This document shows, piece after piece, positions 1 through 64,000 of a DNA stretch of 64,000 bases. Source of the stretch: an uncultured Collinsella sp. Its GTDB lineage: Bacteria > Actinomycetota > Coriobacteriia > Coriobacteriales > Coriobacteriaceae. The translations under genes and the position numbers were made by a program. Position 1 is the first letter of the stretch. Each line of letters opens with the position of its first letter. The notes beneath the pieces were generated by a model. It did not search any database, was not told the origin of the DNA, and was given only the letters and a program-made list of their open reading frames with translations. The stretch is from NCBI GenBank assembly GCA_947507155.1, contig CANNOC010000013.1, forward strand, positions 1 through 64,000. The letters are read 5' to 3'.

Positions 1-21
1 GCGGCGTAGCTTTTATTTAAG

Positions 22-47
22 CCGTCCAAGTTTTGGGGTGCAGTTCA
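22..47. mobile_element. possible terminal inverted repeat of an IS3-family element
   Basis: Read on the minus strand, this stretch resembles from memory the terminal repeats of IS3/IS150-group elements: it begins TG and contains ACCCCAAAACTTGGAC. If so, the element body lies left of the window and its outer end is near position 47. No transposase is visible here. Positions 48-122 show nothing recognisable. It fits the accessory character of the next 5 kb, but the call rests on one short motif. Confidence 0.35.
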
Positions 48-122
48 AAAAGACTACCCTGGTGGCTTGGCCATTGGAGGTGAATGTTGCTTGCCTTTTG
101 GCGTGTTAGGTGAGTTGAGGCG

Positions 123-953
123 CTATCGCTGGTCGATTTCACCTGGTTCAACCATTATTTCTAGCGTGTGTAAATATTCATCTTGATTGTCAGATATGTA
201 TTCGCTTACATACCAGAATTCTAGAAGAGGCCCTGCGGCAATGAGATGATTCTGGTCCATGAATTCATTCATTTCCCTCCATATTGTCGGCGTTATTTCT
301 GCAGGTCCGGTGGTTGTCCTGCAAAGATAGTCGCCTTCTGGGAAAATCTCGTACCCTTTATCGTCGATTGATCCGAGTGAAAGCAGCGTCTTCTCTGCTA
401 CCAGGCAACCGTCGGCGCTTCTGCGCGATGGGTCAAGGATGAAGCATGGAACCGTGTGTATCGAATCGATTTCCATCCCGAGTTCTTTCATGCGCTTAAT
501 GGTGGCGTAGGGAATTATGTCGCCGCTTAGCTCATCCTCGCTTACGATGACATATCCTCGGGGTCCCTTATGAACCACCCTCGACTGTTTTTCCTCGCGT
601 GCTCTTAACGACATGGATATGTTCTGCACGCAATGCTCGATCTTTCGGCGCCGTTGCGATAGTTTTGCTATGGCTGCGTCGATGCTATCAAGTTCGTTGC
701 TGAACAGTTCAAAGCTCGTTTCGAGTGAATGGTTATCTAGGAAAGATCTGATTTCGCTAAGCGTGTAGTTCATATTGAGCATTGACATGATGATGTTGAG
801 TCTGCCGAAATCGTCCTTCCTGTATTCACGGTAGGCATTCGCCCCGCGCTTTGGGGCAACTAAACCAATTGCCTCGTAATAGCGAAGAGTGTCTGCGCTT
901 ACGCCGTAGAGGCCGGCCGTCTGCTTGATATTAAGGGAAAACTCGCGTTCCAT
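123..953 (-). CDS. MerR-family transcriptional regulator with effector-binding C-terminal domain
   Basis: A 276-residue protein with an N-terminal winged helix-turn-helix (about residues 5-75, including DTLRYYEAIGLV, typical of MerR proteins), a coiled linker at about 80-110 and a C-terminal region like the GyrI/BltR multidrug-binding fold. The start at 953 is preferred over an upstream ATG at 986 because GGAAGG lies about 6 nt before it. It is divergent from the esterase/MFS genes, so it probably activates them in response to a small hydrophobic ligand (inference from family and arrangement). Confidence 0.85.
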   Translation of the reverse strand: MEREFSLNIKQTAGLYGVSADTLRYYEAIGLVAPKRGANAYREYRKDDFGRLNIIMSMLNMNYTLSEIRSFLDNHSLETSFELFSNELDSIDAAIAKLSQRRRKIEHCVQNISMSLRAREEKQSRVVHKGPRGYVIVSEDELSGDIIPYATIKRMKELGMEIDSIHTVPCFILDPSRRSADGCLVAEKTLLSLGSIDDKGYEIFPEGDYLCRTTTGPAEITPTIWREMNEFMDQNHLIAAGPLLEFWYVSEYISDNQDEYLHTLEIMVEPGEIDQR

Positions 954-1103
954 GTCACACCTTCCGACCGCCCTAGGGCCACTCAAAACCTTGGAGCTAT
1001 TCTAATGTTTGTTACTCCGTCATTGTCGGGCAAGCGGTCGTTTTGACGAGGTGAACGGTCTTAAGCGCTTGGTATCTAGCTGGTATTCCATCGAAACACA
1101 TCG

Positions 1104-1134
1104 TTGACCTTTGACTTTCTCCAAATTCTAAGAT
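1104..1134 (+). promoter_or_regulatory. candidate MerR-type promoter of the esterase/MFS genes
   Basis: TTGACC (1104-1109) and TAAGAT (1129-1134) are separated by 19 bp. That over-long spacing is characteristic of promoters activated by MerR proteins, and a MerR gene lies divergently next door. The dyad usually found in the spacer is not clear; TGACTT (1112-1117) and AAGTCA (1141-1146) form a 6-bp inverted repeat across the -10 region. Confidence 0.4.
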
Positions 1135-1198
1135 GGTTTCAAGTCAGCTAGCTTAAATCATATCGATCTAGCATCTTAATTGTGAGGAAGGACAAGCA

Positions 1199-2689
1199 AT
1201 GAAGGTCAAGACTAGGACGGGTATAGTTTCGGGCAAGACGCTCGAAAACGGGGTTGAAGCTTTTTTGGGCATTCCCTATGCAAAGCAGCCGGTAGGTGAT
1301 CTTCGTTGGCGTGCCCCTGAGCGCCTTGATGATTCCGATGAGGAAATTGAATGCGTGGAATTCGGGCATTCTGCCAGGCAATTTATCGATGAAGTTGAAC
1401 TCGCTTCGCTTCATGAGCAAGGGGAGGATTGCCTGAGCCTTAACGTGTGGGTCAGGGGACACGCACGCAAGAACCTTCCTGTCATGGTATATATCCATGG
1501 TGGTGCCTACTTCTCAGGTGGATCTGCCGACCCGCTATATAACGGCTCCAATTTTGCGGCAGCGAAGGATGTCGTTATTGTTTCGATTAACTACCGTCTG
1601 AACTTGTTTGGGTCGCTGCTGCTCGATTGCCTGCCGGGCGGAGAGGACTACAAAGACGCCGGCTATCTTGCCATTCTTGATCAAATCCGTGCGCTCGAGT
1701 GGGTGCATGAGAATATTTCGGCCTTCGGCGGTGACCCCAATTGTGTCACGCTTTTCGGTGAGTCGGCAGGCTCTTCCAGCCAGGCTCTTCTTTCCATATT
1801 GCCAGAGGCAAATAAGTATTTCCAACGTGCGATTTTGGAGTCCGGCCCTATCCAGCTTTATAAGACCCGCGAGCGCGGCGAGTACTTTGCTCGGGAGTTC
1901 GCCGAAATCATGGGATGCAAAACCGCCCAAGAGCTCTTAGCGAAGTCGGCAGACGAGCTCATTGAGGGCATGCAGGTGTGGTGCGATCGTCATACCTACG
2001 AAGTGTCGCTAATTTTCTCGCCGGTTTGCGACGGGTCTTTTCTTCCCAAGAAGCCGATGAAGGCCTGGGCGGAGGGCGCAGCCAAGGATATCGATATCAT
2101 GATTGGATGTACCGAGGACGAGTTTACTTATTTCCATTTCTATTTCGATGACCTTCCCGGATTCTGGCACGGCCAATTCCCGATTCATTTTGATGATCAG
2201 ATTGATATCGATTACTGGGAGCAAGCATATCGAAAGGCATGGCCTGAGCGCGATTTTGCCGAGAATTACACCAATTTTATGAACTCAACCGGTTTCTTTG
2301 TCGGCACCGACCTTATGGCTGAAGAGCAGTCGGCGTTTAAGCCCGTGTACAACTATTTGTTCCGTTATAAATCTCGTGTCGAGGGAATGGGTTCTTGCCA
2401 CGCAATCGAGGTGCCGTTCGTTTTCAAGAATCTTGATACCGCGAGTGGTCTGATGTTTACGGGTGACAATCCTCCAGCGCATCTCGCGGATGAAATGAAC
2501 GATGCGTGGTTCAGCTTTGCGAAGACGGGCAAACCGTTTGTTGAGGGCAAGGCACCATGGGACCCCTATACCGCTGAGAACCACATTCATATGGTAATTG
2601 ACGAAAACGAGTGGAAGCCGGTGCATTCGCTGCATGCCAAAGAAGATTCGGTGTTCCGTCCTATGTACGAGGTACTACTCAACGATTAG
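1199..2689 (+). CDS. type-B carboxylesterase / para-nitrobenzyl esterase family
   Basis: A 496-residue alpha/beta hydrolase of the carboxylesterase B family, full length for the family. It has the oxyanion-hole segment YIHGGAYFSGG near residue 100, the nucleophile elbow FGESAGS with Ser189, and a probable catalytic His401 in SCHAIEVPF. No signal peptide is seen, so it should be cytoplasmic. It hydrolyses carboxylic esters; the natural substrate cannot be told from sequence. AGGAAGGA precedes the start. The two following MFS genes suggest import of an ester substrate or export of a product (inference). Confidence 0.88.
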   Translation: MKVKTRTGIVSGKTLENGVEAFLGIPYAKQPVGDLRWRAPERLDDSDEEIECVEFGHSARQFIDEVELASLHEQGEDCLSLNVWVRGHARKNLPVMVYIHGGAYFSGGSADPLYNGSNFAAAKDVVIVSINYRLNLFGSLLLDCLPGGEDYKDAGYLAILDQIRALEWVHENISAFGGDPNCVTLFGESAGSSSQALLSILPEANKYFQRAILESGPIQLYKTRERGEYFAREFAEIMGCKTAQELLAKSADELIEGMQVWCDRHTYEVSLIFSPVCDGSFLPKKPMKAWAEGAAKDIDIMIGCTEDEFTYFHFYFDDLPGFWHGQFPIHFDDQIDIDYWEQAYRKAWPERDFAENYTNFMNSTGFFVGTDLMAEEQSAFKPVYNYLFRYKSRVEGMGSCHAIEVPFVFKNLDTASGLMFTGDNPPAHLADEMNDAWFSFAKTGKPFVEGKAPWDPYTAENHIHMVIDENEWKPVHSLHAKEDSVFRPMYEVLLND

Positions 2690-2701
2690 TGAAAGAAGCC
2701 G

Positions 2702-2729
2702 CAATGGAGTGGGCTAATTAGCCCCATTG
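2702..2729 (+). terminator. intercistronic hairpin after the esterase
   Basis: CAATGG and CCATTG enclose the palindrome GGGCTAATTAGCCC just after the esterase stop. There is no long T-run, so it is more likely an attenuator or mRNA-stability hairpin between esterase and transporter than a full terminator. Confidence 0.45.
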
Positions 2730-2766
2730 AATTCAGCTTGAACTATCCCTGCGTAAGGAGAAAGAA

Positions 2767-3984
2767 ATGGCTCAAGAAGAAAAGCTATCGGGTTATCGGT
2801 GGATGATCTTATTCGTAGTTTGCCTCATTTGCTTCATGGCAAACTTCATGCAATATCAGGTTTCAGCATGGGGTGTCGTCGTGATGACGACTCTCGGCAT
2901 CGATGCCGGTGGGCTTACCAATCTCATGTTGATGCCGATGCTCACCGCTGTGTTTTTGTCGATTCCTGCAGGATCTCTTGCTGATCGCTACGGCGTTAAG
3001 CTTGTCGTGTCAATTGGCATGGTGCTTTCTGCTGTAGGCGGCTTTCTGCGTTATTTCATGATTAATGACTTTACCGTGCAGATCGTTTCGATGTTTATGA
3101 TCGGCTTTGGCATTGCGGCGCTCAATGCCAATCTGGCAAAGGTGCTGGGTTCCTGGTTTAAACAGCAGACCTCCCTTGCCGTGGGAGTTTTCTATGCTGC
3201 TTCATGTGTGTCCATCGTGATAGCCCAGGCATTCAGCACTTATTTTCCTACGCTTGACGTGTCTTATCTGGTCGCTGCTATTGCCGAAGCTGTAACTGCT
3301 GCGCTGTGGATCTTCTTTATGAGGAACGTCCCGGAGGGCGAGCCCATGCCCGAGCCCGAGCCGGTTATGAAGTACATTAAGATTGCCGCTAAGTCGCGCG
3401 GCGTTTGGTGCATTGCCTTGGCTTATGGTCTTACCCTCGCTTCAACCACGGCATATTGCGCAATTCTGCCGTCTGCGCTTGAGCTCGTTCGCGGCGTTGA
3501 TACTGCCACCGCTGGATCTATGGCAGCAATTATTACAGTTGGTAGCTTCTTTGCTTGTTTTGCGGGACCGGCTGCCGTCCTCAAGCTCGGTAAGAATAAA
3601 CCGTTTCTCATTGTAACCACGGTGATTGCCGCCGTTGTAATGGTTGCAAACTGGTTTTTGCCGCTTGGCACTGTCATGTGGGTTGCTCTCGTCCTCAATG
3701 GTTTTATGACCGCTCTTTCTGGCCCCATTATTCAGGCAATGACTCCTGATCTTCCTGAGATTGGCGCGAAATATGCCGGTAGCGCTGGTGGAATAATCGG
3801 TACTGTCGGCCTTCTCTGCTCCTATTTTGTTCCCGTTATTGTTTCGTCTATTTCTGGTGACAATTGGACGTTGAACTTTACGATCGAATCGATTCTTTTC
3901 CTTGCGAGCGTTTTGCCTATTGCGATGTTGCCCGAGACTGGTGCGGCGGCAAAAGCCGAGATGCCTGAGACTTCTGAATTATAA
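2767..3984 (+). CDS. MFS transporter, first of two paralogues
   Basis: A 405-residue hydrophobic protein with about 12 membrane segments and the MFS loop 2-3 signature (GSLADRYGVK near residue 75). GTAAGGAG lies upstream of the ATG. It follows the esterase by 77 nt and is clearly paralogous to the next gene: both share NFMQYQV near the N-terminus, TAG.MAA near the middle and YAGSAGGI near the C-terminus. It is probably a secondary transporter for a small organic compound related to the esterase substrate; the substrate is unknown. Confidence 0.85.
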   Translation: MAQEEKLSGYRWMILFVVCLICFMANFMQYQVSAWGVVVMTTLGIDAGGLTNLMLMPMLTAVFLSIPAGSLADRYGVKLVVSIGMVLSAVGGFLRYFMINDFTVQIVSMFMIGFGIAALNANLAKVLGSWFKQQTSLAVGVFYAASCVSIVIAQAFSTYFPTLDVSYLVAAIAEAVTAALWIFFMRNVPEGEPMPEPEPVMKYIKIAAKSRGVWCIALAYGLTLASTTAYCAILPSALELVRGVDTATAGSMAAIITVGSFFACFAGPAAVLKLGKNKPFLIVTTVIAAVVMVANWFLPLGTVMWVALVLNGFMTALSGPIIQAMTPDLPEIGAKYAGSAGGIIGTVGLLCSYFVPVIVSSISGDNWTLNFTIESILFLASVLPIAMLPETGAAAKAEMPETSEL

Positions 3985-4001
3985 TTAATCGGTGTTTTGC
4001 C

Positions 4002-4043
4002 TGGTCGCGACCTCCAGTTGATATGGGGGTCGCGACCATTTTT
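4002..4043 (+). terminator. intrinsic terminator between the two MFS genes
   Basis: A perfect 11-bp stem (TGGTCGCGACC at 4002-4012 and its complement at 4028-4038) is followed by TTTTT. It should at least partly uncouple the second transporter from the first. Confidence 0.75.
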
Positions 4044-4060
4044 AATGTGAGGTTGGTGCA

Positions 4061-5281
4061 ATGGATGGTGAAGCGTGCGAAGTTGCGCACAAAGTTGAGC
4101 AAAAGCGGGCTTCGAGTGGTTACCGCTGGTTAATATTGCTGTTGACGTGTGGTCTCTGTTTTTTGGGCAACTTCATGCAGTATCAGGTCGCTGCCTATGC
4201 TACGGTCATCATGCCTCAGATGAATATCGACCCTGTCGGATTCTCATCTCTCTTTCTGGCGCCAATGTTTGCGGCGGTTTTCTTTAGTCTCCCGTTCGGA
4301 TCACTTGGAGATAGGCTTGGGCCCAAAGTAGTGATACTTGGCGGGTTCTGTGTTTCTTTAGTCGGCGGCGCTATCAGAATTTTCACCCTATCGAACTATC
4401 CTGCTCAACTTGTCTCGATGTTTTGCATCGGCGTGGGGATGGCGGCATTGACTGCCAATAATGCAAAGACGCTTGGACTTTGGTTTGCAGATAAGACGGA
4501 TGTTGCGATGGGCATTTACTATGCGGCGACTTGCTTTGGCATTGCGGCGGCGCAAGCGTCATCGGCGTTTATGTCTTCCGTGCTAATGGGCTATACAGTT
4601 GCAGAAGCGTTGTTGGTCGTTCTGACTATCTTCTGGGGTTTATTTGGTAAGAACGTACAGCATGACTCACTTATTCCTGATGGCGTTGAGCACGACCAAG
4701 CCCTTCTGACTGCTTTTCGTTCGCGTAACGTTTGGCTTTGCGCGATTTGCGCCGCTTTCTCACTTGCCGCCACGACCGCCTTTTCCGGTGTGCTACCTCA
4801 GGCTCTTGAGCTTGTGCGAGGCACCGATGCTTCGACGGCCGGCGAAATGGCGGCGCTGACAACCGCTGCTGGGATTATCGGCTGCTTGATTGCTCCGATG
4901 CTTTACGGTAAATGCCGCCTTGCGCGACCGTATCTTGTGATTGTCGGGCTTCTTGGCTCTATTTCAATTGCAGTTGCGTGGTTTGCCTCGGGCTTGAAGT
5001 CCATGGGGGTATTGCTTGCAGTGTGCGGCATCGTTACGAGCATGATGGGTCCAGTTGTTCAAGCTCTGCCAGTTTCATTTGTTGAAATCGGCACTCGTTA
5101 TGCTGGCAGCGCTGGCGGCATTATGGCCGAAGTTAGCCTTTTGGGCTCTTATATGCTTCCTATTGGGATTGCGGCTATTTCCGGTTCAGATTACGACAAA
5201 CAAATGATGCTTATTACTCTGCTTTACGGTCTATCCGTCCTTCCGGTGTTGATCGTTCCCGAGGTCAAACACTTTAAATAG
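4061..5281 (+). CDS. MFS transporter, second of two paralogues
   Basis: A 406-residue protein with about 12 membrane segments and the loop motif GSLGDRLGPK. It is closely similar along its length to the preceding transporter, so the pair looks like a tandem duplication followed by divergence. The start is preceded by GAGGTTGGTGCA, an acceptable ribosome site. Since an intrinsic terminator lies between the copies, this one may be expressed at a lower level. Substrate unknown. Codon use is relaxed, as in its neighbours. Confidence 0.84.
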   Translation: MDGEACEVAHKVEQKRASSGYRWLILLLTCGLCFLGNFMQYQVAAYATVIMPQMNIDPVGFSSLFLAPMFAAVFFSLPFGSLGDRLGPKVVILGGFCVSLVGGAIRIFTLSNYPAQLVSMFCIGVGMAALTANNAKTLGLWFADKTDVAMGIYYAATCFGIAAAQASSAFMSSVLMGYTVAEALLVVLTIFWGLFGKNVQHDSLIPDGVEHDQALLTAFRSRNVWLCAICAAFSLAATTAFSGVLPQALELVRGTDASTAGEMAALTTAAGIIGCLIAPMLYGKCRLARPYLVIVGLLGSISIAVAWFASGLKSMGVLLAVCGIVTSMMGPVVQALPVSFVEIGTRYAGSAGGIMAEVSLLGSYMLPIGIAAISGSDYDKQMMLITLLYGLSVLPVLIVPEVKHFK

Positions 5282-5435
5282 GCGCGAGCATATGGATGGA
5301 TAAAGCCCTCTGGCCATTGCGATTGCCGAGGAATGGATTTCGCTCAATTCGGATCTTTGAAGTGGGCTAAACTGTCTTGGTGTTTCACTGAACAACGCCA
5401 CCTTCTGTTGCGTTGTCGTTAGAAAGGAACCAGCC

Positions 5436-5771
5436 ATGTGTGACTGCATCTTCTGCAAAATTGCCAACCACGAGATCCCCTCGACCGTTGTCTATGAGGA
5501 CGACCAGGTCATCGCCTTCGACGACCTCAACCCCCAGGCGCCGGTCCACACGCTCGTGATCCCCAAGAAGCACTACAGCGACATCGCCGACAACGTGCCC
5601 GCCGAGACCATGGGCGCCATGGCTCACGCCATCCAGGAGGTCGCCAAGGTCAAGGGCCTGGAGGACGGTTTCCGCGTCATCTCCAACAAGGGCGTCAACG
5701 CCGGCCAGACCGTCATGCACTTCCACATGCACGTCCTCGGCGGCAAAAACCTGGGCGAGAACCTCATCTGA
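5436..5771 (+). CDS. HIT-family (histidine triad) nucleotide hydrolase, HinT-like
   Basis: A 111-residue protein of typical HinT length. It starts CDCIFCKIAN, and the histidine triad H95-F-H97-M-H99 sits near the C-terminus. The CxxC pair near the N-terminus fits the zinc-binding sub-group. Family members hydrolyse purine nucleoside phosphoramidates in the cytoplasm. AGAAAGGA precedes the ATG. Codons end almost entirely in C or G, unlike the genes on both sides, so this looks like a core gene between two accessory patches. Confidence 0.92.
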   Translation: MCDCIFCKIANHEIPSTVVYEDDQVIAFDDLNPQAPVHTLVIPKKHYSDIADNVPAETMGAMAHAIQEVAKVKGLEDGFRVISNKGVNAGQTVMHFHMHVLGGKNLGENLI

Positions 5772-5812
5772 GGACGCGTAGCCCGTCGACTTGGCTGCCT
5801 TTGGAGTAATCT

Positions 5813-6703
5813 ATGCAGCTTTCTCAACTCGAATACCTTCAAGCGGTAGCGAACTATGGCGGCGTGCGCAAAGCAGCTCGCGCCGTTCATGTGAGTCCGC
5901 AGGCCGTTTCGTCGGCAATCAAAAAGTTGGAATCTGAGTATCAGATTGTTTTGCTCGACCGATCGGCGGGGGAGGCCGTTTTGTCTCCGGCGGGCAGAGA
6001 ATATGCGCGTCGTGCACGCGTGATCCTGGCACAAGTCGACGATCTCAAAAAGTACGCTCAATCGAGGAACGACGGCGTCTCGCCCGACGGCCACTTTCGT
6101 CTTTACGCCCCCTGCCTTCATGGGCGGGGGCGCCTTTTTGCCGAAAACTGGTATGACTCGTTTGAACGCTCGCACCCTCAGATTCATCTTGATGTGTGGC
6201 ATCAGCCAACGGCAACATGCTTTGAATCACTTATACTTGGAATTTCGGACGCGGCTATCTCGTTCGAGGAACCACGGGACAGCGTCCTTTCTTCAAAATA
6301 TTTGGGTGAAAAGGAGCTCAAGGTTCTTTCATGTCCAGCGGGTCATCAATCTGTGGGCGCCATGACCATTCGCGAGTTACTGGGCGGCAGGCTCGCTGTT
6401 CCCATTAATTTGTCACCCTGTCTCAATGCGATTAACCAATGCCCTGAAGCCCAGCTCGTCAATTTTCGCTTCCGTGATGTTGAATACGGAAGCAGAGCTC
6501 AGACTGAGTTTCTTCAAGCCGGGGGGTTGATATTGAGTTTGTCTGGGTCCTCTCTCGCATCGGATGGGTCAGAAGTGAGTGAGTGCTCCATTGAAGGTTC
6601 GCGTGATGTAACCTTGCCTATCTACTTTTGCTATCGGCAAAATTCCTGGACTGATCGACACCAGACGGTTTTTCTGCACCTATTGCGTCATCTTGCTTCG
6701 TGA
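5813..6703 (+). CDS. LysR-family transcriptional regulator
   Basis: A 296-residue LysR-type regulator. The N-terminal helix-turn-helix (about residues 1-60, with AARAVHVSPQAVSSAIKKLE) is clear; the rest is a periplasmic-binding-protein-like effector domain, more divergent than usual. TTTGGAG precedes the ATG. The next gene, an MFS protein 119 nt downstream on the same strand, is the most likely target (inference). Confidence 0.88.
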   Translation: MQLSQLEYLQAVANYGGVRKAARAVHVSPQAVSSAIKKLESEYQIVLLDRSAGEAVLSPAGREYARRARVILAQVDDLKKYAQSRNDGVSPDGHFRLYAPCLHGRGRLFAENWYDSFERSHPQIHLDVWHQPTATCFESLILGISDAAISFEEPRDSVLSSKYLGEKELKVLSCPAGHQSVGAMTIRELLGGRLAVPINLSPCLNAINQCPEAQLVNFRFRDVEYGSRAQTEFLQAGGLILSLSGSSLASDGSEVSECSIEGSRDVTLPIYFCYRQNSWTDRHQTVFLHLLRHLAS

Positions 6704-6721
6704 GATTAATTGGCTTCGAGA

Positions 6722-6740
6722 CGTCAAGTGATTATTGACG
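6722..6740. promoter_or_regulatory. short dyad between LysR and MFS genes
   Basis: CGTCAA (6722-6727) and TTGACG (6735-6740) form a 6-bp inverted repeat with a 7-bp spacer in the LysR-MFS gap. It could be a regulator half-site pair or a weak hairpin. The right arm resembles a -35 box, but no convincing -10 follows. Confidence 0.25.
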
Positions 6741-6822
6741 CCTTGTAACACATAGCTGACAGCTTTGCCCTCATGCTTTTCCAAGAATCCGATTTAGATT
6801 GCTGGCTCTTGGAGGGCGGAGC

Positions 6823-7983
6823 ATGAAAAACCGTACGGTTTTGCTTTATATGACATTCGTTTTTCTGTCGAACTTCAGCACCATCTTGTATTTTCTAACT
6901 GTCTACCTTGAGTTCGTCGGGCTTTCGATGGTAGCGATTTCTAGCATGATGATTGCATACCAAGTGAGCAAGTTCATCCTAGAAGTTCCCACTGGCTATA
7001 TTGCTGATAGGTTTGGACGAAAGACAAGCGGCCTCGTTGGCATTGTGGGAATGCTTGGGTACTACGCCGCCCTGCTCATCGTCCGATCTCCTCTGCTTTT
7101 AATCGGTGCGTTTGCTCTCAAGGGTTTTGCCGTTGCATGTGTGAGCGGATCCATCGAAGCGATTTACATTGACAGCGTCTCTCGGGACCAGCTCGTAAGA
7201 CTTAATGTCGTTGAGCGATTTGTCTTCTATGCGTCTTATGCCCTCTCCGCTTGTGTGGGCGGTTTCATATCGTCCGCTGGCGCGTATCTCGTTGGGCTTT
7301 CGGTCGATATCATCACAATGGTGCTGACATTGGTTGTCGTTGTCTGTATTCCTGAGGTGAGAAGAGAGGACACCGCGGTGTCACCTGAGCATGGAATTAG
7401 CCCGAAGATGATCGGTGCCGCTATTGCGGGTAATGGCATTCTTCGGTCAGCGTTCATCATGGACTGTTCTCAGGCATTTGCCTTCGTCGCTCTGGAAGAC
7501 TTTTTCTCACTGTTGCTTGCCGGCCGCGGAATGAATGCCGTCGCTTCGGGCGTGACCATTGCGGTCCAGCTCCTTGCCTCCGCCTCCATAGGGTTTATTG
7601 TGCCCAGCGTGATTGCTCGTGTCGACAAGGGCCGTTTTGCGCGTATTTGCGGCATCATTCGCTTAGTATTGACAGCTGTGTTTTTGATTTCCCTTACTCC
7701 GGCTAATTTGCTGCCCGTGTTCTATGTGTTGCAGACGGTCGCTTACTCGTTATTTGCTCCAATTAAATACTCAATTTTTCAAAATGCTGCCGATTCTTCG
7801 ATGCGCTGTTCATTGATTTCGGTTCAAAGCCAGATGGTGGCGGTGGGTGCTGTTCTTTTCTATCTGCTCAACGCTGTGTTGAGTAGCGTTGCGGGCATTC
7901 GAGTCGTATTGCTTGTTGCGCTCGGGATATCTTCTTTGGTGTATATCCCCGCGCTATTTCGTCTTACAAGTCAAAGGCCGTGA
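6823..7983 (+). CDS. MFS transporter
   Basis: A 386-residue protein with about 12 membrane segments and the loop 2-3 motif GYIADRFGRKTSG. The start at 6823 is chosen because GGAGGGCGGAGC lies directly before it; an in-frame ATG at 6799 has no such site. It belongs to a different MFS branch from the two transporters at 2.8-5.3 kb. Genetic linkage to the LysR gene suggests regulated efflux or uptake; the substrate cannot be inferred. Codon use is relaxed and AT-rich compared with the ackA genes that follow. Confidence 0.83.
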   Translation: MKNRTVLLYMTFVFLSNFSTILYFLTVYLEFVGLSMVAISSMMIAYQVSKFILEVPTGYIADRFGRKTSGLVGIVGMLGYYAALLIVRSPLLLIGAFALKGFAVACVSGSIEAIYIDSVSRDQLVRLNVVERFVFYASYALSACVGGFISSAGAYLVGLSVDIITMVLTLVVVVCIPEVRREDTAVSPEHGISPKMIGAAIAGNGILRSAFIMDCSQAFAFVALEDFFSLLLAGRGMNAVASGVTIAVQLLASASIGFIVPSVIARVDKGRFARICGIIRLVLTAVFLISLTPANLLPVFYVLQTVAYSLFAPIKYSIFQNAADSSMRCSLISVQSQMVAVGAVLFYLLNAVLSSVAGIRVVLLVALGISSLVYIPALFRLTSQRP

Positions 7984-8016
7984 GTATTTGGGCACCGATA
8001 ACTTATATATCAACGC

Positions 8017-8053
8017 AATAAACCCGAGAGCGAGGGCGTTTGGGTTTATTATT
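8017..8053 (+). terminator. hairpin terminator after the MFS gene
   Basis: AATAAACCC (8017-8025) pairs with GGGTTTATT (8042-8050), followed by ATTG. It lies 34 nt after the MFS stop and ahead of the acetate kinase promoter region. Confidence 0.55.
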
Positions 8054-8103
8054 GAAGCGTATGTAACCTGGCGGCGCCACACCGCCTGTTAGTAGGGAGA
8101 CAC

Positions 8104-9282
8104 ATGAACGTTCTGGTCGTCAACGCAGGATCTTCGACCCTTAAGTATCAGGTCATCGATACCAAGTCCCACAAGGTGTCCGCAAAGGGCTCCTGCGAGC
8201 GCGTCTGCTTTACCGGCGGTACCTTCACCCACGCTGCCAACGGTTCCAAGAAGGTGACCGAGAACATCGAGTTCCCCGACCACAAGGTCGCCATCGAGGT
8301 CGTTCTGAAGGACCTCGAGGCCAACGGCGTCAAGATCGAGGGCATCGGCCACCGTATCGTTCAGGGCGGTTGGTACTTCGGCGATTCCTCCCTTGTCGAC
8401 GAGGACGTCCTCGCCAAGATCCGCGAGGTCGCTCCGCTCGCCCCGCTGCACAATAACCCCGAGGCCAACGTTATCGAGTACTGCCTGGAGCAGTATCCCG
8501 ACCTGCCCAACGTCACGGTCTACGACACTGCTTTCCACTTCAACATGCCCGAGGTCGCCAAGACCTACGCCCTGCCCAAGGACGTCTGCGACAAGCTGCA
8601 CATCCGTAAGTACGGTGCCCACGGCACCAGCTACCGCTACATCTCCAAGAAGGTTGCCGAGATGACCAACGGCGAGGCTCGCAAGGTCGTCGTGTGCCAC
8701 ATCGGTTCCGGCGCTTCCCTGTGCGCCATCGAGGACGGCAAGTGCATGGACACCACCATGGGCTTGACGCCGCTCGACGGTGTCATGATGGGCACCCGCT
8801 GCGGCTCCATCGACCCTGCTACCGTGTGCTACCTGCAGCGCGAGGGCGGTTACACCTTCGACGAGGTCGACGAGATGATGAACAAGAAGTCCGGCCTTTT
8901 GGCTGTGACCGGTGGCAAGACCAACGACTGCCGCAACGTCGAGGAGCTTGCCGCCGCTGGCGACCCCGAGGCTCAGCTCGCCTTCGACATGTTCGTCTAC
9001 AAGATTGCCGCCAAGGCTGCCGAGATGGCCACTTCCATGTGCGGCATGGACACGCTGGTCTTCACCGCCGGCATCGGTGAGCACGCTCCGGCCGTTCGCG
9101 CCGGCGTTGCCGACCGTCTGGCCTTTATGGGCGTCAAGATGGACCATGCCCGTAACGCCCTGCGTGGCGACGGCGCTTGGTGCCTGTCTGCCAAGGATTC
9201 CAAGGTCAAGATCTTCGTCATCCCCACGGACGAGGAGTTCATGATCGCTTCCGACGTCGAGCGCATCGTCAACGGCAAGTAA
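8104..9282 (+). CDS. ackA: acetate kinase-family protein, copy 1
   Basis: A 392-residue ASKHA-fold acetokinase, full length (NAGSSTLKYQ at the N-terminus; the GIGHRIVQGG, DTAFH and TAGIGEHAP blocks). Acetate kinase interconverts acetyl phosphate plus ADP with acetate plus ATP. Two usually invariant positions differ from the family and from copy 2: HGTSYRY has Tyr177 where His is usual, and GSGAS has Ser202 where Asn is usual. Codon use is extremely biased, suggesting high expression. TAGGGAG precedes the ATG. It may be a true acetate kinase with altered kinetics or a paralogue for another short acid. Confidence 0.88.
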   Translation: MNVLVVNAGSSTLKYQVIDTKSHKVSAKGSCERVCFTGGTFTHAANGSKKVTENIEFPDHKVAIEVVLKDLEANGVKIEGIGHRIVQGGWYFGDSSLVDEDVLAKIREVAPLAPLHNNPEANVIEYCLEQYPDLPNVTVYDTAFHFNMPEVAKTYALPKDVCDKLHIRKYGAHGTSYRYISKKVAEMTNGEARKVVVCHIGSGASLCAIEDGKCMDTTMGLTPLDGVMMGTRCGSIDPATVCYLQREGGYTFDEVDEMMNKKSGLLAVTGGKTNDCRNVEELAAAGDPEAQLAFDMFVYKIAAKAAEMATSMCGMDTLVFTAGIGEHAPAVRAGVADRLAFMGVKMDHARNALRGDGAWCLSAKDSKVKIFVIPTDEEFMIASDVERIVNGK

Positions 9283-9293
9283 TTGCAAGAGGG

Positions 9294-9333
9294 GAGGGGC
9301 TGGACGACCAAGTGCCGTTCAGCCCCTCTTTTG
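9294..9333 (+). terminator. intrinsic terminator after acetate kinase copy 1
   Basis: GAGGGGCTGGAC pairs with GTTCAGCCCCTC (one wobble) and is followed by TTTT. It separates the two kinase genes into different transcription units. Confidence 0.75.
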
Positions 9334-9445
9334 CGCTCGTCTGGCGACATTCTGATAGCTATTTATCAAGATATGATAACTTCTTATTAAAATGCGGCCG
9401 CCTTAAGGGGTCTGCGTCGACCGTATTGCACTGCAAAGGAGCCTC

Positions 9446-10624
9446 ATGAACGTACTTGTTGTCAACGCCGGCAGCTCAAGCCTTAAATATCAGCTTTTGG
9501 ATACCGATACCCGCGAGGTTTTCGCCAAGGGCAACTGCGAGCGTATCGGATCGGACATGGGCATCTTCGGCCACTCCGAGAATGGTGGCGCCAAGCAGAC
9601 CGAGGAGGTTCCCTTCCCCGATCATCGCTCTGCGATCGCTCGCGTGCTCGAGGAGCTCGAGAAGACCGACTTTACGATCGATGGCATTGGACATCGTATC
9701 GTTCAGGGCGGCTGGCACTTCGATGATTCCGCAGTTGTCGACGACGAGGTCATGGCTAAGATTCTCGAGGTAGCCCCCTTGGCTCCGCTGCACAACTACG
9801 GCGAGGCCGCGGCGATTGAGTATTGCCGCGAGAAGTATCCGGAGCTGCCCAACGTGGCCGTCTTCGACACCTCGTTCCACATGACCATGCCCGAGGTTGC
9901 CTACACCTACGCCCTGCCCAAGGACGTGTGCGACAAGTACCACGTGCGCAAGTACGGCGCCCACGGTACGAGCCACCGCTACGAGTGGATGATGGCTAAG
10001 GAGATCCTGGGCTCGTGCTGCCACCGTCTGCTTTCGTGCCATCTGGGCAATGGCGCTTCGCTCGCCGCCATCGAGGACGGCGTGTGCCGCGACACCACGA
10101 TGGGTCTCACACCGCTCGACGGCCTGATGATGGGAACCCGCTGCGGCTCCATCGACCCGGCTACCGTGTGCTACCTGCAGCGCGAGGGCGGCTACAGCTA
10201 TCAGGAAGTCGATGACATGATGAACAAGCAGTCCGGTCTGCTTGCCATCTCGGGTATCTCCAACGACGCCCGCGATATCCGTACGCGCGCCTCCGAGGGA
10301 GATGAGCGCTGCCTGCTCGCCTTCGACATGTTCGCCTACAAGGCCATGCAGCAGGCCGGTTCCATGATCGCTTCCATGGCGGGCGTGGACACCATCACCT
10401 TTACCGCCGGCATTGGCGAGAACGACTGGTCGATCCGCAAGGCCTTCTGCGACTGCTTTGAGTGGCTGGGCGTGCGCATCGACGACAACAAGAACCGTGA
10501 GGCTGTGGGCAACGGCCCGCAGGTCATCAGTGCCGCCGGTTCCGCCGTCACGGTCATGGTCATCCCCACCGACGAGGAATACATGATCGCCCACGACGTC
10601 GAGCGTCTGACCAAGAACAACTAA
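9446..10624 (+). CDS. ackA: acetate kinase, copy 2
   Basis: A 392-residue acetokinase, the same length as copy 1, keeping the canonical residues: HGTSHRY with His177 and GNGAS with Asn202, plus DTSFHMTMP and FTAGIGENDW. It should make ATP from acetyl phosphate together with the Pta encoded convergently downstream. GCAAAGGAG precedes the start. It has its own 163-nt upstream gap with an AT-rich stretch (about 9357-9395) that may hold a promoter, and its own terminator. A tandem pair of full-length ackA genes is unusual. Confidence 0.92.
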   Translation: MNVLVVNAGSSSLKYQLLDTDTREVFAKGNCERIGSDMGIFGHSENGGAKQTEEVPFPDHRSAIARVLEELEKTDFTIDGIGHRIVQGGWHFDDSAVVDDEVMAKILEVAPLAPLHNYGEAAAIEYCREKYPELPNVAVFDTSFHMTMPEVAYTYALPKDVCDKYHVRKYGAHGTSHRYEWMMAKEILGSCCHRLLSCHLGNGASLAAIEDGVCRDTTMGLTPLDGLMMGTRCGSIDPATVCYLQREGGYSYQEVDDMMNKQSGLLAISGISNDARDIRTRASEGDERCLLAFDMFAYKAMQQAGSMIASMAGVDTITFTAGIGENDWSIRKAFCDCFEWLGVRIDDNKNREAVGNGPQVISAAGSAVTVMVIPTDEEYMIAHDVERLTKNN

Positions 10625-10646
10625 CGCGCTCATTTGCAAGTAAACG

Positions 10647-10680
10647 AAAGGCCTCCAGAGCAACAGCTCCGGAGGCCTTT
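10647..10680 (+). terminator. intrinsic terminator after acetate kinase copy 2
   Basis: A strong stem, AAAGGCCTCC against GGAGGCCTTT, with a further inner pair GAGC/GCTC. The final CTTT supplies a short T-run. Confidence 0.75.
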
Positions 10681-10830
10681 CTGCTAGCAGGCGGAAATTC
10701 CAGTCCCAAAGTGACCATCGCCAGCAACGCCTGCGCTCCCAGCAACGGCGCCCGATCATTCAGACCTTCAGCTCCAGCTCGCAGCCAAGCCGCCGTCCAC
10801 CCCAGATACCCTGATTGTTACGTGACGGTA

Positions 10831-10961
10831 GAAGGCAGCACAGGTTAACCCCTGAAAACACTCCGCAGGCCAGAAACGCCCCCGTTCATAGCTCCGAAGG
10901 AGCAGAACGGGGGCGTTTCATTGGTCGAGGACGTTTTCAGGGGTTAACCTGTGCTGCCTTC
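10831..10961. repeat. three-level nested inverted repeat 3' of pta
   Basis: The outer arms 10831-10859 and 10933-10961 are a perfect 29-bp inverted repeat. Inside lie a perfect 15-bp pair (10873-10887 with 10905-10919) and a 5-bp hairpin GCTCC/GGAGC. The unpaired segments between levels are 13 nt on each side. In the minus direction it starts 16 nt after the pta stop. There is no T-run after the outer stem, though the middle stem ends CGTTTC. The rest of the 10681-10977 gap shows nothing else. Confidence 0.8.
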
Positions 10962-10977
10962 GGCGGGGATATGTCCG

Positions 10978-11958
10978 CTACTCAGCCATCTGAGCCTGGA
11001 CGGCAGTGATGGCCACGACACCCACGATGTCGTCGGCAGAGCAGCCGCGCGAAAGGTCGTTGACCGGCTTGGCGATGCCCTGCAGGATGGGGCCGTAGGC
11101 GTCGGCGCCGGCGAAGCGCTGGACCAGCTTGTAGCCGATGTTGCCGGCCTCGAGGTCGGGGAACACGAGCACGTTGGCCTTGCCAGCAACGGAGGAGCCG
11201 GGAGCCTTGAGCTGGGCGACGGTGGGGACGATGGCAGCGTCGAGCTGCAGGTCGCCATCGATGGCGAGCTCGGGAGCCTTCTCCTTACAGAACTTCACGG
11301 CCTCCTGGACCTTCTTGGCGACCTCGCCGCCGGCGGAGCCCATGGTGGAGTAGGAGAGCATGGCCACGTGCGGCTCAACGTTGCCCATGAAGGTGGACCA
11401 GGAGTGAGCGGAGGCGATGGCGATCTCGGAGAGCTCGTCGGAGGACGGGTTGATGTTGAGGCCGCAGTCGGCGAAGATCAGCGTGCCGTCGGTGCCGAAC
11501 TGCGGGGTGTCGGTGCACATCACGAAGAAGGCCGAGACCAGCTTGGTGCCCGGGGCGGTCTTGAGGATCTGCAGCGCGGGGCGCAGCGTGTCGGCGGTGG
11601 AGTGGCAGGCGCCGGAGACCAGGCCGTCGGCGTCGCCCATCTTGACCATCATGGTGCCAAAGTAGGTAGCGTCCATCACCTGGGCGCGAGCCTGCTCGAT
11701 GGTGACGCCCTTCTTGGCGCGGAGCTCGGCAAACTTCTGCGCGTACTCCTCGTGCTTCTCGGCATTGCGCGGATCGATGACGGTAGCGCCGGGAACGTCG
11801 ATCTCGTCGGGGTTACCCAGGATGACGATCTTTGCCAGGCCCTCCTCGATGATCTTGGTGGCTGCGACGATGGTGCGCGGATCCTCGCCCTCGGGCAGGA
11901 CGATCGTCTTAAGGTCGGCCTTGGCGGCAGACTTCATACGGTTTAGGAAATCGCTCAT
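10978..11958 (-). CDS. pta: phosphate acetyltransferase
   Basis: A 326-residue short-form phosphotransacetylase without the N-terminal DRTGG extension. It converts acetyl-CoA plus phosphate to acetyl phosphate, feeding the neighbouring acetate kinases. Recognisable blocks are IVLPEGEDPRT at the start, GLVSGACHSTADTLRPALQ in the middle and FPDLEAGNIGYKLVQRFAG near the C-terminus. TAAGGAG precedes the ATG. The gene is convergent with ackA copy 2 rather than co-operonic, so balanced expression must come from separate promoters. Confidence 0.93.
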   Translation of the reverse strand: MSDFLNRMKSAAKADLKTIVLPEGEDPRTIVAATKIIEEGLAKIVILGNPDEIDVPGATVIDPRNAEKHEEYAQKFAELRAKKGVTIEQARAQVMDATYFGTMMVKMGDADGLVSGACHSTADTLRPALQILKTAPGTKLVSAFFVMCTDTPQFGTDGTLIFADCGLNINPSSDELSEIAIASAHSWSTFMGNVEPHVAMLSYSTMGSAGGEVAKKVQEAVKFCKEKAPELAIDGDLQLDAAIVPTVAQLKAPGSSVAGKANVLVFPDLEAGNIGYKLVQRFAGADAYGPILQGIAKPVNDLSRGCSADDIVGVVAITAVQAQMAE

Positions 11959-12011
11959 GTTACTCCTTACAAGCGTTTCGCTAAGCTCCAGGCGCCCGGC
12001 TGTTCACGAAT

Positions 12012-12032
12012 AAACCCGCTGCTAGCGGGTTT
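12012..12032. other. small hairpin in the pta leader
   Basis: AAACCCGCT and AGCGGGTTT form a perfect 9-bp stem with a 3-nt loop about 55 nt upstream of the pta start. It would lie in the pta 5' untranslated region and could affect leader stability; no T-run follows on either strand. Confidence 0.4.
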
Positions 12033-12085
12033 ACCTTTCAATTATGTACGCCGCGGTGCTTGAGCTTTCCTTGTGTGGCAAGCTC

Positions 12086-12111
12086 ATTATAGGACGCATT
12101 AGCGCTATAAT
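12086..12111. promoter_or_regulatory. overlapping divergent -10 boxes for pta and glf
   Basis: ATTATAG and CTATAAT form a symmetric pair, giving a TATAAT hexamer on each strand (plus strand 12106-12111, minus strand 12086-12091). Divergent transcription towards pta and glf would start here. The -35 boxes are weak on both sides. Confidence 0.4.
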
Positions 12112-12127
12112 CGCTCTGATAAATATG

Positions 12128-12146
12128 TCTCGAAGAATGTTCGAGA
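12128..12146. promoter_or_regulatory. perfect dyad upstream of glf
   Basis: TCTCGAA (12128-12134) and TTCGAGA (12140-12146) form a perfect 7-bp inverted repeat with a 5-bp spacer, just after the putative glf -10 box. It could be an operator or a leader hairpin. The spacing does not match a LexA box. Confidence 0.35.
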
Positions 12147-12189
12147 AAAGCCCAGCTAACGAGCCCGTGGCTTTTGACAAGGAGTATCG

Positions 12190-13392
12190 ATGCAGATTAC
12201 CTCAGGCCTGCCTGAAGGCTTTAATGCCGGTGCGTACGACATGATTGTTGTCGGCGCCGGTTATGCCGGTGCCGTTTGCGCCCGCCGTCTTGCCGAAACT
12301 ATCGGCTATCGTGTTGCCGTTTTGGAGCGCCGTAGCCACATTGCGGGCAATGCCTTCGACTGCACTGACGAGGCGGGAATCCTGGTCCACGAGTATGGTC
12401 CGCACATCTACCATACCTTTAACGAGCGCGTCCACAATTTCCTGTCGCGCTTTACCAAGTGGACGGACTACCAGCACAAGGTGCTTGCCAACATCAACGG
12501 CACCCTCATGCCCGTGCCTTTTAACCACGCGAGCCTCAAGCTCGCCTTTGGCGACGAGCGCGGCGAGGAGCTGTATCAGAAGCTCGTGGAGACCTTTGGC
12601 AAGGACGTCAAGGTGCCCATCATGGAGCTGCGCAAGAAGAACGACCCGGATCTTGCCGAGGTCGCCGATTACGTCTACGAGAACGTCTTTTTGCATTACA
12701 CCATGAAGCAGTGGGGCCAGACGCCCGACCAGATCGATCCCTCGATCACCGGTCGCGTTCCCGTCTTTGTGGGCGACGATGACCGCTACTTCCCGCAGGC
12801 TCCCTTCCAGGGCATGCCGCAGGACGGCTATACCGCGCTGTTCGAGCACATGCTCGACCACGATCTGATTGATGTGTTCTGCGACGTGGACGCCCGCGAC
12901 CTCTTCGAGATCGACGAGACCACCGTCAAGATCGACGGTAAGGTCTATGGCGGCGAGATCGTCTACACCGGTCCGCTCGACGAGCTGTTCAACCTCGACC
13001 TGGGCGCTCTGCCGTACCGTACGCTCGACATGAAGTTCGAGACGCTCGATATGGACCAGTTCCAGCCCGTGGGCACCGTCAACTACACCACGAGCGAGGA
13101 TTACACGCGTATCACCGAGTTCAAGAACATGACTGGCCAGGTCCTGCCCGGCAAGACCACCATCATGAAGGAGTACTCCAAGGCCTATACGCCCGGCTCG
13201 GGCGAGACGCCGTACTACGCCATTCTTGAGCCCGAGAACCGTGAGCTCTATGAGCGCTATCTTGAGCGCGTTCAGAACCTGACGAACTTCCACCCGGTGG
13301 GTCGCCTGGCCGAGTATCGTTACTACGATATGGATGCCGTTACCAACTCCGCCCTCGATCTTTCGGATGAGATTATCGCCTGCCATGCATAA
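12190..13392 (+). CDS. glf: UDP-galactopyranose mutase
   Basis: A 400-residue flavoenzyme that interconverts UDP-galactopyranose and UDP-galactofuranose, supplying galactofuranose for cell-surface glycans. The N-terminal FAD-binding motif VVGAGYAGAVCARRLAE is followed by ERRSHIAGNAFD and HEYGPHIYHT, both characteristic of Glf; YEN.F..YT.KQWG and YFPQAPFQGMPQDGYT also fit. AAGGAG lies 6 nt before the ATG. The gene overlaps the following glycosyltransferase by 8 nt, indicating translational coupling. Confidence 0.95.
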   Translation: MQITSGLPEGFNAGAYDMIVVGAGYAGAVCARRLAETIGYRVAVLERRSHIAGNAFDCTDEAGILVHEYGPHIYHTFNERVHNFLSRFTKWTDYQHKVLANINGTLMPVPFNHASLKLAFGDERGEELYQKLVETFGKDVKVPIMELRKKNDPDLAEVADYVYENVFLHYTMKQWGQTPDQIDPSITGRVPVFVGDDDRYFPQAPFQGMPQDGYTALFEHMLDHDLIDVFCDVDARDLFEIDETTVKIDGKVYGGEIVYTGPLDELFNLDLGALPYRTLDMKFETLDMDQFQPVGTVNYTTSEDYTRITEFKNMTGQVLPGKTTIMKEYSKAYTPGSGETPYYAILEPENRELYERYLERVQNLTNFHPVGRLAEYRYYDMDAVTNSALDLSDEIIACHA

Positions 13393-14416
13393 AGTCATAT
13401 CATTCGGTATTCCCTCGTATAACGCCGCCAAGGACATGGACCATTGCATCACCTCCATTCTGGAGGGGAGCAATTACGCCACCGATATCGAGATCATCAT
13501 CGTTGATGACGGTTCCAAGGACGAGACGGCGGCCAAGGCCGATGAGTGGGAGACGCGTTACCCCGGAATCATCCGCGCGGTGCATCAGGAGAACGGCGGC
13601 CACGGCATTGCCGTCCTTTCGGGCTTGCGCGAGGCACAGGGCACCTACTACAAAGTTGTCGACTCGGACGACTGGCTCGATGGCGCAGCCCTGTCGACCA
13701 TGCTTTCGATCCTTCGCGGTTTTGAGGAGCGCGACCAGCGCGTCGACCTCTTTATCTCGAACTATGTGTACGAGAAGGTTTACGAGGGTACGCACACCGC
13801 TATTGGCTACAAGTTTGCCCTGCCGCGAAAAAAGATCTTTACCTGGGACCAGATTGGTCATTTCCGTCTGGACCAGAATCTGCTCATGCACAGCCTGTGC
13901 TATCGCACGGATGTGCTGCGCGCGTCCAATCTGCCTATGCCGCCGCACACGTTCTATGTAGACAACATCTACGCCTACGTGCCGCTGCCGCGCTGCAAGA
14001 CCATGTACTACGCCGACATCGACCTCTATCGGTACTTTATCGGTCGCGAGGGCCAGAGCGTCAACGAGGCCACGATGGTCAAGCGTCTGGACCAGCAGTT
14101 CCGCGTGACGCGCATCATGATGGAGTCGTTCCACCTGTACAGCGATGTCGAGTCGTCGCGTCTGCGCTCGTACATGATGGGCTATTTCACCATGATGATG
14201 GCAATCTGCTCGGTGCTTACTAAGCTTTCCGACGAGGATTGTGCCGATGAGCGCCTGAAGACGTTGTGGAGTGATTTAAAGGCCTATGACGAGCGTATGT
14301 ATCGTCGTGCACGCTACGGTGTGGTCGGCTTCTTCACCAATCTGCGCGGTCGTGCCGGTGACAAAACCACACTCGGCCTATACCGTCTTGCCTCAAAGAT
14401 CTTCAAATTCAACTAG
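13385..14416 (+). CDS. family 2 glycosyltransferase
   Basis: A 343-residue GT-A fold glycosyltransferase. The N-terminal domain has SFGIPSYNAAKDM, the nucleotide-binding EIIIVDDGSKDET and the metal-binding VDSDDWLD. The start overlaps the glf stop (ATGCATAA), which favours this ATG over an upstream one inside glf. The C-terminal third is helical and basic, possibly membrane-associated. Coupling with glf suggests transfer of a sugar, perhaps galactofuranose, onto a surface polymer (inference). A fragment resembling its last residues lies inverted about 180 nt downstream. Confidence 0.88.
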   Translation: MHKVISFGIPSYNAAKDMDHCITSILEGSNYATDIEIIIVDDGSKDETAAKADEWETRYPGIIRAVHQENGGHGIAVLSGLREAQGTYYKVVDSDDWLDGAALSTMLSILRGFEERDQRVDLFISNYVYEKVYEGTHTAIGYKFALPRKKIFTWDQIGHFRLDQNLLMHSLCYRTDVLRASNLPMPPHTFYVDNIYAYVPLPRCKTMYYADIDLYRYFIGREGQSVNEATMVKRLDQQFRVTRIMMESFHLYSDVESSRLRSYMMGYFTMMMAICSVLTKLSDEDCADERLKTLWSDLKAYDERMYRRARYGVVGFFTNLRGRAGDKTTLGLYRLASKIFKFN

Positions 14417-14448
14417 CTGCTGAGTAATCGCTGCTGATGGGTTGACTG

Positions 14449-14558
14449 GGCCCCTTGGCCTTTAGTTTGCTACTGCGAACAGTCCTGCTCGCACGGAAAG
14501 CACATTGAGTGCTTTCCGGCTCGTGCGGAACTTGTATCAAACTAAAGGCCAAGGGGCC
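14449..14558 (+). repeat. structured 3' element A (long inverted repeat with conserved core)
   Basis: The arms 14449-14469 and 14538-14558 are a perfect 21-bp inverted repeat. The apical hairpin is CGGAAAGCAC/GTGCTTTCCG with loop ATTGA. The core (ACAGTCCTG, CTCGCACG, then GGCTCGTGCGGAACT) is almost identical to that of element B at 14653-14777 read on the minus strand, with paired stem changes between copies. It begins 32 nt after the glycosyltransferase stop, in that gene's orientation. No T-run follows. Confidence 0.75.
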
Positions 14559-14562
14559 TCTG

Positions 14563-14625
14563 CTACAAGAATCGATTGTCAGGCTGCCAGAATTTGAAGA
14601 TCTTAGACGCGCGGTACACAGGGGC
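14563..14625 (-). pseudogene. C-terminal remnant of a glycosyltransferase-like gene
   Basis: The minus strand reads VYRASKIFKFWQPDNRFL then stop. This matches the end of the intact glycosyltransferase (LYRLASKIFKFN, stop at 14416), including 15 identical bases (14590-14604 against 14396-14410, inverted). Only about 20 codons remain and the frame upstream shows no further similarity. It looks like the tail of a second, oppositely oriented paralogue, lost except for this scrap between elements A and B. Confidence 0.5.
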
Positions 14626-14652
14626 CTGGGCTGAAAGGGATTTAGTTGAGTA

Positions 14653-14777
14653 GGTTGCCCGGTGGGTCTTGGTTATGTTTGTCGCGAGTTCCGCACGAGC
14701 CGAAGAGCACTTAATGTGCTCTTCGTGCGAGCCAGGACTGTAGAGCAGCAAACATAACCAAGACCCACCGGGCAACC
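14653..14777 (-). repeat. structured 3' element B (long inverted repeat with conserved core)
   Basis: The arms 14653-14681 and 14749-14777 are a perfect 29-bp inverted repeat around an apical hairpin CGAAGAGCAC/GTGCTCTTCG. On the minus strand the core matches element A over about 70 nt. It starts 12 nt after the stop of the minus-strand peptidase gene, the same relation to its upstream gene as element A. Outer arm sequences differ from A, but both inner ends are GTTTG/CAAAC. Confidence 0.75.
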
Positions 14778-14789
14778 GGACGAGTTAGT

Positions 14790-15791
14790 TTACTTCGCGG
14801 CGCCGGGGATGCCGTGGGAGGTTTTAGCGGTTTTGGCTCCGTTTACGATGGCAGCTTCTAGGGCCCTTACTGCGAGCATACCCAGCAGGTCTAGGGGAAC
14901 GGCGGCGCTTGCCTGGGCACCCAGTTTGCCGCTGGCGAGGGTGTAGATGGTGTCGCCGTCGTTGGTGGTGTGTGTGGGGCGGATGGCGTGCGCGTAGGCG
15001 TCTGCGGCCATCTGAGAGACTTTGGTGGCCTGGGCCTTGGTGAGCTCCACATTGGTGACGATGCAGCTGATGGTGGTGTTGGTGCGGTCGAGCGGCATTT
15101 GCATAGATCCGGCGGCGGCAAAGGCGGCGAGCTCCATGTCGACGATCTGGTCGCTATCGGTCGCGGCGCGCATGCCCGCCACCCATTCGCCAGTGGTCGG
15201 GTCGACGACGTTGCCGCAGGCGTTGACCGAGACCACGGCGCCCACCTTGACGGGGCCGAGTGCCACGGCAGCAGCTCCGAGGCCGGCCTTCATGCAGGTG
15301 GCAGGTCCCATGAGTTTGCCTACGGTGGCGCCGGTGCCGGCACCCACATTGCCCTGCTCGAGCGAGGCAGGGGTGTGGTCGAGCGCCTCGCGCACGGCGG
15401 CGATACCGGCCTCAATGTCGGGGCGCACGGTGGGGTCGCCAAAGGCGAGGTCGAAGATGCAGCTGGAGCACACGATAGGCACCTGCGTGGGACCGACGGG
15501 CAAGCCGATGCCGCGGCTCTCAAGCTCGCGGGCGACGCCGCTTGCGGCTTCGAGGCCAAAGGCCGATCCGCCCGAAAGGCAGACGGCGTGGACCTTATCG
15601 ACGGTGTTTTCGGGGCGCAGCAGGTCGGTCTCGCGCGAAGCGGGAGCGCCACCGCGTACGTCAACGCCACCGGTGGCACCCTCGGGCGCCACGATTACGG
15701 TGCAGCCGGTGCCAGCCTCCTCGTCCGTATAGTTGCCAAAGCAAAAGCCATCGACGTTGCAAACATCGATGGCTTCGAGCAGTGTGTCCAT
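14790..15791 (-). CDS. P1/S58-family (DmpA-like) peptidase
   Basis: A 333-residue protein of the DmpA / NylC N-terminal-nucleophile family, whose members self-cleave to expose a catalytic Ser or Thr. The conserved GNVGAGTGATVGK and the RPTHTTNDGDT block near the C-terminus are present. Asn238-Thr239 within RTNTTIS is the likely autocleavage site by analogy with NylC. The ATG at 15791 has AGGAG 5 nt upstream; the frame stays open further up, but that part lies in the maf gene. Likely cytoplasmic aminopeptidase or amide hydrolase, substrate unknown. Confidence 0.85.
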   Translation of the reverse strand: MDTLLEAIDVCNVDGFCFGNYTDEEAGTGCTVIVAPEGATGGVDVRGGAPASRETDLLRPENTVDKVHAVCLSGGSAFGLEAASGVARELESRGIGLPVGPTQVPIVCSSCIFDLAFGDPTVRPDIEAGIAAVREALDHTPASLEQGNVGAGTGATVGKLMGPATCMKAGLGAAAVALGPVKVGAVVSVNACGNVVDPTTGEWVAGMRAATDSDQIVDMELAAFAAAGSMQMPLDRTNTTISCIVTNVELTKAQATKVSQMAADAYAHAIRPTHTTNDGDTIYTLASGKLGAQASAAVPLDLLGMLAVRALEAAIVNGAKTAKTSHGIPGAAK

Positions 15792-15852
15792 ATTTTCTCC
15801 TATCGGTTTTCCGCCGGGCCTTATGCCCGGTCGGGATCCGTACGGTACGGCA

Positions 15853-15883
15853 AAATTGCAGGCGCTGGGGGATACCCAGCGCC
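15853..15883 (-). terminator. terminator after maf
   Basis: On the minus strand a perfect 9-bp stem (GGCGCTGGG/CCCAGCGCC, loop of 5) starts 8 nt after the maf stop and is followed by TGCAATTTT. The T-run is slightly displaced. Confidence 0.55.
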
Positions 15884-15891
15884 AGATGCAA

Positions 15892-16473
15892 TTACGAGAG
15901 TTTTTGAATCGCGCGTGCGACGCGGGCGATGGGCAAGCCCACCACGTTGTAGAAGTCACCCGAAATGTCGTGCACGAGCATGCGGCCGCCTGTGCCCTGG
16001 ATGCCGTAGGCTCCGGCCTTGTCCATGGGTTCGCCGGAGGCAACATAGCGCTTGATCTGCTCCTCGGTAAGCTCATAGAACGTCACGTCGGTCACATCGA
16101 CAAACGACAGGCTCTCGGCGGCATGCGGAGCTGTAGCGTCGCCGGCTTTAACGATGCAGACGCCGGTCGCCACCTGGTGCGTGCGGCCCGAAAGCTCGCG
16201 GAGCATGGTGCGCGCCTCGTCCTCGTTTGCCGGCTTACCCAAAATCATGCCATCGAAGGTGACGATGGTATCGGCCGCGACGGTCAGTTCGTTGGGCTCG
16301 GCATGCTCGGCCGCGACGGCAGCAGCTTTGGCACGCGCCAAGCGCTCGACGAGCGTAAGCGGAGCTTCGCCATCAAAAGGCGTTTCATCGATGTCTGCGG
16401 GAATTACGCGAATGTTATAGCCCGCCTCGCGCATCAGCTCTATGCGGCGCGGCGATTGCGAAGCCAAAATCAT
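15892..16473 (-). CDS. maf: Maf-family nucleoside triphosphate pyrophosphatase
   Basis: A 193-residue Maf/HAM1-like protein. It starts ILASQSPRRIELMREAG, the phosphate-binding signature of the family, and carries AADTIVTFDG with a catalytic Asp, then KPANEDEA. Members hydrolyse dTTP, UTP or modified pyrimidine nucleotides to the monophosphate and slow division when overproduced. Its ATG overlaps the stop of the upstream DJ-1-like gene (ATGA), so the two are translationally coupled. Confidence 0.93.
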   Translation of the reverse strand: MILASQSPRRIELMREAGYNIRVIPADIDETPFDGEAPLTLVERLARAKAAAVAAEHAEPNELTVAADTIVTFDGMILGKPANEDEARTMLRELSGRTHQVATGVCIVKAGDATAPHAAESLSFVDVTDVTFYELTEEQIKRYVASGEPMDKAGAYGIQGTGGRMLVHDISGDFYNVVGLPIARVARAIQKLS

Positions 16474-17012
16474 AGTTGGATGCCCTCGGCGACCTTCTCG
16501 ACGGCCTTTTCGCCGGCGAGCGTGCGCAGCAGCTCCAAGGCAAAGGGGAGTGACTGTGCCATGCCGCTAGCGGTGATGATATTGCCGTCTTGCGTGACCT
16601 TCTCGCCGGTATAGGTGCCCTCGGGGAAGCTCTTCTCAAAGCCGGGGAAGCACGTGGCGCGGCGTCCCTCGAGTAGACCAAGCTCGCCCAGGATAAACGG
16701 GGCGGCGCAGATGGCGGCAACGTGCTTGGTCGCGGCGAAATCGCAGACTACGTCGCAGACGCGCTGGTCGGCGCGCAGGTTGGTGGCACCGGGCAGGCCG
16801 CCGGGCAGCACGACGCAGTCGTACTCGTCAAAGTTGATTTCGTCAAAGAGCGCATCACAGGTTACGGGAATCTGCAGCGAGCTCACGACCTCGCGCGTGG
16901 GCATGATCGAGACGAGCGTGGCGCGCACGCCGCCGCGACGCATGACGTCGACCATGGTCAGGCATTCAATCGTTTCAAAGCCATCGGCGGCGAGAACGGC
17001 AACGCTGGGCAT
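16470..17012 (-). CDS. DJ-1/PfpI-family protein (YajL-like)
   Basis: A 180-residue flavodoxin-like protein of the DJ-1/ThiJ/PfpI superfamily. The nucleophile elbow HVAAICAAP places the reactive cysteine at Cys102, and Glu13 in DGFETIE matches the glutamate that stabilises it in DJ-1. VDVMRRGGVRATLV is typical of the YajL/DJ-1 branch. Proposed roles are protein quality control and deglycation; no single reaction is certain. The start at 17012 has AAAGGAACTCTC before it; an upstream in-frame ATG at 17078 has no such site. Confidence 0.88.
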   Translation of the reverse strand: MPSVAVLAADGFETIECLTMVDVMRRGGVRATLVSIMPTREVVSSLQIPVTCDALFDEINFDEYDCVVLPGGLPGATNLRADQRVCDVVCDFAATKHVAAICAAPFILGELGLLEGRRATCFPGFEKSFPEGTYTGEKVTQDGNIITASGMAQSLPFALELLRTLAGEKAVEKVAEGIQL

Positions 17013-17102
17013 GAGAGTTCCTTTCGTAAGGCGGCATACAATTAGGCGTCTTATACCCCGAAGACATGCGCTTGCCACGCTCGATTTCCCAATGTTTAAA
17101 AA

Positions 17103-17156
17103 GGGACGGGGATTAAATAATCATTTGGTACAAATTGATTATTTAATCCCCGTCCC
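17103..17156. repeat. 21-bp perfect inverted repeat 3' of the RNA methyltransferase gene
   Basis: GGGACGGGGATTAAATAATC begins the left arm at 17103; the complement ends at 17156. The 12-nt loop can also pair partly (TTTG/CAAA). The GGGACGGGG start resembles widespread REP-type palindromes. It starts 36 nt after the stop of the minus-strand methyltransferase. Confidence 0.7.
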
Positions 17157-17191
17157 AGAAAAATCATCGGGCGTGGCCTTGGGCAAACAGT

Positions 17192-18505
17192 CTAGTTGCG
17201 CCTAAGGTGGACGACGGTCTCGCAGTGGAAGGTTTGTGGGAACAGGTCGACTGGCGTGATCTTTACGGGGAAGAAGGTGCCTTCTTCGACAAAGCGTTTG
17301 AGATCGCGCGCCAGGGTGGCCGGGTCGCAGCTCACGTAGGCGACATCGCGAACACTCGTGCTGGCGATAAGGTCGATCGCCTCGGGGGCGAGGCCTGCGC
17401 GTGGCGGGTCGACCACCAAGACGTCGGCATCCTGGTCGGGGAACTCGCGCACCGCGTCTCCGCCAATGACGTCGACGTTATCAAGCTTGTTGATCTCCAG
17501 GTTACGGCGCAGGTCGCGCACGGCGGGGCCGTAGGCCTCGACGGCGGCGACAAAGTCGCAGCGGCGGGCGAGCGGCAGGGTAAAGGTGCCGGCACCACAG
17601 TACAGGTCCACGGCAAGCTCGTCTTCCTGCGGGTCGAGTGCTTCCATGACAAGCTCGATCAAAATCTCGGCACCCTTGGTGTTGACCTGGAAAAAAGACG
17701 GGGCAGACAAGCGCATCTGACCCTCGGCGATATTCTCGGTCCATGAGCCCTCTCCGGCGAGCATTTCGACCTTGGAGACACGGCGGGCCTTCTTTTCGCC
17801 CTTGCTCATCACGCGCACGATGCTCGTGGGGTGAGCGGCGTCCGCCAGCACGCGGGAGACCTGCGAGCGCGGAAAAGAGCCTGTGGGCGTCCAGAGTGCG
17901 ACCTCGAGTGCCTTGGTGCGGCGTGATGCGCGAATGCCCACGCGTTCGAGCCCCAAGTCATGGCTGCCGCTTAGATAGTTGAGTGCGCCGACGACCGATT
18001 TGAGCGCCTTCGGGAAGCGCTTGTCGAACAGCGGGCACGTATCGACGGTCACGATTTTGCTGGGGTCGACACCGTGCATGCCAAGACGCACGCGACCGTT
18101 GACGACGGTCGGTTCGAGCTCGATTTTATTGCGGTAGCCCCAGTCGTCCTTGGTGTGGCAGATGGGCTGTACCAACTCATCGACCTGCTCAGGAGCGAAC
18201 TTGCCGATGCGCTCGAGCGTGGAGCGCAGGTTTTGCTCCTTGGCGGCGAGCTGTGCCGTGCGTGAGAGATTGCCCCACGAGCAGCCGCCGCAGATGCCCA
18301 CGAAGGGGCAGGGAGGCTGAATGCGATCGGGGCTTGGCTCCAGAATCTCGGTGGTGCGGGCACGCATGAACGACTTGCCGTCCTGTACGACCTCGGCCTC
18401 GACGGTGTCGCCTGCCACGGCGCCCTGCACAAAGACGGCCTTGCCGTTGTCGGCGTGCGCCAGCCCGTCGGCGCCGTAGGTCATCGATTCTATAGTGAGC
18501 TTCAT
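17192..18505 (-). CDS. TrmA/RlmD-family RNA (uracil-5-)-methyltransferase
   Basis: A 437-residue SAM-dependent 5-methyluridine methyltransferase with an N-terminal TRAM domain (about residues 1-60), an iron-sulfur cysteine cluster CPFVGICGGCSWG near residue 75, SAM motifs (VDLYCGAGTFTLPLA) and the C-terminal YVSCDPATLARDL containing the catalytic cysteine. Members modify U1939 or U747 of 23S rRNA, or U54 of tRNA; the target here cannot be fixed. The start at 18505 has GCAGGAAT upstream and begins the TRAM domain; ATGs further up would add a non-conserved tail. Confidence 0.9.
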   Translation of the reverse strand: MKLTIESMTYGADGLAHADNGKAVFVQGAVAGDTVEAEVVQDGKSFMRARTTEILEPSPDRIQPPCPFVGICGGCSWGNLSRTAQLAAKEQNLRSTLERIGKFAPEQVDELVQPICHTKDDWGYRNKIELEPTVVNGRVRLGMHGVDPSKIVTVDTCPLFDKRFPKALKSVVGALNYLSGSHDLGLERVGIRASRRTKALEVALWTPTGSFPRSQVSRVLADAAHPTSIVRVMSKGEKKARRVSKVEMLAGEGSWTENIAEGQMRLSAPSFFQVNTKGAEILIELVMEALDPQEDELAVDLYCGAGTFTLPLARRCDFVAAVEAYGPAVRDLRRNLEINKLDNVDVIGGDAVREFPDQDADVLVVDPPRAGLAPEAIDLIASTSVRDVAYVSCDPATLARDLKRFVEEGTFFPVKITPVDLFPQTFHCETVVHLRRN

Positions 18506-18549
18506 ATTCCTGCCTGTCATTCGCGTTGTTATTCGCACCATGGTAGCAG

Positions 18550-18595
18550 GGAAAAGCGCCCCGCATCCGAGGCTTTCCTCAAATGCGGGGCGCTT
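18550..18595 (-). terminator. intrinsic terminator after ppk
   Basis: On the minus strand AAGCGCCCCGCAT pairs with ATGCGGGGCGCTT (13 bp, with an inner CCTC/GAGG helix), followed by TTTTC. It lies 11 nt after the ppk stop. Confidence 0.75.
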
Positions 18596-18605
18596 CTACA
18601 AACGA

Positions 18606-21185
18606 CTATTTCGTCTTGCCGGTAATGAGCGTCTTTAGACCCAGGCCGATCAGGCCCAGGCCTATGCGCACGCGACCGGGGCGATGGCGCTCGATGGCCT
18701 TGGTCGTGCCGGCGGGCTTATCGCGACGGGCGCTCGTCTCGGGTGCGGGCTTGGTGACCTGCGGCTCGGGCTGAGGTGCAGGTGCAGGCTTGGGCTCAAT
18801 GACGGTCGCCTGGACCTCTTGGACCTTGGGTGTGGCCGGCTGCGGCTCAGGAGCAGGGGCGGGCTTTGCCTCGGCGGCGGGCTCCGGAGTCGCAGTAGCG
18901 GCCTCGGGCGCTTTCTCCACGGCGGGCTCTGCGGCAGCCTCGGGCTCATTCACCGGGAGAGCGGCAACCGCTTCCGGTTTGGCAGCCGCCCCATGTTCAA
19001 TCTCGTCCTGGATAACTTTTTCGGCCACACGTTCCTTCTCCTGTGCGCGCTGCTGCGCGGCGGCCTCGGCGTTGCGATACGCGCGCTCCAGCAGAGCTTC
19101 CTGCGAGTTGAAGGGTTTCTCGTCCTCTTTGCGCTCCACCGGAACCCAGGTGCCGTCACTCGTCAGGCTGCGTGCCTTCACGTTGTCGCGCAGCTGCATG
19201 CCCATGTACTCGTGCACCAGGGCGCGGCAGGTGGGGTCGAGCACGGGGAAGGCGATCTCCACGCGGTGCTCGGTGTTGCGCGTCATCATGTCTGCCGAGC
19301 TCAGGTAGATCATGTCCGAGTCCACGCCAAAGGCATAGACGCGCGCATGCTCCAAAAAACGTCCGACGATGGATCGCACGTGCACGTTCTCGGTCTTGCC
19401 CGGAACACCGGGCTTGAGGCACGAGATGCCGCGAATGATCATGTCCACGCGCACGCCGGCACACGATGCCTCGGCAATCTTGTCGATGACCTCGCGGTCG
19501 GTAAGCGAGTTGAGCTTAAAGAACACGCGGGCGGGCTCGCCGACAAGGGCGCGCTGAATCTCGCGGTCCAGGCCGCGCATGATGAGCGGCTTGAGGCCCA
19601 CGGGCGCCACGCCCAGGAAGCGGTAGTCGCCGCGCAGGTTGCCCAGCGACAGGTTGCGGAAGAACAGGTTGGCGTCCTCGCCGATGCCGGGATGCGCGGT
19701 CATGAGCATAAAGTCGCTGTAGAGCTTGGCCGTCTTCTCGTTAAAGTTGCCGGTACCCAAAAGCGTCAGGCGGGTAAGCGCCATGCCCTCGCGATAGGTG
19801 AGCTGGCAGATCTTTGAGTGGCACTTAAAGCCCTCGGAGCCGTAGATAACGGTGCAGCCGGCCTCTTCCAGGCGCTCGGCCCATTCGATGTTGTTTTGCT
19901 CGTCAAAGCGGGCACGAAGCTCCATGAGCACCGTGACCTCTTTGCCGTTTTCGGCAGCATCGATGAGCGACTCGCACAGACGGCTCTGCTTTGCCACACG
20001 GTAGAGCGTGATGCGCAGCGAGATACACTCGGGGTCATAGGCTGCTTCGTGCACCAGGTCCAAGAACGGGTTCATTGCCTCGTAAGGGTAAAAGAGCAGC
20101 TTGTCGTGCTGCAGCACCTGCTCGCGGATGGAGCGGGCCATATCGATGGTGGGATTGGGCTGCGGCTTAAACGGCGTAAAGAGGAGCTCATTGCGCAGGT
20201 GCTCGGGAATCTTACCCTCAATGCCAAAGACGTAGCCAAGGTCAAGGGGGATATCGCAGGTAAAGACCGAGCGGCGAGAAAGCTCGAGCGCCTTGCGGAT
20301 GGTCTTGAGCGTTGCCTTCTCGAGCGAGCCCGATACGGCGAGCACCACCGGCTGCAGGCGCAGGCGCTTCTTGAGGATGCGCTTCATGTGCTGGCGGTAA
20401 TCCTCTTCCTCCTCGACGCCTTCGCCGTCCGGGTCGATATCGGCATTGCGGGTGACGCGGATCAGCGCGCGGTCCAGCGGCTTATAGGAGCCAAAGCAAC
20501 TGTCCAGGCAGGCGAGGATGACGTCCTCGAGCAAGATGTAGGAGTAGGTGCCGGTGGGCGAGGGGATCTCGACCACGCGGTTCATCGAGGTGGGAATCTC
20601 GATAAGGCCCAGCAGGCTCTCCTCGTCGGTGACGCCGTCCAGGCCACAAGCCAGATAGAGTGCGCCGTTGCGCAGGTTGGGGAAGGGATGGCGCGGGTCA
20701 ATGACCAACGGCGAGATGACCGGCGACACGTAGGCTTGGAAGTAGCGGGTTACGAAGGTGCGCTCCTCGGGCGTAAGCGAATCGATGCGGGCGCGGTGAA
20801 CGCCCAGAGCGTCGAGCTTGTCCTCGATGCTCTTAAAGATGGACTCCCAACGGGTAAGGAGCCCGGGCAGCTCTGCCATGACAGCATCGACCTGTTCGGA
20901 GGCGGTCATATTGCTCTTGTTGTCGACAGGCTGTTTTTTGAGCTCTGCAAGATCGGACAGGCCGCCCACACGCACCATGAGAAACTCGTCGAGGTTAGAC
21001 TCGAAAATCGACACGAACTTTAGACGCTCGAACAGCGGAACGGTCTCGTCGAAGGCTTCGTCAAGCACGCGGTTGTCAAAGCGCAGCCAGCTAAGCTCTC
21101 GGTTTTGCGTGTACGAGAAGTCGCGCGGCGGCTTGCGCAGCTTAGCGGCCTTTTGTTTCTTTTCGATTTTGCTCGGCATATGCAT
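18606..21185 (-). CDS. ppk1: polyphosphate kinase 1 with a long C-terminal extension
   Basis: An 859-residue Ppk1; typical members are near 700. It polymerises the gamma-phosphate of ATP into polyphosphate. The core is complete: YTQNRELSWLRFDNRVL at the start, the likely phospho-accepting His456 in GFKCHSKICQL, and GTGNFNEKTAKLYSDF. After about residue 700 comes a coiled region rich in Ala, Gln and Arg, then about 100 residues of Ala/Pro/Glu repeats, ending in a basic tail with Gly/Leu-rich IGLGLIGLGLKTLITGK that could touch the membrane. The extension is unusual and its role unknown. Pst and pit genes lie in the same region. Confidence 0.93.
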   Translation of the reverse strand: MHMPSKIEKKQKAAKLRKPPRDFSYTQNRELSWLRFDNRVLDEAFDETVPLFERLKFVSIFESNLDEFLMVRVGGLSDLAELKKQPVDNKSNMTASEQVDAVMAELPGLLTRWESIFKSIEDKLDALGVHRARIDSLTPEERTFVTRYFQAYVSPVISPLVIDPRHPFPNLRNGALYLACGLDGVTDEESLLGLIEIPTSMNRVVEIPSPTGTYSYILLEDVILACLDSCFGSYKPLDRALIRVTRNADIDPDGEGVEEEEDYRQHMKRILKKRLRLQPVVLAVSGSLEKATLKTIRKALELSRRSVFTCDIPLDLGYVFGIEGKIPEHLRNELLFTPFKPQPNPTIDMARSIREQVLQHDKLLFYPYEAMNPFLDLVHEAAYDPECISLRITLYRVAKQSRLCESLIDAAENGKEVTVLMELRARFDEQNNIEWAERLEEAGCTVIYGSEGFKCHSKICQLTYREGMALTRLTLLGTGNFNEKTAKLYSDFMLMTAHPGIGEDANLFFRNLSLGNLRGDYRFLGVAPVGLKPLIMRGLDREIQRALVGEPARVFFKLNSLTDREVIDKIAEASCAGVRVDMIIRGISCLKPGVPGKTENVHVRSIVGRFLEHARVYAFGVDSDMIYLSSADMMTRNTEHRVEIAFPVLDPTCRALVHEYMGMQLRDNVKARSLTSDGTWVPVERKEDEKPFNSQEALLERAYRNAEAAAQQRAQEKERVAEKVIQDEIEHGAAAKPEAVAALPVNEPEAAAEPAVEKAPEAATATPEPAAEAKPAPAPEPQPATPKVQEVQATVIEPKPAPAPQPEPQVTKPAPETSARRDKPAGTTKAIERHRPGRVRIGLGLIGLGLKTLITGKTK

Positions 21186-21735
21186 CTGTCCGTTCAGTCC
21201 CCGCAGGGGACGGTAGCCTAACTCTAATTCACTATTGTCTCAATTTAGTCGACCGCTGGCACGGACGTATCGCGTGAACGGTATCTTTACCTACTTCTTA
21301 CGCTGACAAGCCGAAGCACTAACGTCCGGTGCTTTGAGCAAGCGATCTATATCCTCACTCAACTGGTGAGAATGTATGAATAAGAATGATAGCAAGCTGA
21401 ATATAATCGAATGTAGGTCGAATCGAGGGCAAGCGTCATTTATATGCAGAAAACCGTTTTCACTATGCAATTTTGAATCATGGATAACTTTGAGTGTTCA
21501 AGCTTGATTTCCTAGAAAAATAACGTTTACCTAGGAAAATCTGCTTTACAAAACTGAAGTGCATCATGGGAAATCATATGCGATATACCGTTCATCGTAC
21601 TTTGCTGACCGTTCGGGGGCGAGGTAGCATTACGAATGGAATTTGGATATAACTAGAGCTGTCAGCAAGCAGCGTCCCATATGGAGGGGCGCTGATACAT
21701 TCGGCCAGTAAGGCCCGAAAGAAAGGTAGGAGGCC
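21186..21735. other. 550-bp AT-rich gap between ppk and arcA
   Basis: No credible gene is seen on either strand. The region is markedly AT-richer than its flanks. The right half should hold the arc promoter and regulatory sites, including the dyad at 21508-21538. TTTACA (21545-21550) could be a -35 box but no clear -10 was assigned. Confidence 0.5.
21508..21538. promoter_or_regulatory. dyad operator candidate upstream of arcA
   Basis: TTTCCTAG (21508-21515) and CTAGGAAA (21531-21538) are perfect inverted half-sites whose centres lie 23 bp apart, about two helical turns. The location, about 200 bp ahead of arcA, suits an activator or repressor of the arginine-deiminase operon. The regulator is not in this window. 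Confidence 0.35.
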
Positions 21736-22977
21736 ATGACGAAAGGTCTGCACGTGCCTTCCGAGATCGGCAAGCTCAGGAAGGTCTGCCTGCACCGTCC
21801 CGGCGACGAGCTCCTCAACCTGCCGCCCGACGAGCTCGAGCGACTCCTGTTCGACGACGTCCCGTTCCTGGAGGTCGCACAGCAGGAGCACGACACCTTC
21901 GCCCAGATCCTGAGGGACCAGGGCGTCGAGGTGCTCTACCTCGAGAACCTCGTCGCCGAGGTGTTCGACCAGGTCCCCGGCGCCCGCGCCGAGTTCACCG
22001 ACCAGTACATCGCCGAGGCCGGCATCCGCGGCCAGCACATGCCGCAGATCGTCCGCGAGAAGCTGGACTCCATCGAGGACAACCTCGAGTTCGTCAAGAA
22101 GACCATGGCCGGCATGACCAAGGCCGAAATCGACATGCCCCTCACGGCGTCCACGACCCTCGACTCCCTGGTCAACTCCGAGTCCGAGTCCGACCTGATC
22201 ATCGACCCGATGCCCAACCTCTACTTCACCCGCGACCCGTTCGCGGTCGTCGGCGAGGGCGTCAACCTCAACCGCATGTACTCGGTCACCCGCAACCGCG
22301 AGACCCTGTACGGCAAGTACATCTTCAAGTACCACCCCGACTACAAGGACGTCTCCCTGTACTTCCGCCGCGACTGCCAGTTCCACACCGAGGGCGGCGA
22401 CGTGCTGAACATCAACGGGAAGACCCTCGCCGTCGGCATCTCCCAGCGCACCCAGGCCGCCGCTATCGACATCATGGCCCAGAACATCTTCTGGAACTCC
22501 GACTCCAAGGTCGAGCGCATCCTTGCCTTCGACATCCCGGTCTCGCGCGCCTTCATGCACCTCGACACGGTCTTCACCCAGATCGACGTCGATAAGTTCA
22601 CGATCCACCCCGCCATCATGGGCACCCTGCGCGTCTACGAGCTGACCGCCGGCAAGAACCCGGGCGACGTGAACATCCGCCTGATCGAGGATACCCTCGA
22701 GCACGTCCTGGAGGACGCCACCGGCGTCGACCAGGTCAAGCTGATCCCCTGCGGCGGCGGCGACCCGATCGCGGCCTCCCGCGAGCAGTGGAACGACGGC
22801 TCCAACACCCTGTGCGTCGAGCCCGGCAAGATCTGCGTCTACGCCCGCAACACCGTCACCAACGACGTGCTGTACAAGGAGGGCCTGGACCTTCTCGTCG
22901 TGCCCTCCGCCGAGCTCTCCCGCGGCCGCGGCGGCCCGCGCTGCATGAGCATGCCCTTCTGGCGCGAGGACCTCTAA
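21736..22977 (+). CDS. arcA: arginine deiminase
   Basis: A 413-residue arginine deiminase, which hydrolyses arginine to citrulline and ammonia as the first step of the energy-yielding ADI pathway. The guanidino-modifying-enzyme fold is shown by [14 protein letters not shown], the FHTEGGD active-site block and the C-terminal catalytic Cys403 in [19 protein letters not shown] precedes the ATG. Codon use is the most extreme of the window: nearly every third base is C or G, which points to very high expression or a different history from its neighbours. Confidence 0.96.
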
Positions 22978-22989
22978 GTCTTTCCGTTT

Positions 22990-23037
22990 CCGGTGCGGTC
23001 CCCCTACAACCGCACCGGTTTCGCCCGTCAAACGGGC
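22990..23037 (+). terminator. double hairpin between arcA and arcB
   Basis: A perfect 10-bp stem CCGGTGCGGT/ACCGCACCGG (22990-23018) is followed by TTT, then a 6-bp stem GCCCGT/ACGGGC (23023-23037). It probably attenuates or processes the arc mRNA so that arcA accumulates above arcB. Confidence 0.55.
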
Positions 23038-23083
23038 AACACTAATTACTTACGTAATTCATTTCTTCGAAAGGAAACGAACC

Positions 23084-24079
23084 ATGGGTGTTAACCTCTC
23101 CGGCCGTAGCTTCCTCAAGCTCCTCGACCTCACCACCGAGGAGATCGAGTACCTGCTCAAGCTCTCCAAGAACTTCAAGGACATGAAGCGCGCTGGCGTT
23201 CCGCACCGCTATCTCGAGGGCAAGAACATCGTTCTGCTCTTCCAGAAGACCTCCACTCGTACCCGCTGCGCCTTCGAGGTCGGCGGCATGGATCTGGGCA
23301 TGGGTGTCACCTACCTCGATCCGGGTTCGTCGCAGATGGGCAAGAAGGAGTCCATCGAGGACACCGCCCGCGTTCTCGGCCGCATGTATGACGGCATCGA
23401 GTTCCGTGGCTTTGCCCAGGACGATGTCGAGGAGCTCGCTGCTAAGTCCGGCGTGCCCGTGTGGAACGGCCTGACCACTGAGTGGCATCCCACCCAGATG
23501 CTCGCCGACATCCTGACCGTCCAGGAGAACTTCAACTACGACATCAAGGGCAAGACCCTCGTCTTCATGGGCGACTGCAAGAACAACGTTGCTCGCTCCC
23601 TCATGGTTGTCTGCTCCAAGCTTGGCATGAACTTCGTGGCCTGCGGCCCCGAGGAGTGCATGCCCGCTGACGACGTCATCGAGGCCTGCAAGCCCATCGC
23701 CGAGGCCAACGGCTGCACCATCAAGCTGACCACCGACGTCAAGGACGGCGTCACCGGTGCCGACGTTATCTACACCGACGTGTGGGTCTCCATGGGCGAG
23801 CCTGACGAGGTCTGGGCCGAGCGCATCGCTCAGCTCACCCCGTATCGTGTCACCTCCGAGGTCATGGCTATGGCCAACCCGGGTGCCATCTTCCTGCACT
23901 GCCTGCCCAGCTTCCACGACACCAACACCACGATTGGCGCCGAGAAGTGCGAGCAGTTCGGCATCACCGAGCAGGAGGTCACCGACGAGGTCTTCGAGAG
24001 CCCTGCTTCCAAGGTCTTCGACGAGGCCGAGAACCGCATGCACACCATTAAGGCTGTCATGTACGCCACGCTCAAGTAA
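23084..24079 (+). CDS. arcB: ornithine carbamoyltransferase (catabolic, ADI pathway)
   Basis: A 331-residue ornithine carbamoyltransferase. The carbamoyl-phosphate site STRTR (in [14 protein letters not shown]), the HPTQ motif ([10 protein letters not shown]) and the ornithine-side HCLPSFHD are all present. In the ADI pathway it phosphorolyses citrulline to ornithine and carbamoyl phosphate. Placement between arcA and an arginine/ornithine-type carrier supports the catabolic role. CGAAAGGAAACG precedes the ATG. No arcC (carbamate kinase) gene follows in this window. Confidence 0.95.
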
Positions 24080-24096
24080 GAGCATCTAGCATCCTG

Positions 24097-24124
24097 CTCG
24101 GGGTGTATTACAGCACACCCCGAG
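24097..24124 (+). terminator. hairpin between arcB and the carrier gene
   Basis: A perfect 10-bp stem CTCGGGGTGT/ACACCCCGAG with an 8-nt loop lies 17 nt after arcB. It lacks a T-run, so partial attenuation or RNA processing is more likely than full termination. Confidence 0.5.
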
Positions 24125-24226
24125 CGGTTTAATCTGGTAAAAATCTCGCATCAAGCGGCAGGCACGGCACGGAAGAGCCGCTTCGGGCGAGATCAGTAAA
24201 TGATTTATGAAGGGGGGATGAGAACT

Positions 24227-25705
24227 ATGACTGAGACCGCTAAGAAAAAGCGCGGTATGCCTTCATCGTTCACCATTCTTCTTGCTCTGCTGGCAATTGT
24301 TGCAGTGATTACCGTTATCGTCTCCGGCACGTCCGGCGGCGAGGTTACTGCCGCCCGTCTGAGCGATTTCTGCACCGCCCCGATTAAGGGCTTCGCTGAC
24401 GCTCTGCCCGTCTGCCTCTTCGTTATGATCCTCGGCGGCTTCCTCGGTATGATGACCGAGACCGGCGCCCTGGACAACGGCATCGCCGTCCTGGTGCAGA
24501 AGCTTAAGGGTAACGAGATCATGCTCATTCCCGTGCTGATGCTCATCTTCTCCCTCGGTGGTACCACCTATGGTATGTGCGAGGAGACCGTTCCCTTCTA
24601 CGCCCTGCTTGCCGCTACCATGATGGCCGCTGGCTTCGACCCGATGGTCGGTGCCGCCACCGTCCTGCTCGGCGCTGGCTGCGGCTGCCTGGGCTCCACG
24701 GTTAACCCGTTCGCCGTCGGCGCTGCCGTCGACGCTCTGACCGGCGTTGGCATTGAGGTCAACCAGTCCATCATCATCGGCCTCGGTGCCGTCCTGTGGA
24801 TTGTTACCACTGCCATGTCCATCTTCTTCGTCATGAGCTATGCCAAGAAGGTCAAGGCTGACAAGGGTTCCACCATCCTGTCGATGCAGGAGCTCAAGGA
24901 CGCTGAAGAGGCTCACGGCAAGGCTGCTTCCGAGGTTCACAATGAGGTCAAGCTCACCGGTCGTCAGAAGGGTGTTCTGATCGCCTTTGCCTTCACCTTC
25001 GTCGTCATGATCGTCGGCTTCATTCCGCTGGCCGACCTCAACGAGGGCGTCGCCAACTTCTTCGACGCTGGCGCTGTCTACGACGCCGACGGTAACGCCG
25101 TCGTCCAGGGCTGGTCTGCCCTGATCACCGGCCTGCCCATTGGTCAGTGGTACTTCGACGAGGCTTCCACCTGGTTCTTCCTCATGGCCGTCCTGATCGG
25201 TATCATCGGTGGCCTGTCCGAGAAGCAGATCGTTAACACCTTCATCACCGGCGCTGCCGACATGATGTCCGTTGTTCTCGTCATCGCCCTCGCCCGTGGT
25301 ATCTCCGTCCTCATGGCTAACACCGGCCTCGACGTCTACGTCCTCGACGCTGCCGCCAATGCTCTGGCTGGCCTGTCCGGCGTGATCTTCGCTCCCATGA
25401 GCTTCCTGGTCTACTTCGGCCTGTCCTTCCTGATCCCCTCGACCTCTGGTATGGCTACCGTCTCCATGCCTATCATGGGACCGCTGGCTGTTAAGCTCGG
25501 CTTCTCGCCCGAGGTCATGGTCATGATCTTCTCCTCTGCCATCGGCGTTGTGAACCTGTTCACCCCGACCTCCGGCGCCATCATGGGCGGTCTCGCCCTG
25601 GCCAAGATCGAGTGGACGACCTGGCTCAAGTTTGCCCTTAAGCTCATCGTCGCTCTCTCCGTCGTCTGCGCCATCATCCTGACCGTCGCTTGCGTGATGC
25701 TCTAA
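24227..25705 (+). CDS. YfcC-family (C4-dicarboxylate carrier-like) membrane transporter, probable arginine/ornithine exchanger
   Basis: A 492-residue protein with about 12-13 membrane segments of the YfcC/DcuC-type anaerobic carrier family, with GMCEETVPFYALL and the C-terminal FLIPSTSGMATVSMPIMGPL typical of that family. Position after arcA and arcB suggests it does the ArcD job, exchanging extracellular arginine for ornithine (inference). The start at 24227 is chosen because AAGGGGGG lies 9 nt before it; in-frame ATGs at 24200 and 24218 are too far from or too close to that site. Confidence 0.85.
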   Translation: MTETAKKKRGMPSSFTILLALLAIVAVITVIVSGTSGGEVTAARLSDFCTAPIKGFADALPVCLFVMILGGFLGMMTETGALDNGIAVLVQKLKGNEIMLIPVLMLIFSLGGTTYGMCEETVPFYALLAATMMAAGFDPMVGAATVLLGAGCGCLGSTVNPFAVGAAVDALTGVGIEVNQSIIIGLGAVLWIVTTAMSIFFVMSYAKKVKADKGSTILSMQELKDAEEAHGKAASEVHNEVKLTGRQKGVLIAFAFTFVVMIVGFIPLADLNEGVANFFDAGAVYDADGNAVVQGWSALITGLPIGQWYFDEASTWFFLMAVLIGIIGGLSEKQIVNTFITGAADMMSVVLVIALARGISVLMANTGLDVYVLDAAANALAGLSGVIFAPMSFLVYFGLSFLIPSTSGMATVSMPIMGPLAVKLGFSPEVMVMIFSSAIGVVNLFTPTSGAIMGGLALAKIEWTTWLKFALKLIVALSVVCAIILTVACVML

Positions 25706-25838
25706 GTACCCAACGGGTACCCCACGGAAACCTTGACGATCCTGTAAAGGATCACCTGGTCATCGTCTGTCCGGTGGGGTCAACCCACCGGTAGACTCCT
25801 ACCTTTAGCCCCCTCTCGTTCCGTGCGCGGGAGGGGGC
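25706..25838 (+). other. structured 3' region of the arc operon
   Basis: Several pairings overlap. ATCGTC (25763-25768) can pair with GACGAT, while GATCC/GGATC competes for part of the same bases, so two exclusive folds are possible. CCGGTGGG/CCCACCGG (25771-25791) and GCCCCCTC/GAGGGGGC (25808-25838) follow. None ends in a T-run. It probably serves as the operon's terminal structure. Confidence 0.45.
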
Positions 25839-25846
25839 GCACTTAT

Positions 25847-25873
25847 GTTGCGCGGTTCTACGAACCGCGCAAC
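25847..25873. repeat. perfect hairpin GTTGCGCGGTT
   Basis: GTTGCGCGGTT (25847-25857) and AACCGCGCAAC (25863-25873) form a perfect 11-bp stem with a 5-nt loop, in the gap after the arc operon. Confidence 0.6.
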
Positions 25874-25890
25874 CAGTCGACGCTGCGCGC

Positions 25891-25982
25891 CGTCCAGGAC
25901 GACAATTTGTCATTCAAAAGGCAAGGCATGACCAGAAGGTCTATGCCTTGCCTTTTTCATGCCAACTTGTACGTCCTGGACG
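25891..25982. repeat. nested inverted repeat with an inner terminator
   Basis: The outer arms CGTCCAGGACGACAA (25891-25905) and its complement with one extra base (25967-25982) enclose an 18-bp stem (25916-25933 with 25938-25957, one bulge) that ends in TTTTT. The inner part is a good intrinsic terminator on the plus strand; the A-run on its left side also makes it usable on the minus strand. Confidence 0.65.
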
Positions 25983-26133
25983 TCGCTCGCTGACTTATGC
26001 TCCACCTGCGATGTTCCCCTTATTGGTGCAGGGGGCTGTTTGCTCGCTCTGGTGCCCGTTCGCTGTCCGTTCTCTGCCCGCGACGTTTCTGTTGTTGGTG
26101 CAAAGGTGTGAGGTTACTTTGCGCCAAAAGGGG

Positions 26134-26202
26134 AAGTTGCGGTGGAATAGTTCCTGTTTGGCCGTCTTGAGGGGTTAAACAGGAACTATTCCACCGCAAC
26201 TT
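26134..26202. repeat. 26-bp perfect inverted repeat upstream of the DUF1846 gene
   Basis: The arms 26134-26159 and 26177-26202 are exactly complementary over 26 bp with a 17-nt loop. Unlike most other long stems here it does not directly follow a stop codon; it lies about 108 nt before the next start. The rest of 25983-26309 shows no gene. Confidence 0.75.
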
Positions 26203-26309
26203 ATCGATGGCATGTTTGGTTCGTGCCTGTTGATGGCCTGGGCTTCGGGGAGGGTCTGCTCCGTTATAATCGCCTAGGACATTAAATGGAAACGGGACGG
26301 GAGCCATAC

Positions 26310-27791
26310 ATGCGCCAGGGTTTCGACAACGCGAAGTATATCGAGCTGCAGGCTGCTCACATTAAGGAGCGCATCTCGCAGTTTGGCGGTAAGCTCTATT
26401 TGGAGTTTGGCGGCAAGCTGTTTGACGACTATCATGCGAGCCGTGTGCTACCGGGTTTTGAACCGGACAGCAAGTTCCGCATGCTCAAGAGCATTGCCGA
26501 CGACGTCGAGGTCATCATCGCAATCAATGCAAACCATATCGAGAAGAACAAGGCCCGTGGCGACCTTGGCATTACCTATGACGAGGACGTCTTGCGCCTG
26601 GTCGACCTGTTCCGCGGCAACGGTTTTGCTGTCGCGGCCGTGGTTATCACGCAGTATGCCGGTCAGCCCGCTGCCGACGTCTTCCGCAATCGTCTGAATG
26701 CACTCGGCATTCCCGCCAAGCTGCACTATCCCATTGAGGGCTATCCGCACGACGTCGATCTGATCGTTTCTGACGGAGGCTACGGCAAGAACGAGTTCGT
26801 CGAGACCACGCGTCCGCTCGTTGTCGTGACGGCGCCCGGCCCTGGCTCGGGCAAGCTCGCCACCTGCCTCTCACAGCTGTATCACGAGCATAAGCACGGC
26901 ACCGCCGCCGGTTATGCCAAGTTTGAGACCTTCCCGGTCTGGAATCTTCCCCTGACGCATCCGGTCAATATTGCCTACGAGGCCGCCACGGCGGACCTCG
27001 ACGATGCCAACATCATCGATTCCTTTCACCTTGAGGCCTACAACAAGACCACGGTCAACTACAACCGCGACGTCGAGGCCTTCCCGGTGGTCCGTGCCCT
27101 GATGGAAAAGATCCTAGGCAAGAGCCCCTACCAGAGTCCCACGGACATGGGCGTCAATATGGTCGGCTTTGCCATCACCGATGACGATGCCTGCCGCGAC
27201 GCTTCCAAGATGGAGATCGTCCGCCGCTACTTTACCGCGGTCGAAAATGTGCGCCGTACCGGCGTGGGCGATGAGCAAGTCGACCGTCTCAAGATTATTA
27301 TGAAGAAGGCCGGCATCGATAAGAACTACTCACCGGCGCGCTCGGCGGCCTTAACCAGGGAGCAACTGACGGGTGGTCCCGTGGGCGCCATGGTCATGCC
27401 GGACGGTTCCGTGGTGACCGGTAAGACCTCCACGCGCCTGGGCGCCGCAAGTTCGCTCATTATGAACGCTCTCAAGCATGTTTCGGGCGTCGACCTTGAG
27501 CTTGAAGTCATCAGCGACGAGGCGATCGAGCCCATCAGCAAGCTCAAGACGCATTTCCTGGGCAGCAAAAACCCGCGCCTTCACACCGACGAGACGCTTA
27601 TGGCGCTGTCGATCACCTCGGCTACGAGCGAGACGGCCGCTCGTGTCCTTTCGGGCCTGGAGCAGCTGCGCGGTTGCGATGCCTTCTTTAGCGTGATTAT
27701 CTCGCCGACGGACGAGACGGTGTTGCGTAAACTGGGCATCAACGTGTGCTGCGAGCCCAAGTTTGAGCGTCGTGGTTTCTTCCATCGCTAA
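26310..27791 (+). CDS. DUF1846 (UPF0371) family protein
   Basis: A 493-residue protein matching the DUF1846 family in length and in the opening FDNAKYIELQAAHIKERI and GKLYLEFGGKLFDDYHA. A segment VVVTAPGPGSGKLATCLSQLYHE near residue 175 looks like a phosphate-binding loop; family structures are reported but the biochemical role is not established. GGGACGGGAG lies before the ATG at 26310, which is preferred to an ATG at 26286. It is a monocistronic unit with its own terminator. Confidence 0.88.
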   Translation: MRQGFDNAKYIELQAAHIKERISQFGGKLYLEFGGKLFDDYHASRVLPGFEPDSKFRMLKSIADDVEVIIAINANHIEKNKARGDLGITYDEDVLRLVDLFRGNGFAVAAVVITQYAGQPAADVFRNRLNALGIPAKLHYPIEGYPHDVDLIVSDGGYGKNEFVETTRPLVVVTAPGPGSGKLATCLSQLYHEHKHGTAAGYAKFETFPVWNLPLTHPVNIAYEAATADLDDANIIDSFHLEAYNKTTVNYNRDVEAFPVVRALMEKILGKSPYQSPTDMGVNMVGFAITDDDACRDASKMEIVRRYFTAVENVRRTGVGDEQVDRLKIIMKKAGIDKNYSPARSAALTREQLTGGPVGAMVMPDGSVVTGKTSTRLGAASSLIMNALKHVSGVDLELEVISDEAIEPISKLKTHFLGSKNPRLHTDETLMALSITSATSETAARVLSGLEQLRGCDAFFSVIISPTDETVLRKLGINVCCEPKFERRGFFHR

Positions 27792-27825
27792 GTTTGAAGT
27801 ATCGCGGTAATTGCATCGCCTTTTG

Positions 27826-27858
27826 GCCGTATCGGGTTAGCGCCCGGTACGGCTTTTT
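27826..27858 (+). terminator. intrinsic terminator after the DUF1846 gene
   Basis: GCCGTATCGGG pairs with CCCGGTACGGC (one wobble), loop of 6, followed directly by TTTTT. Confidence 0.85.
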
Positions 27859-28047
27859 GATCAATAAAGCGTCTATTTCGGCGAAAAATAGCCGTTTACC
27901 TGCCTAAAAACAATTTGGGCGGTATACAATAATCGTAACTGTTTCATCCTTAGCGGGATGCCGCATGATGGATATTACCTGCCATCGTGAGGTGTGTCGG
28001 TCGTGCACGGCGCGCTGGATGCTCGTGCTCGGTTAGAGGAGGCTGCC

Positions 28048-28383
28048 ATGGCGGGCAAGGGTCGTGCGAGTGTCAACGATATGAAGCGTGTCGAAGTGCT
28101 GGTGTTGATGGAGATTGCCCAGCAATCCGAAAGTGGCGGGACATATGGCTTCTCGCGCAAAACGCTTGCGGAGCACGTTGGGGTGTCTCCGTATCGAGCC
28201 CGCGCCGCAATTGAGCGCTTGGATTCTGACGGTTTGATCGAGGTCGTTTCGCGTTATAGCGAGGATGGCGGCCAGCTTGCAAATGGTATTTGCCTTACCG
28301 AGCGTGGCGGGTGGTATCTGAAAGGCATCCGCGCGGGTATGCTCGTTCGGGATATGCTCAGGGACGAGCTTGCCGATCGGTAG
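28048..28383 (+). CDS. small winged-helix DNA-binding protein
   Basis: A 111-residue protein with a single winged helix-turn-helix: FSRKTLAEHVGVSPYRARAAIERLDSDGLIEV at about residues 34-65 reads like GntR/MarR-type recognition helices. There is no effector domain, only a short basic C-terminus. AGAGGAGG before the ATG at 28048 fixes the start; an upstream GTG in the same frame lacks a site. It sits ahead of pyrG on the same strand but is separated from it by a terminator, so it is probably a separate unit. Target genes unknown. Confidence 0.7.
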   Translation: MAGKGRASVNDMKRVEVLVLMEIAQQSESGGTYGFSRKTLAEHVGVSPYRARAAIERLDSDGLIEVVSRYSEDGGQLANGICLTERGGWYLKGIRAGMLVRDMLRDELADR

Positions 28384-28408
28384 CGATCTGCCGCCTAAGT
28401 TGTTGCTA

Positions 28409-28435
28409 CGCCGCTCGGGTCCCGGGCGGCGTTTT
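28409..28435 (+). terminator. intrinsic terminator after the winged-helix gene
   Basis: CGCCGCTCGGG pairs with CCCGGGCGGCG (one wobble, very tight loop), then TTTTG. Confidence 0.65.
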
Positions 28436-28554
28436 GTTTCGAGATGGAGAAATGCAAGCACTTTGGTGAAAAATGGCGAACTGCTTCTTTCTCGAGTATT
28501 ACAATGAAGACCCGTAAGATGTGTATGGACAACTTCTACGGGAAGCGCAGGTAA

Positions 28555-30222
<1,668 letters not shown>

Positions 30223-30224
30223 GG

Positions 30225-31166
30225 TTGCCGGCGAACCGGGAACATATCGGAGAAGCTCCTTCGCCGCTCGCTGTGGCGGCGGGGGAGTTTCTTGATTACC
30301 TTGCAGTCGAGCGGGGCTTGGCGCGTAACACGATTGCCGCCTATCGCCGAGACCTGACGACCTACTGTGCCTATCTGGAGCGGACGGGCATTGCGTCCTT
30401 TGAGGACGTGAGTCGGCGGGTCATTGAGGACTTTATCGCCGATCGGCGCGATGGGGGCTATTCCGATGCCTCGGTGGAGCGCGCGCTCGCTGCCGTCAAA
30501 GGCCTGCATGCCTTTTTGGTGCGCGATGGGGCCGTGACCCAAAATCCTACGGCGGCGTTGCGTTTGCCAAAAAAGGCCGAGCGCCTGCCGGAGTGCCTTT
30601 CGGTGGAGGATGTTTCGGCATTGCTCGACCAGGATTTTCCGGATGGTGAGATGGGTCTGCGCGATCGCGCTATCTTGGAAGTGCTGTATGGGTGCGGCCT
30701 GCGCGTGAGCGAGCTGGTGGGGCTCGATGTGAGTGATATCCATGCCGATGACGGCTTTGTGCTGGTTCGCGGCAAGGGCTCCAAGGAGCGTCTGGTCCCT
30801 TTGGTGGGAAGCGCGGCGCGTGCCCTGACGCACTATATATGTGATGGGCGCCGACTTCTGGCGGCTCATGCTCGTGGGACAGAGACGCCGGCGGTCTTTT
30901 TAAACAAGAACGGCGGGCGTCTGTCGCGTCAGGGTGTTCACGTCATATGCGAGCGCTACGGACGCCAGGTGGGGTTGGTGGGACTCCATCCGCACACGTT
31001 GCGCCATTCCTTTGCCACCCATATGCTCGCGGGCGGCGCGGACCTTCGCGTGCTGCAGGAGATCTTGGGACACGCCGATATATCGACGACGCAGGTCTAC
31101 ACGCATGTCGATCGTACGCAGCTGACTGAGGTTTACCTGGCGGCCCACCCGCTGGCACATCGCTAA
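30225..31166 (+). CDS. xerD: tyrosine recombinase XerC/XerD
   Basis: A 313-residue tyrosine recombinase that resolves chromosome dimers at dif. The N-terminal SAM-like core-binding domain (about 15-105) precedes the catalytic domain with Arg in GCGLRVSELVGL, Lys in GKGSKERLVPL, HTLRHSFATH, GHADISTTQ and Tyr292 as nucleophile. The start is uncertain: TTG at 30225 has AAGG too close, and GTG at 30270 is an alternative that still leaves the domain intact. It follows pyrG by 3 nt. XerC versus XerD is not resolved; no dif site was found here. Confidence 0.88.
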   Translation: MPANREHIGEAPSPLAVAAGEFLDYLAVERGLARNTIAAYRRDLTTYCAYLERTGIASFEDVSRRVIEDFIADRRDGGYSDASVERALAAVKGLHAFLVRDGAVTQNPTAALRLPKKAERLPECLSVEDVSALLDQDFPDGEMGLRDRAILEVLYGCGLRVSELVGLDVSDIHADDGFVLVRGKGSKERLVPLVGSAARALTHYICDGRRLLAAHARGTETPAVFLNKNGGRLSRQGVHVICERYGRQVGLVGLHPHTLRHSFATHMLAGGADLRVLQEILGHADISTTQVYTHVDRTQLTEVYLAAHPLAHR

Positions 31167-31199
31167 TACGCTGCTGAGCTGCGATTACATGCTATCCGA

Positions 31200-31261
31200 G
31201 GACGGACCCCCGATTGCTGGAACGTGCTGTTGCGCACGTTTTGGCAATCGGGGGTCCGTCC
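31200..31261. repeat. 18-bp perfect inverted repeat 3' of xerD
   Basis: GGACGGACCCCCGATTGC (31200-31217) is complementary to 31244-31261. An inner 7-bp stem AACGTGC/GCACGTT extends it. It begins 33 nt after the xerD stop. CATTTT follows, a weak T-run, so it could also terminate transcription. Confidence 0.7.
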
Positions 31262-31360
31262 CATTTTGCGCCACCGGCCAATGGTGCGGCGGGGTGCACA
31301 TGCCGCGCGTGGGAGAGTTTGGGGGCGATGTGAACGGGATGTAAAGGGACGTAAAAATCG

Positions 31361-31386
31361 CCTCAAGGTCAACTTGAAGGTTGAGG
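31361..31386. promoter_or_regulatory. operator candidate upstream of mraZ, shared with ftsZ
   Basis: CCTCAA (31361-31366) and TTGAGG (31381-31386) are symmetric ends around TCAACTTGAAGGTT (31369-31382), a 14-mer that recurs exactly at 45896-45909 ahead of ftsZ. TTGAAG-type hexamers continue in tandem to 31392. The symmetry and location suggest a regulator that acts on both ends of the division cluster. Confidence 0.5.
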
Positions 31387-31392
31387 TTGAAA

Positions 31393-31428
31393 GGCGGGGT
31401 GCTACAGGTGGCATCCCGCCTTTGCGTT
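31393..31428 (+). terminator. hairpin in the region ahead of mraZ
   Basis: GGCGGGGTGC pairs with GCATCCCGCC (one wobble), followed by TTTGCGTT. It could terminate readthrough from xerD or act as an attenuator if transcription of the cluster starts upstream of it. Confidence 0.45.
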
Positions 31429-31448
31429 AAACACAACATATTGTGTTT
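31429..31448. promoter_or_regulatory. perfect AT-rich palindrome ahead of mraZ
   Basis: AAACACAA and TTGTGTTT are exact complements around CATA. The size and symmetry resemble a repressor operator; no regulator can be assigned. Confidence 0.4.
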
Positions 31449-31464
31449 TCGAACATATGCTCGG
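31449..31464. promoter_or_regulatory. LexA-box-like sequence ahead of mraZ
   Basis: TCGAACATATGCTCGG differs at two positions from the SOS box TCGAAC-N4-GTTCGA known in actinobacteria and is also close to the Bacillus form. It would allow DNA damage to restrain the division cluster. The box preferred by this lineage is not known to me. Confidence 0.4.
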
Positions 31465-31485
31465 GGGTGGCGCCCAATAGTTAGG

Positions 31486-31532
31486 GGGTGGAGTGGTGGG
31501 GTAGGGTGGGGGAAGGGGTGGGGAAAGGTGTT
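31486..31532. promoter_or_regulatory. phased GTGG repeats, probable MraZ-binding boxes
   Basis: GTGG/GTGGGG units recur with their T at 31489, 31497, 31507, 31519 and 31529, roughly one helical turn apart. MraZ proteins bind direct repeats of short TGGG/GTGG-type boxes in their own promoter, so autoregulation is likely. Confidence 0.45.
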
Positions 31533-31537
31533 GAAAA

Positions 31538-31590
31538 ATGGGGCGGTTCCCCATATTATTAATGACGTCGACAGGCGGGGTGGTTCCCCG
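31538..31590. repeat. two matching palindromes in the mraZ leader
   Basis: GGGGCGGTTCCCC (31540-31552, flanked by AT/AT) and GGGGTGGTTCCCC (31577-31589) are near-identical small palindromes 37 bp apart, between the GTGG array and the mraZ start. They could be paired leader hairpins or a two-site operator. Confidence 0.4.
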
Positions 31591-31627
31591 CGTACGTGCC
31601 ATCTGAGAAACCGAGGGGAGGGCGCAC

Positions 31628-32062
31628 ATGGGAATGACTGGTGCATACGAGCGCAATCTCGATGCAAAAGGTCGTCTGTCCCTGCCTGCACCCCTTCGCG
31701 AGGAGCTTGGAGAGCACGTTCGCGTGTTCAAAGCCCTGGATGTCGATGCTCTGTACGTGTTCTCTGCCGAGGCCTTCGATAAGTGGGTCGAAGGACTCTT
31801 CGCGGGTCGTGAGGGCCACGAGGGTTTTAACCCGCGTGACATCAACGACCAGAAGCTCATGAGAGCGATCAACAAGCGCACCACGTCGATGGATGTGGAT
31901 AGCGCCGGTCGTATCGGTCTTTCTGAGTCTCTCCGCAAGCAGGCGAACCTCGACCGCGAGGTCACGGTTGTGGGTAACTACGACCACCTCGAGGTTTGGG
32001 ACCGCGCCGCGGCCGATGAGGACGATGACGACGAGGCTCTGCTTGACCTCTTCTTCTCGTAA
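31628..32062 (+). CDS. mraZ: MraZ transcriptional regulator
   Basis: A 144-residue protein with two AbrB-like MraZ repeats; each has the DAKGRLSLP / DSAGRIGLS type motif (near residues 11 and 87). MraZ forms a ring that represses its own promoter and tunes the dcw cluster. GAGGGGAGGG precedes the ATG. The acidic C-terminus (EDDDDEALLDLFFS) is a small lineage-type addition. It is the first gene of the division cluster, and rsmH follows 20 nt downstream. Confidence 0.94.
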   Translation: MGMTGAYERNLDAKGRLSLPAPLREELGEHVRVFKALDVDALYVFSAEAFDKWVEGLFAGREGHEGFNPRDINDQKLMRAINKRTTSMDVDSAGRIGLSESLRKQANLDREVTVVGNYDHLEVWDRAAADEDDDDEALLDLFFS

Positions 32063-32082
32063 GGGCAAGGCACGAGTAACGG

Positions 32083-33048
32083 ATGGAGCGTGGGATCTTG
32101 ACACAAGAATATCGGCATGAACCTGTCATGCTCGGCGAAGTGCTTGAGTCGCTGCAGCTCAAGAGCGGCTCCGTTGTCTGCGATTGCACCCTTGGCGGTG
32201 CCGGCCATTCGGTAAAGATGGCCGCGCAGGTGGGGGAGACGGGCCTTTTGCTCGGCGTCGATCAGGACGACATGGCCCTCGAGGCCGCTGGCGCCCGTCT
32301 GGACCGCGAGGTTCCCGGCGTCCCGCACCAGCTGCTGAAGGGCAACTTCGGCGACTTGGACGAGCTGCTTTGCTCGGCCGAGGTGCCCGGGGTCGATGGC
32401 TTCCTGTTTGACTTGGGCGTTTCGTCACCGCAACTCGATATCCCTGGCAGGGGCTTTTCGTATAACGAAGATGCCCCATTGGACATGCGGATGGATCCGG
32501 GTAACAACACCCTAAACGCAGCTGAGGTCATCAACACCTATAACGAACACGACCTCGCCCGGATTCTACGCGTCTATGGCGAAGAGAAGTTCGCCTCGCA
32601 GATTGCGCGCGAGATCGTGCGCCGTCGCGAGCAAGAACCGATCGAAACTACAGGCCAATTTGTCGAGATCATCAAGGCTGGCATTCCGGCTGCCGCTCGT
32701 CGGCATGGTGGGCACCCGGCCAAGAAGAGCTTCCAGGCCATTCGCATCGAGGTCAACCACGAGCTCGATGTGCTCGAGAGGGGGCTTGATGCCGCCACCA
32801 GGTGGCTCAACCCGGGCGGACGCATCTGCGTCATCTCGTATCACTCGCTCGAGGACCGTATCGTAAAGAACCACTTTAAGGAGATGAGCCAGGGGTGCAC
32901 GTGCCCGCCGGAGATTCCGGTGTGCGTGTGCGGCAACGTGCCGATACTCAAGGTCATCACCCGCAAACCCTTGGTTGCCCAACCCGATGAGGTTGCGCGC
33001 AACCCTCGGGCGAGATCAGCCAAAATCCGCGTGGCGCAGCGCCTGTAG
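32083..33048 (+). CDS. rsmH: 16S rRNA (cytosine-1402 N4)-methyltransferase
   Basis: A 321-residue RsmH (MraW). It opens EYRHEPVMLGEVLESL and has the SAM motif DCTLGGAGHSVKM, FDLGVSSPQLD and ISYHSLEDRIVKNHF, all diagnostic. It methylates the N4 of C1402 in the ribosomal P site. The ATG at 32083 has a weak ribosome site; a TTG at 32098 five codons on is possible. Confidence 0.95.
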   Translation: MERGILTQEYRHEPVMLGEVLESLQLKSGSVVCDCTLGGAGHSVKMAAQVGETGLLLGVDQDDMALEAAGARLDREVPGVPHQLLKGNFGDLDELLCSAEVPGVDGFLFDLGVSSPQLDIPGRGFSYNEDAPLDMRMDPGNNTLNAAEVINTYNEHDLARILRVYGEEKFASQIAREIVRRREQEPIETTGQFVEIIKAGIPAAARRHGGHPAKKSFQAIRIEVNHELDVLERGLDAATRWLNPGGRICVISYHSLEDRIVKNHFKEMSQGCTCPPEIPVCVCGNVPILKVITRKPLVAQPDEVARNPRARSAKIRVAQRL

Positions 33049-33138
33049 GCGCGACCGCGCGAAATTGGACCTCCCGCTCGCACCATAAACGAAGCTTAAA
33101 CACACTACCAACGTACTCGGGATGGGAGGCGGCATATC

Positions 33139-33609
33139 ATGGGCTATAACACCTCAAACGCAGCACTCGCCTATGATATGAACGCCATGCCCGCCTACCG
33201 CGAGGCACCGCAGGCGCCCGTTGCCCCTCGTGAGCAACGCACGCCGCGTTTTGATGTCTACACGGGCGCGGGCCGTCAGGCAAACCAGGCGGTAAGCCCG
33301 GTTTTCATGAGCGTTCTTAAAACGGTTTGCATCATCGCGGCTGTCTTCATGACGATCGGTGTCGCCCGCGTGGCACTTGCCGGTGTCACGGCCCAGGTGC
33401 TCAACGGCAACGCAGAGCTTGCCAGCACGCTCGAGAAGGCGACCGACGAGAGTTCTAACCTTGAGGTCATGCATTCGGTCTATGGTGCCGACACACGTAT
33501 TCGCGATCTTGCGGGCGCCTATGGCATGGTGGAGCCCAGCGAGAGCGTTACGCTTGACTTTTCGCAGGATGCAGCCGCGGGCGCTAGCTCGACTGCGGCC
33601 GCTCAGTAA
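33139..33609 (+). CDS. FtsL-like divisome protein (predicted)
   Basis: A 156-residue bitopic protein: a cytoplasmic tail of about 55 residues rich in Pro, Arg and Ala, one membrane segment (TVCIIAAVFMTIGVARVAL, about 58-76), then an extracytoplasmic region with a short helix. Sequence similarity to FtsL is not visible, but topology and position between rsmH and ftsI are exactly those of ftsL. Its expected role is to join FtsQ and FtsB/DivIC in activating FtsW-FtsI. GGGATGGGAGG precedes the ATG. The leucine-zipper pattern is weak and the C-terminus is Ala/Ser-rich. Confidence 0.6.
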   Translation: MGYNTSNAALAYDMNAMPAYREAPQAPVAPREQRTPRFDVYTGAGRQANQAVSPVFMSVLKTVCIIAAVFMTIGVARVALAGVTAQVLNGNAELASTLEKATDESSNLEVMHSVYGADTRIRDLAGAYGMVEPSESVTLDFSQDAAAGASSTAAAQ

Positions 33610-33627
33610 ATAAGACGGTAGCTGAGT

Positions 33628-35493
33628 ATGACAAATGACTATCGCCGCGGTTCCGACGGGGACCACGGGTCTGGACGTCCCTCCTCGCGGGGACGTTCTG
33701 GTTATCAAGGAACGGGTCGGCCATCTTACAACGCGGGGCCGTCCTATGGCAACGACCCTGCGTCGCGTCTTCGTGGCTCGGGCGGACCTCGGGTACGCAA
33801 TACGGGCGCGCGCAAAGGGTCGTCGTCTGAATGGGTTACGGGAGCGCCGCTGCCTCGCCGCGATGTCGTTATGGGCTGTATCGGGGTTGGCCTTGCCGCG
33901 GGCGTCTTCCGTCTTGCCGAATACCAGATCGTGAATGCTGACAAGCTGCGCGAGCGCGCGGACGCGCGTCGCCTGCTCTCACAGACGCTCTATGCCAAAC
34001 GTGGCACTATCTACGACCGCAACGGCAACGTGCTGACGTCGTCGGTCGAATGCCGCAATGTCGCCGTGAACCCTCAGCTTGTCGAGGACGTCGACAAGAC
34101 GGTCTCGGCGCTGGTCAAGGCTACCGGTATCGATAAAAAGACCTGCCGCAAGCTGGTGCTGTCTGATGGTTCCTGGGTGTATATCAAGCGCCAGGTCGAC
34201 GAGGATGACGCTGCCGCCCTGGAAAAGAAGAATCTACCCGGCGTGCTCTTTGAGCAGGCGATGAAGCGGGTTTACCCGTATGGAAACCTGGCTTCTCAGC
34301 TGCTGGGCGTCGTGAACGTGGACAACGCTGGCCTGACGGGACTCGAAAAACAATACGATGAGCTTCTGACCGGAACGAATGGCTCTCTTGTGCGCGAGCG
34401 CGCAAGAGATGGCGGCTACATCGCGGGCGGTGCCTATAAAAAGGTTGCCGCGATCGATGGCGTGGATATCGTGACGACGATCGACGTCAACATTCAGCGC
34501 GCCGCGGAAGATGCCTTGGCCGAGGCGGTCGAGAAGACGAAGGCCAAAAACGGGTCGGCCCTGGTGACCGACCCGACGACTGGAGAGATCCTGGCCGCCT
34601 GCTCGTATCCGACCTACGACCAGACCAATTTGGAAAACGCCAAGACCGAGGACATGAACCTTCGTCTAGTGACGGATGCCTACGAGCCCGGCTCGGTCTT
34701 TAAGACGCTGGTTGCGGGCGCCGGATTTGATTTGGGCGTTGTGCGCCCGAGCACATCGTTTGAGGTTCCCGCGAGTATCAAGGTGGGCGACGATACCGTT
34801 ACCGATGCCGACAAGCGTGACTACACCATGACAATGGACGTACGCGAGATGATGCGCCGTTCGTCCAATGTCGGTTTTGTCCTGGTGGGGCGCAAGATCG
34901 GTGCCGATGATTTTGCCACTTATGTGGACAAGTGGGGTATCGGTCATAGCTCCGGTGTCGATTTTCCGGGTGAGAGTCTGGGCATCGTCAAGGAGCGCGA
35001 CCAGTACGATGGTGCCACCTTGGGTGCTATGAGCTTTGGCCAGGCGCTGTCCGTCTCGCCGATTGAGGTCGCACGTGCCGTGGGCGGTATCGCGAACGGC
35101 GGCGTGATGATGACTCCGCACTTCTATAAGTCGAGCAAGGGCGATGAAAAGGATTGGGGCGAGGGGGATCGCGCGATTTCCGAGGAGGCCGCCTCGCAGG
35201 TGACATCGTGTATGCAGACGGTCGTTGCCGAGGGAACGGGCGTTGGCGGCGCGGTGGACGGCTACGACGTGGCGGGCAAGACCGGTACGGCCGAGCGCGC
35301 CGATGAGAACGGCGGCTACCTCAAAGAGAACTACATGTCGTCTTTTATGGGGTTTGCCCCGGCGCAGTCGCCCAAGGTCCTGTGCTATATCACCCTTGAC
35401 GGAACCCCGTCAGGCTCCGATGCCGCCGCAGTGCCGTTCCAGTCCATTATGGCCAGTGCGCTTGATGTGTTGGGTGTCCCGCGCACCAAGTAG
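33628..35493 (+). CDS. ftsI: division-specific peptidoglycan transpeptidase (class B PBP)
   Basis: A 621-residue class B penicillin-binding protein. The N-terminal 75 residues are disordered and Arg/Gly/Ser-rich, then one membrane anchor (about 76-95), the dimerisation domain with RGTIYDRNGNVL, and the transpeptidase domain with Ser356-V-F-Lys359, Ser412-Ser-Asn414 and Lys551-Thr-Gly553. It cross-links septal peptidoglycan with FtsW. No PASTA domains are present. It starts 18 nt after the ftsL-like gene. Confidence 0.94.
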   Translation: MTNDYRRGSDGDHGSGRPSSRGRSGYQGTGRPSYNAGPSYGNDPASRLRGSGGPRVRNTGARKGSSSEWVTGAPLPRRDVVMGCIGVGLAAGVFRLAEYQIVNADKLRERADARRLLSQTLYAKRGTIYDRNGNVLTSSVECRNVAVNPQLVEDVDKTVSALVKATGIDKKTCRKLVLSDGSWVYIKRQVDEDDAAALEKKNLPGVLFEQAMKRVYPYGNLASQLLGVVNVDNAGLTGLEKQYDELLTGTNGSLVRERARDGGYIAGGAYKKVAAIDGVDIVTTIDVNIQRAAEDALAEAVEKTKAKNGSALVTDPTTGEILAACSYPTYDQTNLENAKTEDMNLRLVTDAYEPGSVFKTLVAGAGFDLGVVRPSTSFEVPASIKVGDDTVTDADKRDYTMTMDVREMMRRSSNVGFVLVGRKIGADDFATYVDKWGIGHSSGVDFPGESLGIVKERDQYDGATLGAMSFGQALSVSPIEVARAVGGIANGGVMMTPHFYKSSKGDEKDWGEGDRAISEEAASQVTSCMQTVVAEGTGVGGAVDGYDVAGKTGTAERADENGGYLKENYMSSFMGFAPAQSPKVLCYITLDGTPSGSDAAAVPFQSIMASALDVLGVPRTK

Positions 35494-35616
35494 GGGGTTA
35501 CTATCTATGAAATGGCCAGTCGGTTAATCCGGGTTGTTCACACGCCCTGCACCACGCGTAGGCGGCGCTGGGATACAATACGCCGATAGCATTATTAGGT
35601 TTACAGGGGGGCTGCA

Positions 35617-37041
35617 ATGATAGAGATCGCCGTCAACAACCTCGCGGCCGCAACAGGGGCCCGAACCGTGACGGGAGAAGCCGATCGGGTATGCCGCGGT
35701 TGCGTTATCGACTCGCGCCAGGTTGAGGAGGGCACGATATTCGTCGCCTTCCCGGGTGAAAAGGTCGACGGCAACGACTTTGCTTCCCGTGCCATCGAGT
35801 CGGGTGCCGGCGCCGTCGTGATGACGCGCGAGCCCGATGCCGAGCTGCTTTCGCTGGCCCATGAGAAGGGCTGCGCCATCCTGCATACCGATGACCCCGA
35901 GGAGTTTTTGCTGCGCCTGGCTCACGCTTATCGTTTGGAGCTTGGCTGCCTGGTAATTGGCATTACCGGCTCTATCGGCAAGACGACAACCAAGGACGTG
36001 CTCGCCGCGGTGCTCGCCAAGCGCTATCGCGTTTGGGCAACCAAGGGTAACTACAACAACCTGATCGGTATGCCGCTCACGGTGCTGGCGGCCCCTGCCG
36101 ACACCGAGGTTCTGGTGCTCGAGATGGGCATGAACCATTTCCACGAGATTGAGCGCATGTCTCAGTCCGCCAATCCCAACCTTGCCATTGTGACCAAGAT
36201 CGGCACCTCCCATATCGGTATTCTGGGCAGTCGCGAGAATATCGCTCGTGCCAAATCCGAGATTGTTGGCGGCATGTGCGCCGCCGGAGACCTTCTCCCG
36301 TTGCTGGTTTTGGGTGGTGAGGACGACTTTACTCCGTTCATCCGCGACACCTTTGCCGCGCCTGCGGGCGTCGACGTGATGCTTGCGGGCGTCTCGGACG
36401 ACGATGAGGTCCGTGCGTGCGACATTCGCATTGATGACGAGGGACGCCCGGTCTTTACGCTCGATTTTGGCTTGGGCGAGACTATCGACACACTGCTTGC
36501 CATTCCCGGCGCGCAGTCCGTTCCCAATGCCATCAAGGCCGCGGCGGTTGCCTATCGTCTTGGCGTGACGCCCGAGCAGATCGATGCCGCCTTTAGGGGT
36601 CTTACGATTACCGGGCATCGCCAGGAAATCAAGCGCGCCAAGAGCGGCGCTCGCGTCATCGACGACTCATATAACGCCAGTGCCGAATCGATGGCAGCCG
36701 GCCTCGACCTGCTGTGTTCGCTTTCGTGCACGGGTTCGCGCATGGCGGTTCTGGGCGAGATGGGCGAGATGGGCGACGAGGCTCCTCGCATGCATGAGCT
36801 GGTGGGCGCCTATGCGGCGGCCAAGAAGCTCGATATGCTCGCATGTGTCGGCGGTGAGCTTGCCCAGCGTATGGCCGAGGCCGCGCGCATGATGGGTATG
36901 GATGAGGACCGCATTCAGGTGTTCTCCGACTATCAGCAGGTGCTCGACCGTATGGGCGGCGCTCTTGAGCAGCATGATGTCGTGCTGGTCAAGGGCTCAC
37001 GCTTCGTTGAGCTCGATCGCTTTGTGGAAGGTGTGTGCTAG
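35617..37041 (+). CDS. murF: UDP-MurNAc-tripeptide--D-alanyl-D-alanine ligase
   Basis: A 474-residue Mur ligase. The P-loop GITGSIGKTTTKDV (near residue 115), EMGMNHFHEI and the C-terminal VIDDSYNASAESM are typical of MurF. It adds D-Ala-D-Ala to the cytoplasmic precursor. CAGGGGGGCTGCA precedes the ATG. murE, which often lies between ftsI and murF, is absent here: the gap of 123 nt holds no gene. Confidence 0.95.
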   Translation: MIEIAVNNLAAATGARTVTGEADRVCRGCVIDSRQVEEGTIFVAFPGEKVDGNDFASRAIESGAGAVVMTREPDAELLSLAHEKGCAILHTDDPEEFLLRLAHAYRLELGCLVIGITGSIGKTTTKDVLAAVLAKRYRVWATKGNYNNLIGMPLTVLAAPADTEVLVLEMGMNHFHEIERMSQSANPNLAIVTKIGTSHIGILGSRENIARAKSEIVGGMCAAGDLLPLLVLGGEDDFTPFIRDTFAAPAGVDVMLAGVSDDDEVRACDIRIDDEGRPVFTLDFGLGETIDTLLAIPGAQSVPNAIKAAAVAYRLGVTPEQIDAAFRGLTITGHRQEIKRAKSGARVIDDSYNASAESMAAGLDLLCSLSCTGSRMAVLGEMGEMGDEAPRMHELVGAYAAAKKLDMLACVGGELAQRMAEAARMMGMDEDRIQVFSDYQQVLDRMGGALEQHDVVLVKGSRFVELDRFVEGVC

Positions 37042-37044
37042 TCC

Positions 37045-38064
37045 ATGTTCGGCAATCCTTCGTATCCTACGTACCAGGCATTTTTGGGATTGGGCATCGC
37101 CGCCGTCATCGCGATGCTGCTTATGCCGTGGTGGATTAAGCTCCTGAAGGTCGAGGGCATCGGCCAGCAGGTTCGCGCCGATGGCCCCAAGCGTCACCTG
37201 ATTAAGCAGGGCACGCCCACCATGGGTGGCGTCATCATCCTGGTTGCCGTTTCGCTGACCTGCCTTTTGATGGGAAAGCTCACCACCGAGCTCGTGCTTG
37301 TGCTGCTCGCCACGCTGGCAACCGGCGTTCTTGGCCTCATCGACGACCTGACTTCTGTCACGCACGGCCGCTCGCTCGGCCTGACGCCTCACGCCAAGAT
37401 GATTGGCCTTACCCTCATCTGCGTTACCTTTACCGTGCTTGCTGTCAACTGGTGCGGCGTCGCCCCCGAGATTCGTTTCCCCGGTGGCCTGACGATCGAC
37501 CTTGGTGTGCTCTCGACCACCATTTGCGGCCTCTCTTTTCCGTGGCTCTACCTTGTCTTTTGCTGGCTGATGATCGCGGGCCTTTCCAACGCCGTAAACC
37601 TCACCGACGGCTTGGACGGTCTTGCCGGCGGCACCTCCATGATCGCCATGCTGGCCATGGCTGCCATGGCGTTTTTGCACGGCGATGTGAACCTGTCCAT
37701 CTTCTGCACGGCGTGCGCTGGCGCCTGCCTGGGCTTTTTGTGGTTCAACTGCTATCCGGCGAGCATCTTTATGGGCGATACCGGCTCGCTTGCCCTGGGT
37801 GCCGCTTTTGCCTGCACCTCCATCATGACCAACACCGAAGTCGTTTCCCTCATCATCGGCGGTCTGTTTATCGTCGAGACCCTGTCGGTCATGATCCAGG
37901 TTGTCTATTTCCACTTTACGCACAAGCGCGTCTTCCTTATGGCGCCCATTCATCATCATTTCGAAAAGAAGGGCTGGGCCGAGACCAAGGTCGTCATCCG
38001 TTTTTGGATTGTCGCCGCGGCCTTCGGAGCCCTGGGCCTCGCGTTGTTCTTCCAGTTGGGATAG
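37045..38064 (+). CDS. mraY: phospho-MurNAc-pentapeptide transferase
   Basis: A 339-residue, 10-helix membrane enzyme that makes lipid I. It has the KRHLIKQGTPTMGG and LGLIDDL motifs, NLTDGLDGLAGG, MGDTGSLALG and the HHHFEKKGW loop, all conserved in MraY. It starts 3 nt after murF, so translation is coupled. Confidence 0.97.
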   Translation: MFGNPSYPTYQAFLGLGIAAVIAMLLMPWWIKLLKVEGIGQQVRADGPKRHLIKQGTPTMGGVIILVAVSLTCLLMGKLTTELVLVLLATLATGVLGLIDDLTSVTHGRSLGLTPHAKMIGLTLICVTFTVLAVNWCGVAPEIRFPGGLTIDLGVLSTTICGLSFPWLYLVFCWLMIAGLSNAVNLTDGLDGLAGGTSMIAMLAMAAMAFLHGDVNLSIFCTACAGACLGFLWFNCYPASIFMGDTGSLALGAAFACTSIMTNTEVVSLIIGGLFIVETLSVMIQVVYFHFTHKRVFLMAPIHHHFEKKGWAETKVVIRFWIVAAAFGALGLALFFQLG

Positions 38065-38073
38065 TGGTCTTTC

Positions 38074-39480
38074 ATGCCTCTTGCTGATGTCTTTAGCCTG
38101 CTCGTTTTGGGCCAGGGTAAGTCCGGTCTTGATGTCGCTCGCTGGGCGCTTGCACATCCCGAGCGTGTGAGTGCCGTTACCGTTTACGGTGGCGGCACGT
38201 CCGAGCCCAACGATGCCACGCGCTCGCTCGAGGCGCACGGGGCATCGTTTGTCTACGGAACCGAGCAGGTCGAGGGCGCGTTTGATGTATGCGTGACGTG
38301 TCCGGGCATCTCGGAGTTCTCGGCATTCTTTAAGGCTGGCCGTGATCACGCTGCCCAGATTATGGGTGAGCCCGAGTTTGCCTACCGTCTGTCTCCCCAA
38401 AATTGGATTGCCATTACGGGCACCAACGGCAAGACGACAACCACGTCACTGACCGATTACCTGCTTAAGGCGGCGGGCGAGGCGAGCGTTGCTGTCGGCA
38501 ACATTGGCGAGCCTCCGGTGAACGAGATCGATGGCCGTGCGCATAACGAGTGGTTTGTGGCGGAGCTTTCGAGCTATCAGATCGCAACGACCCAGGAGCT
38601 TCACCCCCGTGTGGCGGTGCTGCTCAACATTACCCCCGACCATCTGGGCTGGCATAAGAGCCATAAGAACTATGCGCTCGCCAAGATTAAGCTCTTCGAG
38701 AATATGGTCGACGATGACCTGGTGATTGTTGACGTCGAGGATGCCGGTATCCACGAGTTCGATGAGTACATCTATGTTCCGGGCCGTCGCATCTGCAAGG
38801 TTGCTTTTGACGAGCCTGCGGGCGAGGACGCCGCATTTGTGCGCGATGGCAAGATGGTCGTTCGCCTGAAGGGCGTCGAGACCCCGCTCGTCGATACGTC
38901 CGAGCTTAAGATTTCGGGCCATCACAATGTAATCAATGCCCTGTGTGCTGCCACGGCGGCCCTGACGGTCGGCGCCGATGTTGACGGTGTGTGTCGCGGC
39001 CTGGTCTCGTTCCAGCCGCTGGAGCACCGCGTTGAGCCCTGTGGCGAGATCGATGGCGTGCGCTATGTTAACGATTCCAAGGCAACGAACACCGATGCGG
39101 TCGAAAAGGCCCTGACGGCGTTTCCCGATGACGATGTGATCTTGCTGCTCGGCGGTCACGATAAGGGCACGCCGCTCGAGTCCTTTGCCCGCGTTGTGAT
39201 GGATAACGTTCGCTCGGTGGTCTGCTTTGGCGACGCGCGCGAGCGCTTTACCGCCGCTATGGACGAGGCGGATGTCGACGGTGATGTCGATATCGCCCAG
39301 GCCGACGACCTGCGCGATGCCGTGGACGTTGCCCGTTCGCTCTCGAGCCGCGGCGATGTGATCTTACTGTCGCCCGCCTGCTCTTCGTTCGATGAGTTCT
39401 CGGGCTACGAGGAGCGCGGTCGCGTGTTTAAGGACTATGTGGCCCAGCTTGCCGCTGCGTCCAATACGCAAATGGAATAG
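38074..39480 (+). CDS. murD: UDP-N-acetylmuramoylalanine--D-glutamate ligase
   Basis: A 468-residue Mur ligase adding D-Glu. It has an N-terminal Rossmann-like segment (LLVLGQGKSGLDVARWAL), the ATP P-loop GTNGKTTTTSL near residue 115, and YVNDSKATNTDAVEKAL with LGGHDKGT in the C-terminal domain, the usual MurD marks. It starts 9 nt after mraY. Confidence 0.95.
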   Translation: MPLADVFSLLVLGQGKSGLDVARWALAHPERVSAVTVYGGGTSEPNDATRSLEAHGASFVYGTEQVEGAFDVCVTCPGISEFSAFFKAGRDHAAQIMGEPEFAYRLSPQNWIAITGTNGKTTTTSLTDYLLKAAGEASVAVGNIGEPPVNEIDGRAHNEWFVAELSSYQIATTQELHPRVAVLLNITPDHLGWHKSHKNYALAKIKLFENMVDDDLVIVDVEDAGIHEFDEYIYVPGRRICKVAFDEPAGEDAAFVRDGKMVVRLKGVETPLVDTSELKISGHHNVINALCAATAALTVGADVDGVCRGLVSFQPLEHRVEPCGEIDGVRYVNDSKATNTDAVEKALTAFPDDDVILLLGGHDKGTPLESFARVVMDNVRSVVCFGDARERFTAAMDEADVDGDVDIAQADDLRDAVDVARSLSSRGDVILLSPACSSFDEFSGYEERGRVFKDYVAQLAAASNTQME

Positions 39481-39489
39481 GGGCTGCCG

Positions 39490-41004
39490 GTGAGAGAGGA
39501 GAGCCCCCGACAGAATATGAGGAGGCCCGACTCGGACCGTGCTTCCTCGCAGCGCAGCACGCCGCGCGCCGGTCGTCGCACGCAGGGCATCGGCGAACGT
39601 TATATCGCCGGCGTCCCCGCACGTATCATGCGACCCCGCCTGGTCTTTTTGACCTGCCTGTTCTCGCTGGTCTGTTTTGGCCTGCTTATGGTGTACTCGG
39701 CATCTTCAGTCGAGGCGCTTCACGAGAACGACTCCGCGACCTACTTTTTGTTCCGGCAGTTTATGTTCACTGTCGTCGGTGTTGCTGCCCTCGAGTTCAT
39801 CGCGCGCGTTGCACCCGATAGCTGGTTTGGCGAAGGGGCGCTTAAACTTGCTCTTATCGCTATGATGATCTTGCTGTTTGCGGTGTTCCTCTTTGGTAGC
39901 GGCAGCCGTGGCGCTACGCGTTGGCTGAGCATTGCCGGCATTCAGTTTCAGCCATCGGAGTTTCTCAAGCCGTTTGCCATTGCCTATTCTGCCATCATGC
40001 TCGATCGCGTGTTTTCGCCCGGCGGTAACATCAATGAGTTCCTTAAGGGCATGGGCTTATATTTGGGCATATCGCTCGTCTTGATTTTTATTCAGCCCGA
40101 CTTTGGCACCATCCTGATTATTCTGTTGACGATCATGTGCATGGCGCTCTTTGCCGGTCTTGACCCAAAATTCATTATCGGTGCGATTCTTGCTGGCGCC
40201 GTCATCATCGTGATCGCTCTTGTCGTCGAGCCGTACCGTATGGTGCGCATTCAGGTTCTCTTGAACCCTTGGGCAGATGAATATGGAGACGGGTATCAGG
40301 CAACGCTCGCCATTATGGCGTTTGCTTCGGGCGGACTGTTCGGCCGCGGTATCGGTAACTCAACCATGAAGTACTCGTATTTGCCCGAGGCACACAACGA
40401 CTACATCCTGGCCATCATTGGCGAGGAGGTTGGCTTTTTGGGGACGCTGCTGTTTTTCTTGGTGTTTGCGATGCTGATCTACTCGGCGTTTCGAATTGCC
40501 GAGCAGGCCGCCGATCGTCGCGGGGCGCTCATGGCTTCGGGCTCTGCGGTTATCCTCGCGGTGCAGTTTTTGATCAACGCGCTGGGTATTCTCAACGTGT
40601 TTCCTATGACGGGTAAGCCGCTGCCGTTTATCAGCTATGGCGGCTCGTCGATTATCGTGTCGCTCATGCTCGCCGGGCTTATTTTGCGCGTCTCGCACGA
40701 GAGCGCTCGACGCGATGAATACGATCGTCGTCGCGATAGCTTTGCCGTTATGGACGAGAGCACTGCCGGTGTTCCCCATACACGTGGGGAGCGCTCGTCG
40801 CGTGGCGGTTTTACCGTCTTGAACGGTTTTGCTTCGGAGTCGGATGCCCGTCCGCGCTCGGCGCCGCAGAGTCGCCCGCAACGACCGACGCCGCGCAATA
40901 CGGGTGGCGGATATAATCGGATCGACTTGAATTCGGACCCGTCGGCGCGCTTGCGCACCGACGACCAGGGGCCGCGCGTACGAAGGGACTACCATGACCG
41001 ATAA
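39490..41004 (+). CDS. ftsW: lipid II glycosyltransferase FtsW (SEDS family)
   Basis: A 504-residue SEDS protein with about 10 membrane segments between residues 45 and 400. It polymerises lipid II at the septum with FtsI. GSRGATRWLSIAGIQFQPSEFLKP and YLPEAHNDYILAIIGEE are diagnostic, the first carrying the conserved loop after segment 4. Both tails are long, basic and disordered: about 45 residues in front and about 100 behind, rich in Arg, Ser and Pro. The GTG at 39490 has AGGGG upstream; an ATG at 39517 is an alternative. The end overlaps murG by 11 nt. Confidence 0.94.
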   Translation: MREESPRQNMRRPDSDRASSQRSTPRAGRRTQGIGERYIAGVPARIMRPRLVFLTCLFSLVCFGLLMVYSASSVEALHENDSATYFLFRQFMFTVVGVAALEFIARVAPDSWFGEGALKLALIAMMILLFAVFLFGSGSRGATRWLSIAGIQFQPSEFLKPFAIAYSAIMLDRVFSPGGNINEFLKGMGLYLGISLVLIFIQPDFGTILIILLTIMCMALFAGLDPKFIIGAILAGAVIIVIALVVEPYRMVRIQVLLNPWADEYGDGYQATLAIMAFASGGLFGRGIGNSTMKYSYLPEAHNDYILAIIGEEVGFLGTLLFFLVFAMLIYSAFRIAEQAADRRGALMASGSAVILAVQFLINALGILNVFPMTGKPLPFISYGGSSIIVSLMLAGLILRVSHESARRDEYDRRRDSFAVMDESTAGVPHTRGERSSRGGFTVLNGFASESDARPRSAPQSRPQRPTPRNTGGGYNRIDLNSDPSARLRTDDQGPRVRRDYHDR

Positions 41005-42109
41005 GATGACCGTTGCTATCGCAGCCGGCGGCACGGCGGGACATATCAACCCCGCACTCGCCTTGGCCGAGGAGCTACGTGACCGTGGCCACCACGTTGT
41101 GTTTGTGGGTCAGTCGCATAAGCTCGAGGGTCGTTTGGTTCCCGAGGCAGGGTTCGATTTTGTGCCGATTACGGTTACGGGCTTCGACCGCTCTCGCCCT
41201 TGGACGGCATTGAGCTCGCTGTGGCGTGTCTATAAGGCGAAGCGCACGCTCGGCAGCCATTTTTCTAAAGCCTGTAAGCCCGATGTCGCTATAGGTTTTG
41301 GCGCCTATGTCGAGGTCCCGCTTCTGGGCTGGTGCAAAGACGCGGGCATTCCGTATCTGCTGCACGAACAGAACTCCGTTCCGGGCCTTGCTAACAAGAT
41401 GATGAGTTCGCATGCCGCCCGCGTTTGCATCTCGGTGCCGGCAGCACGTTCCGCGTTTGAGCGCGAGGGCGATCCTGACCATGTACTCATGACCGGCAAC
41501 CCCGTGCGCCGTTCTGTGATCGAGGGAGATCGGGTTCGCGGTCGCAGGGCTCTCGACGTGCCTGAGGACGCCACACTCCTGCTGGTGTTTGGCGGCTCAC
41601 TTGGTGCTCAACATCTTAATGAGCGCGTGGCTTCGCTTAAAAACGAGTTGCTCTCGCGCGATAATCTCTATGTTTTGCATTCGACGGGCGCCGATGGCTT
41701 CGAGGACACCGAGCGTGCTCTTGCCCTGATGCCCGAGGAGGCGAAGCGGTATCGCGTCCAGCCCTACATCGACAATATGGGCGATATGCTGGCCGCGGCC
41801 GATTTGGTCCTCTCGCGCTCGGGCGCTTCGAGCGTTGCCGAGATCGCGGCCCTTGCCACACCTTCGGTACTGGTGCCGTATCCGCATGCGACGGCCGATC
41901 ATCAGACCACCAATGCCCGCTATCTGGTCGATGCCGGTGCTGGCGTGCTCTGCGCCGATGCCGATCTCGATACCCAGGCGTTTGCCGATGAGCTGCTGCA
42001 TCTTATCGATGATGCGCAGGCGCGCGATGCCATGCGTCAGGCGGCTCGCGGTTTGGCCCAGGACCGCGCTGCCGTCCTTTTGGCAGACGCGGTAGAAGGA
42101 TTGCGTTAG
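40994..42109 (+). CDS. murG: lipid II-forming GlcNAc transferase
   Basis: A 371-residue GT-B glycosyltransferase that adds GlcNAc to lipid I. The N-terminal glycine loop AAGGTAGHINPALALAEEL, HEQNSVPGLANK and the second-domain motifs GGSLGAQHLNE and SRSGASSVAEIAAL fit MurG closely. It overlaps ftsW by 11 nt. Normal length. Confidence 0.96.
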   Translation: MTDKMTVAIAAGGTAGHINPALALAEELRDRGHHVVFVGQSHKLEGRLVPEAGFDFVPITVTGFDRSRPWTALSSLWRVYKAKRTLGSHFSKACKPDVAIGFGAYVEVPLLGWCKDAGIPYLLHEQNSVPGLANKMMSSHAARVCISVPAARSAFEREGDPDHVLMTGNPVRRSVIEGDRVRGRRALDVPEDATLLLVFGGSLGAQHLNERVASLKNELLSRDNLYVLHSTGADGFEDTERALALMPEEAKRYRVQPYIDNMGDMLAAADLVLSRSGASSVAEIAALATPSVLVPYPHATADHQTTNARYLVDAGAGVLCADADLDTQAFADELLHLIDDAQARDAMRQAARGLAQDRAAVLLADAVEGLR

Positions 42110-42206
42110 TTAGACGGGATATCGCGGGCCGCCCTCGCGCGGATGCGGTAGGTGCGGTACAGTAGACGGGTTACAGGCAGTGTTTACGCAAGGAGTACAC
42201 GAGCAC

Positions 42207-43625
42207 ATGGCTGATTCCCAGACTGCAACCTCCGCGCCCGATTTCAAGAGCGCCCATTTTATCGGTATCGGTGGCGCCGGCATGAGCGGCATCGCCCTCG
42301 TCCTTCACGAGCGCGGCTATGTCGTTACCGGCTCCGACCTTAAGACGTCGCGCTATATTCGCCAGCTTACCCGCGCCGGCGTGAAGGTGCATGTGGGCCA
42401 TGAGGCCGCCACCATCGACGAGGTCAAGCCCGACGTCGTCGTGGTCTCTACCGCTATTCCCGAGTCCAACCCCGAGCTCGTCCGTGCGCGCGAGCTGGGT
42501 ATTCCCGTGTGGCCTCGCGCCAAGATGCTCTCGGCTCTGGGCCACGGCTACACCACCGTCGCCGTCGCCGGTACTCACGGCAAGACCACGACCTCTTCGA
42601 TGTGTGCCACCATGCTCGACCGCATGGGTCTGGATCCCAGCTTCCTGATCGGTGGCATTGTCGAGGGCTACGATACCAACGGCAAGAACGGCTCGGGCGA
42701 CTATTTTGTCGCCGAGGCGGATGAGTCCGACAGCTCCTTCCTGTTCCTTAACCCCAATGTGGTCATCGTGACCAACGTCGAGGCCGACCATCTCGATCAT
42801 TACTCGGGTATCGAGGAGATCGAGGCCACCTTCGCCAAGTTTATGAGTCTGGTGGGCGAGGACGGCACGGTCATCGTCTGTGGCGAGGACCCGCATCTGG
42901 TCGAGCTTGCCAGGTCGACCGGTCGCCGCGTGCTCTCGTACGGTTTTGCCGAGACCAACGACATCGTCTGCGTGCATCCGGATGTCAAGGGCATCCAGAG
43001 CGACTTTATCGTTCGCTTTGAGGACGGCACCGAGCACGCTGTCGAGATTAAGAGCAACCCCGGTCGTCACAACATGCTCAACGCCACGGCCGTCTTGACC
43101 GTCGCTCATGTCCTAGGCCTCGATATCGACGCCGCCGCTAAGGCACTTTCGAGTTTTGAAGGCGTCCGCCGTCGCTTTACCCACGTGGGCGATATCGACG
43201 GCATCACGGTGGTTGACGATTACGGCCATCATCCCACCGAGATCAAGGCGACGCTCGCTGCTGCCTCTTCGCTGGGCTACAAACATGTCGACGTCGTGTT
43301 CCAGCCGCACCGCTATTCGCGCCTGCAGGCTCTGTGCGATGACTTTGCCGACGCATTCGCCAATGCTGACAAGCTGCTGTTGATTGACGTGTTCTCTGCC
43401 GGCGAGATGCCCATCCCGGGCGTCACGTCCAAGATGCTTGCCGATACCGTGCGCGCCAAGCACCCCGGCAAGGAGGTCGTGTACTGCTCGAGCCGTCTTG
43501 AGCTCAATGAGGAGCTCGAGAAGATGGTGGGCGAGGGCGATTTGCTGCTTACCATGGGCGCCGGCGACGTCACGACGGTCGGCCCCGAGTTCATCGAGTA
43601 TCTGACTGCCAAGAAAGACGCTTAA
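42207..43625 (+). CDS. murC: UDP-N-acetylmuramate--L-alanine ligase
   Basis: A 472-residue Mur ligase adding L-Ala. FIGIGGAGMSGIALVL starts the UDP-binding domain, GTHGKTTTSSM is the P-loop and VVDDYGHHPTEIKATL marks the C-terminal domain of MurC. The ATG at 42207 with AAGGAG upstream (about 11 nt) is preferred over a GTG at 42180 that has no ribosome site. Confidence 0.96.
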   Translation: MADSQTATSAPDFKSAHFIGIGGAGMSGIALVLHERGYVVTGSDLKTSRYIRQLTRAGVKVHVGHEAATIDEVKPDVVVVSTAIPESNPELVRARELGIPVWPRAKMLSALGHGYTTVAVAGTHGKTTTSSMCATMLDRMGLDPSFLIGGIVEGYDTNGKNGSGDYFVAEADESDSSFLFLNPNVVIVTNVEADHLDHYSGIEEIEATFAKFMSLVGEDGTVIVCGEDPHLVELARSTGRRVLSYGFAETNDIVCVHPDVKGIQSDFIVRFEDGTEHAVEIKSNPGRHNMLNATAVLTVAHVLGLDIDAAAKALSSFEGVRRRFTHVGDIDGITVVDDYGHHPTEIKATLAAASSLGYKHVDVVFQPHRYSRLQALCDDFADAFANADKLLLIDVFSAGEMPIPGVTSKMLADTVRAKHPGKEVVYCSSRLELNEELEKMVGEGDLLLTMGAGDVTTVGPEFIEYLTAKKDA

Positions 43626-43630
43626 ACCCC

Positions 43631-44542
43631 ATGGGTCTGTTTAACGCCGTCATGGCGCTTTCGGGCATGATCGATACGGACGTAATTGAGGATGAACGCC
43701 TCGCGCGCCATACGAGCTATCGTATCGGCGGCAAGGCGGACCTCTTTGTGACGTGTCACAGCTATCATGCCTTGCGTCGCGCCGTGGCGGTGCTCGATCG
43801 TGAGCAGGTGCCGTGGGTCATTATCGGCAAGGGATCTAATCTGCTTGTTGCCGATGCAGGCTATCGCGGCGCCGTCATTTCGTTGGGGCGTGAGTTCCAG
43901 CGTACGGTTGTCGCCGAAGACGGTTGTACGCTGACGGTCGGTGCGGGCGTGATATTCGCTCGCCTAGTCAACGACGCGCTGTCGCGCAGCCTTTCGGGCC
44001 TTGAGTTTGCGGTCGGTATTCCCGGCTCCGTTGGCGGCGCCGTGTCCATGAATGCCGGCACGCGAACCGAGTGGATTGGCTCGCTGGTCGAAGATGTCGT
44101 TACGTTTGACCCGAGCTCCGGCATCAAACATTACGCGGGCTCGGAGATCGCTTGGGGCTACCGTGAATGCAGCCTGCCGCGTAACGAGATCATTCTGGAG
44201 TGCGTGCTCAAGCTCAAACCTGCGCCCAAGGCCGATATCCGTGAACGTATGGAGCGGTACCTGACGCGGCGTAAGCGCACACAGCCCATGGGCTGTGCAT
44301 CCTGCGGGTCGGTATTTCGCAACCCGCCCGATGCGAGCGTGGGCAAGCTTATCGAGGATTGTGGATTAAAGGGTTTTTCGGTTGGCGGCGCGGAAGTTTC
44401 GCCCGTACACGCTAATTTTATCGTTAATAACGGAACCGCCTCGGCCGATGACGTGGCCGCGGTTATCAGACATGTGCACGGAAAGGTGAGGGAGGCGTAT
44501 GGCATCGAGCTCAGACCGGAAGTTAAATTCCTCGGCTTCTAG
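43631..44542 (+). CDS. murB: UDP-N-acetylenolpyruvoylglucosamine reductase
   Basis: A 303-residue FAD-dependent MurB, reducing enolpyruvyl-UDP-GlcNAc to UDP-MurNAc. HTSYRIGGKADLF, IIGKGSNLLVAD, GIPGSVGGAVSMNAG and CGSVFRNP are conserved, with the terminal active-site Glu in RPEVKFLG. It begins 5 nt after murC, and its 3' end overlaps ftsQ by 44 nt. Confidence 0.96.
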   Translation: MGLFNAVMALSGMIDTDVIEDERLARHTSYRIGGKADLFVTCHSYHALRRAVAVLDREQVPWVIIGKGSNLLVADAGYRGAVISLGREFQRTVVAEDGCTLTVGAGVIFARLVNDALSRSLSGLEFAVGIPGSVGGAVSMNAGTRTEWIGSLVEDVVTFDPSSGIKHYAGSEIAWGYRECSLPRNEIILECVLKLKPAPKADIRERMERYLTRRKRTQPMGCASCGSVFRNPPDASVGKLIEDCGLKGFSVGGAEVSPVHANFIVNNGTASADDVAAVIRHVHGKVREAYGIELRPEVKFLGF

Positions 44543-45767
44543 AGCATCGAAACCAACCTTCCGCCGCGCCGGAGGGCGTTCCGGCGCGGCGTCTCAGCCT
44601 CAACGTAAATCCGTTATGCCTTCTAAGCCTGCTGGGTCCGTGCGGCCTGCCAAGCGTTCGACTGCCGGTTCGCAGCTTGGCGGACGCCCCGCGGCCAAAA
44701 ATGTTGCTCGTCCGGTGGCACGTCCCTCGGTGACGCCCAAACCGGCGATGGGCGCCATACCTTCTCGCCCCATAGCGTCGCCCAAGCCCTCGTTGGGGGC
44801 AAAGGTGACGCGTCCCGGTCGCGCGCTGGGTGCATCTAAGCCACGTATGCTGACGTCGGTGTCGGCCTCCGCAAAACCGCAATCGGGCAAAAAGGGCTCT
44901 AATCCGTTGTCATCGATCGGCGCCCTGGCAAATCATGCGGCGGGTGCCGCTTCTGCCGTTAAGGGCAAGGGCAAAATCGTGGGCGGCATCCTTGCCGCTC
45001 TGGCAGCGCTTGCAGTCGTTGCCGTCGTCGTCATTAACTCTGGCCTGTTCGCCGCTACCGATATTCAGATCCAGGGCAGCGAGCATGTGACCAAGCACGA
45101 TGCCATCCAGCTGATCGATCTGCCCGAGAACACGTCGCTGTTCAATGTGAATCCCGACCAGATCACCGAGGGCCTTAAGCAAAATCCGTGGGTCTCGGGC
45201 GTGGATGTCCAACGTCAATTTCCCCATACGCTCATCATCACGCCGACGGAACGCAAAGTTATCGCAATCGTCTACATTAGTTCCGACGATCTTGCCTGGG
45301 CGATCGGGGACGATGACACATGGATTGCACCACTGTCTACCTCGGTCGATGTTGACGACCAGGGCAATGTCATCACAACGGGGGAGGGTGCCAACACCCT
45401 AAACGGCATCGATGCCGCCCTGGCGCTCGCCAAACATTACGGAGCCGTGCTGCTGACCGATGTCTCGGCCGATGTCGCGCCGGTTTCGGGGCAAGCGGTA
45501 AATTCCAAGGCGGTCAAGGCCGGCCTGGATTACGTCCGCGGATTCTCGAGCGAGTTCCTGGGCCAGGTCAAGGATATTTCCACGCCCTCGGTCGAGGCCA
45601 TCTCGGCGAATCTCGATAACGGTATCGAGGTGTCGCTCGGAGATTCGGATGACATTGCCAAAAAGGAGCGTATCGTTACCAAGCTGCTTTCGCAGGTGGA
45701 GGGCGTGACGTATATCAACGTTCGATCTCCTGGCAACTATACGTTTAGGAACGCACCGACCTCGTAG
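44499..45767 (+). CDS. ftsQ: cell division protein FtsQ/DivIB
   Basis: A 422-residue bitopic protein. The first 160 residues are basic, low-complexity and Pro/Ser/Ala-rich. One membrane segment (about 167-187: GGILAALAALAVVAVVVINS) is followed by a POTRA domain (about 190-260: ATDIQIQGSEHVTKHDAIQL onwards) and a beta domain. The N-terminal tail is much longer than in most FtsQ proteins. It overlaps murB by 44 nt and GTGAGGGAGGC precedes the ATG, so translation is well supported. It links FtsL and FtsB/DivIC to the divisome. Confidence 0.9.
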   Translation: MASSSDRKLNSSASRASKPTFRRAGGRSGAASQPQRKSVMPSKPAGSVRPAKRSTAGSQLGGRPAAKNVARPVARPSVTPKPAMGAIPSRPIASPKPSLGAKVTRPGRALGASKPRMLTSVSASAKPQSGKKGSNPLSSIGALANHAAGAASAVKGKGKIVGGILAALAALAVVAVVVINSGLFAATDIQIQGSEHVTKHDAIQLIDLPENTSLFNVNPDQITEGLKQNPWVSGVDVQRQFPHTLIITPTERKVIAIVYISSDDLAWAIGDDDTWIAPLSTSVDVDDQGNVITTGEGANTLNGIDAALALAKHYGAVLLTDVSADVAPVSGQAVNSKAVKAGLDYVRGFSSEFLGQVKDISTPSVEAISANLDNGIEVSLGDSDDIAKKERIVTKLLSQVEGVTYINVRSPGNYTFRNAPTS

Positions 45768-45895
45768 CGTCTTCTGGCCTTTGTTGACGGGGCATACCGC
45801 GCCGTTTATCTGGTTTGTTTGGTTTTCACCGTCAATTATTTGACTGATACGTTCATAATGTGCAAACATAATACGGTTTACCTTTGCATTTACTT

Positions 45896-45909
45896 TCAAC
45901 TTGAAGGTT
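45896..45909. promoter_or_regulatory. motif upstream of ftsZ identical to the one upstream of mraZ
   Basis: TCAACTTGAAGGTT matches 31369-31382 exactly. Here the surrounding CTTTCAACTTGAAGG is nearly palindromic about the central C. It lies 56 nt before the ftsZ start, within the 198-nt ftsQ-ftsZ gap that probably also holds the ftsZ promoter. Confidence 0.5.
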
Positions 45910-45965
45910 AATGTGCGCAGGGGTCAACCCATGCTATGGCAATAACCTTTGTTCGGAGGACCGAC

Positions 45966-47120
45966 ATGCACGAGACAGAGATCAACAACTACCTTGCCGT
46001 CATTAAGGTGGTCGGCGTCGGCGGCGGCGGTACCAACGCGGTCAATCGAATGATCGAAGAGGGTATCCGCGGCGTCGAGTTTGTTGCCATCAACACCGAT
46101 GCTCAGGCACTCGCGATCTCTGATGCCGATATCAAGGTGCACATCGGCACCGACCTGACCCGCGGCCTGGGCGCTGGCGCCAACCCCGAGGTCGGCCGTA
46201 AGGCCGCCGATGAGTCCCGCGACGACATCGCCGAGGCGCTCGCTGGCGCCGATATGGTGTTCATCACCTGCGGCGAGGGCGGCGGCACCGGTACCGGCGC
46301 TGCCCCCATCGTTGCCGATATCGCGATGAACGAGGTCGGCGCGCTGACCGTCGCCGTCGTGACCAAGCCCTTTACGTTTGAGGGCCGCAAGCGCAAGAAG
46401 AGCGCCGAAGAAGGCATTAAGACGCTTTCCGACTGCGTCGACACCATGATCGTTATCCCTAACGACAAGCTGCTCGACATCGCCGAGAAGAAGACCACCA
46501 TGCTTGAGGCCTTCGCAATCGCCGATGGCGTCCTTTCCCAGGGCACCCAGGGCATCACCGACCTCATCACCGTCCCCGGTATCATCAACCTGGACTTCGC
46601 CGATGTTAAGACCATCATGAAGCAGGCCGGTACCGCCATGATGGGTATCGGTACCGCTTCTGGGGACACCCGTGCCGTCGACGCTGCCCAGCAGGCTATT
46701 TCCAGCCCGCTGCTCGAGAGCTCCATCGATGGCGCTACGCGCGTCCTGCTTTCCATTGCCGGTTCCAAGGACCTGGGCATCCAGGAGATCAGCGACGCTG
46801 CCGACGTTGTCGCCAACGCCGTCGACCCCGAGGCCAACATCATCTTCGGTACCGTTGTGGACGAGTCCCTGGGCGATCAGGTGCGTATCACCGTTATCGC
46901 TACGGGCTTCTCCGACTCCAACGTCAACCGTCAGGACGAGCTCTTCGCTGCTCAGCAGTCCCAGAGCAAGGCCGCTGCTTCTGCCGAGCCGCAGCGCACC
47001 GCTCCTGCCACGAGCCCGGCTCAGGCTGCCCCGACTCGCAACGTCGGTGGTACCGAGCTTCCCAACTTTGGTAACGACCAGTTTGAGCTTCCTGACTTCC
47101 TCAAGCGCGGCAGCTTCTAG
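45966..47120 (+). CDS. ftsZ: cell division GTPase FtsZ
   Basis: A 384-residue tubulin homologue. [16 protein letters not shown] opens the Rossmann core; the T4 loop is [15 protein letters not shown], and DFADVKTIM lies at the T7 side. After about residue 320 comes an Ala/Gln-rich linker, then a conserved C-terminal peptide [12 protein letters not shown] that should bind SepF. The start at 45966 has CGGAGGACCGAC upstream; an ATG at 45936 does not. No ftsA is present, as expected for actinobacteria, so SepF is the likely membrane tether. Confidence 0.97.
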
Positions 47121-47145
47121 TTCGTCTTTATCAACGACCTGCATG

Positions 47146-47176
47146 GGGTGCGTCCGATTGGGCGCACCCTTTTTTT
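47146..47176 (+). terminator. strong intrinsic terminator after ftsZ
   Basis: GGGTGCGTCC pairs with GGGCGCACCC (one wobble) with a 4-nt loop, followed by seven Ts. It ends the upstream part of the division cluster; the next gene needs its own promoter in 47177-47336. Confidence 0.9.
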
Positions 47177-47336
47177 GTTGTGTTTCGCCTTTGTAAATGA
47201 AAGCCTCCAATCTCCTTACGTTCCCTTTACGTTTGGTCCCTACCGCTGCGGGTATCCTTTTGTTGAAGTATGGCAGCCGTATGGCACGGACTGCAGCGGC
47301 GTCGCCGCGATACTTGTGTTATTAGGAGGCTTTAGT

Positions 47337-48137
47337 ATGGCAGCACGTGCGGACAGCGTTTCGCGTGTCGACCATGATGGAGTTACGTTCGTAGAGGGCG
47401 CGACGCGCGATGTTCGTTTTGCCTTTACCGAGCGCACCGGTGGTGTTTCCGAAGATGCGTACTCCTCACTCAATCTGGGCTCGCATGTTGGCGATGATCC
47501 CTTTGCCGTTCAAGAAAATCGTCGCCGCGCACTCGAGGCCATAGGGGCCGCGGAGTGCGAGCACAACCTGCTTGTTCCCAATCAAGTACACGGTGACCAT
47601 GTCGTGACGGTGGCCTCGAACGGTGCCGATTATCTCGAGAATATTCGCGAGCAGATTGCCGAGGGCTGCGATGCCATCGTCTGCACGGCCCGTGAGGTAC
47701 CCGTGATGCTTTGCTTTGCCGATTGCGTTCCCGTGGTGCTGGTGGCTCCCGGCGGCTTTGCCGTGGTGCACTCTGGCTGGAAGGGCACGATTGCGCGCAT
47801 TTCCGCCAAGGCGTGCCAAGCGCTCTGCGAGGCGGCTGGCTGCAAGCCGGACGACATCTCTGCCTACATTGGGCCCCATATCCTGGGCGACGAGTACGAG
47901 GTGTCCCAAGAACTTATGGATCGCTTTGCCGCCGAGTTCGCGTGCATCGATGCCTCTGCTTCTCGTATGCTCGATCTTTCCGCCGCCATTCGCGAGGCGC
48001 TGATGGACGCCGGCGTCGAGGCGAGCAGCATTGTGGACACCAAGCTTTCCACCGTTCGTCAGAACGACCGCTTTTATTCCTACCGCAACGAGGGCGGCAC
48101 CTGTGGGCGCCATGCTGCGATCGGCGTGATGCTATGA
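47337..48137 (+). CDS. pgeF: polyphenol oxidase-family purine nucleoside / peptidoglycan-editing factor (YfiH/PgeF)
   Basis: A 266-residue YfiH/PgeF (laccase-domain) protein. FTERTGGVS, LNLGSHVGDDP, the metal-site blocks QVHGDHV, CFADCVPVVL and HSGWKGT are all present. Homologues act on purine nucleosides and, in E. coli, limit L-Ser misincorporation into peptidoglycan precursors. AGGAGG before 47337 sets the start; the frame is open further upstream without a site. Its stop overlaps the pstS start (ATGA). Confidence 0.9.
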   Translation: MAARADSVSRVDHDGVTFVEGATRDVRFAFTERTGGVSEDAYSSLNLGSHVGDDPFAVQENRRRALEAIGAAECEHNLLVPNQVHGDHVVTVASNGADYLENIREQIAEGCDAIVCTAREVPVMLCFADCVPVVLVAPGGFAVVHSGWKGTIARISAKACQALCEAAGCKPDDISAYIGPHILGDEYEVSQELMDRFAAEFACIDASASRMLDLSAAIREALMDAGVEASSIVDTKLSTVRQNDRFYSYRNEGGTCGRHAAIGVML

Positions 48138-48970
48138 GAAAGATCGCATCGGTCCTGAGTGCTGCAGTGCTTACGCTCACGCTGTGTGCTTGCTCCTCGG
48201 GATCTTCCACATCTTCTATTACCGTGGCCGGCTCGACCACGTGCCTTCCCATTGCCGAGATCGCAGCCGAGGGCTTTAAGGAAGAGGCCGGCACCGATGT
48301 GCTCGTCTCCGGCCTTGGCTCCTCTGCGGGTATCGAGGCCGTCAGCAACGGCACGGCCGACATCGCCAGCTCGTCTCGTGGCCTCAATGCCGACGAACAA
48401 GACCTTGGCCTGACCCCGATCGTAATCGCGCACGACGGCATCGCAGTCATCGTGAACGACGACAACCCGGTCGACAATCTCTCGACCGAGCAGCTCCGCG
48501 ATATTTACGCCGGCAAGATCACCAACTGGAAGGAAGTCGGCGGAGAGGACCTGAAGATTCAGGTTATCAACCGCGACGAGGCGTCCGGTACGCGCGAGGC
48601 CTTCCGTACCATCGTGATGGACGGCACGCCGTTCGATCGCCGCTCGGCCGTTCTTTCGGGTACGGGCCAAGTGCGCGACGTCGTGTCCCGCTCGCATGGC
48701 GCCATTGGCTACATCTCGCTGGGTTTTGTCGAGAGCCTCAACGCCACGACCTCGGTTAAGGCCGTTTCGGTCAACCATGTCGAGGCATCCGAGAAGACGG
48801 TCGCAAGTGGCGGCTATCCCATCTCGCGCGACCTTTACTTCTTTGTGAAGGGTACGCCTTCGCATCAGGCGCAGGACTACATTGACTATGTGACGTCCGA
48901 GAAGATGGACAAGCAGATTCGCGAGGCGGGCTTTATTCCCGTCACCAACGACGGAAAGGTGAGTGAGTAG
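48134..48970 (+). CDS. pstS: phosphate ABC transporter, substrate-binding lipoprotein
   Basis: A 278-residue PstS-like lipoprotein. A short signal peptide ends in a lipobox L-C-A-Cys20. The mature part begins STTCLPIAEIAAEGF and contains GSSAGIEAVSNGTADIASSSRG, typical of PstS phosphate-binding proteins, plus VINRDEASGTREAF. It delivers phosphate to PstCA. The ATG overlaps the pgeF stop by 4 nt. It is shorter than many PstS proteins but looks complete. Confidence 0.92.
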   Translation: MRKIASVLSAAVLTLTLCACSSGSSTSSITVAGSTTCLPIAEIAAEGFKEEAGTDVLVSGLGSSAGIEAVSNGTADIASSSRGLNADEQDLGLTPIVIAHDGIAVIVNDDNPVDNLSTEQLRDIYAGKITNWKEVGGEDLKIQVINRDEASGTREAFRTIVMDGTPFDRRSAVLSGTGQVRDVVSRSHGAIGYISLGFVESLNATTSVKAVSVNHVEASEKTVASGGYPISRDLYFFVKGTPSHQAQDYIDYVTSEKMDKQIREAGFIPVTNDGKVSE

Positions 48971-49895
48971 CGTGGAAGCACAGGAAACCCCCCAGATTGA
49001 GCAGGAGGCTCAGACGCCCAAAAAGCGTGAGTTGGCGTTGGTGTCGCGTAGCACCTATCTCAAGGAGAAGGCGCTGCAGTGGATCTTCTTTGCCTGCGCG
49101 TTCTTGGCGGTCGTCACCGTTATCCTGATCTTTGTCTTTACCACGTACTCGGCGCTGCCCGTCTTTACCGACATCGGCCTGGCGGACTTCTTTAGCTTTA
49201 CGTGGGCGCCATCCGAGGACCACTACGGCATCATGTCGCTGCTGGCGGGCTCTGGTCTGGTGACGGTCGGTGCGCTCGCCATGGGCGTGCCCCTGGGTGT
49301 GGGCACGGCTGTATATCTGGTCGAGATCGCCAGCAAGCGCGTGCGCAGGCTTATCAGCCCCGCCGTCGACCTGCTGGCGGGCATCCCCTCCATCATCTAC
49401 GGCTTCTTTGGCATGGTCATCATCCGCCCGTTTATCGCGCAGCTGACCGGCGGACTTGGCTTTGGCGCGCTGACGGCGTGGTTTGTGCTTGCCATCATGA
49501 TCGTTCCCACCATTACCACGCTCACGATCGATGCCCTCAATTCCATCCCCATGGGCATTCGCGAGGCGTCCTATGCCATGGGTGCCACCAAGTGGCAGAC
49601 CATCTACAAGGTCGTGCTGCCTGCAGCCAAGCTGGGCATTGTCGATGCAATTGTCTTGGGTATGGGGCGTGCCATCGGTGAGACCATGGCCGTGCTGATG
49701 GTCGTGGGCAACGCCCCGGTCATTCCAGATAGCATCTCGAGCCCCATCTCGACGCTCACGAGCCAGATCGCACTCGACATGAGCTATTCCTCGGGCCTGC
49801 ATCGCTCGGCTCTGTTTGGCATGGGCGTGGTCCTGTTTATCATCTCAGCTGCACTGGTGGGTATCGTTCGCCTGATTTCAAAGAAGAGGGGGTAG
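48963..49895 (+). CDS. pstC: phosphate ABC transporter permease PstC
   Basis: A 310-residue permease with six membrane segments, preceded by about 30 charged cytoplasmic residues. The ABC-permease EAA loop is GIREASYAMGATKWQTIYKVVLPAA. The GTG at 48963 overlaps pstS; a GTG at 48972 just past the pstS stop is an alternative. It forms the membrane channel with PstA. Confidence 0.93.
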   Translation: MSSVEAQETPQIEQEAQTPKKRELALVSRSTYLKEKALQWIFFACAFLAVVTVILIFVFTTYSALPVFTDIGLADFFSFTWAPSEDHYGIMSLLAGSGLVTVGALAMGVPLGVGTAVYLVEIASKRVRRLISPAVDLLAGIPSIIYGFFGMVIIRPFIAQLTGGLGFGALTAWFVLAIMIVPTITTLTIDALNSIPMGIREASYAMGATKWQTIYKVVLPAAKLGIVDAIVLGMGRAIGETMAVLMVVGNAPVIPDSISSPISTLTSQIALDMSYSSGLHRSALFGMGVVLFIISAALVGIVRLISKKRG

Positions 49896-49898
49896 GCT

Positions 49899-50804
49899 AT
49901 GTCCGATTCCGTTGACACGACGGTCGATGCGACCTCGTCGCGCGAGCTCATCAAGCGTGCCCTTTCCCATGGCAAGAAGGGCCGCATCAACAAGGACCTG
50001 TCCAACAAGATTATGCTCGGCGTGTTTCGCGCTGCGGCCTATATCACCACCCTGGTGTTGCTCGCCATCATCGCCTACGTGGTCATTAACGGTCTTCCGC
50101 ATATCTCGCTCGACTTTATCTTCGGCTGGCCGCAGGGCGTAAACGCCGAGGGCGGCATTTGGCCCACGATCGTCTCGACTATCTACGTGACGGCACTCGC
50201 CATGCTCATCTGCACGCCGGTTGCCGTCTTGGCTGCGGTCTATCTGGCTGAATACGCCAAGCAGGGCAAGATTGTCGACATCATCCGCTATGCTGCCGAT
50301 GCTCTGGCCTCGGTGCCTTCCATCGTTATGGGCCTCTTTGGTTACGCCTTGTTTGTTGAGGCCATGGGCCTGGGTCTTTCGATGGTTTCGGCCGCCCTGG
50401 CACTGGCACTTCTGATGCTGCCTATCGTCATGCGCACCACCGAGGAGGCAATCCGCGCCGTTCCGCGCTATATCCGTTGGGGCGCATATGGCCTGGGCGC
50501 CACCAAGTGGCAGGTCGTCTCCAAGATCGTGCTTCCTTCGGCCTTTGGCCGCATTGCCACCGGCATCGTCCTTGCCATCGGCCGCGCCATCGGCGAGACT
50601 GCGGTGGTGCTCTACACCATGGGTCAGGCCATCAACCTGCCTATATCGCCGCTCGATTCCGGTCGTCCCATGACCGTTCACCTTTATCTGCTTGCCAATG
50701 ACGGCATCAACATGAACGCAGCCTATGGCACCGCGCTCTTGCTGATGGTGATCATTTTGGCCTTCAACCTGTTTGCGCGTTATCTGTCGCGCAAACGCCG
50801 CTAG
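49899..50804 (+). CDS. pstA: phosphate ABC transporter permease PstA
   Basis: A 301-residue permease with six membrane segments and the EAA loop VPRYIRWGAYGLGATKWQVV. It starts 3 nt after pstC with AGAGGGGGTAGGC as ribosome site. It pairs with PstC. Confidence 0.94.
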   Translation: MSDSVDTTVDATSSRELIKRALSHGKKGRINKDLSNKIMLGVFRAAAYITTLVLLAIIAYVVINGLPHISLDFIFGWPQGVNAEGGIWPTIVSTIYVTALAMLICTPVAVLAAVYLAEYAKQGKIVDIIRYAADALASVPSIVMGLFGYALFVEAMGLGLSMVSAALALALLMLPIVMRTTEEAIRAVPRYIRWGAYGLGATKWQVVSKIVLPSAFGRIATGIVLAIGRAIGETAVVLYTMGQAINLPISPLDSGRPMTVHLYLLANDGINMNAAYGTALLLMVIILAFNLFARYLSRKRR

Positions 50805-50816
50805 TTAAGGAGTCCC

Positions 50817-51620
50817 ATGTCCGTCTATCAGTCCGCTCCCACGCTGGAGCAAGCGGCCATCACGGCCAAGGATTTCAACTTTTGGTACGGTGACTTTCAT
50901 GCGCTGACGGGGCTCGACCTCAACATCGCCAAAAACGCCATCACCTCGTTTATCGGTCCTTCGGGCTGCGGCAAGTCGACGTTTCTGCGCTGCATCAACC
51001 GCATGAACGACCTGATCGAGGGTACGCGTGTCGAGGGTGCCATGACGCTCGACGGCAACGATATCTATGCCGAGGGCGTTGACCCGGTCGACCTTCGCCG
51101 CCGCGTGGGCATGATCTTTCAGCAGCCCAACCCGTTCCCCAAATCCATCTACGAGAATGTCGCTTTTGGCCCTCGTCTGCAGGGCGTGACTAGCAAAAGC
51201 GACCTCGACGACATCGTGGAAGAATCGCTCAAGCGCGCCAACCTCTGGAAAGAGGTATCCAATCAGCTCAACAAGGATGGTTTGGCGCTCTCGGGCGGTC
51301 AACAGCAGCGTCTGTGCATCGCGCGCGTGCTTGCGGTGCAGCCCGATGTCCTTCTGATGGACGAGCCCTGCTCCGCCATCGACCCCACGTCCGTATCTAA
51401 GGTCGAGGATCTGATGGCCGAGCTGGCGCCCGAGATGACGATCATCATCGTCACGCATTCTATGCAGCAGGCCGCTCGCATTAGCGACTACACCGCATTT
51501 TTCTTGCAGGAAGTTGCCGGTGAGCCCGCCACGCTCATCGAGTATGGTCAAACCGACGCGATCTTCACCAGCCCGGTGGATTCGCGGACGGAAGACTATA
51601 TCACCGGCCGCTTTGGCTGA
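50817..51620 (+). CDS. pstB: phosphate ABC transporter ATPase PstB
   Basis: A 267-residue ABC ATPase: Walker [12 protein letters not shown], a Q-loop in [17 protein letters not shown] (typical of PstB), signature [13 protein letters not shown], Walker [14 protein letters not shown] and the H-loop [20 protein letters not shown] precedes the ATG 12 nt after pstA. It powers high-affinity phosphate import. Confidence 0.96.
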
Positions 51621-51712
51621 TCGGTGCGACTAGTCCCAAGCCGATCGGACCTGGTCCGGTGCGTATTCACTGTGCGGGCGGCATGACCGCACCCAACTGA
51701 TTGGAGTGAACC

Positions 51713-52570
51713 ATGCGCAAACTGTTTTCCCGTCAGCTCATCGAGGCCCGTCACGAGATGTTGAGCATCTACGAGGCCGTCGATCTTGCCCTTCACGACG
51801 CCGTGAAGGCCTATGTGACCGACGACCGCAAGCTCGCCACTAAGACCAAGAAGCGCACGCTTTCGATTGATGCTCGCTGCGCCAACTTGGAGGCCGTGTG
51901 CTACAACCTGATCGCTACGCAGTCGCCGGTCGCCTCCGACTTCCGTTTGCTGCAGACGATTATCTACGTCGACTTTAACCTGCAGCGCATGACCGATAAG
52001 GTTCGCCAGATCTGCCGCGCCACGCGTCACATGGTCAAGGCCGACATCTCGCTGCCTCAGGAGCTCGTCGGCACGGTTGAGGCCGAGGCCGAGGCCGTGT
52101 ACCAGGTGCTGGGCTCGTCGCTGTCCGCGCTCGTCACCAACGACATGTCCATCATCTGCAACCTGGCCGTCGAGGATGAGCCGGTACATGCGGCGTACGA
52201 GAAGTTCTTCCGTACCTTTAACCGCATGGACACCGGCGATTTTATGGACGACGACAGCAATTATGACGACCTGCGCCGCGCCATCATGGTTTCGCGCTAC
52301 CTCGATCGCATTGCCTCGATTTCCATCGATGCCGCCTGCCGTCTGACCTTCCTTTTGACCGGCCAACGTATGACTGCCGGCGATATCGCCCGTACGGACG
52401 AGGACGAGCTCGAGAGCATGCGCGTGCCTTCGGGCGAGGGCGTCATCATGAGGCCCGCCGTCGATGCACACTATGTTGCCAAGGTGCCCGCTAACGAGGT
52501 GAGCGAGGGGCTTCGCTACCTACTGGATCATCTTGAGGACGAGGATGATGCCGAGGACGACGAGGACTAG
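51713..52570 (+). CDS. phoU: PhoU-family phosphate regulator
   Basis: A 285-residue protein with two three-helix PhoU repeats (about residues 10-100 and 115-215). The first contains TKKRTLSIDARCANLEAVC and the metal-binding region, the second AVEDEPVHAAYEKFF. It is longer than the usual 215-240 residues, with an extra helical segment and a very acidic tail (DHLEDEDDAEDDED). PhoU normally restrains Pst and signals phosphate status to a PhoR-type kinase; no such two-component pair is encoded in the window. TTGGAG precedes the ATG. Confidence 0.9.
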   Translation: MRKLFSRQLIEARHEMLSIYEAVDLALHDAVKAYVTDDRKLATKTKKRTLSIDARCANLEAVCYNLIATQSPVASDFRLLQTIIYVDFNLQRMTDKVRQICRATRHMVKADISLPQELVGTVEAEAEAVYQVLGSSLSALVTNDMSIICNLAVEDEPVHAAYEKFFRTFNRMDTGDFMDDDSNYDDLRRAIMVSRYLDRIASISIDAACRLTFLLTGQRMTAGDIARTDEDELESMRVPSGEGVIMRPAVDAHYVAKVPANEVSEGLRYLLDHLEDEDDAEDDED

Positions 52571-52610
52571 GGCAGTCCCGTTCGTTGAGAGATTGTAAAT
52601 ACCTAAGGGT

Positions 52611-52645
52611 GCGCGGCCTTGCGGATGCGGGGCCGCGCTCTTGCG
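52611..52645 (+). terminator. hairpin after phoU
   Basis: GCGCGGCC (52611-52618) pairs with GGCCGCGC (52631-52638), then TCTTGCG. It is a likely end for the pst-phoU unit, though the T-run is poor. Confidence 0.5.
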
Positions 52646-52690
52646 TTAGCATGGGACTACTTGTTGTGCTGTTAGCGGAGGCGATTGGCA

Positions 52691-53428
52691 ATGGATAACT
52701 ATTTGAATGTAATGCGCGCTCGCCGCGAGCAGATACTCGAGCGTTTCTATGCCGCGCTCGATCGCGCCGGGAGGTCCCGCGATGCCGCGCGTCTGATTGC
52801 CGTGTCCAAGACCGTCGGCGTCGATGAGACCATCACGGCCATCCAGGTGGGGTATCGCCATTTTGCCGAGAACCGCCCTCAAGAGCTCGTCCGCAAACTT
52901 GCAGGTCTGGCGGATCATCCGGAGCTGCCCGAGGTGCGCTTCGACATGATTGGCAACCTTCAGACCAACAAGATCAACGCGGTGTTGGGCTCGGCCGAGC
53001 TGATTCATTCGGTGGGGTCGCTTCATTTGGCGCAGGCGATCTCGAGCCGTGCCATTCGCAAGATCGAAGCTGGCGAGCTCGCCGCCCCCCAGCAGGTGCT
53101 GATCGAGGTTAACGTAAGCGGCGAGGAGTCCAAGGGCGGTTTTTCGCCCGATGAGATTCGTGGCGCTGCCGGCGAGCTTGCGGAACTTGAGGGAATTTGT
53201 GTGCAGGGCCTTATGACTATGGCCCCTCGGGGGAACAAGGATGTGGCGCGTCGCACCTTTGCCGGGCTGCGAGAGCTGAGGGATGAGTTGGAGGCGGCGC
53301 ATCCCGATCTGAGGCTGCCCGAGCTTTCTTGCGGCATGAGCGAGGACTTTGAGCCTGCCCTTGAGGAGGGCTCTACGCTCGTTCGCCTGGGCAGGGTAGT
53401 ATTTAGCCCGGAGTTTGCAGTAAAATAG
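52691..53428 (+). CDS. yggS: YggS-family pyridoxal phosphate homeostasis protein
   Basis: A 245-residue PLP-binding barrel protein (YggS/PROSC). The PLP lysine is in LIAVSKTVGVDETI; HFAENRPQEL, FDMIGNLQTNK, VNVSGEESKGGF and LSCGMSEDFEPAL are conserved blocks. It regulates free PLP and amino-acid pools. GGAGG 9 nt upstream supports the ATG at 52691. This gene resumes the usual Gram-positive order ftsZ-pgeF-yggS-sepF-yggT-divIVA after the phosphate operon. Confidence 0.94.
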   Translation: MDNYLNVMRARREQILERFYAALDRAGRSRDAARLIAVSKTVGVDETITAIQVGYRHFAENRPQELVRKLAGLADHPELPEVRFDMIGNLQTNKINAVLGSAELIHSVGSLHLAQAISSRAIRKIEAGELAAPQQVLIEVNVSGEESKGGFSPDEIRGAAGELAELEGICVQGLMTMAPRGNKDVARRTFAGLRELRDELEAAHPDLRLPELSCGMSEDFEPALEEGSTLVRLGRVVFSPEFAVK

Positions 53429-53488
53429 GGCTCTGAAGTGCGCACTGGTTTACAGAGCGCCTGCACTAAACCGTGAGAGGACACAACC

Positions 53489-54214
53489 ATGGGCTTCCTT
53501 GACGAGATTAAAAATAAGATGCACCTGGGCGGCCAGCAGGGTTACGACCAGAGCTATGACCAGGATGACGACTACGGCTACGATGACGGCTACGATGATG
53601 GCTATCAGAACAACGGCTACAGCGGTACCTCGGGCGAGGGCTTCTATACCCAGGACGAGCCGAGTAACGGCCTGCTGGGCCAGACGCGCCGCGGTGAGGC
53701 CGAGTCGGTCGCCGTGTATACGCGCTCCGGCCAGCTGGTCGGCGATGACTCGCGTCATGCAACGACGTACAATCCGCCGTCGCGTTCTCAGGATAGTGCC
53801 GCAGGCGGCTATCGCCCCGGCGCTTACGACACGCCGTCGAGTTATGCCGAGAGTGCCCGCGCTCGTGCCGCGGCACCTGCGCCCGCTTCTGCGCCGAGCG
53901 ACGCCTCGGCCTATGCAAACAACATCATTAACGCCACGCCGCAGCTGCCTGCCTATGTCCTGCGCCCTGAGAGCTATGACGATGTCGAGACCGTTGTCCG
54001 CCGCGTGCGCACCAAGCAGCCCGTTGCGCTGATTTTTGTTGGCGTTCGCACCGAGGTCGCCAAGCGTGTCCTGGACTTCTCTTATGGCTTTGCCTGCGGC
54101 CTGGGTGCCACCGTCAAAGAGGTGGGCGATCGCGTGTTTATGGTGCTGCCCGCCGGTTGCGAGGTCAAGGATTCGGACCTCAAAAAGCTCCGTGCCGACG
54201 GCTACCTTAAGTAA
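53489..54214 (+). CDS. sepF: SepF-family division protein
   Basis: A 241-residue SepF. An N-terminal amphipathic helix (GFLDEIKNKMHLG) can anchor FtsZ at the membrane; a low-complexity linker rich in Asp, Tyr and Gly (about 20-45) and Ala/Ser/Pro (to about 150) follows; the C-terminal SepF domain (about 155-241) has VLRPESYDDVETVVRRV and the FSYGFACGLGATVKEVG core. Without ftsA it is the expected FtsZ tether. GAGAGGA precedes the ATG. Confidence 0.93.
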   Translation: MGFLDEIKNKMHLGGQQGYDQSYDQDDDYGYDDGYDDGYQNNGYSGTSGEGFYTQDEPSNGLLGQTRRGEAESVAVYTRSGQLVGDDSRHATTYNPPSRSQDSAAGGYRPGAYDTPSSYAESARARAAAPAPASAPSDASAYANNIINATPQLPAYVLRPESYDDVETVVRRVRTKQPVALIFVGVRTEVAKRVLDFSYGFACGLGATVKEVGDRVFMVLPAGCEVKDSDLKKLRADGYLK

Positions 54215-54235
54215 ACCCAAGACGAGGAGATTCCC

Positions 54236-54517
54236 ATCAACATCTACACCATTGTTCAGCTGGTCAACACGCTGTTCAACTTCTACTCCACGCTCATTGT
54301 GGTCTATTGCTTTATGACGTGGATTCCCATGAAGCAGGGCGGCCTGCTGCAGGATATCGCCGCGGTGCTCGATAGCGTCTGCGGTCCGTGGCTCAACCTG
54401 TTTCGTCGGTTTATTCCGCCGATGGGTGGCGTTGATTTTTCGCCGGTCGTTGCAATTATTGCGTTGCAGTTGGTGCAGAGGCTGATTCTGCAGCTTCTTA
54501 TAGGTATACTCGTATAG
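54236..54517 (+). CDS. yggT: YggT-family membrane protein, apparent AUC start
   Basis: A protein of about 93 residues with two hydrophobic segments and the family pattern NIYTIVQLVNTLFNFYSTLI, then a segment ending in VAIIALQLVQRLILQLLIGI. The frame is open to the end of sepF but has no ATG, GTG or TTG before 54299, which would delete the first membrane segment. GAGGAG (54224-54229) lies exactly 6 nt before ATC at 54236, so an AUC start (or AUU at 54230) is the best reading, unless the base is a sequencing error. Family role: osmotic adaptation or division-associated. Confidence 0.75.
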   Translation: MNIYTIVQLVNTLFNFYSTLIVVYCFMTWIPMKQGGLLQDIAAVLDSVCGPWLNLFRRFIPPMGGVDFSPVVAIIALQLVQRLILQLLIGILV

Positions 54518-54579
54518 AACTGGCTCAGTAACTCATGTCGGGCGCCCAGCGCCGAGGCGATGAAAAAGGAGAACTTGTT

Positions 54580-55257
54580 ATGGCTATTACCCCTGCTGAC
54601 ATCCAGGCTCAGACTTTCTCTGAGGCCAAGCGCGGCTATGATCCCGCCGAGGTCGACGTCTTTTTGGAGACGCTGTCCTCCGAGGTTGACGCTATGCTTG
54701 CCAAGATTGTCGATCTTAAGGGTCGTCTGACTGCCACCGAGCAGCAGCTTGCTGACACGCAGGCTCAGCTTGCCCAGGCTCAGGACGCTGCCGCTCAGGC
54801 CGTTCCCGCCGCTCCTGTGGCCGCTCCCGCACCCGACTTCTCCGCTCAGGAGCGCCAGATCTCCGCTGCGCTGATCGCTGCCCAGCAGACCGCCGAGGGC
54901 ATCGTCAACGATGCCAACGAGAACGCTGAGCGCATCCGCAACGAAGCCGACGCCAAGGCCCGCGAGGTCATCCGTCAGGCCCTGACCGAGAAGCAGGCCG
55001 AGCTCGAGGAGATCGACCGTCTGAAGGCTTCCCGTGAGGAGTTCAAAGCCGAGTACCTCAAGCTCATCCAGCACTTCATGGACGATGCGCAGAATTCCTT
55101 CCCGTCCGACCTTATGGCCTCCACGCCGGTCGGTTCTGCGGCTTCTCCTGCAGTGACCGTTCCCGCCGCCGAGCCGCTGCCTGTCGCTGATCCGGTTGTC
55201 CCCGTGGCTGACCCCTTCGCCCCGATCGACAACTTTGCCGCCGACGACCTGGACTAG
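54580..55257 (+). CDS. divIVA: DivIVA-domain protein
   Basis: A 225-residue protein with the N-terminal DivIVA lipid-binding motif (ITPADIQAQTFSEAKRGYDPAEVD, truncated here in wording), a first coiled coil (about 30-75), an Ala/Pro linker and a second coiled coil (about 95-160), then an acidic/Pro-rich tail. It should mark curved membrane at poles and septa. AAAAAGGAG supports the ATG at 54580. Last gene of the division cluster. Confidence 0.88.
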   Translation: MAITPADIQAQTFSEAKRGYDPAEVDVFLETLSSEVDAMLAKIVDLKGRLTATEQQLADTQAQLAQAQDAAAQAVPAAPVAAPAPDFSAQERQISAALIAAQQTAEGIVNDANENAERIRNEADAKAREVIRQALTEKQAELEEIDRLKASREEFKAEYLKLIQHFMDDAQNSFPSDLMASTPVGSAASPAVTVPAAEPLPVADPVVPVADPFAPIDNFAADDLD

Positions 55258-55286
55258 CGCCAGAGCTACAATCTCGTGTCCTTAAG

Positions 55287-55315
55287 AGGAGCTCGCACCT
55301 GCGGGCTCCTTTTTT
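55287..55315 (+). terminator. intrinsic terminator after divIVA
   Basis: AGGAGCTCGC pairs with GCGGGCTCCT (one wobble), loop of 4, followed by TTTTT. Confidence 0.85.
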
Positions 55316-55343
55316 GTGGCTGTATACGGGTTGGGAAACAAAA

Positions 55344-55379
55344 CGCCGAGCTCTGCGTACGATAGGGCAGAACTCGGCG
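55344..55379 (-). terminator. intrinsic terminator of the nitroreductase gene
   Basis: CGCCGAG...TCTGC (55344-55356) pairs with GCAGA...CTCGGCG (55367-55379), one mismatch. Read on the minus strand it is followed by TTTTGTTT. Confidence 0.75.
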
Positions 55380-55424
55380 AAAGGGTGCGCGGTAAAAGGT
55401 AGATTTTAAGGCATGTGCCAAAAA

Positions 55425-55955
55425 CTACTTGAGGAGGAAGTCGGAGAGGGGAATGGTACGGGCCTCGCGATGCTCGGGGTCGGCGATGTGGTCGGCAGGA
55501 TAGCCACAGACGAGCATGTGATAGGGATAGACACCCTCGGGCAGGTTGAACTGCTCTCGGGCTAGCTCGGGCTTAAAATGGCATACCCAGCACGTTCCCA
55601 GGCCTTGCTCCTCGGCTTCCATCATCATCTGATCGCAAACAATCGAGGTGTCGATAGCGCTGGAGTTCTTCTGGTCATAGGGACGAACCCAAGCGTCGTC
55701 GGTAACGCTGCAAACGAGGAAGATGAGCGGAGCGCCAAAGATGGACCCATCACGAGCAAACCGAGGCTGACAAGCAGATGCCTTCTCCAGAAGCTCGGGC
55801 GTATCCAACACCATCACGCGGGCTGGATGGTTATTACAAGCAGAAGGAGCAATGCGTCCAGCCTCAACAATGGCATCCACCACAGCCTGCTCCACAGCCC
55901 GAGCCTCAAACAAACGACAAGAATACCGAGACCGAGCCAGATCCAAATACCCCAT
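55425..55955 (-). CDS. nitroreductase-family flavoprotein
   Basis: A 176-residue FMN-dependent nitroreductase-fold protein. The N-terminal SRYSCRLFEARAV and RIAPSACNNHPARV bind FMN in this family; EEQGLGTCWVCHF and YHMLVCGYPAD complete the pattern. It is short compared with 200-220 for classical NfsB but normal for the small sub-group. Substrate unknown. GGAGG lies 8 nt before the ATG at 55955. Monocistronic. Confidence 0.88.
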   Translation of the reverse strand: MGYLDLARSRYSCRLFEARAVEQAVVDAIVEAGRIAPSACNNHPARVMVLDTPELLEKASACQPRFARDGSIFGAPLIFLVCSVTDDAWVRPYDQKNSSAIDTSIVCDQMMMEAEEQGLGTCWVCHFKPELAREQFNLPEGVYPYHMLVCGYPADHIADPEHREARTIPLSDFLLK

Positions 55956-56137
55956 AACCAAACCCTCCAAAGCTAATAAAACAACCCAAAACTAAGCAAA
56001 AGGGTACCCAAAGCCCCATCCAGCCAAACGCCCACCGAATGCCAAAGTAATACCTCGGGTAATCAAGGGCCATTACAGCAAAGGCCCCACCACGCCTAAA
56101 CCATCAGCCAAGGTTCCCAATGGTGGTACATAAGGGA

Positions 56138-56216
56138 GCGGGCCCGACCACTAATAACCTTTTGAACGACTCTGCTTGCAGCCGGAGTGAAAAAGGTTAT
56201 TAGTGGTCGGGCCCGC
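56138..56216. repeat. 26-bp perfect inverted repeat 3' of the DUF47 gene
   Basis: The arms 56138-56163 and 56191-56216 are exactly complementary, with a 27-nt loop containing ACTC/GAGT. On the minus strand it starts 24 nt after the DUF47 stop. The remainder of the 55956-56240 gap is C/A-rich on the plus strand with no gene seen. Confidence 0.75.
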
Positions 56217-56240
56217 GGCCGCCGGGACACGTACCCCCAA

Positions 56241-56864
56241 TTAACTGTTCTTCATGACAATCGAATCCACGACATCGGCCACATTCTCGCAGCAGTCGGC
56301 GCAGTACTCCAAGAAGGCGTACACGTCACGCCAAGCGATGACCTCAAGCGGATCCTTGCCATTGACGTGCAGGTTGCGCATGGCGTTGATATAGAGCTCG
56401 TCGGCCTCGGACTCGATGGTGTTGATCTGGATGACGAGCTCGCGCAGGGTCTTGGACTTGCGGTAGTTGGGCAGCTCGACCATCAGGTCCTTCATGGCGC
56501 GGCAGGCGTCGGTCACCTTGTGGGCAATGACAATGGCATCGGGGTGGATGCTCTGGATGTTGGTGAAGTAGACGCGTTGCACGACGCCCTCGATACGATC
56601 AAGCACGGTATCGAGCGCGCAGCTCATCAGGTCCAGATCCTCGCGCTCAAGCGGGGTGATAAAGGCAGTGAGCAGGGCGTCTTCGAGCTCATGGTGCTTC
56701 TTATCTGCCGCATGCTCAATCGCATGCATCTTATCGAGCATGTCGTGGATCTGCGCGGGATCAAAGTTCTCAAAAATCTTGGTGAGCAGCTCTGCGGACT
56801 GGACGGCGAGATCGGCGCAGGCGACGTAGTTGTCAAAGTAGAACGAATCGGGTTTCTTTGCCAT
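56241..56864 (-). CDS. DUF47 / PhoU-like Pit accessory protein
   Basis: A 207-residue all-helical DUF47 protein, distantly like PhoU. FENFDPAQIHDMLDKMHAIEHAADKKHHELEDAL holds the helix with metal-binding Glu/Asp residues. Such proteins are encoded beside Pit transporters and are needed for or restrain low-affinity phosphate uptake. CGAAAGGA precedes the ATG. It follows pit on the same strand by 67 nt. Confidence 0.9.
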   Translation of the reverse strand: MAKKPDSFYFDNYVACADLAVQSAELLTKIFENFDPAQIHDMLDKMHAIEHAADKKHHELEDALLTAFITPLEREDLDLMSCALDTVLDRIEGVVQRVYFTNIQSIHPDAIVIAHKVTDACRAMKDLMVELPNYRKSKTLRELVIQINTIESEADELYINAMRNLHVNGKDPLEVIAWRDVYAFLEYCADCCENVADVVDSIVMKNS

Positions 56865-56931
56865 GAGTGGGTCCTTTCGAGGCGAAGACGGGTAGGCGAG
56901 GTATTACGGTCCGGATGGACGCTCGGTTTGA

Positions 56932-57981
56932 CTAGATGAACATCATGAACAGCTTGGCCATGACAAAGCTGATGAGTCCGCAGGCGGGGAAGGTGAAGAA
57001 CCAGGTGAACATCATGTCCTTGACCACGCCGAAGTTGATGGCCGAAAGGCGCTTGACGGCGCCGACGCCCATGATGGCGCAGGTCTTGATGTGGGTGGAG
57101 GACACGGGGATACCGGTAAGGGTGGCAAGCAGCAGATTCGCGGCGCCTGCGAGGTCGGCAGAGAAGCCCTGGTACTTCTCGAGCTTAACCATGCTCTGGC
57201 CGACGGACTTGATGATGCGCTCGCCGCCCACGCTGGTGCCGATGCCCATAGTGGCCGAGCACAGCAGCATAATCCAGATGGGGATGCCGGCGTCGCCGAC
57301 GCTCGTCTGGCCGTTGGCGAAGGCCACGCCTAAAAAGAGCACGCCGATGAACTTCTGTCCATCCTGCGCGCCGTGCATAAAGCTCATGGCCGCAGCGCTT
57401 GCGATCTGAGCGTATTTAAAGAAAACGTTGGCGCGTCGCCTGTTGGCGGCGGCGAAAAGAATCGAGACGAGCTTGCACAGGACCCAGCCCATGACAAAGC
57501 CCAGTCCGATGGAGAGCGCCAGGCCGTAGATGACCTTCATCCACTCGTGGACGTTGACGCTGCTGGCGCCACCGAGGGCGATAGCAGCGCCGGTCAGGCC
57601 GGCGATGAGGCTGTGGCTCTGCGAGGTGGGGATACCAAAACGCGATGCCGTGGCACCGTAGACGACGATGGAGAATAGCGCCGCGCAGAGGCACGCGAGC
57701 GCCATGGTGCTGTTTCCGCCAAAGTCGACGATATGTGAGATGGTGTTGGCGACGCTCGCGTTAAAGTGCGTCATGATGAGCACGCCGAGGAAGTTGAATG
57801 CGGCGCTCATGAGAATGGCTGCGCGGGCGGGCATGCAGCGCGTGGTGACACAGGTCGCGATGGCGTTGGGCGCGTCGGTCCATCCGTTGACGAAGATAGC
57901 GCCGAGCGCGAGGATCACGGTGACGGCAAGGACTGGGTTCGACACAATTTGGCCGAGGAAGGCTGAGAACGTTACGTCCAT
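56932..57981 (-). CDS. pit: PiT-family inorganic phosphate transporter
   Basis: A 349-residue membrane protein with about 10 segments and the two PiT half-repeats: FVNGWTDAPNAIATCVTTR near the N-terminus and FMHGAQDGQKFIGVLF in the middle; SQSHSLIAGLTGAAIA and SSTHIKTCAIMGVG are the paired re-entrant motifs. It imports metal-phosphate with protons or sodium, a low-affinity alternative to Pst. The usual GANDAAN is here GWTDAPN. The ribosome site is weak, and a tiny leader frame with a perfect SD lies just upstream. Confidence 0.93.
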   Translation of the reverse strand: MDVTFSAFLGQIVSNPVLAVTVILALGAIFVNGWTDAPNAIATCVTTRCMPARAAILMSAAFNFLGVLIMTHFNASVANTISHIVDFGGNSTMALACLCAALFSIVVYGATASRFGIPTSQSHSLIAGLTGAAIALGGASSVNVHEWMKVIYGLALSIGLGFVMGWVLCKLVSILFAAANRRRANVFFKYAQIASAAAMSFMHGAQDGQKFIGVLFLGVAFANGQTSVGDAGIPIWIMLLCSATMGIGTSVGGERIIKSVGQSMVKLEKYQGFSADLAGAANLLLATLTGIPVSSTHIKTCAIMGVGAVKRLSAINFGVVKDMMFTWFFTFPACGLISFVMAKLFMMFI

Positions 57982-58011
57982 ATATGGGCTTTCTCGAAGT
58001 TTGCAGGCACG

Positions 58012-58043
58012 TTACAAAAACATGATAAATCGTATCACCTCCT
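58012..58043 (-). promoter_or_regulatory. possible leader mini-ORF ahead of pit
   Basis: On the minus strand AGGAGGTGAT, a perfect match to the anti-SD of 16S rRNA, lies 10 nt before ATG TTT TTG TAA (58012-58023), encoding only Met-Phe-Leu. The pit start at 57981 follows 30 nt later with a poor site of its own. This could be a translational leader or ribosome standby site. Confidence 0.4.
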
Positions 58044-58229
58044 GCGGGTTTCTTTACCGAGTTCTGATGGGAGAAGTGAATTTTTTGACACTAACATTGA
58101 ATATTTGCCCTGTTGACCGCGGGTGTTCTTTTTGCTAACACGCCATGAGGACATGCGCGCGTCCCAACATCCCAAAATCACAGTCTGTTCGCTTTACAAT
58201 ATGCAAACATGCGTTCGATAATAGGGGAC

Positions 58230-58568
58230 ATGGAATATCGACAGACAGATGGCAAAACTCGGCGCGTGCACAAGCAGTATGTGGACGTCGTGGCCCGCAT
58301 CCTCGCGGGCGGACAAGTCGTGCCGGTTACCGTCTGCTGGGTCGACGGCCGCTGTTTTACGATTGACGAGATTGTCTCGTCCACCGGTTTTGGCCTAACG
58401 GTTCACGGCATTCGTACGGCGACCTATAAGGTTCGTTTTGGCGGGCATGCGACCGAACTGTATCTGGAAGAACAGGCGCGCGAGCGACCGGATGGCTCGC
58501 AGGCTCATCTGATGCGTTGGTGGGTGTGGGCATTCGACCGTACACTCGAGAGTGAACGCCGCAGGTAA
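58230..58568 (+). CDS. small hypothetical protein
   Basis: A 112-residue, mixed alpha/beta, basic protein that I do not recognise. It has an IDEIVSSTGFGLTVHGIRTATYKV central block followed by a beta-rich segment ending at a Trp-rich RWWVWAFDRT near the C-terminus (quoted in parts). No signal peptide or membrane segment. AGGGGAC lies before the ATG at 58230, preferred over an ATG at 58209. Divergent from pit across a 248-bp gap in which no other gene was seen; the next gene starts 83 nt downstream. Confidence 0.6.
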   Translation: MEYRQTDGKTRRVHKQYVDVVARILAGGQVVPVTVCWVDGRCFTIDEIVSSTGFGLTVHGIRTATYKVRFGGHATELYLEEQARERPDGSQAHLMRWWVWAFDRTLESERRR

Positions 58569-58651
58569 GAGTGCGCGGCATTCGGGTACAATGGCAGGAA
58601 TCTTGTCATCTGCTGTGCCGTCTTTCACGGCACTTTTTGAAAGGACGAAGT

Positions 58652-59347
58652 ATGAACGATATCCAGGGCTATCAGAACGGCCCCATCGAAACCGGCGCAA
58701 GCCGTGCCAAGGAGATGTCGCCGCGCGCGTACAACCTTGTCATGTCTGCCCTGATCTTTTTGGGCTTTTGCGCCATGGGTGCCGGTGCTTACTTTACGAG
58801 CACCATGGCGTTTGCCCGCATGATGATGAGCGGCGCCGCCTTGCCGCTGGTCTTTGGCTCGTTTATTTTGACCATCGTCGGCATGGTCATGATGTCGGCC
58901 GCCGCGGGCAAGCAGTCTGTGGGTCTGTCCCTTGTGGGCTACGTAATCTTTGCGAGTACCTTTGGCCTGACCGCGTCGTTTGGCCTTGCCAATTACGACC
59001 TGCCCACCATCAACACTGCCTTTATCGCCACGGCCGCCATCACCTTTGTCTTTGGTGCGCTGGGCGTGACCTTCCCCAAGTTCTTCCAGCGTGTGTACGG
59101 CATTGGTTTTGGCATCCTGCTTGCCACGATTCTGGTCGAGATCGTGCTGATGTTTATGGGCGTCTCGCAGTCCATCACCGACCTGATCGTGATCGTGGTG
59201 TTCGCCGGCTTTATTGGCTACGACACCTATGTGGCCACGACGGTGCCGCCCACGCTGCCCAACGCCGTGCTCATGGCATCCAACCTGTTCGTGGACATCA
59301 TCAACGTGTTCCTGCGCATCCTGAACATCCTTGGTCGTCGCGACTAG
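58652..59347 (+). CDS. Bax inhibitor-1 / YccA-family membrane protein
   Basis: A 231-residue protein with seven hydrophobic segments and a short charged N-terminus. The final part (FIGYDTYVATT, then FVDIINVFLRILNILGRRD) matches the BI-1 (TMBIM) family, which are pH-sensitive calcium-leak proteins or FtsH-associated regulators in bacteria. GAAAGGACGAAG precedes the ATG at 58652. Function here unknown. Confidence 0.85.
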   Translation: MNDIQGYQNGPIETGASRAKEMSPRAYNLVMSALIFLGFCAMGAGAYFTSTMAFARMMMSGAALPLVFGSFILTIVGMVMMSAAAGKQSVGLSLVGYVIFASTFGLTASFGLANYDLPTINTAFIATAAITFVFGALGVTFPKFFQRVYGIGFGILLATILVEIVLMFMGVSQSITDLIVIVVFAGFIGYDTYVATTVPPTLPNAVLMASNLFVDIINVFLRILNILGRRD

Positions 59348-59392
59348 TGCCAAATTGCAGCGGTGCTTGCGCACGTGTAAATCGATGCGGAA

Positions 59393-59418
59393 GGCGGTCC
59401 TTCGGGGCCGTCTTTTTT
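59393..59418 (+). terminator. intrinsic terminator after the BI-1 family gene
   Basis: GGCGGTCC pairs with GGGCCGTC around a TTCG-type tetraloop, followed by TTTTTT. Confidence 0.8.
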
Positions 59419-59483
59419 GTGCGTGGCGGGGTATCATGGATGGAAAAGCCGATAGCGGCAGAGACCGAGAAAGGTGACCACTT

Positions 59484-60602
59484 ATGGCAGACGTTGACAA
59501 CAGGAACCGTAACCGCAGACCCAATCGCGCAGGGCAGCCCAATCCCAAGCGCGAGGCCCGTGCCAAGGCCGCCGAGCGTCACGTGGCGACTGTGTCCGAA
59601 GCGTGCGCCAAGGATATCGAGCGCTCGCTTGCAGGCGTGCGCGAGTTCGACGGTATGCCTGCCGGCTTTGTCGCGGCGATGAAGGCCAAGGCCCAAGCGG
59701 CTGCGGCTGCCGAGGAGCAGGTCGCCGAGGAGTCTGAGGCCGCCGAGGTTGCGTCTGCCGAGGCTGAGGCCGTGGCCGAGCCTGCGCCCGCAGAGGAGGC
59801 CGCGGAGACCGAGCCTGCGCCTGCCGCTGAAAAGCCTGCTCCGGTCCTGCCCGAGGTCACCGTGCTCGACGCCTCTGCCACGCAGGCCATTCTGGATAAC
59901 GGCCGAGGCTACGCGCAGTTCTGCGACATGGCCGTGCTCGCCTTTGCCTCGTTCACCAACCCGGGCGGTGGCTACATCCAGGGCTATCTGGGCCAGGAGG
60001 CCACGCTCTGTGCCGATTCGTACCTGTACAACGTGCTCGATAAGCAGCGCAAATGGTACGGCGAGAACCGTCGCCGCAACATCAACTGCGAGCTTTACCG
60101 CAACCGTGCGCTGGTGGTGCCTGCGGTGCGCTTCGACCGCAATCACGTACATGCATATGCTGACGTGATCGTTGCCGCCGCGCCCAACGCCAAGCGCGCT
60201 CGCCAGGAGTATCGCGTGGGTGACGATGCCTTGCTGGATGCCCTGCGCGATCGCATCCGCTTTGTGCTTGCCATCTGCGATGAGCTGGGTCGCGAGAAGC
60301 TCGTGCTGGGCGCTTGGGGCTGCGACAACAACGGCTTTGACGCCGAGGCCGTGGCTGAGCTCTTCCGCAAGGAGCTTGCGTCGGGCGACTTCAAGGTCAA
60401 GCAGGTCTTCTTTGCCGTGCCTTCTACGCGTTGGGACGAAGACTTTGCCAAGTTCGAGCACGTGCTGGCAAACTTCCCCGAGCGCAACGAGGAGTCCTAT
60501 GCCCAGGTTGCCGCTCGCGCTGCGGCTGCTCGCGCCGCCGAGCAGGCCCAGGCTGCTGCCGAGGACGATGAGGACGAGGACGATTGGCGCAAGTACCTGT
60601 AA
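59484..60602 (+). CDS. microbial PARG-like (TIGR02452) protein with altered signature
   Basis: A 372-residue protein. The first 125 residues are basic then Ala/Glu-rich low complexity; the rest is a macrodomain of the microbial PARG family, seen in FASFTNPGGGYIQGYLGQEA. The PARG signature is GGG-x(6-8)-QEE. Here it reads Gly161-163, then Gln171-Glu172-Ala173: the second Glu, catalytic in characterised enzymes, is Ala. It may bind ADP-ribose without hydrolysing it, or act on another ligand. The C-terminus is acidic. AAAGGTGA precedes the ATG. Confidence 0.8.
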   Translation: MADVDNRNRNRRPNRAGQPNPKREARAKAAERHVATVSEACAKDIERSLAGVREFDGMPAGFVAAMKAKAQAAAAAEEQVAEESEAAEVASAEAEAVAEPAPAEEAAETEPAPAAEKPAPVLPEVTVLDASATQAILDNGRGYAQFCDMAVLAFASFTNPGGGYIQGYLGQEATLCADSYLYNVLDKQRKWYGENRRRNINCELYRNRALVVPAVRFDRNHVHAYADVIVAAAPNAKRARQEYRVGDDALLDALRDRIRFVLAICDELGREKLVLGAWGCDNNGFDAEAVAELFRKELASGDFKVKQVFFAVPSTRWDEDFAKFEHVLANFPERNEESYAQVAARAAAARAAEQAQAAAEDDEDEDDWRKYL

Positions 60603-60627
60603 TCGGTACGTGCCGACAGATAGGTCG

Positions 60628-60660
60628 AGCCGGCGGGAGGGCTGCTTCCGTCGGCTTTTT
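60628..60660 (+). terminator. intrinsic terminator after the PARG-like gene
   Basis: AGCCGGCGG pairs with CCGTCGGCT (one wobble), then TTTTT. It lies close ahead of the next gene's ribosome site. Confidence 0.7.
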
Positions 60661-60679
60661 ACTAAAGGAAGGGCTTACG

Positions 60680-61339
60680 ATGAAAAACGTTCTGTGCTTT
60701 GGTGACAGCAATACCTATGGCTACGATCCGGCAGGTATGCGCGACGGCACCGCGGTGCGCTATGCGCACGATGTGCGCTGGTGCGGCGTGGCACAGCGTG
60801 ACCTGGGCGAGGACTGGCACGTAATTGAGGAAGGCTTAAACGGCCGCACGACGGTGCGCGACGATATGTGCCATCTGGATACTAATCTCAACGGTATTCG
60901 CGCGTTGCCGATGCTGCTCGAGGCCCATAAGCCGCTGGATGCGATCGTGATTATGCTGGGCACCAACGACTGTAAGACGGTCTTTAACGTGACAGCTTCC
61001 GATATCGCCCGTGGCGCCATGGCGCTGATTCGCGCTGTCCGCGCGTTTCCGTGGACCGACGCTGCGCCTTGTCCGCGCATTCTGCTGATGGCTCCTATCA
61101 AGATCAAGCCGCAGATCGCCGATGTGTATGTGACCGACTTTGACGAGCACTCCGTCGAGGCCTCGGAGCATTTTGCCGAATACTATGCGTATGTTGCCGA
61201 ACAGTTTGGCTGCGACTTTTTGAATGCCGCCGATTTTGCCGAGCCGGGCGATATCGATTATCTGCACATGATGCCGGAAAGCCACGAGAGCCTCGGCCAT
61301 GCCGTGGCAGCCAAGCTCAAAGAGATGCTCGGAGAGTAG
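60680..61339 (+). CDS. SGNH/GDSL-family hydrolase (arylesterase-like)
   Basis: A 219-residue SGNH hydrolase: block I FGDSNTYGYDP with the nucleophile Ser, block II Gly in GLNGRTT, block III LGTNDCK and block V DYLHMMPESHESLG with the catalytic Asp and His. It resembles the arylesterase / acetylxylan-esterase-like branch, cytoplasmic. Substrate unknown. TAAAGGAAGGG precedes the ATG at 60680. Confidence 0.9.
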   Translation: MKNVLCFGDSNTYGYDPAGMRDGTAVRYAHDVRWCGVAQRDLGEDWHVIEEGLNGRTTVRDDMCHLDTNLNGIRALPMLLEAHKPLDAIVIMLGTNDCKTVFNVTASDIARGAMALIRAVRAFPWTDAAPCPRILLMAPIKIKPQIADVYVTDFDEHSVEASEHFAEYYAYVAEQFGCDFLNAADFAEPGDIDYLHMMPESHESLGHAVAAKLKEMLGE

Positions 61340-61394
61340 TAAGGCCCAAAGCAGTACAAAAGTTCCCCTTGCGGTGGCTTGTTTCGTTGGTTTG

Positions 61395-61610
61395 TCTTGA
61401 TCTGTAACAGCTGTAAGGCCGAAAACGGGCTAGATGTTACAGATTGAGATTATTTAGGTCGATATCGGTCGTTTGTCTCGATCTGTAACATCTAGGGTCG
61501 ATTTTGCCGAGTTACTGTTACAGATCGAGATTTTCTTCTCAGTGGAATTTGAATGTCTCAATCTGTAACAGGTGGGCCGAAAAATGGACTCTAACTGTTA
61601 CAGATCGAGA
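61395..61610. repeat. array of six alternating 15-bp repeats (three palindromic units)
   Basis: TCTCGATCTGTAACA-type units start at 61395, 61476 and 61556 (plus) and as reverse complements at 61435, 61516 and 61596, a 40-41 bp period throughout. Each plus/minus pair makes a hairpin with a 25-nt loop; loop sequences are themselves related. Variation is limited to the fourth and fifth bases. It fills most of the 61340-61668 gap. Confidence 0.85.
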
Positions 61611-61620
61611 TGTTTGTGGG

Positions 61621-61657
61621 AACCGCCACAAAGGTGCCTGTCCCCTTTGTGGTGGTT
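61621..61657. repeat. REP-like hairpin 3' of thiD
   Basis: AACCGCCACAAAGG pairs with CCTTTGTGGTGGTT (one mismatch). Read on the minus strand the loop side gives GGGGACAGGCACC, a motif common in REP-type palindromes of many bacteria. It starts 11 nt after the thiD stop and may double as its terminator. Confidence 0.65.
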
Positions 61658-61668
61658 TGGGATGGGGC

Positions 61669-62499
61669 TTAGTACTGCCACATGTGGTTGACGGGGCCGG
61701 AGCCTTTGCCCATGTCAAAGCCGGCGGCCAGAGCACCCGTTAGGTAGGCCTTGCCGGCGTTGACGGCATCGGCAAGATCCATGCCCTGGGCCAGCGCGCA
61801 GGCGATGGCGGACGAGAGCGTACAGCCAGTACCGTGCGTGTTGCCGGTCTCGATACGCTTGTGACGGAACCACGTGGTGAGCGGATCGCCCAGATGGTTG
61901 CCCTCGTCATCGAGCGGCGCGGGCTCTGCTAGCACATCGTTGGCCTCGTTGACAAAATGCCCGCCCTTAACGAGAGACGCGCAGCCAAAGCGACGGGTGA
62001 GAAGCATGGCGGCATTTTGCTGCGTGCGCTCGGAATCGACCTCGTAATCGAGCAGCGCCATGGCCTCGGGAATATTGGGCGTGATGACGGTCGCCAGTGG
62101 GAACAGGCGGCGTGTAAGCGCTTCGGCGGCGTCCTCTGCGATCAGGCGAGCGCCCGAGGTGGCGACCATGACGGGGTCGACGACGATATTTTGTGCGTCC
62201 CAGGCGCTCAAGCGGTCGGCGATAACCTCGATAATCTCGGCAGAGGAGACCATGCCGATCTTGACGGCGCTGGGTCGAATATCGTCAAAAACGGCATCGA
62301 TCTGCGCCGAGACAATATCCGGGGAGATATTCTGCACGGCGGTGACGCCGAGTGTGTTTTGTGCGGTTATGGCTGTGATGGCCGTCTCGGCATACAGGCG
62401 GTGCGCCGTGATGGTCTTGATGTCGGCCTGAATGCCGGCACCGCCGCTGGAATCGGATCCTGCGATGGACAGGACGGCAGGTACCTTACTGCGATCCAT
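61669..62499 (-). CDS. thiD: hydroxymethylpyrimidine / phosphomethylpyrimidine kinase
   Basis: A 276-residue ribokinase-fold ThiD that phosphorylates HMP and HMP-P for thiamine synthesis. SIAGSDSSGGAGIQADIKT is the diagnostic start; VDPVMVATSG, TPNIPEA and the C-terminal THGTGCTLSSAIA with the catalytic Asp region are present. AAGGGAGCG precedes the ATG. It follows thiC on the same strand by about 180 nt. Confidence 0.95.
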   Translation of the reverse strand: MDRSKVPAVLSIAGSDSSGGAGIQADIKTITAHRLYAETAITAITAQNTLGVTAVQNISPDIVSAQIDAVFDDIRPSAVKIGMVSSAEIIEVIADRLSAWDAQNIVVDPVMVATSGARLIAEDAAEALTRRLFPLATVITPNIPEAMALLDYEVDSERTQQNAAMLLTRRFGCASLVKGGHFVNEANDVLAEPAPLDDEGNHLGDPLTTWFRHKRIETGNTHGTGCTLSSAIACALAQGMDLADAVNAGKAYLTGALAAGFDMGKGSGPVNHMWQY

Positions 62500-62677
62500 G
62501 TTCGCTCCCTTGTTCGGTTGGATTCAAATGGGTCTTTAAGCCTGCATTATAAAGTTGCCCGGGCCAGCTGTATGCCGATCCCGGGCGGGTAGTGCAATCT
62601 TTACGCAAACGCAAGCAAATGTTCACACGTCAACAATTGACGAACACCTTGTTACCGATTGTGGCTCCGGTGACGAG

Positions 62678-64000
62678 TTAGTCCTCCATGCCGAGGTCGA
62701 TCGTCGTGCCTTCGAACACTTTGTTGACGGTGCGGACGGCGCACATCTTGCCACACATGGTGCAGGTGCCCTCGGTGGCGGCGGGGGATTCCTCGTAGCG
62801 CTTCTTGCCCGTAACCGGGTCGAGCGCGCACTTCCACATGGCGTCCCAGTCGAGCTTGCGGCGTGCCTGGCCCATCTTGTCGTCCATGTCGCGGGCGTGC
62901 GGCACCTTCTTGGCGATGTCGGCGGCGTGTGCGGCAATCTTGGTGGCCATGAGGCCGTCGAGCACATCCTGGGCGTTAGGCAGGCATAGGTGCTCGGCCG
63001 GCGTCACGTAGCACAGGAAGTCGGCGCCGGAGCTGGCGGAGATAGCGCCGCCGATGGCTGCGGTGATGTGGTCGTAGCCCACGCCGATATCGGTCACCAG
63101 CGGCCCGAGCACATAGAACGGGGCGTTGTGGCACAGGCGCTTCTGCAGTTTCATGTTGGCGGCGATCTCGTCGAGCGCCATGTGACCCGGGCCCTCGACC
63201 ATGACCTGGACGCCGGCGGCCCAGGCGCGCTTGCACAACTTGCCGAGCTCAATCATCTCGGCGGTCTCGGTGGCGTCGTTGGAGTCGTAGAGGCAGCCCG
63301 GGCGGCAGGAGTCGCCGAGCGAAATCGTCACGTCGTACTCATGGCAGATTTCGAGCAGCTCGTCGTAGAACTCATAGAAGGGGTTCTCGTTGCCGGTGAC
63401 CTCCATCCAGCCAAACAGCAGCGAGCCGCCGCGGCTCACGATGTTCATGAGACGGCCGGTCTCCTTAAAGGTCTTGGTGACCGACTTGTTAATGCCGCAG
63501 TGGATGGTCATAAAGTCCACGCCGTCCTCGGCGTGCGCGCGCACGACTTCGAACAGGTCGTCCTTGGTGAGCTTGACCAGCGGCTTTTCCATGTAGCCGA
63601 TGGCGTCGTACATGGGGACGGTGCCTACCATGAGCGGCGTCTCGTCGATGAGCTGCTGGCGGAACTGGCGCGTCTTGCCCGAGTTGGAGAGGTCCATGAT
63701 GGCGTCGGCGCCAAAGTCCTCAGCGATCTTGACCTTCTTCCATTCCTCGGCGGCATCGGCCTTGTCGCCCGAGATGCCCAGGTTGACGTTGACCTTGGTG
63801 GACAGGCCCTCGCCGACGCCAAAGGCGCGCATGCCCTTTTTGATGTGCACGATGTTGGCGGGAATGGCGATGCGGCCGTCTGCCACGCGCTCACGGATGT
63901 ACTCGGGGTCGCGATGCTCGCGCTCGGCGACCTCCTTCATCTGCGGTGTGATCTGTCCGGCGCGGGCAAAGTCGATTTGCGTGACGAGCTTGGGCTCTGT
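62678..64000 (-). CDS. thiC: phosphomethylpyrimidine synthase (5' end beyond window)
   Basis: A radical-SAM ThiC that converts aminoimidazole ribotide to HMP-P; about 440 residues are visible. The open frame continues to position 64000 with KLVTQIDFARAGQITPQM, the usual N-terminal region, so only a few residues are missing. The C-terminal cluster motif CTMCGKMC near the end binds the 4Fe-4S cluster. The CX2CX3C spacing matches the shorter ThiC clade. A TPP riboswitch, if present, would be right of the window. Confidence 0.95.
   Translation of the reverse strand, partial: TEPKLVTQIDFARAGQITPQMKEVAEREHRDPEYIRERVADGRIAIPANIVHIKKGMRAFGVGEGLSTKVNVNLGISGDKADAAEEWKKVKIAEDFGADAIMDLSNSGKTRQFRQQLIDETPLMVGTVPMYDAIGYMEKPLVKLTKDDLFEVVRAHAEDGVDFMTIHCGINKSVTKTFKETGRLMNIVSRGGSLLFGWMEVTGNENPFYEFYDELLEICHEYDVTISLGDSCRPGCLYDSNDATETAEMIELGKLCKRAWAAGVQVMVEGPGHMALDEIAANMKLQKRLCHNAPFYVLGPLVTDIGVGYDHITAAIGGAISASSGADFLCYVTPAEHLCLPNAQDVLDGLMATKIAAHAADIAKKVPHARDMDDKMGQARRKLDWDAMWKCALDPVTGKKRYEESPAATEGTCTMCGKMCAVRTVNKVFEGTTIDLGMED

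Follow-up and report, generated by a model that had tools for sequence, protein, structure and literature searches.

The window, the stretch of 64,000 nt analysed here, carries two palindromic elements between converging genes. Element A (14449..14558, plus strand) starts 32 nt past the TAG stop of a family-2 glycosyltransferase gene (13385..14416, plus strand), and element B (14653..14777, minus strand) starts 12 nt past the stop of the converging gene (14790..15791, minus strand), which had no NCBIfam match and whose product we take to be peptidase S58/DmpA-like. The sequences and coordinates of both elements in the earlier note were all correct. In element A, a 5' arm of 25 nt (14449..14473) is joined to the 3' arm (14534..14558) by 21 perfect pairs, a single C·T mismatch and three further pairs, and the arms enclose a conserved core of 60 nt (14474..14533). 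This core contains ACAGTCCTG (14479..14487), which forms the 5' loop end and the 5' strand of helix P2, consists of invariant columns and is conserved order-wide; the variable inner hairpin P4 (14494..14518), CGGAAAGCAC-ATTGA-GTGCTTTCCG; and TGCGGAACT (14524..14532), the 3' strand of P2 including a bulged A, also conserved order-wide. In element B, read on the minus strand, perfect arms of 29 nt (5' arm, 14749..14777; 3' arm, 14653..14681), with 29 pairs, flank a conserved core of 67 nt (14682..14748) with the same invariant ACAGTCCTG (14733..14741), an inner hairpin P4 (14701..14725) and the conserved TGCGGAACT (14687..14695). The inner stems of A and B differ in matched pairs, as had been claimed. 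The folding z-scores were -10.3 for element A and -12.6 for element B, and none of 200 shuffles was equally stable. The gap between the elements also holds, on the minus strand (14573-14640), a remnant encoding APVYRASKIFKFWQPDNRFL, homologous to YRLASKIFKFN, the C-terminus of the glycosyltransferase upstream of A; the remnant, present in all close relatives, places A within an inverted repeat of 21 nt.

Element A used as a DNA query returned about 22 additional places in G000, the 2.22 Mb genome that contains the window, and a covariance model, R1, was built from 22 copies; elements A and B scored 89.3 and 99.7 bits against it. The expectation of the earlier note that related genomes would hold further copies with paired stems was borne out when relatives were searched with R1: G000 contains 27 complete copies and one more truncated at a contig end, and matches were present in 42 of 45 genomes of the genus and in 66 of 150 genomes, from 26 of 77 genera, of the order. 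Copy number was patchy, from 0 to about 36 per genome. Exact core matches with names came from Collinsella, Adlercreutzia, Slackia, Gordonibacter, Parvibacter, Enterorhabdus and Rubneribacter, all of them Coriobacteriia. The sole exact match outside the class, in a Comamonadaceae metagenome-assembled genome, had no arms and was attributed to chance, and a phage origin was rejected as IMG/VR held no exact core match. The window and six other element loci gave no Rfam match above the gathering score, Collinsella-1 included, and only chance miRNA hairpins below that threshold. No description was found in the papers searched by core strings or by palindrome and Collinsella terms, although a large RNA-candidate screen (e.g., PMC8040213) may list the element anonymously. 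The family is numerous, conserved and apparently undescribed in common gut bacteria. One diverged copy (L213, 1345-1446) scored poorly with R1, and further subtypes of the element probably exist.

Every G000 copy followed the same plan, a similar core of 60-70 nt within locus-specific arms of 21-44 bp. The arms (median about 30 bp) were almost perfectly paired and different at each locus. The parts of the core constant across the order are GCTCnnACAGTCCTG on the 5' side and (C/T)GCGGAACT, followed by CGC or GCGC, on the 3' side. Helix P2 pairs AGUCC with GG-A-ACU, leaving the A bulged; below it lies an asymmetric internal loop, CUCnnAC/C (about 6-7 nt vs. 1), and inside it are a short stem, P3, and the perfect variable hairpin P4, which occurs in the matched-pair variants CTCGCACG/GGCTCG, CGCAAGACG/TTTGCG, CTCACGACG/TGTTCG and ATGCAAGACG/TTTGCAT. 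Copies within one genome have loop types in common. Across 22 G000 copies (A1, a fairer basis for pair counts than A2 and A3, which had been fitted to the model), 97.6% of cells were paired and both sides had changed in 18 of 29 pairs; pairing exceeded that of all 500 shuffles and of every slid control. No tag was shared at the arm boundary, where only a first base G (79% of copies) and a T next after the arm (48%) recurred. Comparison of outer arms across loci returned only orthologues and scattered 14-mers. A conserved core within outer arms unrelated between loci had been called the opposite of a MITE, and this description held: the copies have no terminal inverted repeats in common.

Gene context was assigned for 128 copies by a simple codon-usage gene finder, which makes some errors. 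Tandem genes surrounded 91 copies, convergent genes 23 and divergent genes six, with eight unresolved or apparently inside an open reading frame, and the convergent gene ends named in the earlier note were therefore too narrow a setting. Coding sequence was nearer the 5' side in 98 of 121 copies (98 vs. 23, p = 3e-12), and in 22 of the 23 copies at convergent pairs, indicating that the element points out of the gene. It does so in two placements, either in sense orientation after a stop codon, typically 10-20 nt past it, or in antisense orientation just ahead of a start codon. The claim that the elements lie just after a stop and are oriented with that gene was accordingly right for A, B and about half of the family, and wrong for the large antisense class before starts. 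Genes of this class include leuS, cysS, valS, thrB, leuD, lepA and ffh, and valS of G000 has one element on each side. Housekeeping genes were among the genes with an element (leuS, valS, cysS, alaS and nrdD among others). Several genes had one in more than one genus, with arms unrelated between genomes: leuS in G000, G015 and G089; cysS in G018, G032, G039 and G119; alaS in G103 and G113; and a gene that, from its N-terminus, is presumably serA, in G054 and G106. A promoter beside all antisense copies was considered and rejected, an extended -10 motif being present at only 3 of 46. Intrinsic terminators were found after 20% of genes with an element and 15% of others, most genes having none; a terminator role, or replacement of terminators by the element, was not supported. 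In the gap between era and recO, the orientation of the element in G019 was opposite to that in G017 and G039 despite similar inner arms, which looks like an inversion of the core in situ.

The earlier note had read the matched changes in the arms as selection on an RNA or cruciform structure. Mismatches in the arms of 125 copies comprised 63 G·U and 91 A·C (63 to 69 without one fixed A·C position common to 22 copies). The corresponding numbers were 37 and 47 for sense copies and 18 and 33 for antisense copies, and an excess of G·U over A·C was absent in either transcribed orientation. As a control, 38 ordinary terminator-like hairpins from the same loci had 11 G·U to 2 A·C; this set is small, and its difference from the arms gave a Fisher p of 0.003, or 0.017 without the fixed position. 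An excess of G·U is expected under RNA selection and none was found, which weakens that reading. The arms do not behave like an RNA stem.

These counts bear most directly on the possibility that the family is an RNA element at transcript ends, a hairpin of untranslated regions (UTRs) with covarying arms, selected for mRNA stability, processing or the binding of a protein. The element does adjoin coding sequence in presumed UTRs, at the typical 10-20 nt past stops, it lies at leuS between a -10-like element and the Shine-Dalgarno sequence, and its pairing covaries strongly. An RNA stem of 30 bp, though, would put up with single mismatches and should share the G·U excess of the terminators (11 to 2), which neither the sense (37/47) nor the antisense copies (18/33) did; moreover, the 5'-UTR copies are the reverse complement, and a single RNA motif is unfit for both ends. 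We consider this explanation unlikely, though it retains some weight.

The divergence data support the constraint that the earlier note had suggested. Among 16 orthologues of site A with one arm allele, the core diverged by 1.0% and the arms by 0.9-1.0%, compared to 9.8% for the spacer between A and B and 15% for third codon positions. At leuS in 11 genomes, divergence was 0.6% in the core, 5% in the arms and 3-7% in the flanks, and the core at L011 was almost unchanged in 18 genomes. About 24 species had the element fixed at shared sites, with divergence 10-fold below that of the flanks; no empty site was seen at 10 loci in the close clade, and the neighbours of the element were stable in all close genomes. 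Strong purifying selection therefore appears to act on the core, unless the similarity is maintained by recombination between species. Alleles of arm and core were mosaic, which indicates some recombination between species. In the leuS leaders of the close clade, where the promoter was assigned by eye, the element is located between GTTAAC, just past the -10-like TGCTATCAT, and the AAGGAG ribosome-binding site. Element-free leuS leaders (G022, G032, G037, G042 and G043) read TTTTGCTAGAATCTGGAACGTTACTGTTTG...AAGGAGCC-ATG or close to it and had no hairpin, indicating that the element was gained or lost whole, arms included. At the leuS loci L231-L252, the core subtype (CTCGCACG or CGCAAGACG) flipped on both sides together, the arms being unchanged, pointing to conversion between copies or species.

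The same comparisons make it doubtful that the family is a selfish palindrome of the REP or REPIN kind, spread by a transposase and retained at harmless intergenic spots. Such a palindrome would be dispersed and intergenic with a patchy copy number, as was seen (0 to about 36), and loop types common to copies of the same genome, leuS leaders both with and without the element, and RAYT-like Y1 genes in 6 of 10 element-rich vs. 0 of 7 element-poor genomes would fit it. It does not account for locus-specific arms, for sites that are fixed across about 24 species at divergence 10-fold below the flanks, or for the lack of any empty site at 10 loci in the close clade. Nor are the RAYT-like genes tied to the element: none had an adjacent copy, R1 had no match around eight Y1 loci, and the element-rich genomes G019, G103, G113 and G097 were without a Y1 gene. 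The RAYT-like Y1 genes at L281 (2315-3127), L282 (2017-2793), L283 (2039-2839), L285 (2067-2816) and L286 (2085-2849) are single, have no flanking palindromes and encode a C-terminal tail resembling a helix-turn-helix.

Changes in the arms were followed at orthologous sites. Site B had two unrelated arm alleles among close species, a block within both arms of L011 was swapped at once in L091, L096 and L102, and at the L163 site, where the flanks of G000, G002 and G010 were near-identical, the arm pairs were of three unrelated kinds and the cores of two subtypes. L041 carries a snapback copy of element A, in which an exact reverse complement of the 5' half has taken the place of the 3' half; it reads GCTACTGCGA and then the reverse complement of GCTACTGCGAACAGTCCTGC; in L042 and L044, GATAC is matched to GTATC, the mismatch having been mended by copying of one arm. 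Snapback copies and blockwise double changes were thus both present, and judged from sequence they appear to be marks of template switching, which wholesale arm replacement would also fit. Template switching is described to make and keep perfect stems and to produce multibase compensations without G-U intermediates (PMC8794818). With no G·U excess (63 vs. 91; controls, 11 to 2), double changes in blocks and the snapback copy L041, the matched arm changes do not demonstrate RNA selection, and for the arms the earlier choice of RNA or cruciform shifts toward a process at the DNA level. What remains of that interpretation is the core, the further copies, the constraint and the distinction from MITEs and Rfam families. 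At site A, the arms were as conserved as the core, a result not expected from template switching by itself. The L163 copy (1480-1640; G000 C18) lies within an older imperfect inverted repeat, CTTTTTTGAAAATCTTTGGGA / TCCCAAGGTTTTCAAAAAAG, adjoining tRNA genes.

In E. coli, SbcCD cuts palindromic hairpins. No match to SbcD (TIGR00619) was found in eight Collinsella genomes or in one genome of a sister genus, and 13 of 14 control genomes were positive. Some family-free genomes (G025, G027, G044 and G070) also had no SbcD match, and the absence of SbcD is for this reason a permissive condition and not a cause.

Taken together, the element is likely a selected gene-border hairpin. Our preferred explanation in full, held tentatively and with somewhat less than even confidence, is a family of such hairpins in Coriobacteriia whose core is read by a putative factor and whose arms are renewed by template switching. 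The core would be the recognition part, kept by purifying selection through this factor, which may recognise it at the gene border in hairpin or cruciform form. Its most likely role would be to mark or separate transcription units, either after the stop or, as at leuS, between promoter and ribosome-binding site. The long arms would serve only to present the core, and would be created, renewed and kept paired largely by template switching between the arms during replication. In this genus SbcD, the subunit of a hairpin-cleaving nuclease that would normally act against such palindromes, was not detected. Renewal of this kind would explain why the arms are paired yet different at every locus. Whether the core is read as DNA or RNA divides the evidence: location in UTRs favours RNA, and the missing G·U excess and the reversal of orientation between the two ends of a gene favour DNA. 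A more specific version, improbable in our judgment, is a cruciform border system, in which a protein specific to Coriobacteriia would read the core extruded from DNA and act in the direction leading out of the gene, so as to insulate coding regions from their promoters and neighbours, with template switching continually rewriting the arms.

Another candidate origin is insertion of the core into the loops of older perfect terminator hairpins, with the arms as old host stems. The outgroups L052 and L054, which have a perfect hairpin of 18 bp where A lies, and the older imperfect repeat around the element at L163 would fit this origin. It was rejected because the leuS leaders that lack the element contradict it, having no hairpin where the insertion would have taken place; in addition, the arms have no terminator U-tract and were swapped while the flanks stayed, leaving it very improbable. 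Least credible of all are neutral, functionless palindromes whose pairing is maintained by template switching and which are tolerated because SbcCD is absent, since the core is conserved across families at 10-fold below neutral, polarity toward coding sequence is strong and the same genes retain the element, even if leuS arms change at about the flank rate and other long perfect palindromes are present.

The gene-border hairpin was compared with known systems. Integron attC sites fold into a hairpin with an extrahelical base and a variable terminal structure, carry their recombination boxes at the hairpin base and belong to mobile cassettes. The element shares the folded hairpin, the extrahelical base and the variable terminal structure, but its own base is fully variable and its flanking genes are stable housekeeping genes. 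Like an intrinsic terminator, about half of the copies place a GC-rich hairpin soon after a stop; unlike one, the element has no U-tract and no G·U excess, has a conserved core of 60 nt, lies also between promoter and start codon, and coexists with ordinary terminators. REP, BIME and REPIN sequences are palindromes tagged with GTAG or CGTC (PMC3733652). The element resembles them in being a palindrome dispersed in tens of copies between genes and often near gene ends, but it is several times longer, is conserved in its centre and variable in its arms where they have conserved stems with a tag, adjoins no RAYT gene and keeps orthologous sites across genera; neither of the two tags, expected at the foot of a hairpin of 20-40 nt, was found. 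The Collinsella-1 motif (RF01700, PMC2864571) is likewise a candidate structured RNA of Collinsella-like gut bacteria, and the element had no Rfam match. Quasipalindromes corrected by template switching (PMC8794818, PMC7202029) share the multibase compensatory changes and the snapback copies that keep arms perfect; they differ in that the element combines these with a core that is strongly conserved and recurs at many loci. The element is, in sum, a dispersed intergenic palindrome with the usual plan reversed. In it, stem covariation and RNA selection, which are usually equated, come apart: the core appears to be under selection, while the covariation of the stems looks to have been made by DNA replication. 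If a factor that binds the core exists, it would represent a new regulator with a reach across an entire bacterial class.

Other palindromes were seen in the same genomes. At about 3030-3180 of L017 (G000 C14, about 28.5 kb), a palindrome with perfect arms of 29 bp encloses another core (GTCCTCGGACATG ... CGTCCTGCGGAAA) and is perhaps a second family with the same plan. A different repeated perfect palindrome (CCAAAATGCGTCATTTAGGGTC...) occurs in G030 (L156, 1423-1481; L165, 1414-1450), and similar ones are present in L148 and L209.

Follow-up and report, generated by a model that had tools for sequence, protein, structure and literature searches.

Characterized bacterial PARGs are the reference against which the protein described here can be read. 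In Deinococcus radiodurans PARG, according to the available text of PMC6445106, the pyrophosphate is contacted by the backbone nitrogens of Gln110, Gly224, Gly226, Val227, and Phe228, and an E112A mutant has undetectable activity while its affinity for ADP-ribose is little or not changed. The available text of PMC7050489 lists as features of active PARGs a hydrophobic G[AV][FY] patch in the diphosphate loop and an Asn or Asp before the GGG motif, which we mapped to the LDFAS/LNFAS position. Two proteins of this type, SCO0909 of Streptomyces coelicolor and DRB0099 of D. radiodurans, are described in the available text of PMC11833690 as immunity proteins that remove ADP-ribose from RNA.

The window analyzed here, a 64,000-nucleotide stretch from an uncultured Collinsella sp., encodes a PARG-like protein of 372 aa (59484..60602, + strand). 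The protein scored above the curated cut-offs of the Pfam and NCBIfam profiles for microbial-type PARG (PF10021, 50.5 bits, cut-off 23.5; TIGR02452, 131.6 bits, cut-off 50), and both profile scores and the fold place it in the TIGR02452 family by homology. A Pfam scan with E values up to 1 returned PF10021 alone, with the DUF4804 profile unmatched, and the gene was the single PF10021 match in the whole 2.22 Mb genome. Its closest named relatives are from Collinsella, mainly C. aerofaciens. The genus search matched the gene in 40 of 43 genomes, with no match in the other three, and there were no internal stops across the matches in the 40. The preliminary description had reported one substitution at the catalytic site; what we observed is larger, a lineage-specific and conserved remodeling of the whole ADP-ribose site.

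An AlphaFold2 model of the protein, built from an 88-row alignment (mean pLDDT 91.5, pTM 0.87), predicts the macrodomain fold of PARGs together with accessory helices at the N-terminus. The model resembled Thermomonospora curvata PARG (3sig; Z 31.2, rmsd 2.0, 242 residues aligned), the crystal of its E115A mutant (3sij; Z 31.1), and the D. radiodurans PARG structures (PDB 5zda-5zdg; best Z 29.0). The N-terminus had been described as 125 residues of low complexity. This holds for residues about 63-121 (59670..59846, +), an Ala/Glu/Pro-rich linker whose length differs among orthologues, but not for residues about 20-57 (59541..59654, +), which are conserved and are predicted with confidence as helices belonging to the fold of bacterial PARGs (helices 21-40 and 42-50 of the model; pLDDT of the block about 97-98); the structural alignment to 3sig starts at model residue 23.

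The catalytic-loop motif spans residues 160-173 (59961..60002, +) and reads P-GGG-YIQGYLG-QE-A from Pro160 to Ala173, which bears out the earlier statement that the GGG-x7-QE signature is intact. Its last residue, Ala173 (codon GCC, 60000..60002, +), takes the place of the second, catalytic Glu, also as first described: in a sequence alignment, Q171-E172-A173 corresponds to Gln110-Glu111-Glu112 of D. radiodurans PARG. The first Glu of the pair, Glu172 (59997..59999, +), is retained and was invariant in 88/88 rows of alignment A1. Realignment does not rescue the second Glu; by eye, QEATLC and QEEALC both have two residues from QE to LC, so no single gap works. When close homologues were aligned, a check that had been proposed from the start, Ala173 was fixed in all 21 distinct C. 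aerofaciens-group proteins, with synonymous variation in its codon (GCC in 18, GCG in two, GCT in one). Fixation together with synonymous codons rules out a strain mutation or a sequencing error as the source of Ala173. All 21 proteins carry GGG-x7-QEA in place of the GGG-x6-8-QEE expected of an active PARG. Homologues with QEE had been expected to signal a strain mutation, and such homologues do exist, as the more distant orthologues mostly have QEE, but the close homologues all have Ala; the pattern is thus that of a lineage-specific replacement. Because E112A abolishes activity in D. radiodurans PARG and the Glu-to-Ala change is fixed here, canonical PARG catalysis is very likely lost, and judging from the sequence we would hardly expect this protein to hydrolyze poly-ADP-ribose by the known Glu mechanism.

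The distribution of catalytic motifs was compiled for the loci fetched among the 167 class-level genomes that matched TIGR02452; for some genomes, the group label is our own assignment, based on which named loci they cluster with. The 40 matching genus genomes carried QEA (21), QEE (12), QEQ (six), and FEQ (one), and 57 other distinct Coriobacteriaceae/Atopobiaceae orthologues had QEE (38), QEQ (18), and FEQ (one). Canonical members (viral contigs, Streptomyces-like genomes, and Coriobacteriia paralogues) had QEE in 66 of the 67 readable distinct cores among 69 examined. The 36 Eggerthellaceae-type relatives were mostly PEQ (31), with two QEE and one each of PEC, SEQ, and PEA. Nearly all of the Eggerthellaceae-type orthologues L129-L158, along with L038, have GPEQ for AQEE and frequently GGA or GGN in place of GGG; their acidic tail contains LPEG(V/I)T, and they constitute a second large lineage that lost the PARG signature.

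A tree of 140 rows was built leaving out columns 173 and 281-283 and included 140 of 175 distinct cores, the 35 omitted being viral contigs (including L247) and a few Streptomyces-like genomes. The QEA rows formed one clade (SH-aLRT 100, stem length 0.37), and the catalytic motif labels required at least 15 changes on the tree. One QEQ protein (L032) was omitted from A1, the tail count, the column test, and the tree, and L131 and L139 were omitted from the tail count and the tree, as the diphosphate loop was absent from the stretch used. Gaps fall on a catalytic or loop column in L169, L243, L228, and L244. Two Collinsella-genus orthologues, L105 (FEQ/GCDASG) and L108 (QEQ/GCDEAG), look like separate degenerations of the same two loops. 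A canonical-type TIGR02452 protein from another Coriobacteriia genome (L090:1468-2331, +) combines QEG with GCDSNG, similar to QEA with GCDNNG. A partial QEA/ENN copy at the start of a viral-collection contig (L247, IMGVR_UViG_2857861838_000001) is probably Collinsella host DNA beside a predicted provirus.

The second altered loop is the diphosphate-binding loop, G279-C-D-N-N-G-F-D286 (60318..60341, +), where canonical members have GCG-V/A-F; Gly226-Val227-Phe228 of the D. radiodurans enzyme are Asp281-Asn282-Asn283 in the PARG-like protein. All 21 QEA-clade proteins have D/E-N-N for G-V/A-F (residue 281 is Asp in 17 and Glu in four; Asn283 in 21/21), and the hydrophobic G[AV][FY] patch of active PARGs is missing from every one. 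Within the tree set, G281 and F283 were present in 70/70 QEE rows, and F283 was found in 18/19 QEQ rows and in 0/51 other rows, two of which have Tyr. The position preceding the GGG motif is Ala153 (59940..59942, +), rather than the Asn or Asp of an active PARG. Most orthologues have Asp and canonical members have Asn at this site (D 57, A 20, N 1 in Coriobacteriaceae/Atopobiaceae orthologues); the change to Ala is seen in 20 of 21 clade proteins, and the single exception keeps Asp. Glu172, Gln171, GGG, and Ser156 are retained. Conservation in ≥90% of the 57 non-QEA orthologues was seen at 96 core columns, of which six were replaced in the QEA clade; five of the six fall among the 16 pocket columns (hypergeometric p 0.0004, a descriptive value since the pocket set was defined knowing the motif). 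At a 95% conservation threshold, four of five changed columns were pocket columns (p 0.002), and at 100%, one of 44 columns was changed, that one in the pocket (p 0.16).

Strong purifying selection acts on the altered core. Across the 21 clade sequences, the core had a dN/dS of 0.022. The catalytic-loop stretch was lower still (0.0097), the tail region came to 0.047, and the residues ahead of the core to 0.23. In a comparison over 19 sequences, the core had a value of 0.021 (0.161 over the entire gene, variable linker included), next to 0.024 for ThiC, 0.032 for a phosphate transporter, 0.040 for Bax1-I, 0.041 for ThiD, and 0.059 for GDSL. Values in the other motif groups were 0.08 (n=8) and 0.17 (n=5) for QEE and 0.19 (n=5) for QEQ, all dN/dS estimates being from simple pairwise counting rather than a codon model and from groups unequal in size and depth. 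The QEA core lies below the QEE and QEQ groups, so the site that looks dead sits in the most constrained group.

The protein ends in an acidic C-terminal tail, DDEDEDDWRKYL (60564..60599, +), that closes with DWRKYL. An acidic stretch followed by a DW(R/H)xYL ending was present in 78/78 distinct Coriobacteriaceae/Atopobiaceae orthologues, whatever their catalytic motif. A different ending, LP(E/D)G(V/I)T within the last 30 residues, was found in 28 of 31 Eggerthellaceae-type proteins, and acidic residues precede it in the examples printed. Neither tail type occurred in the 14 canonical paralogues. A search of the organism's own genome with the tail DNA pattern gave a single match, the PARG-like gene, and no second protein there shares the tail. 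The tail is better kept than the catalytic Glu, which suggests that docking via the tail may be what the tailed PARG-like orthologues have in common.

The genome neighborhood was uninformative. A Bax1-I membrane protein is encoded upstream and a GDSL hydrolase downstream, followed by thiD and then a gene that we take, from its family, to be ThiC-like. Bax1-I and GDSL flank the PARG-like gene in 18 other C. aerofaciens-group loci, but in the examined loci of more distant relatives they do not. Certain other loci, from Collinsella and Enorma, still have thiD and thiC nearby, but not the remaining neighbors. As the neighborhood is kept in near relatives only, neither an operon nor a neighbor suggests a function, and guilt by association was set aside. 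A 119-aa ORF at 58209-58568 (+) of the window is conserved in 18 other C. aerofaciens-group loci and has no Pfam match. A phage or defense origin was likewise rejected, with no PHROGs or PADLOC matches; the PADLOC-DB anti-phage defense profiles gave 0 families at E up to 0.01 against the PARG-like protein. The 18 phage records are all distant relatives with identity below 60%, none spanning 80% of the query. Unannotated megaphage genomes, the Prevotella Lak phages (hits H11-H20), encode PARG-like proteins with ~36% identity to the Collinsella one over half its length.

The preliminary description suggested an ADP-ribose-linked process in this organism and proposed a search for ADP-ribosyltransferases. 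That search found no DarT or Tpt1/KptA in the genome, nor MacroD-type macrodomains (PF01661), ARH, or NADAR, all of which were detected in control genomes; PARP also gave no match, in a search that had no positive control. One sirtuin (SIR2) gene was present. With the families searched absent except for this sirtuin, the suggested process is not supported. Two other C. aerofaciens-group genomes (G003 and G012) do contain a PF01661 macrodomain.

In our favored reading, the PARG-like protein is probably a microbial-type PARG that became fixed as a pseudoenzyme and serves in binding or as a scaffold, without catalysis. Changes to the catalytic Glu and the diphosphate loop would date to the C. aerofaciens-group ancestor, the rest of the fold being kept; the Asp before GGG would also have been replaced in all but one sequence, and the altered pocket would then have been frozen by purifying selection. 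Ordinary ADP-ribose binding is probably lost or strongly changed, because an acidic residue 281 (Asp or Glu) and two Asn replace the G-V/A-F that contacts pyrophosphate and ribose. As for the scaffold or binding role, the chances seem roughly even that the cleft takes another ligand or a protein or nucleic-acid surface and that the DWRKYL tail docks a Coriobacteriia-wide partner. Neutral decay of a gene that had become dispensable would fit the repeated loss of the catalytic residue in the family (QEQ, PEQ, FEQ, PEA, QEA) and the lack of a match in three of 43 genus genomes, but with a dN/dS of about 0.02 in the core and about 0.01 in the first loop, an invariant tail, and no internal stop in the 40 matching genomes, we consider it highly improbable. 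A broader reading, which we put forward tentatively, is that the tailed Coriobacteriia PARG-like protein could be a housekeeping docking protein selected for its acidic C-terminal peptide and not for hydrolysis. Its active site would be free to vary and would have been dismantled repeatedly (QEQ, PEQ, FEQ, QEA). In the C. aerofaciens group, the anion-binding loop, now acidic (D/E-N-N-G-x-D), would bind something else, which might be a cation or a basic surface, and ADP-ribose would no longer be read.

The retained Glu172, Gln171, GGG, and Ser156 speak against a pseudo-PARG, as they may allow some ADP-ribose-type binding or residual activity, and the neighborhood lends that reading no support. 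One alternative is a reader of ADP-ribose, as raised in the preliminary description, or of O-acetyl-ADP-ribose, which would have lost catalysis, kept binding, and recognize ADP-ribosylated targets or the sirtuin product. The analogy to D. radiodurans E112A, which binds ADP-ribose nearly like the wild type in the available text of PMC6445106, favors this idea, as do the crystallization of the T. curvata E115A mutant (3sij), these same kept residues, and the SIR2 gene. E112A alone spares affinity, and the pyrophosphate contacts are made by backbone NH groups that side-chain changes need not remove, which also argues against a loss of binding. The reader is nonetheless weakened by Asp/Glu-Asn-Asn at the pyrophosphate contacts Gly226-Val227-Phe228 in 21/21 clade proteins (Asp281-Asn282-Asn283 here) and by the failure to find the searched ADP-ribosyltransferase and ADP-ribose hydrolase families in the genome (PARP lacking a positive control), and we regard it as unlikely. 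Still less likely in our judgment is a hydrolase with relocated chemistry, in which the new acid at 281 or the retained Glu172 would be catalytic on an altered substrate. Acidity at 281 is maintained (Asp 17, Glu 4), an acid at 281 without Phe283 recurs in other non-QEE proteins (L090 QEG/DSN, L105 FEQ/DAS, L108 QEQ/DEA), and MavL, in the available text of PMC10951314, is an example of a macrodomain employing other acidic residues. However, the acid at 281 needs just four changes on the tree, an independent-pairs test of Phe283 loss against QEE/QEQ loss had three usable pairs (p 0.25), and the protein lacks the aromatic side chain by which the distal ribose is positioned; both glutamates are critical according to the available text of PMC4030884. 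A QEE protein (L217, GCEVF) also has Glu at 281. Coupling of the acid at 281 to QEE loss is suggestive, but with too few independent events and L217 as a counter-example, and was rejected as a case of relocated catalysis.

The pseudo-PARG reading matters for annotation, since the family names PARG and 'TIGR02452 family' imply ADP-ribose turnover in common gut bacteria, and the C. aerofaciens-group protein should not carry a hydrolase annotation. The tailed QEE, QEQ, QEA, and PEQ orthologues form a natural series for studying the role of a macrodomain once its ADP-ribose chemistry is gone, and the acidic tail offers a handle for finding a partner. Pseudoenzymes within known macrodomain families have precedent; this instance, and the way it recurs in Coriobacteriia, did not turn up in the literature searched, where a fixed pseudo-PARG from that class was described in no title or opening part of an abstract. 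The closest comparisons are the following. The Arg-specific DUF4804 macrodomains MavL and Larg1 have, in the available text of PMC10951314, a PARG-like topology without QEE, as here, with motifs that differ. SCO0909 and DRB0099 are of the same DUF2263 family, and their activity, in the available text on these proteins, needs the catalytic Glu that the PARG-like protein lacks. With D. radiodurans PARG (DRB0099) it shares the fold and the GGG, Gln-Glu, Ser, and Gly contacts; it differs in the second Glu (Ala), in DNN for GVF, in the Ala at the Asn of LNFAS, and in the DWRKYL tail. T. curvata PARG 3sij, an E115A mutant crystal according to its PDB title, has the same Glu-to-Ala change, although in Collinsella the change is natural, fixed, and joined by loss of the diphosphate-loop motif. 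As Ala173 falls on Glu112 and E112A is inactive, this natural protein carries the very substitution that laboratories use to inactivate PARG.
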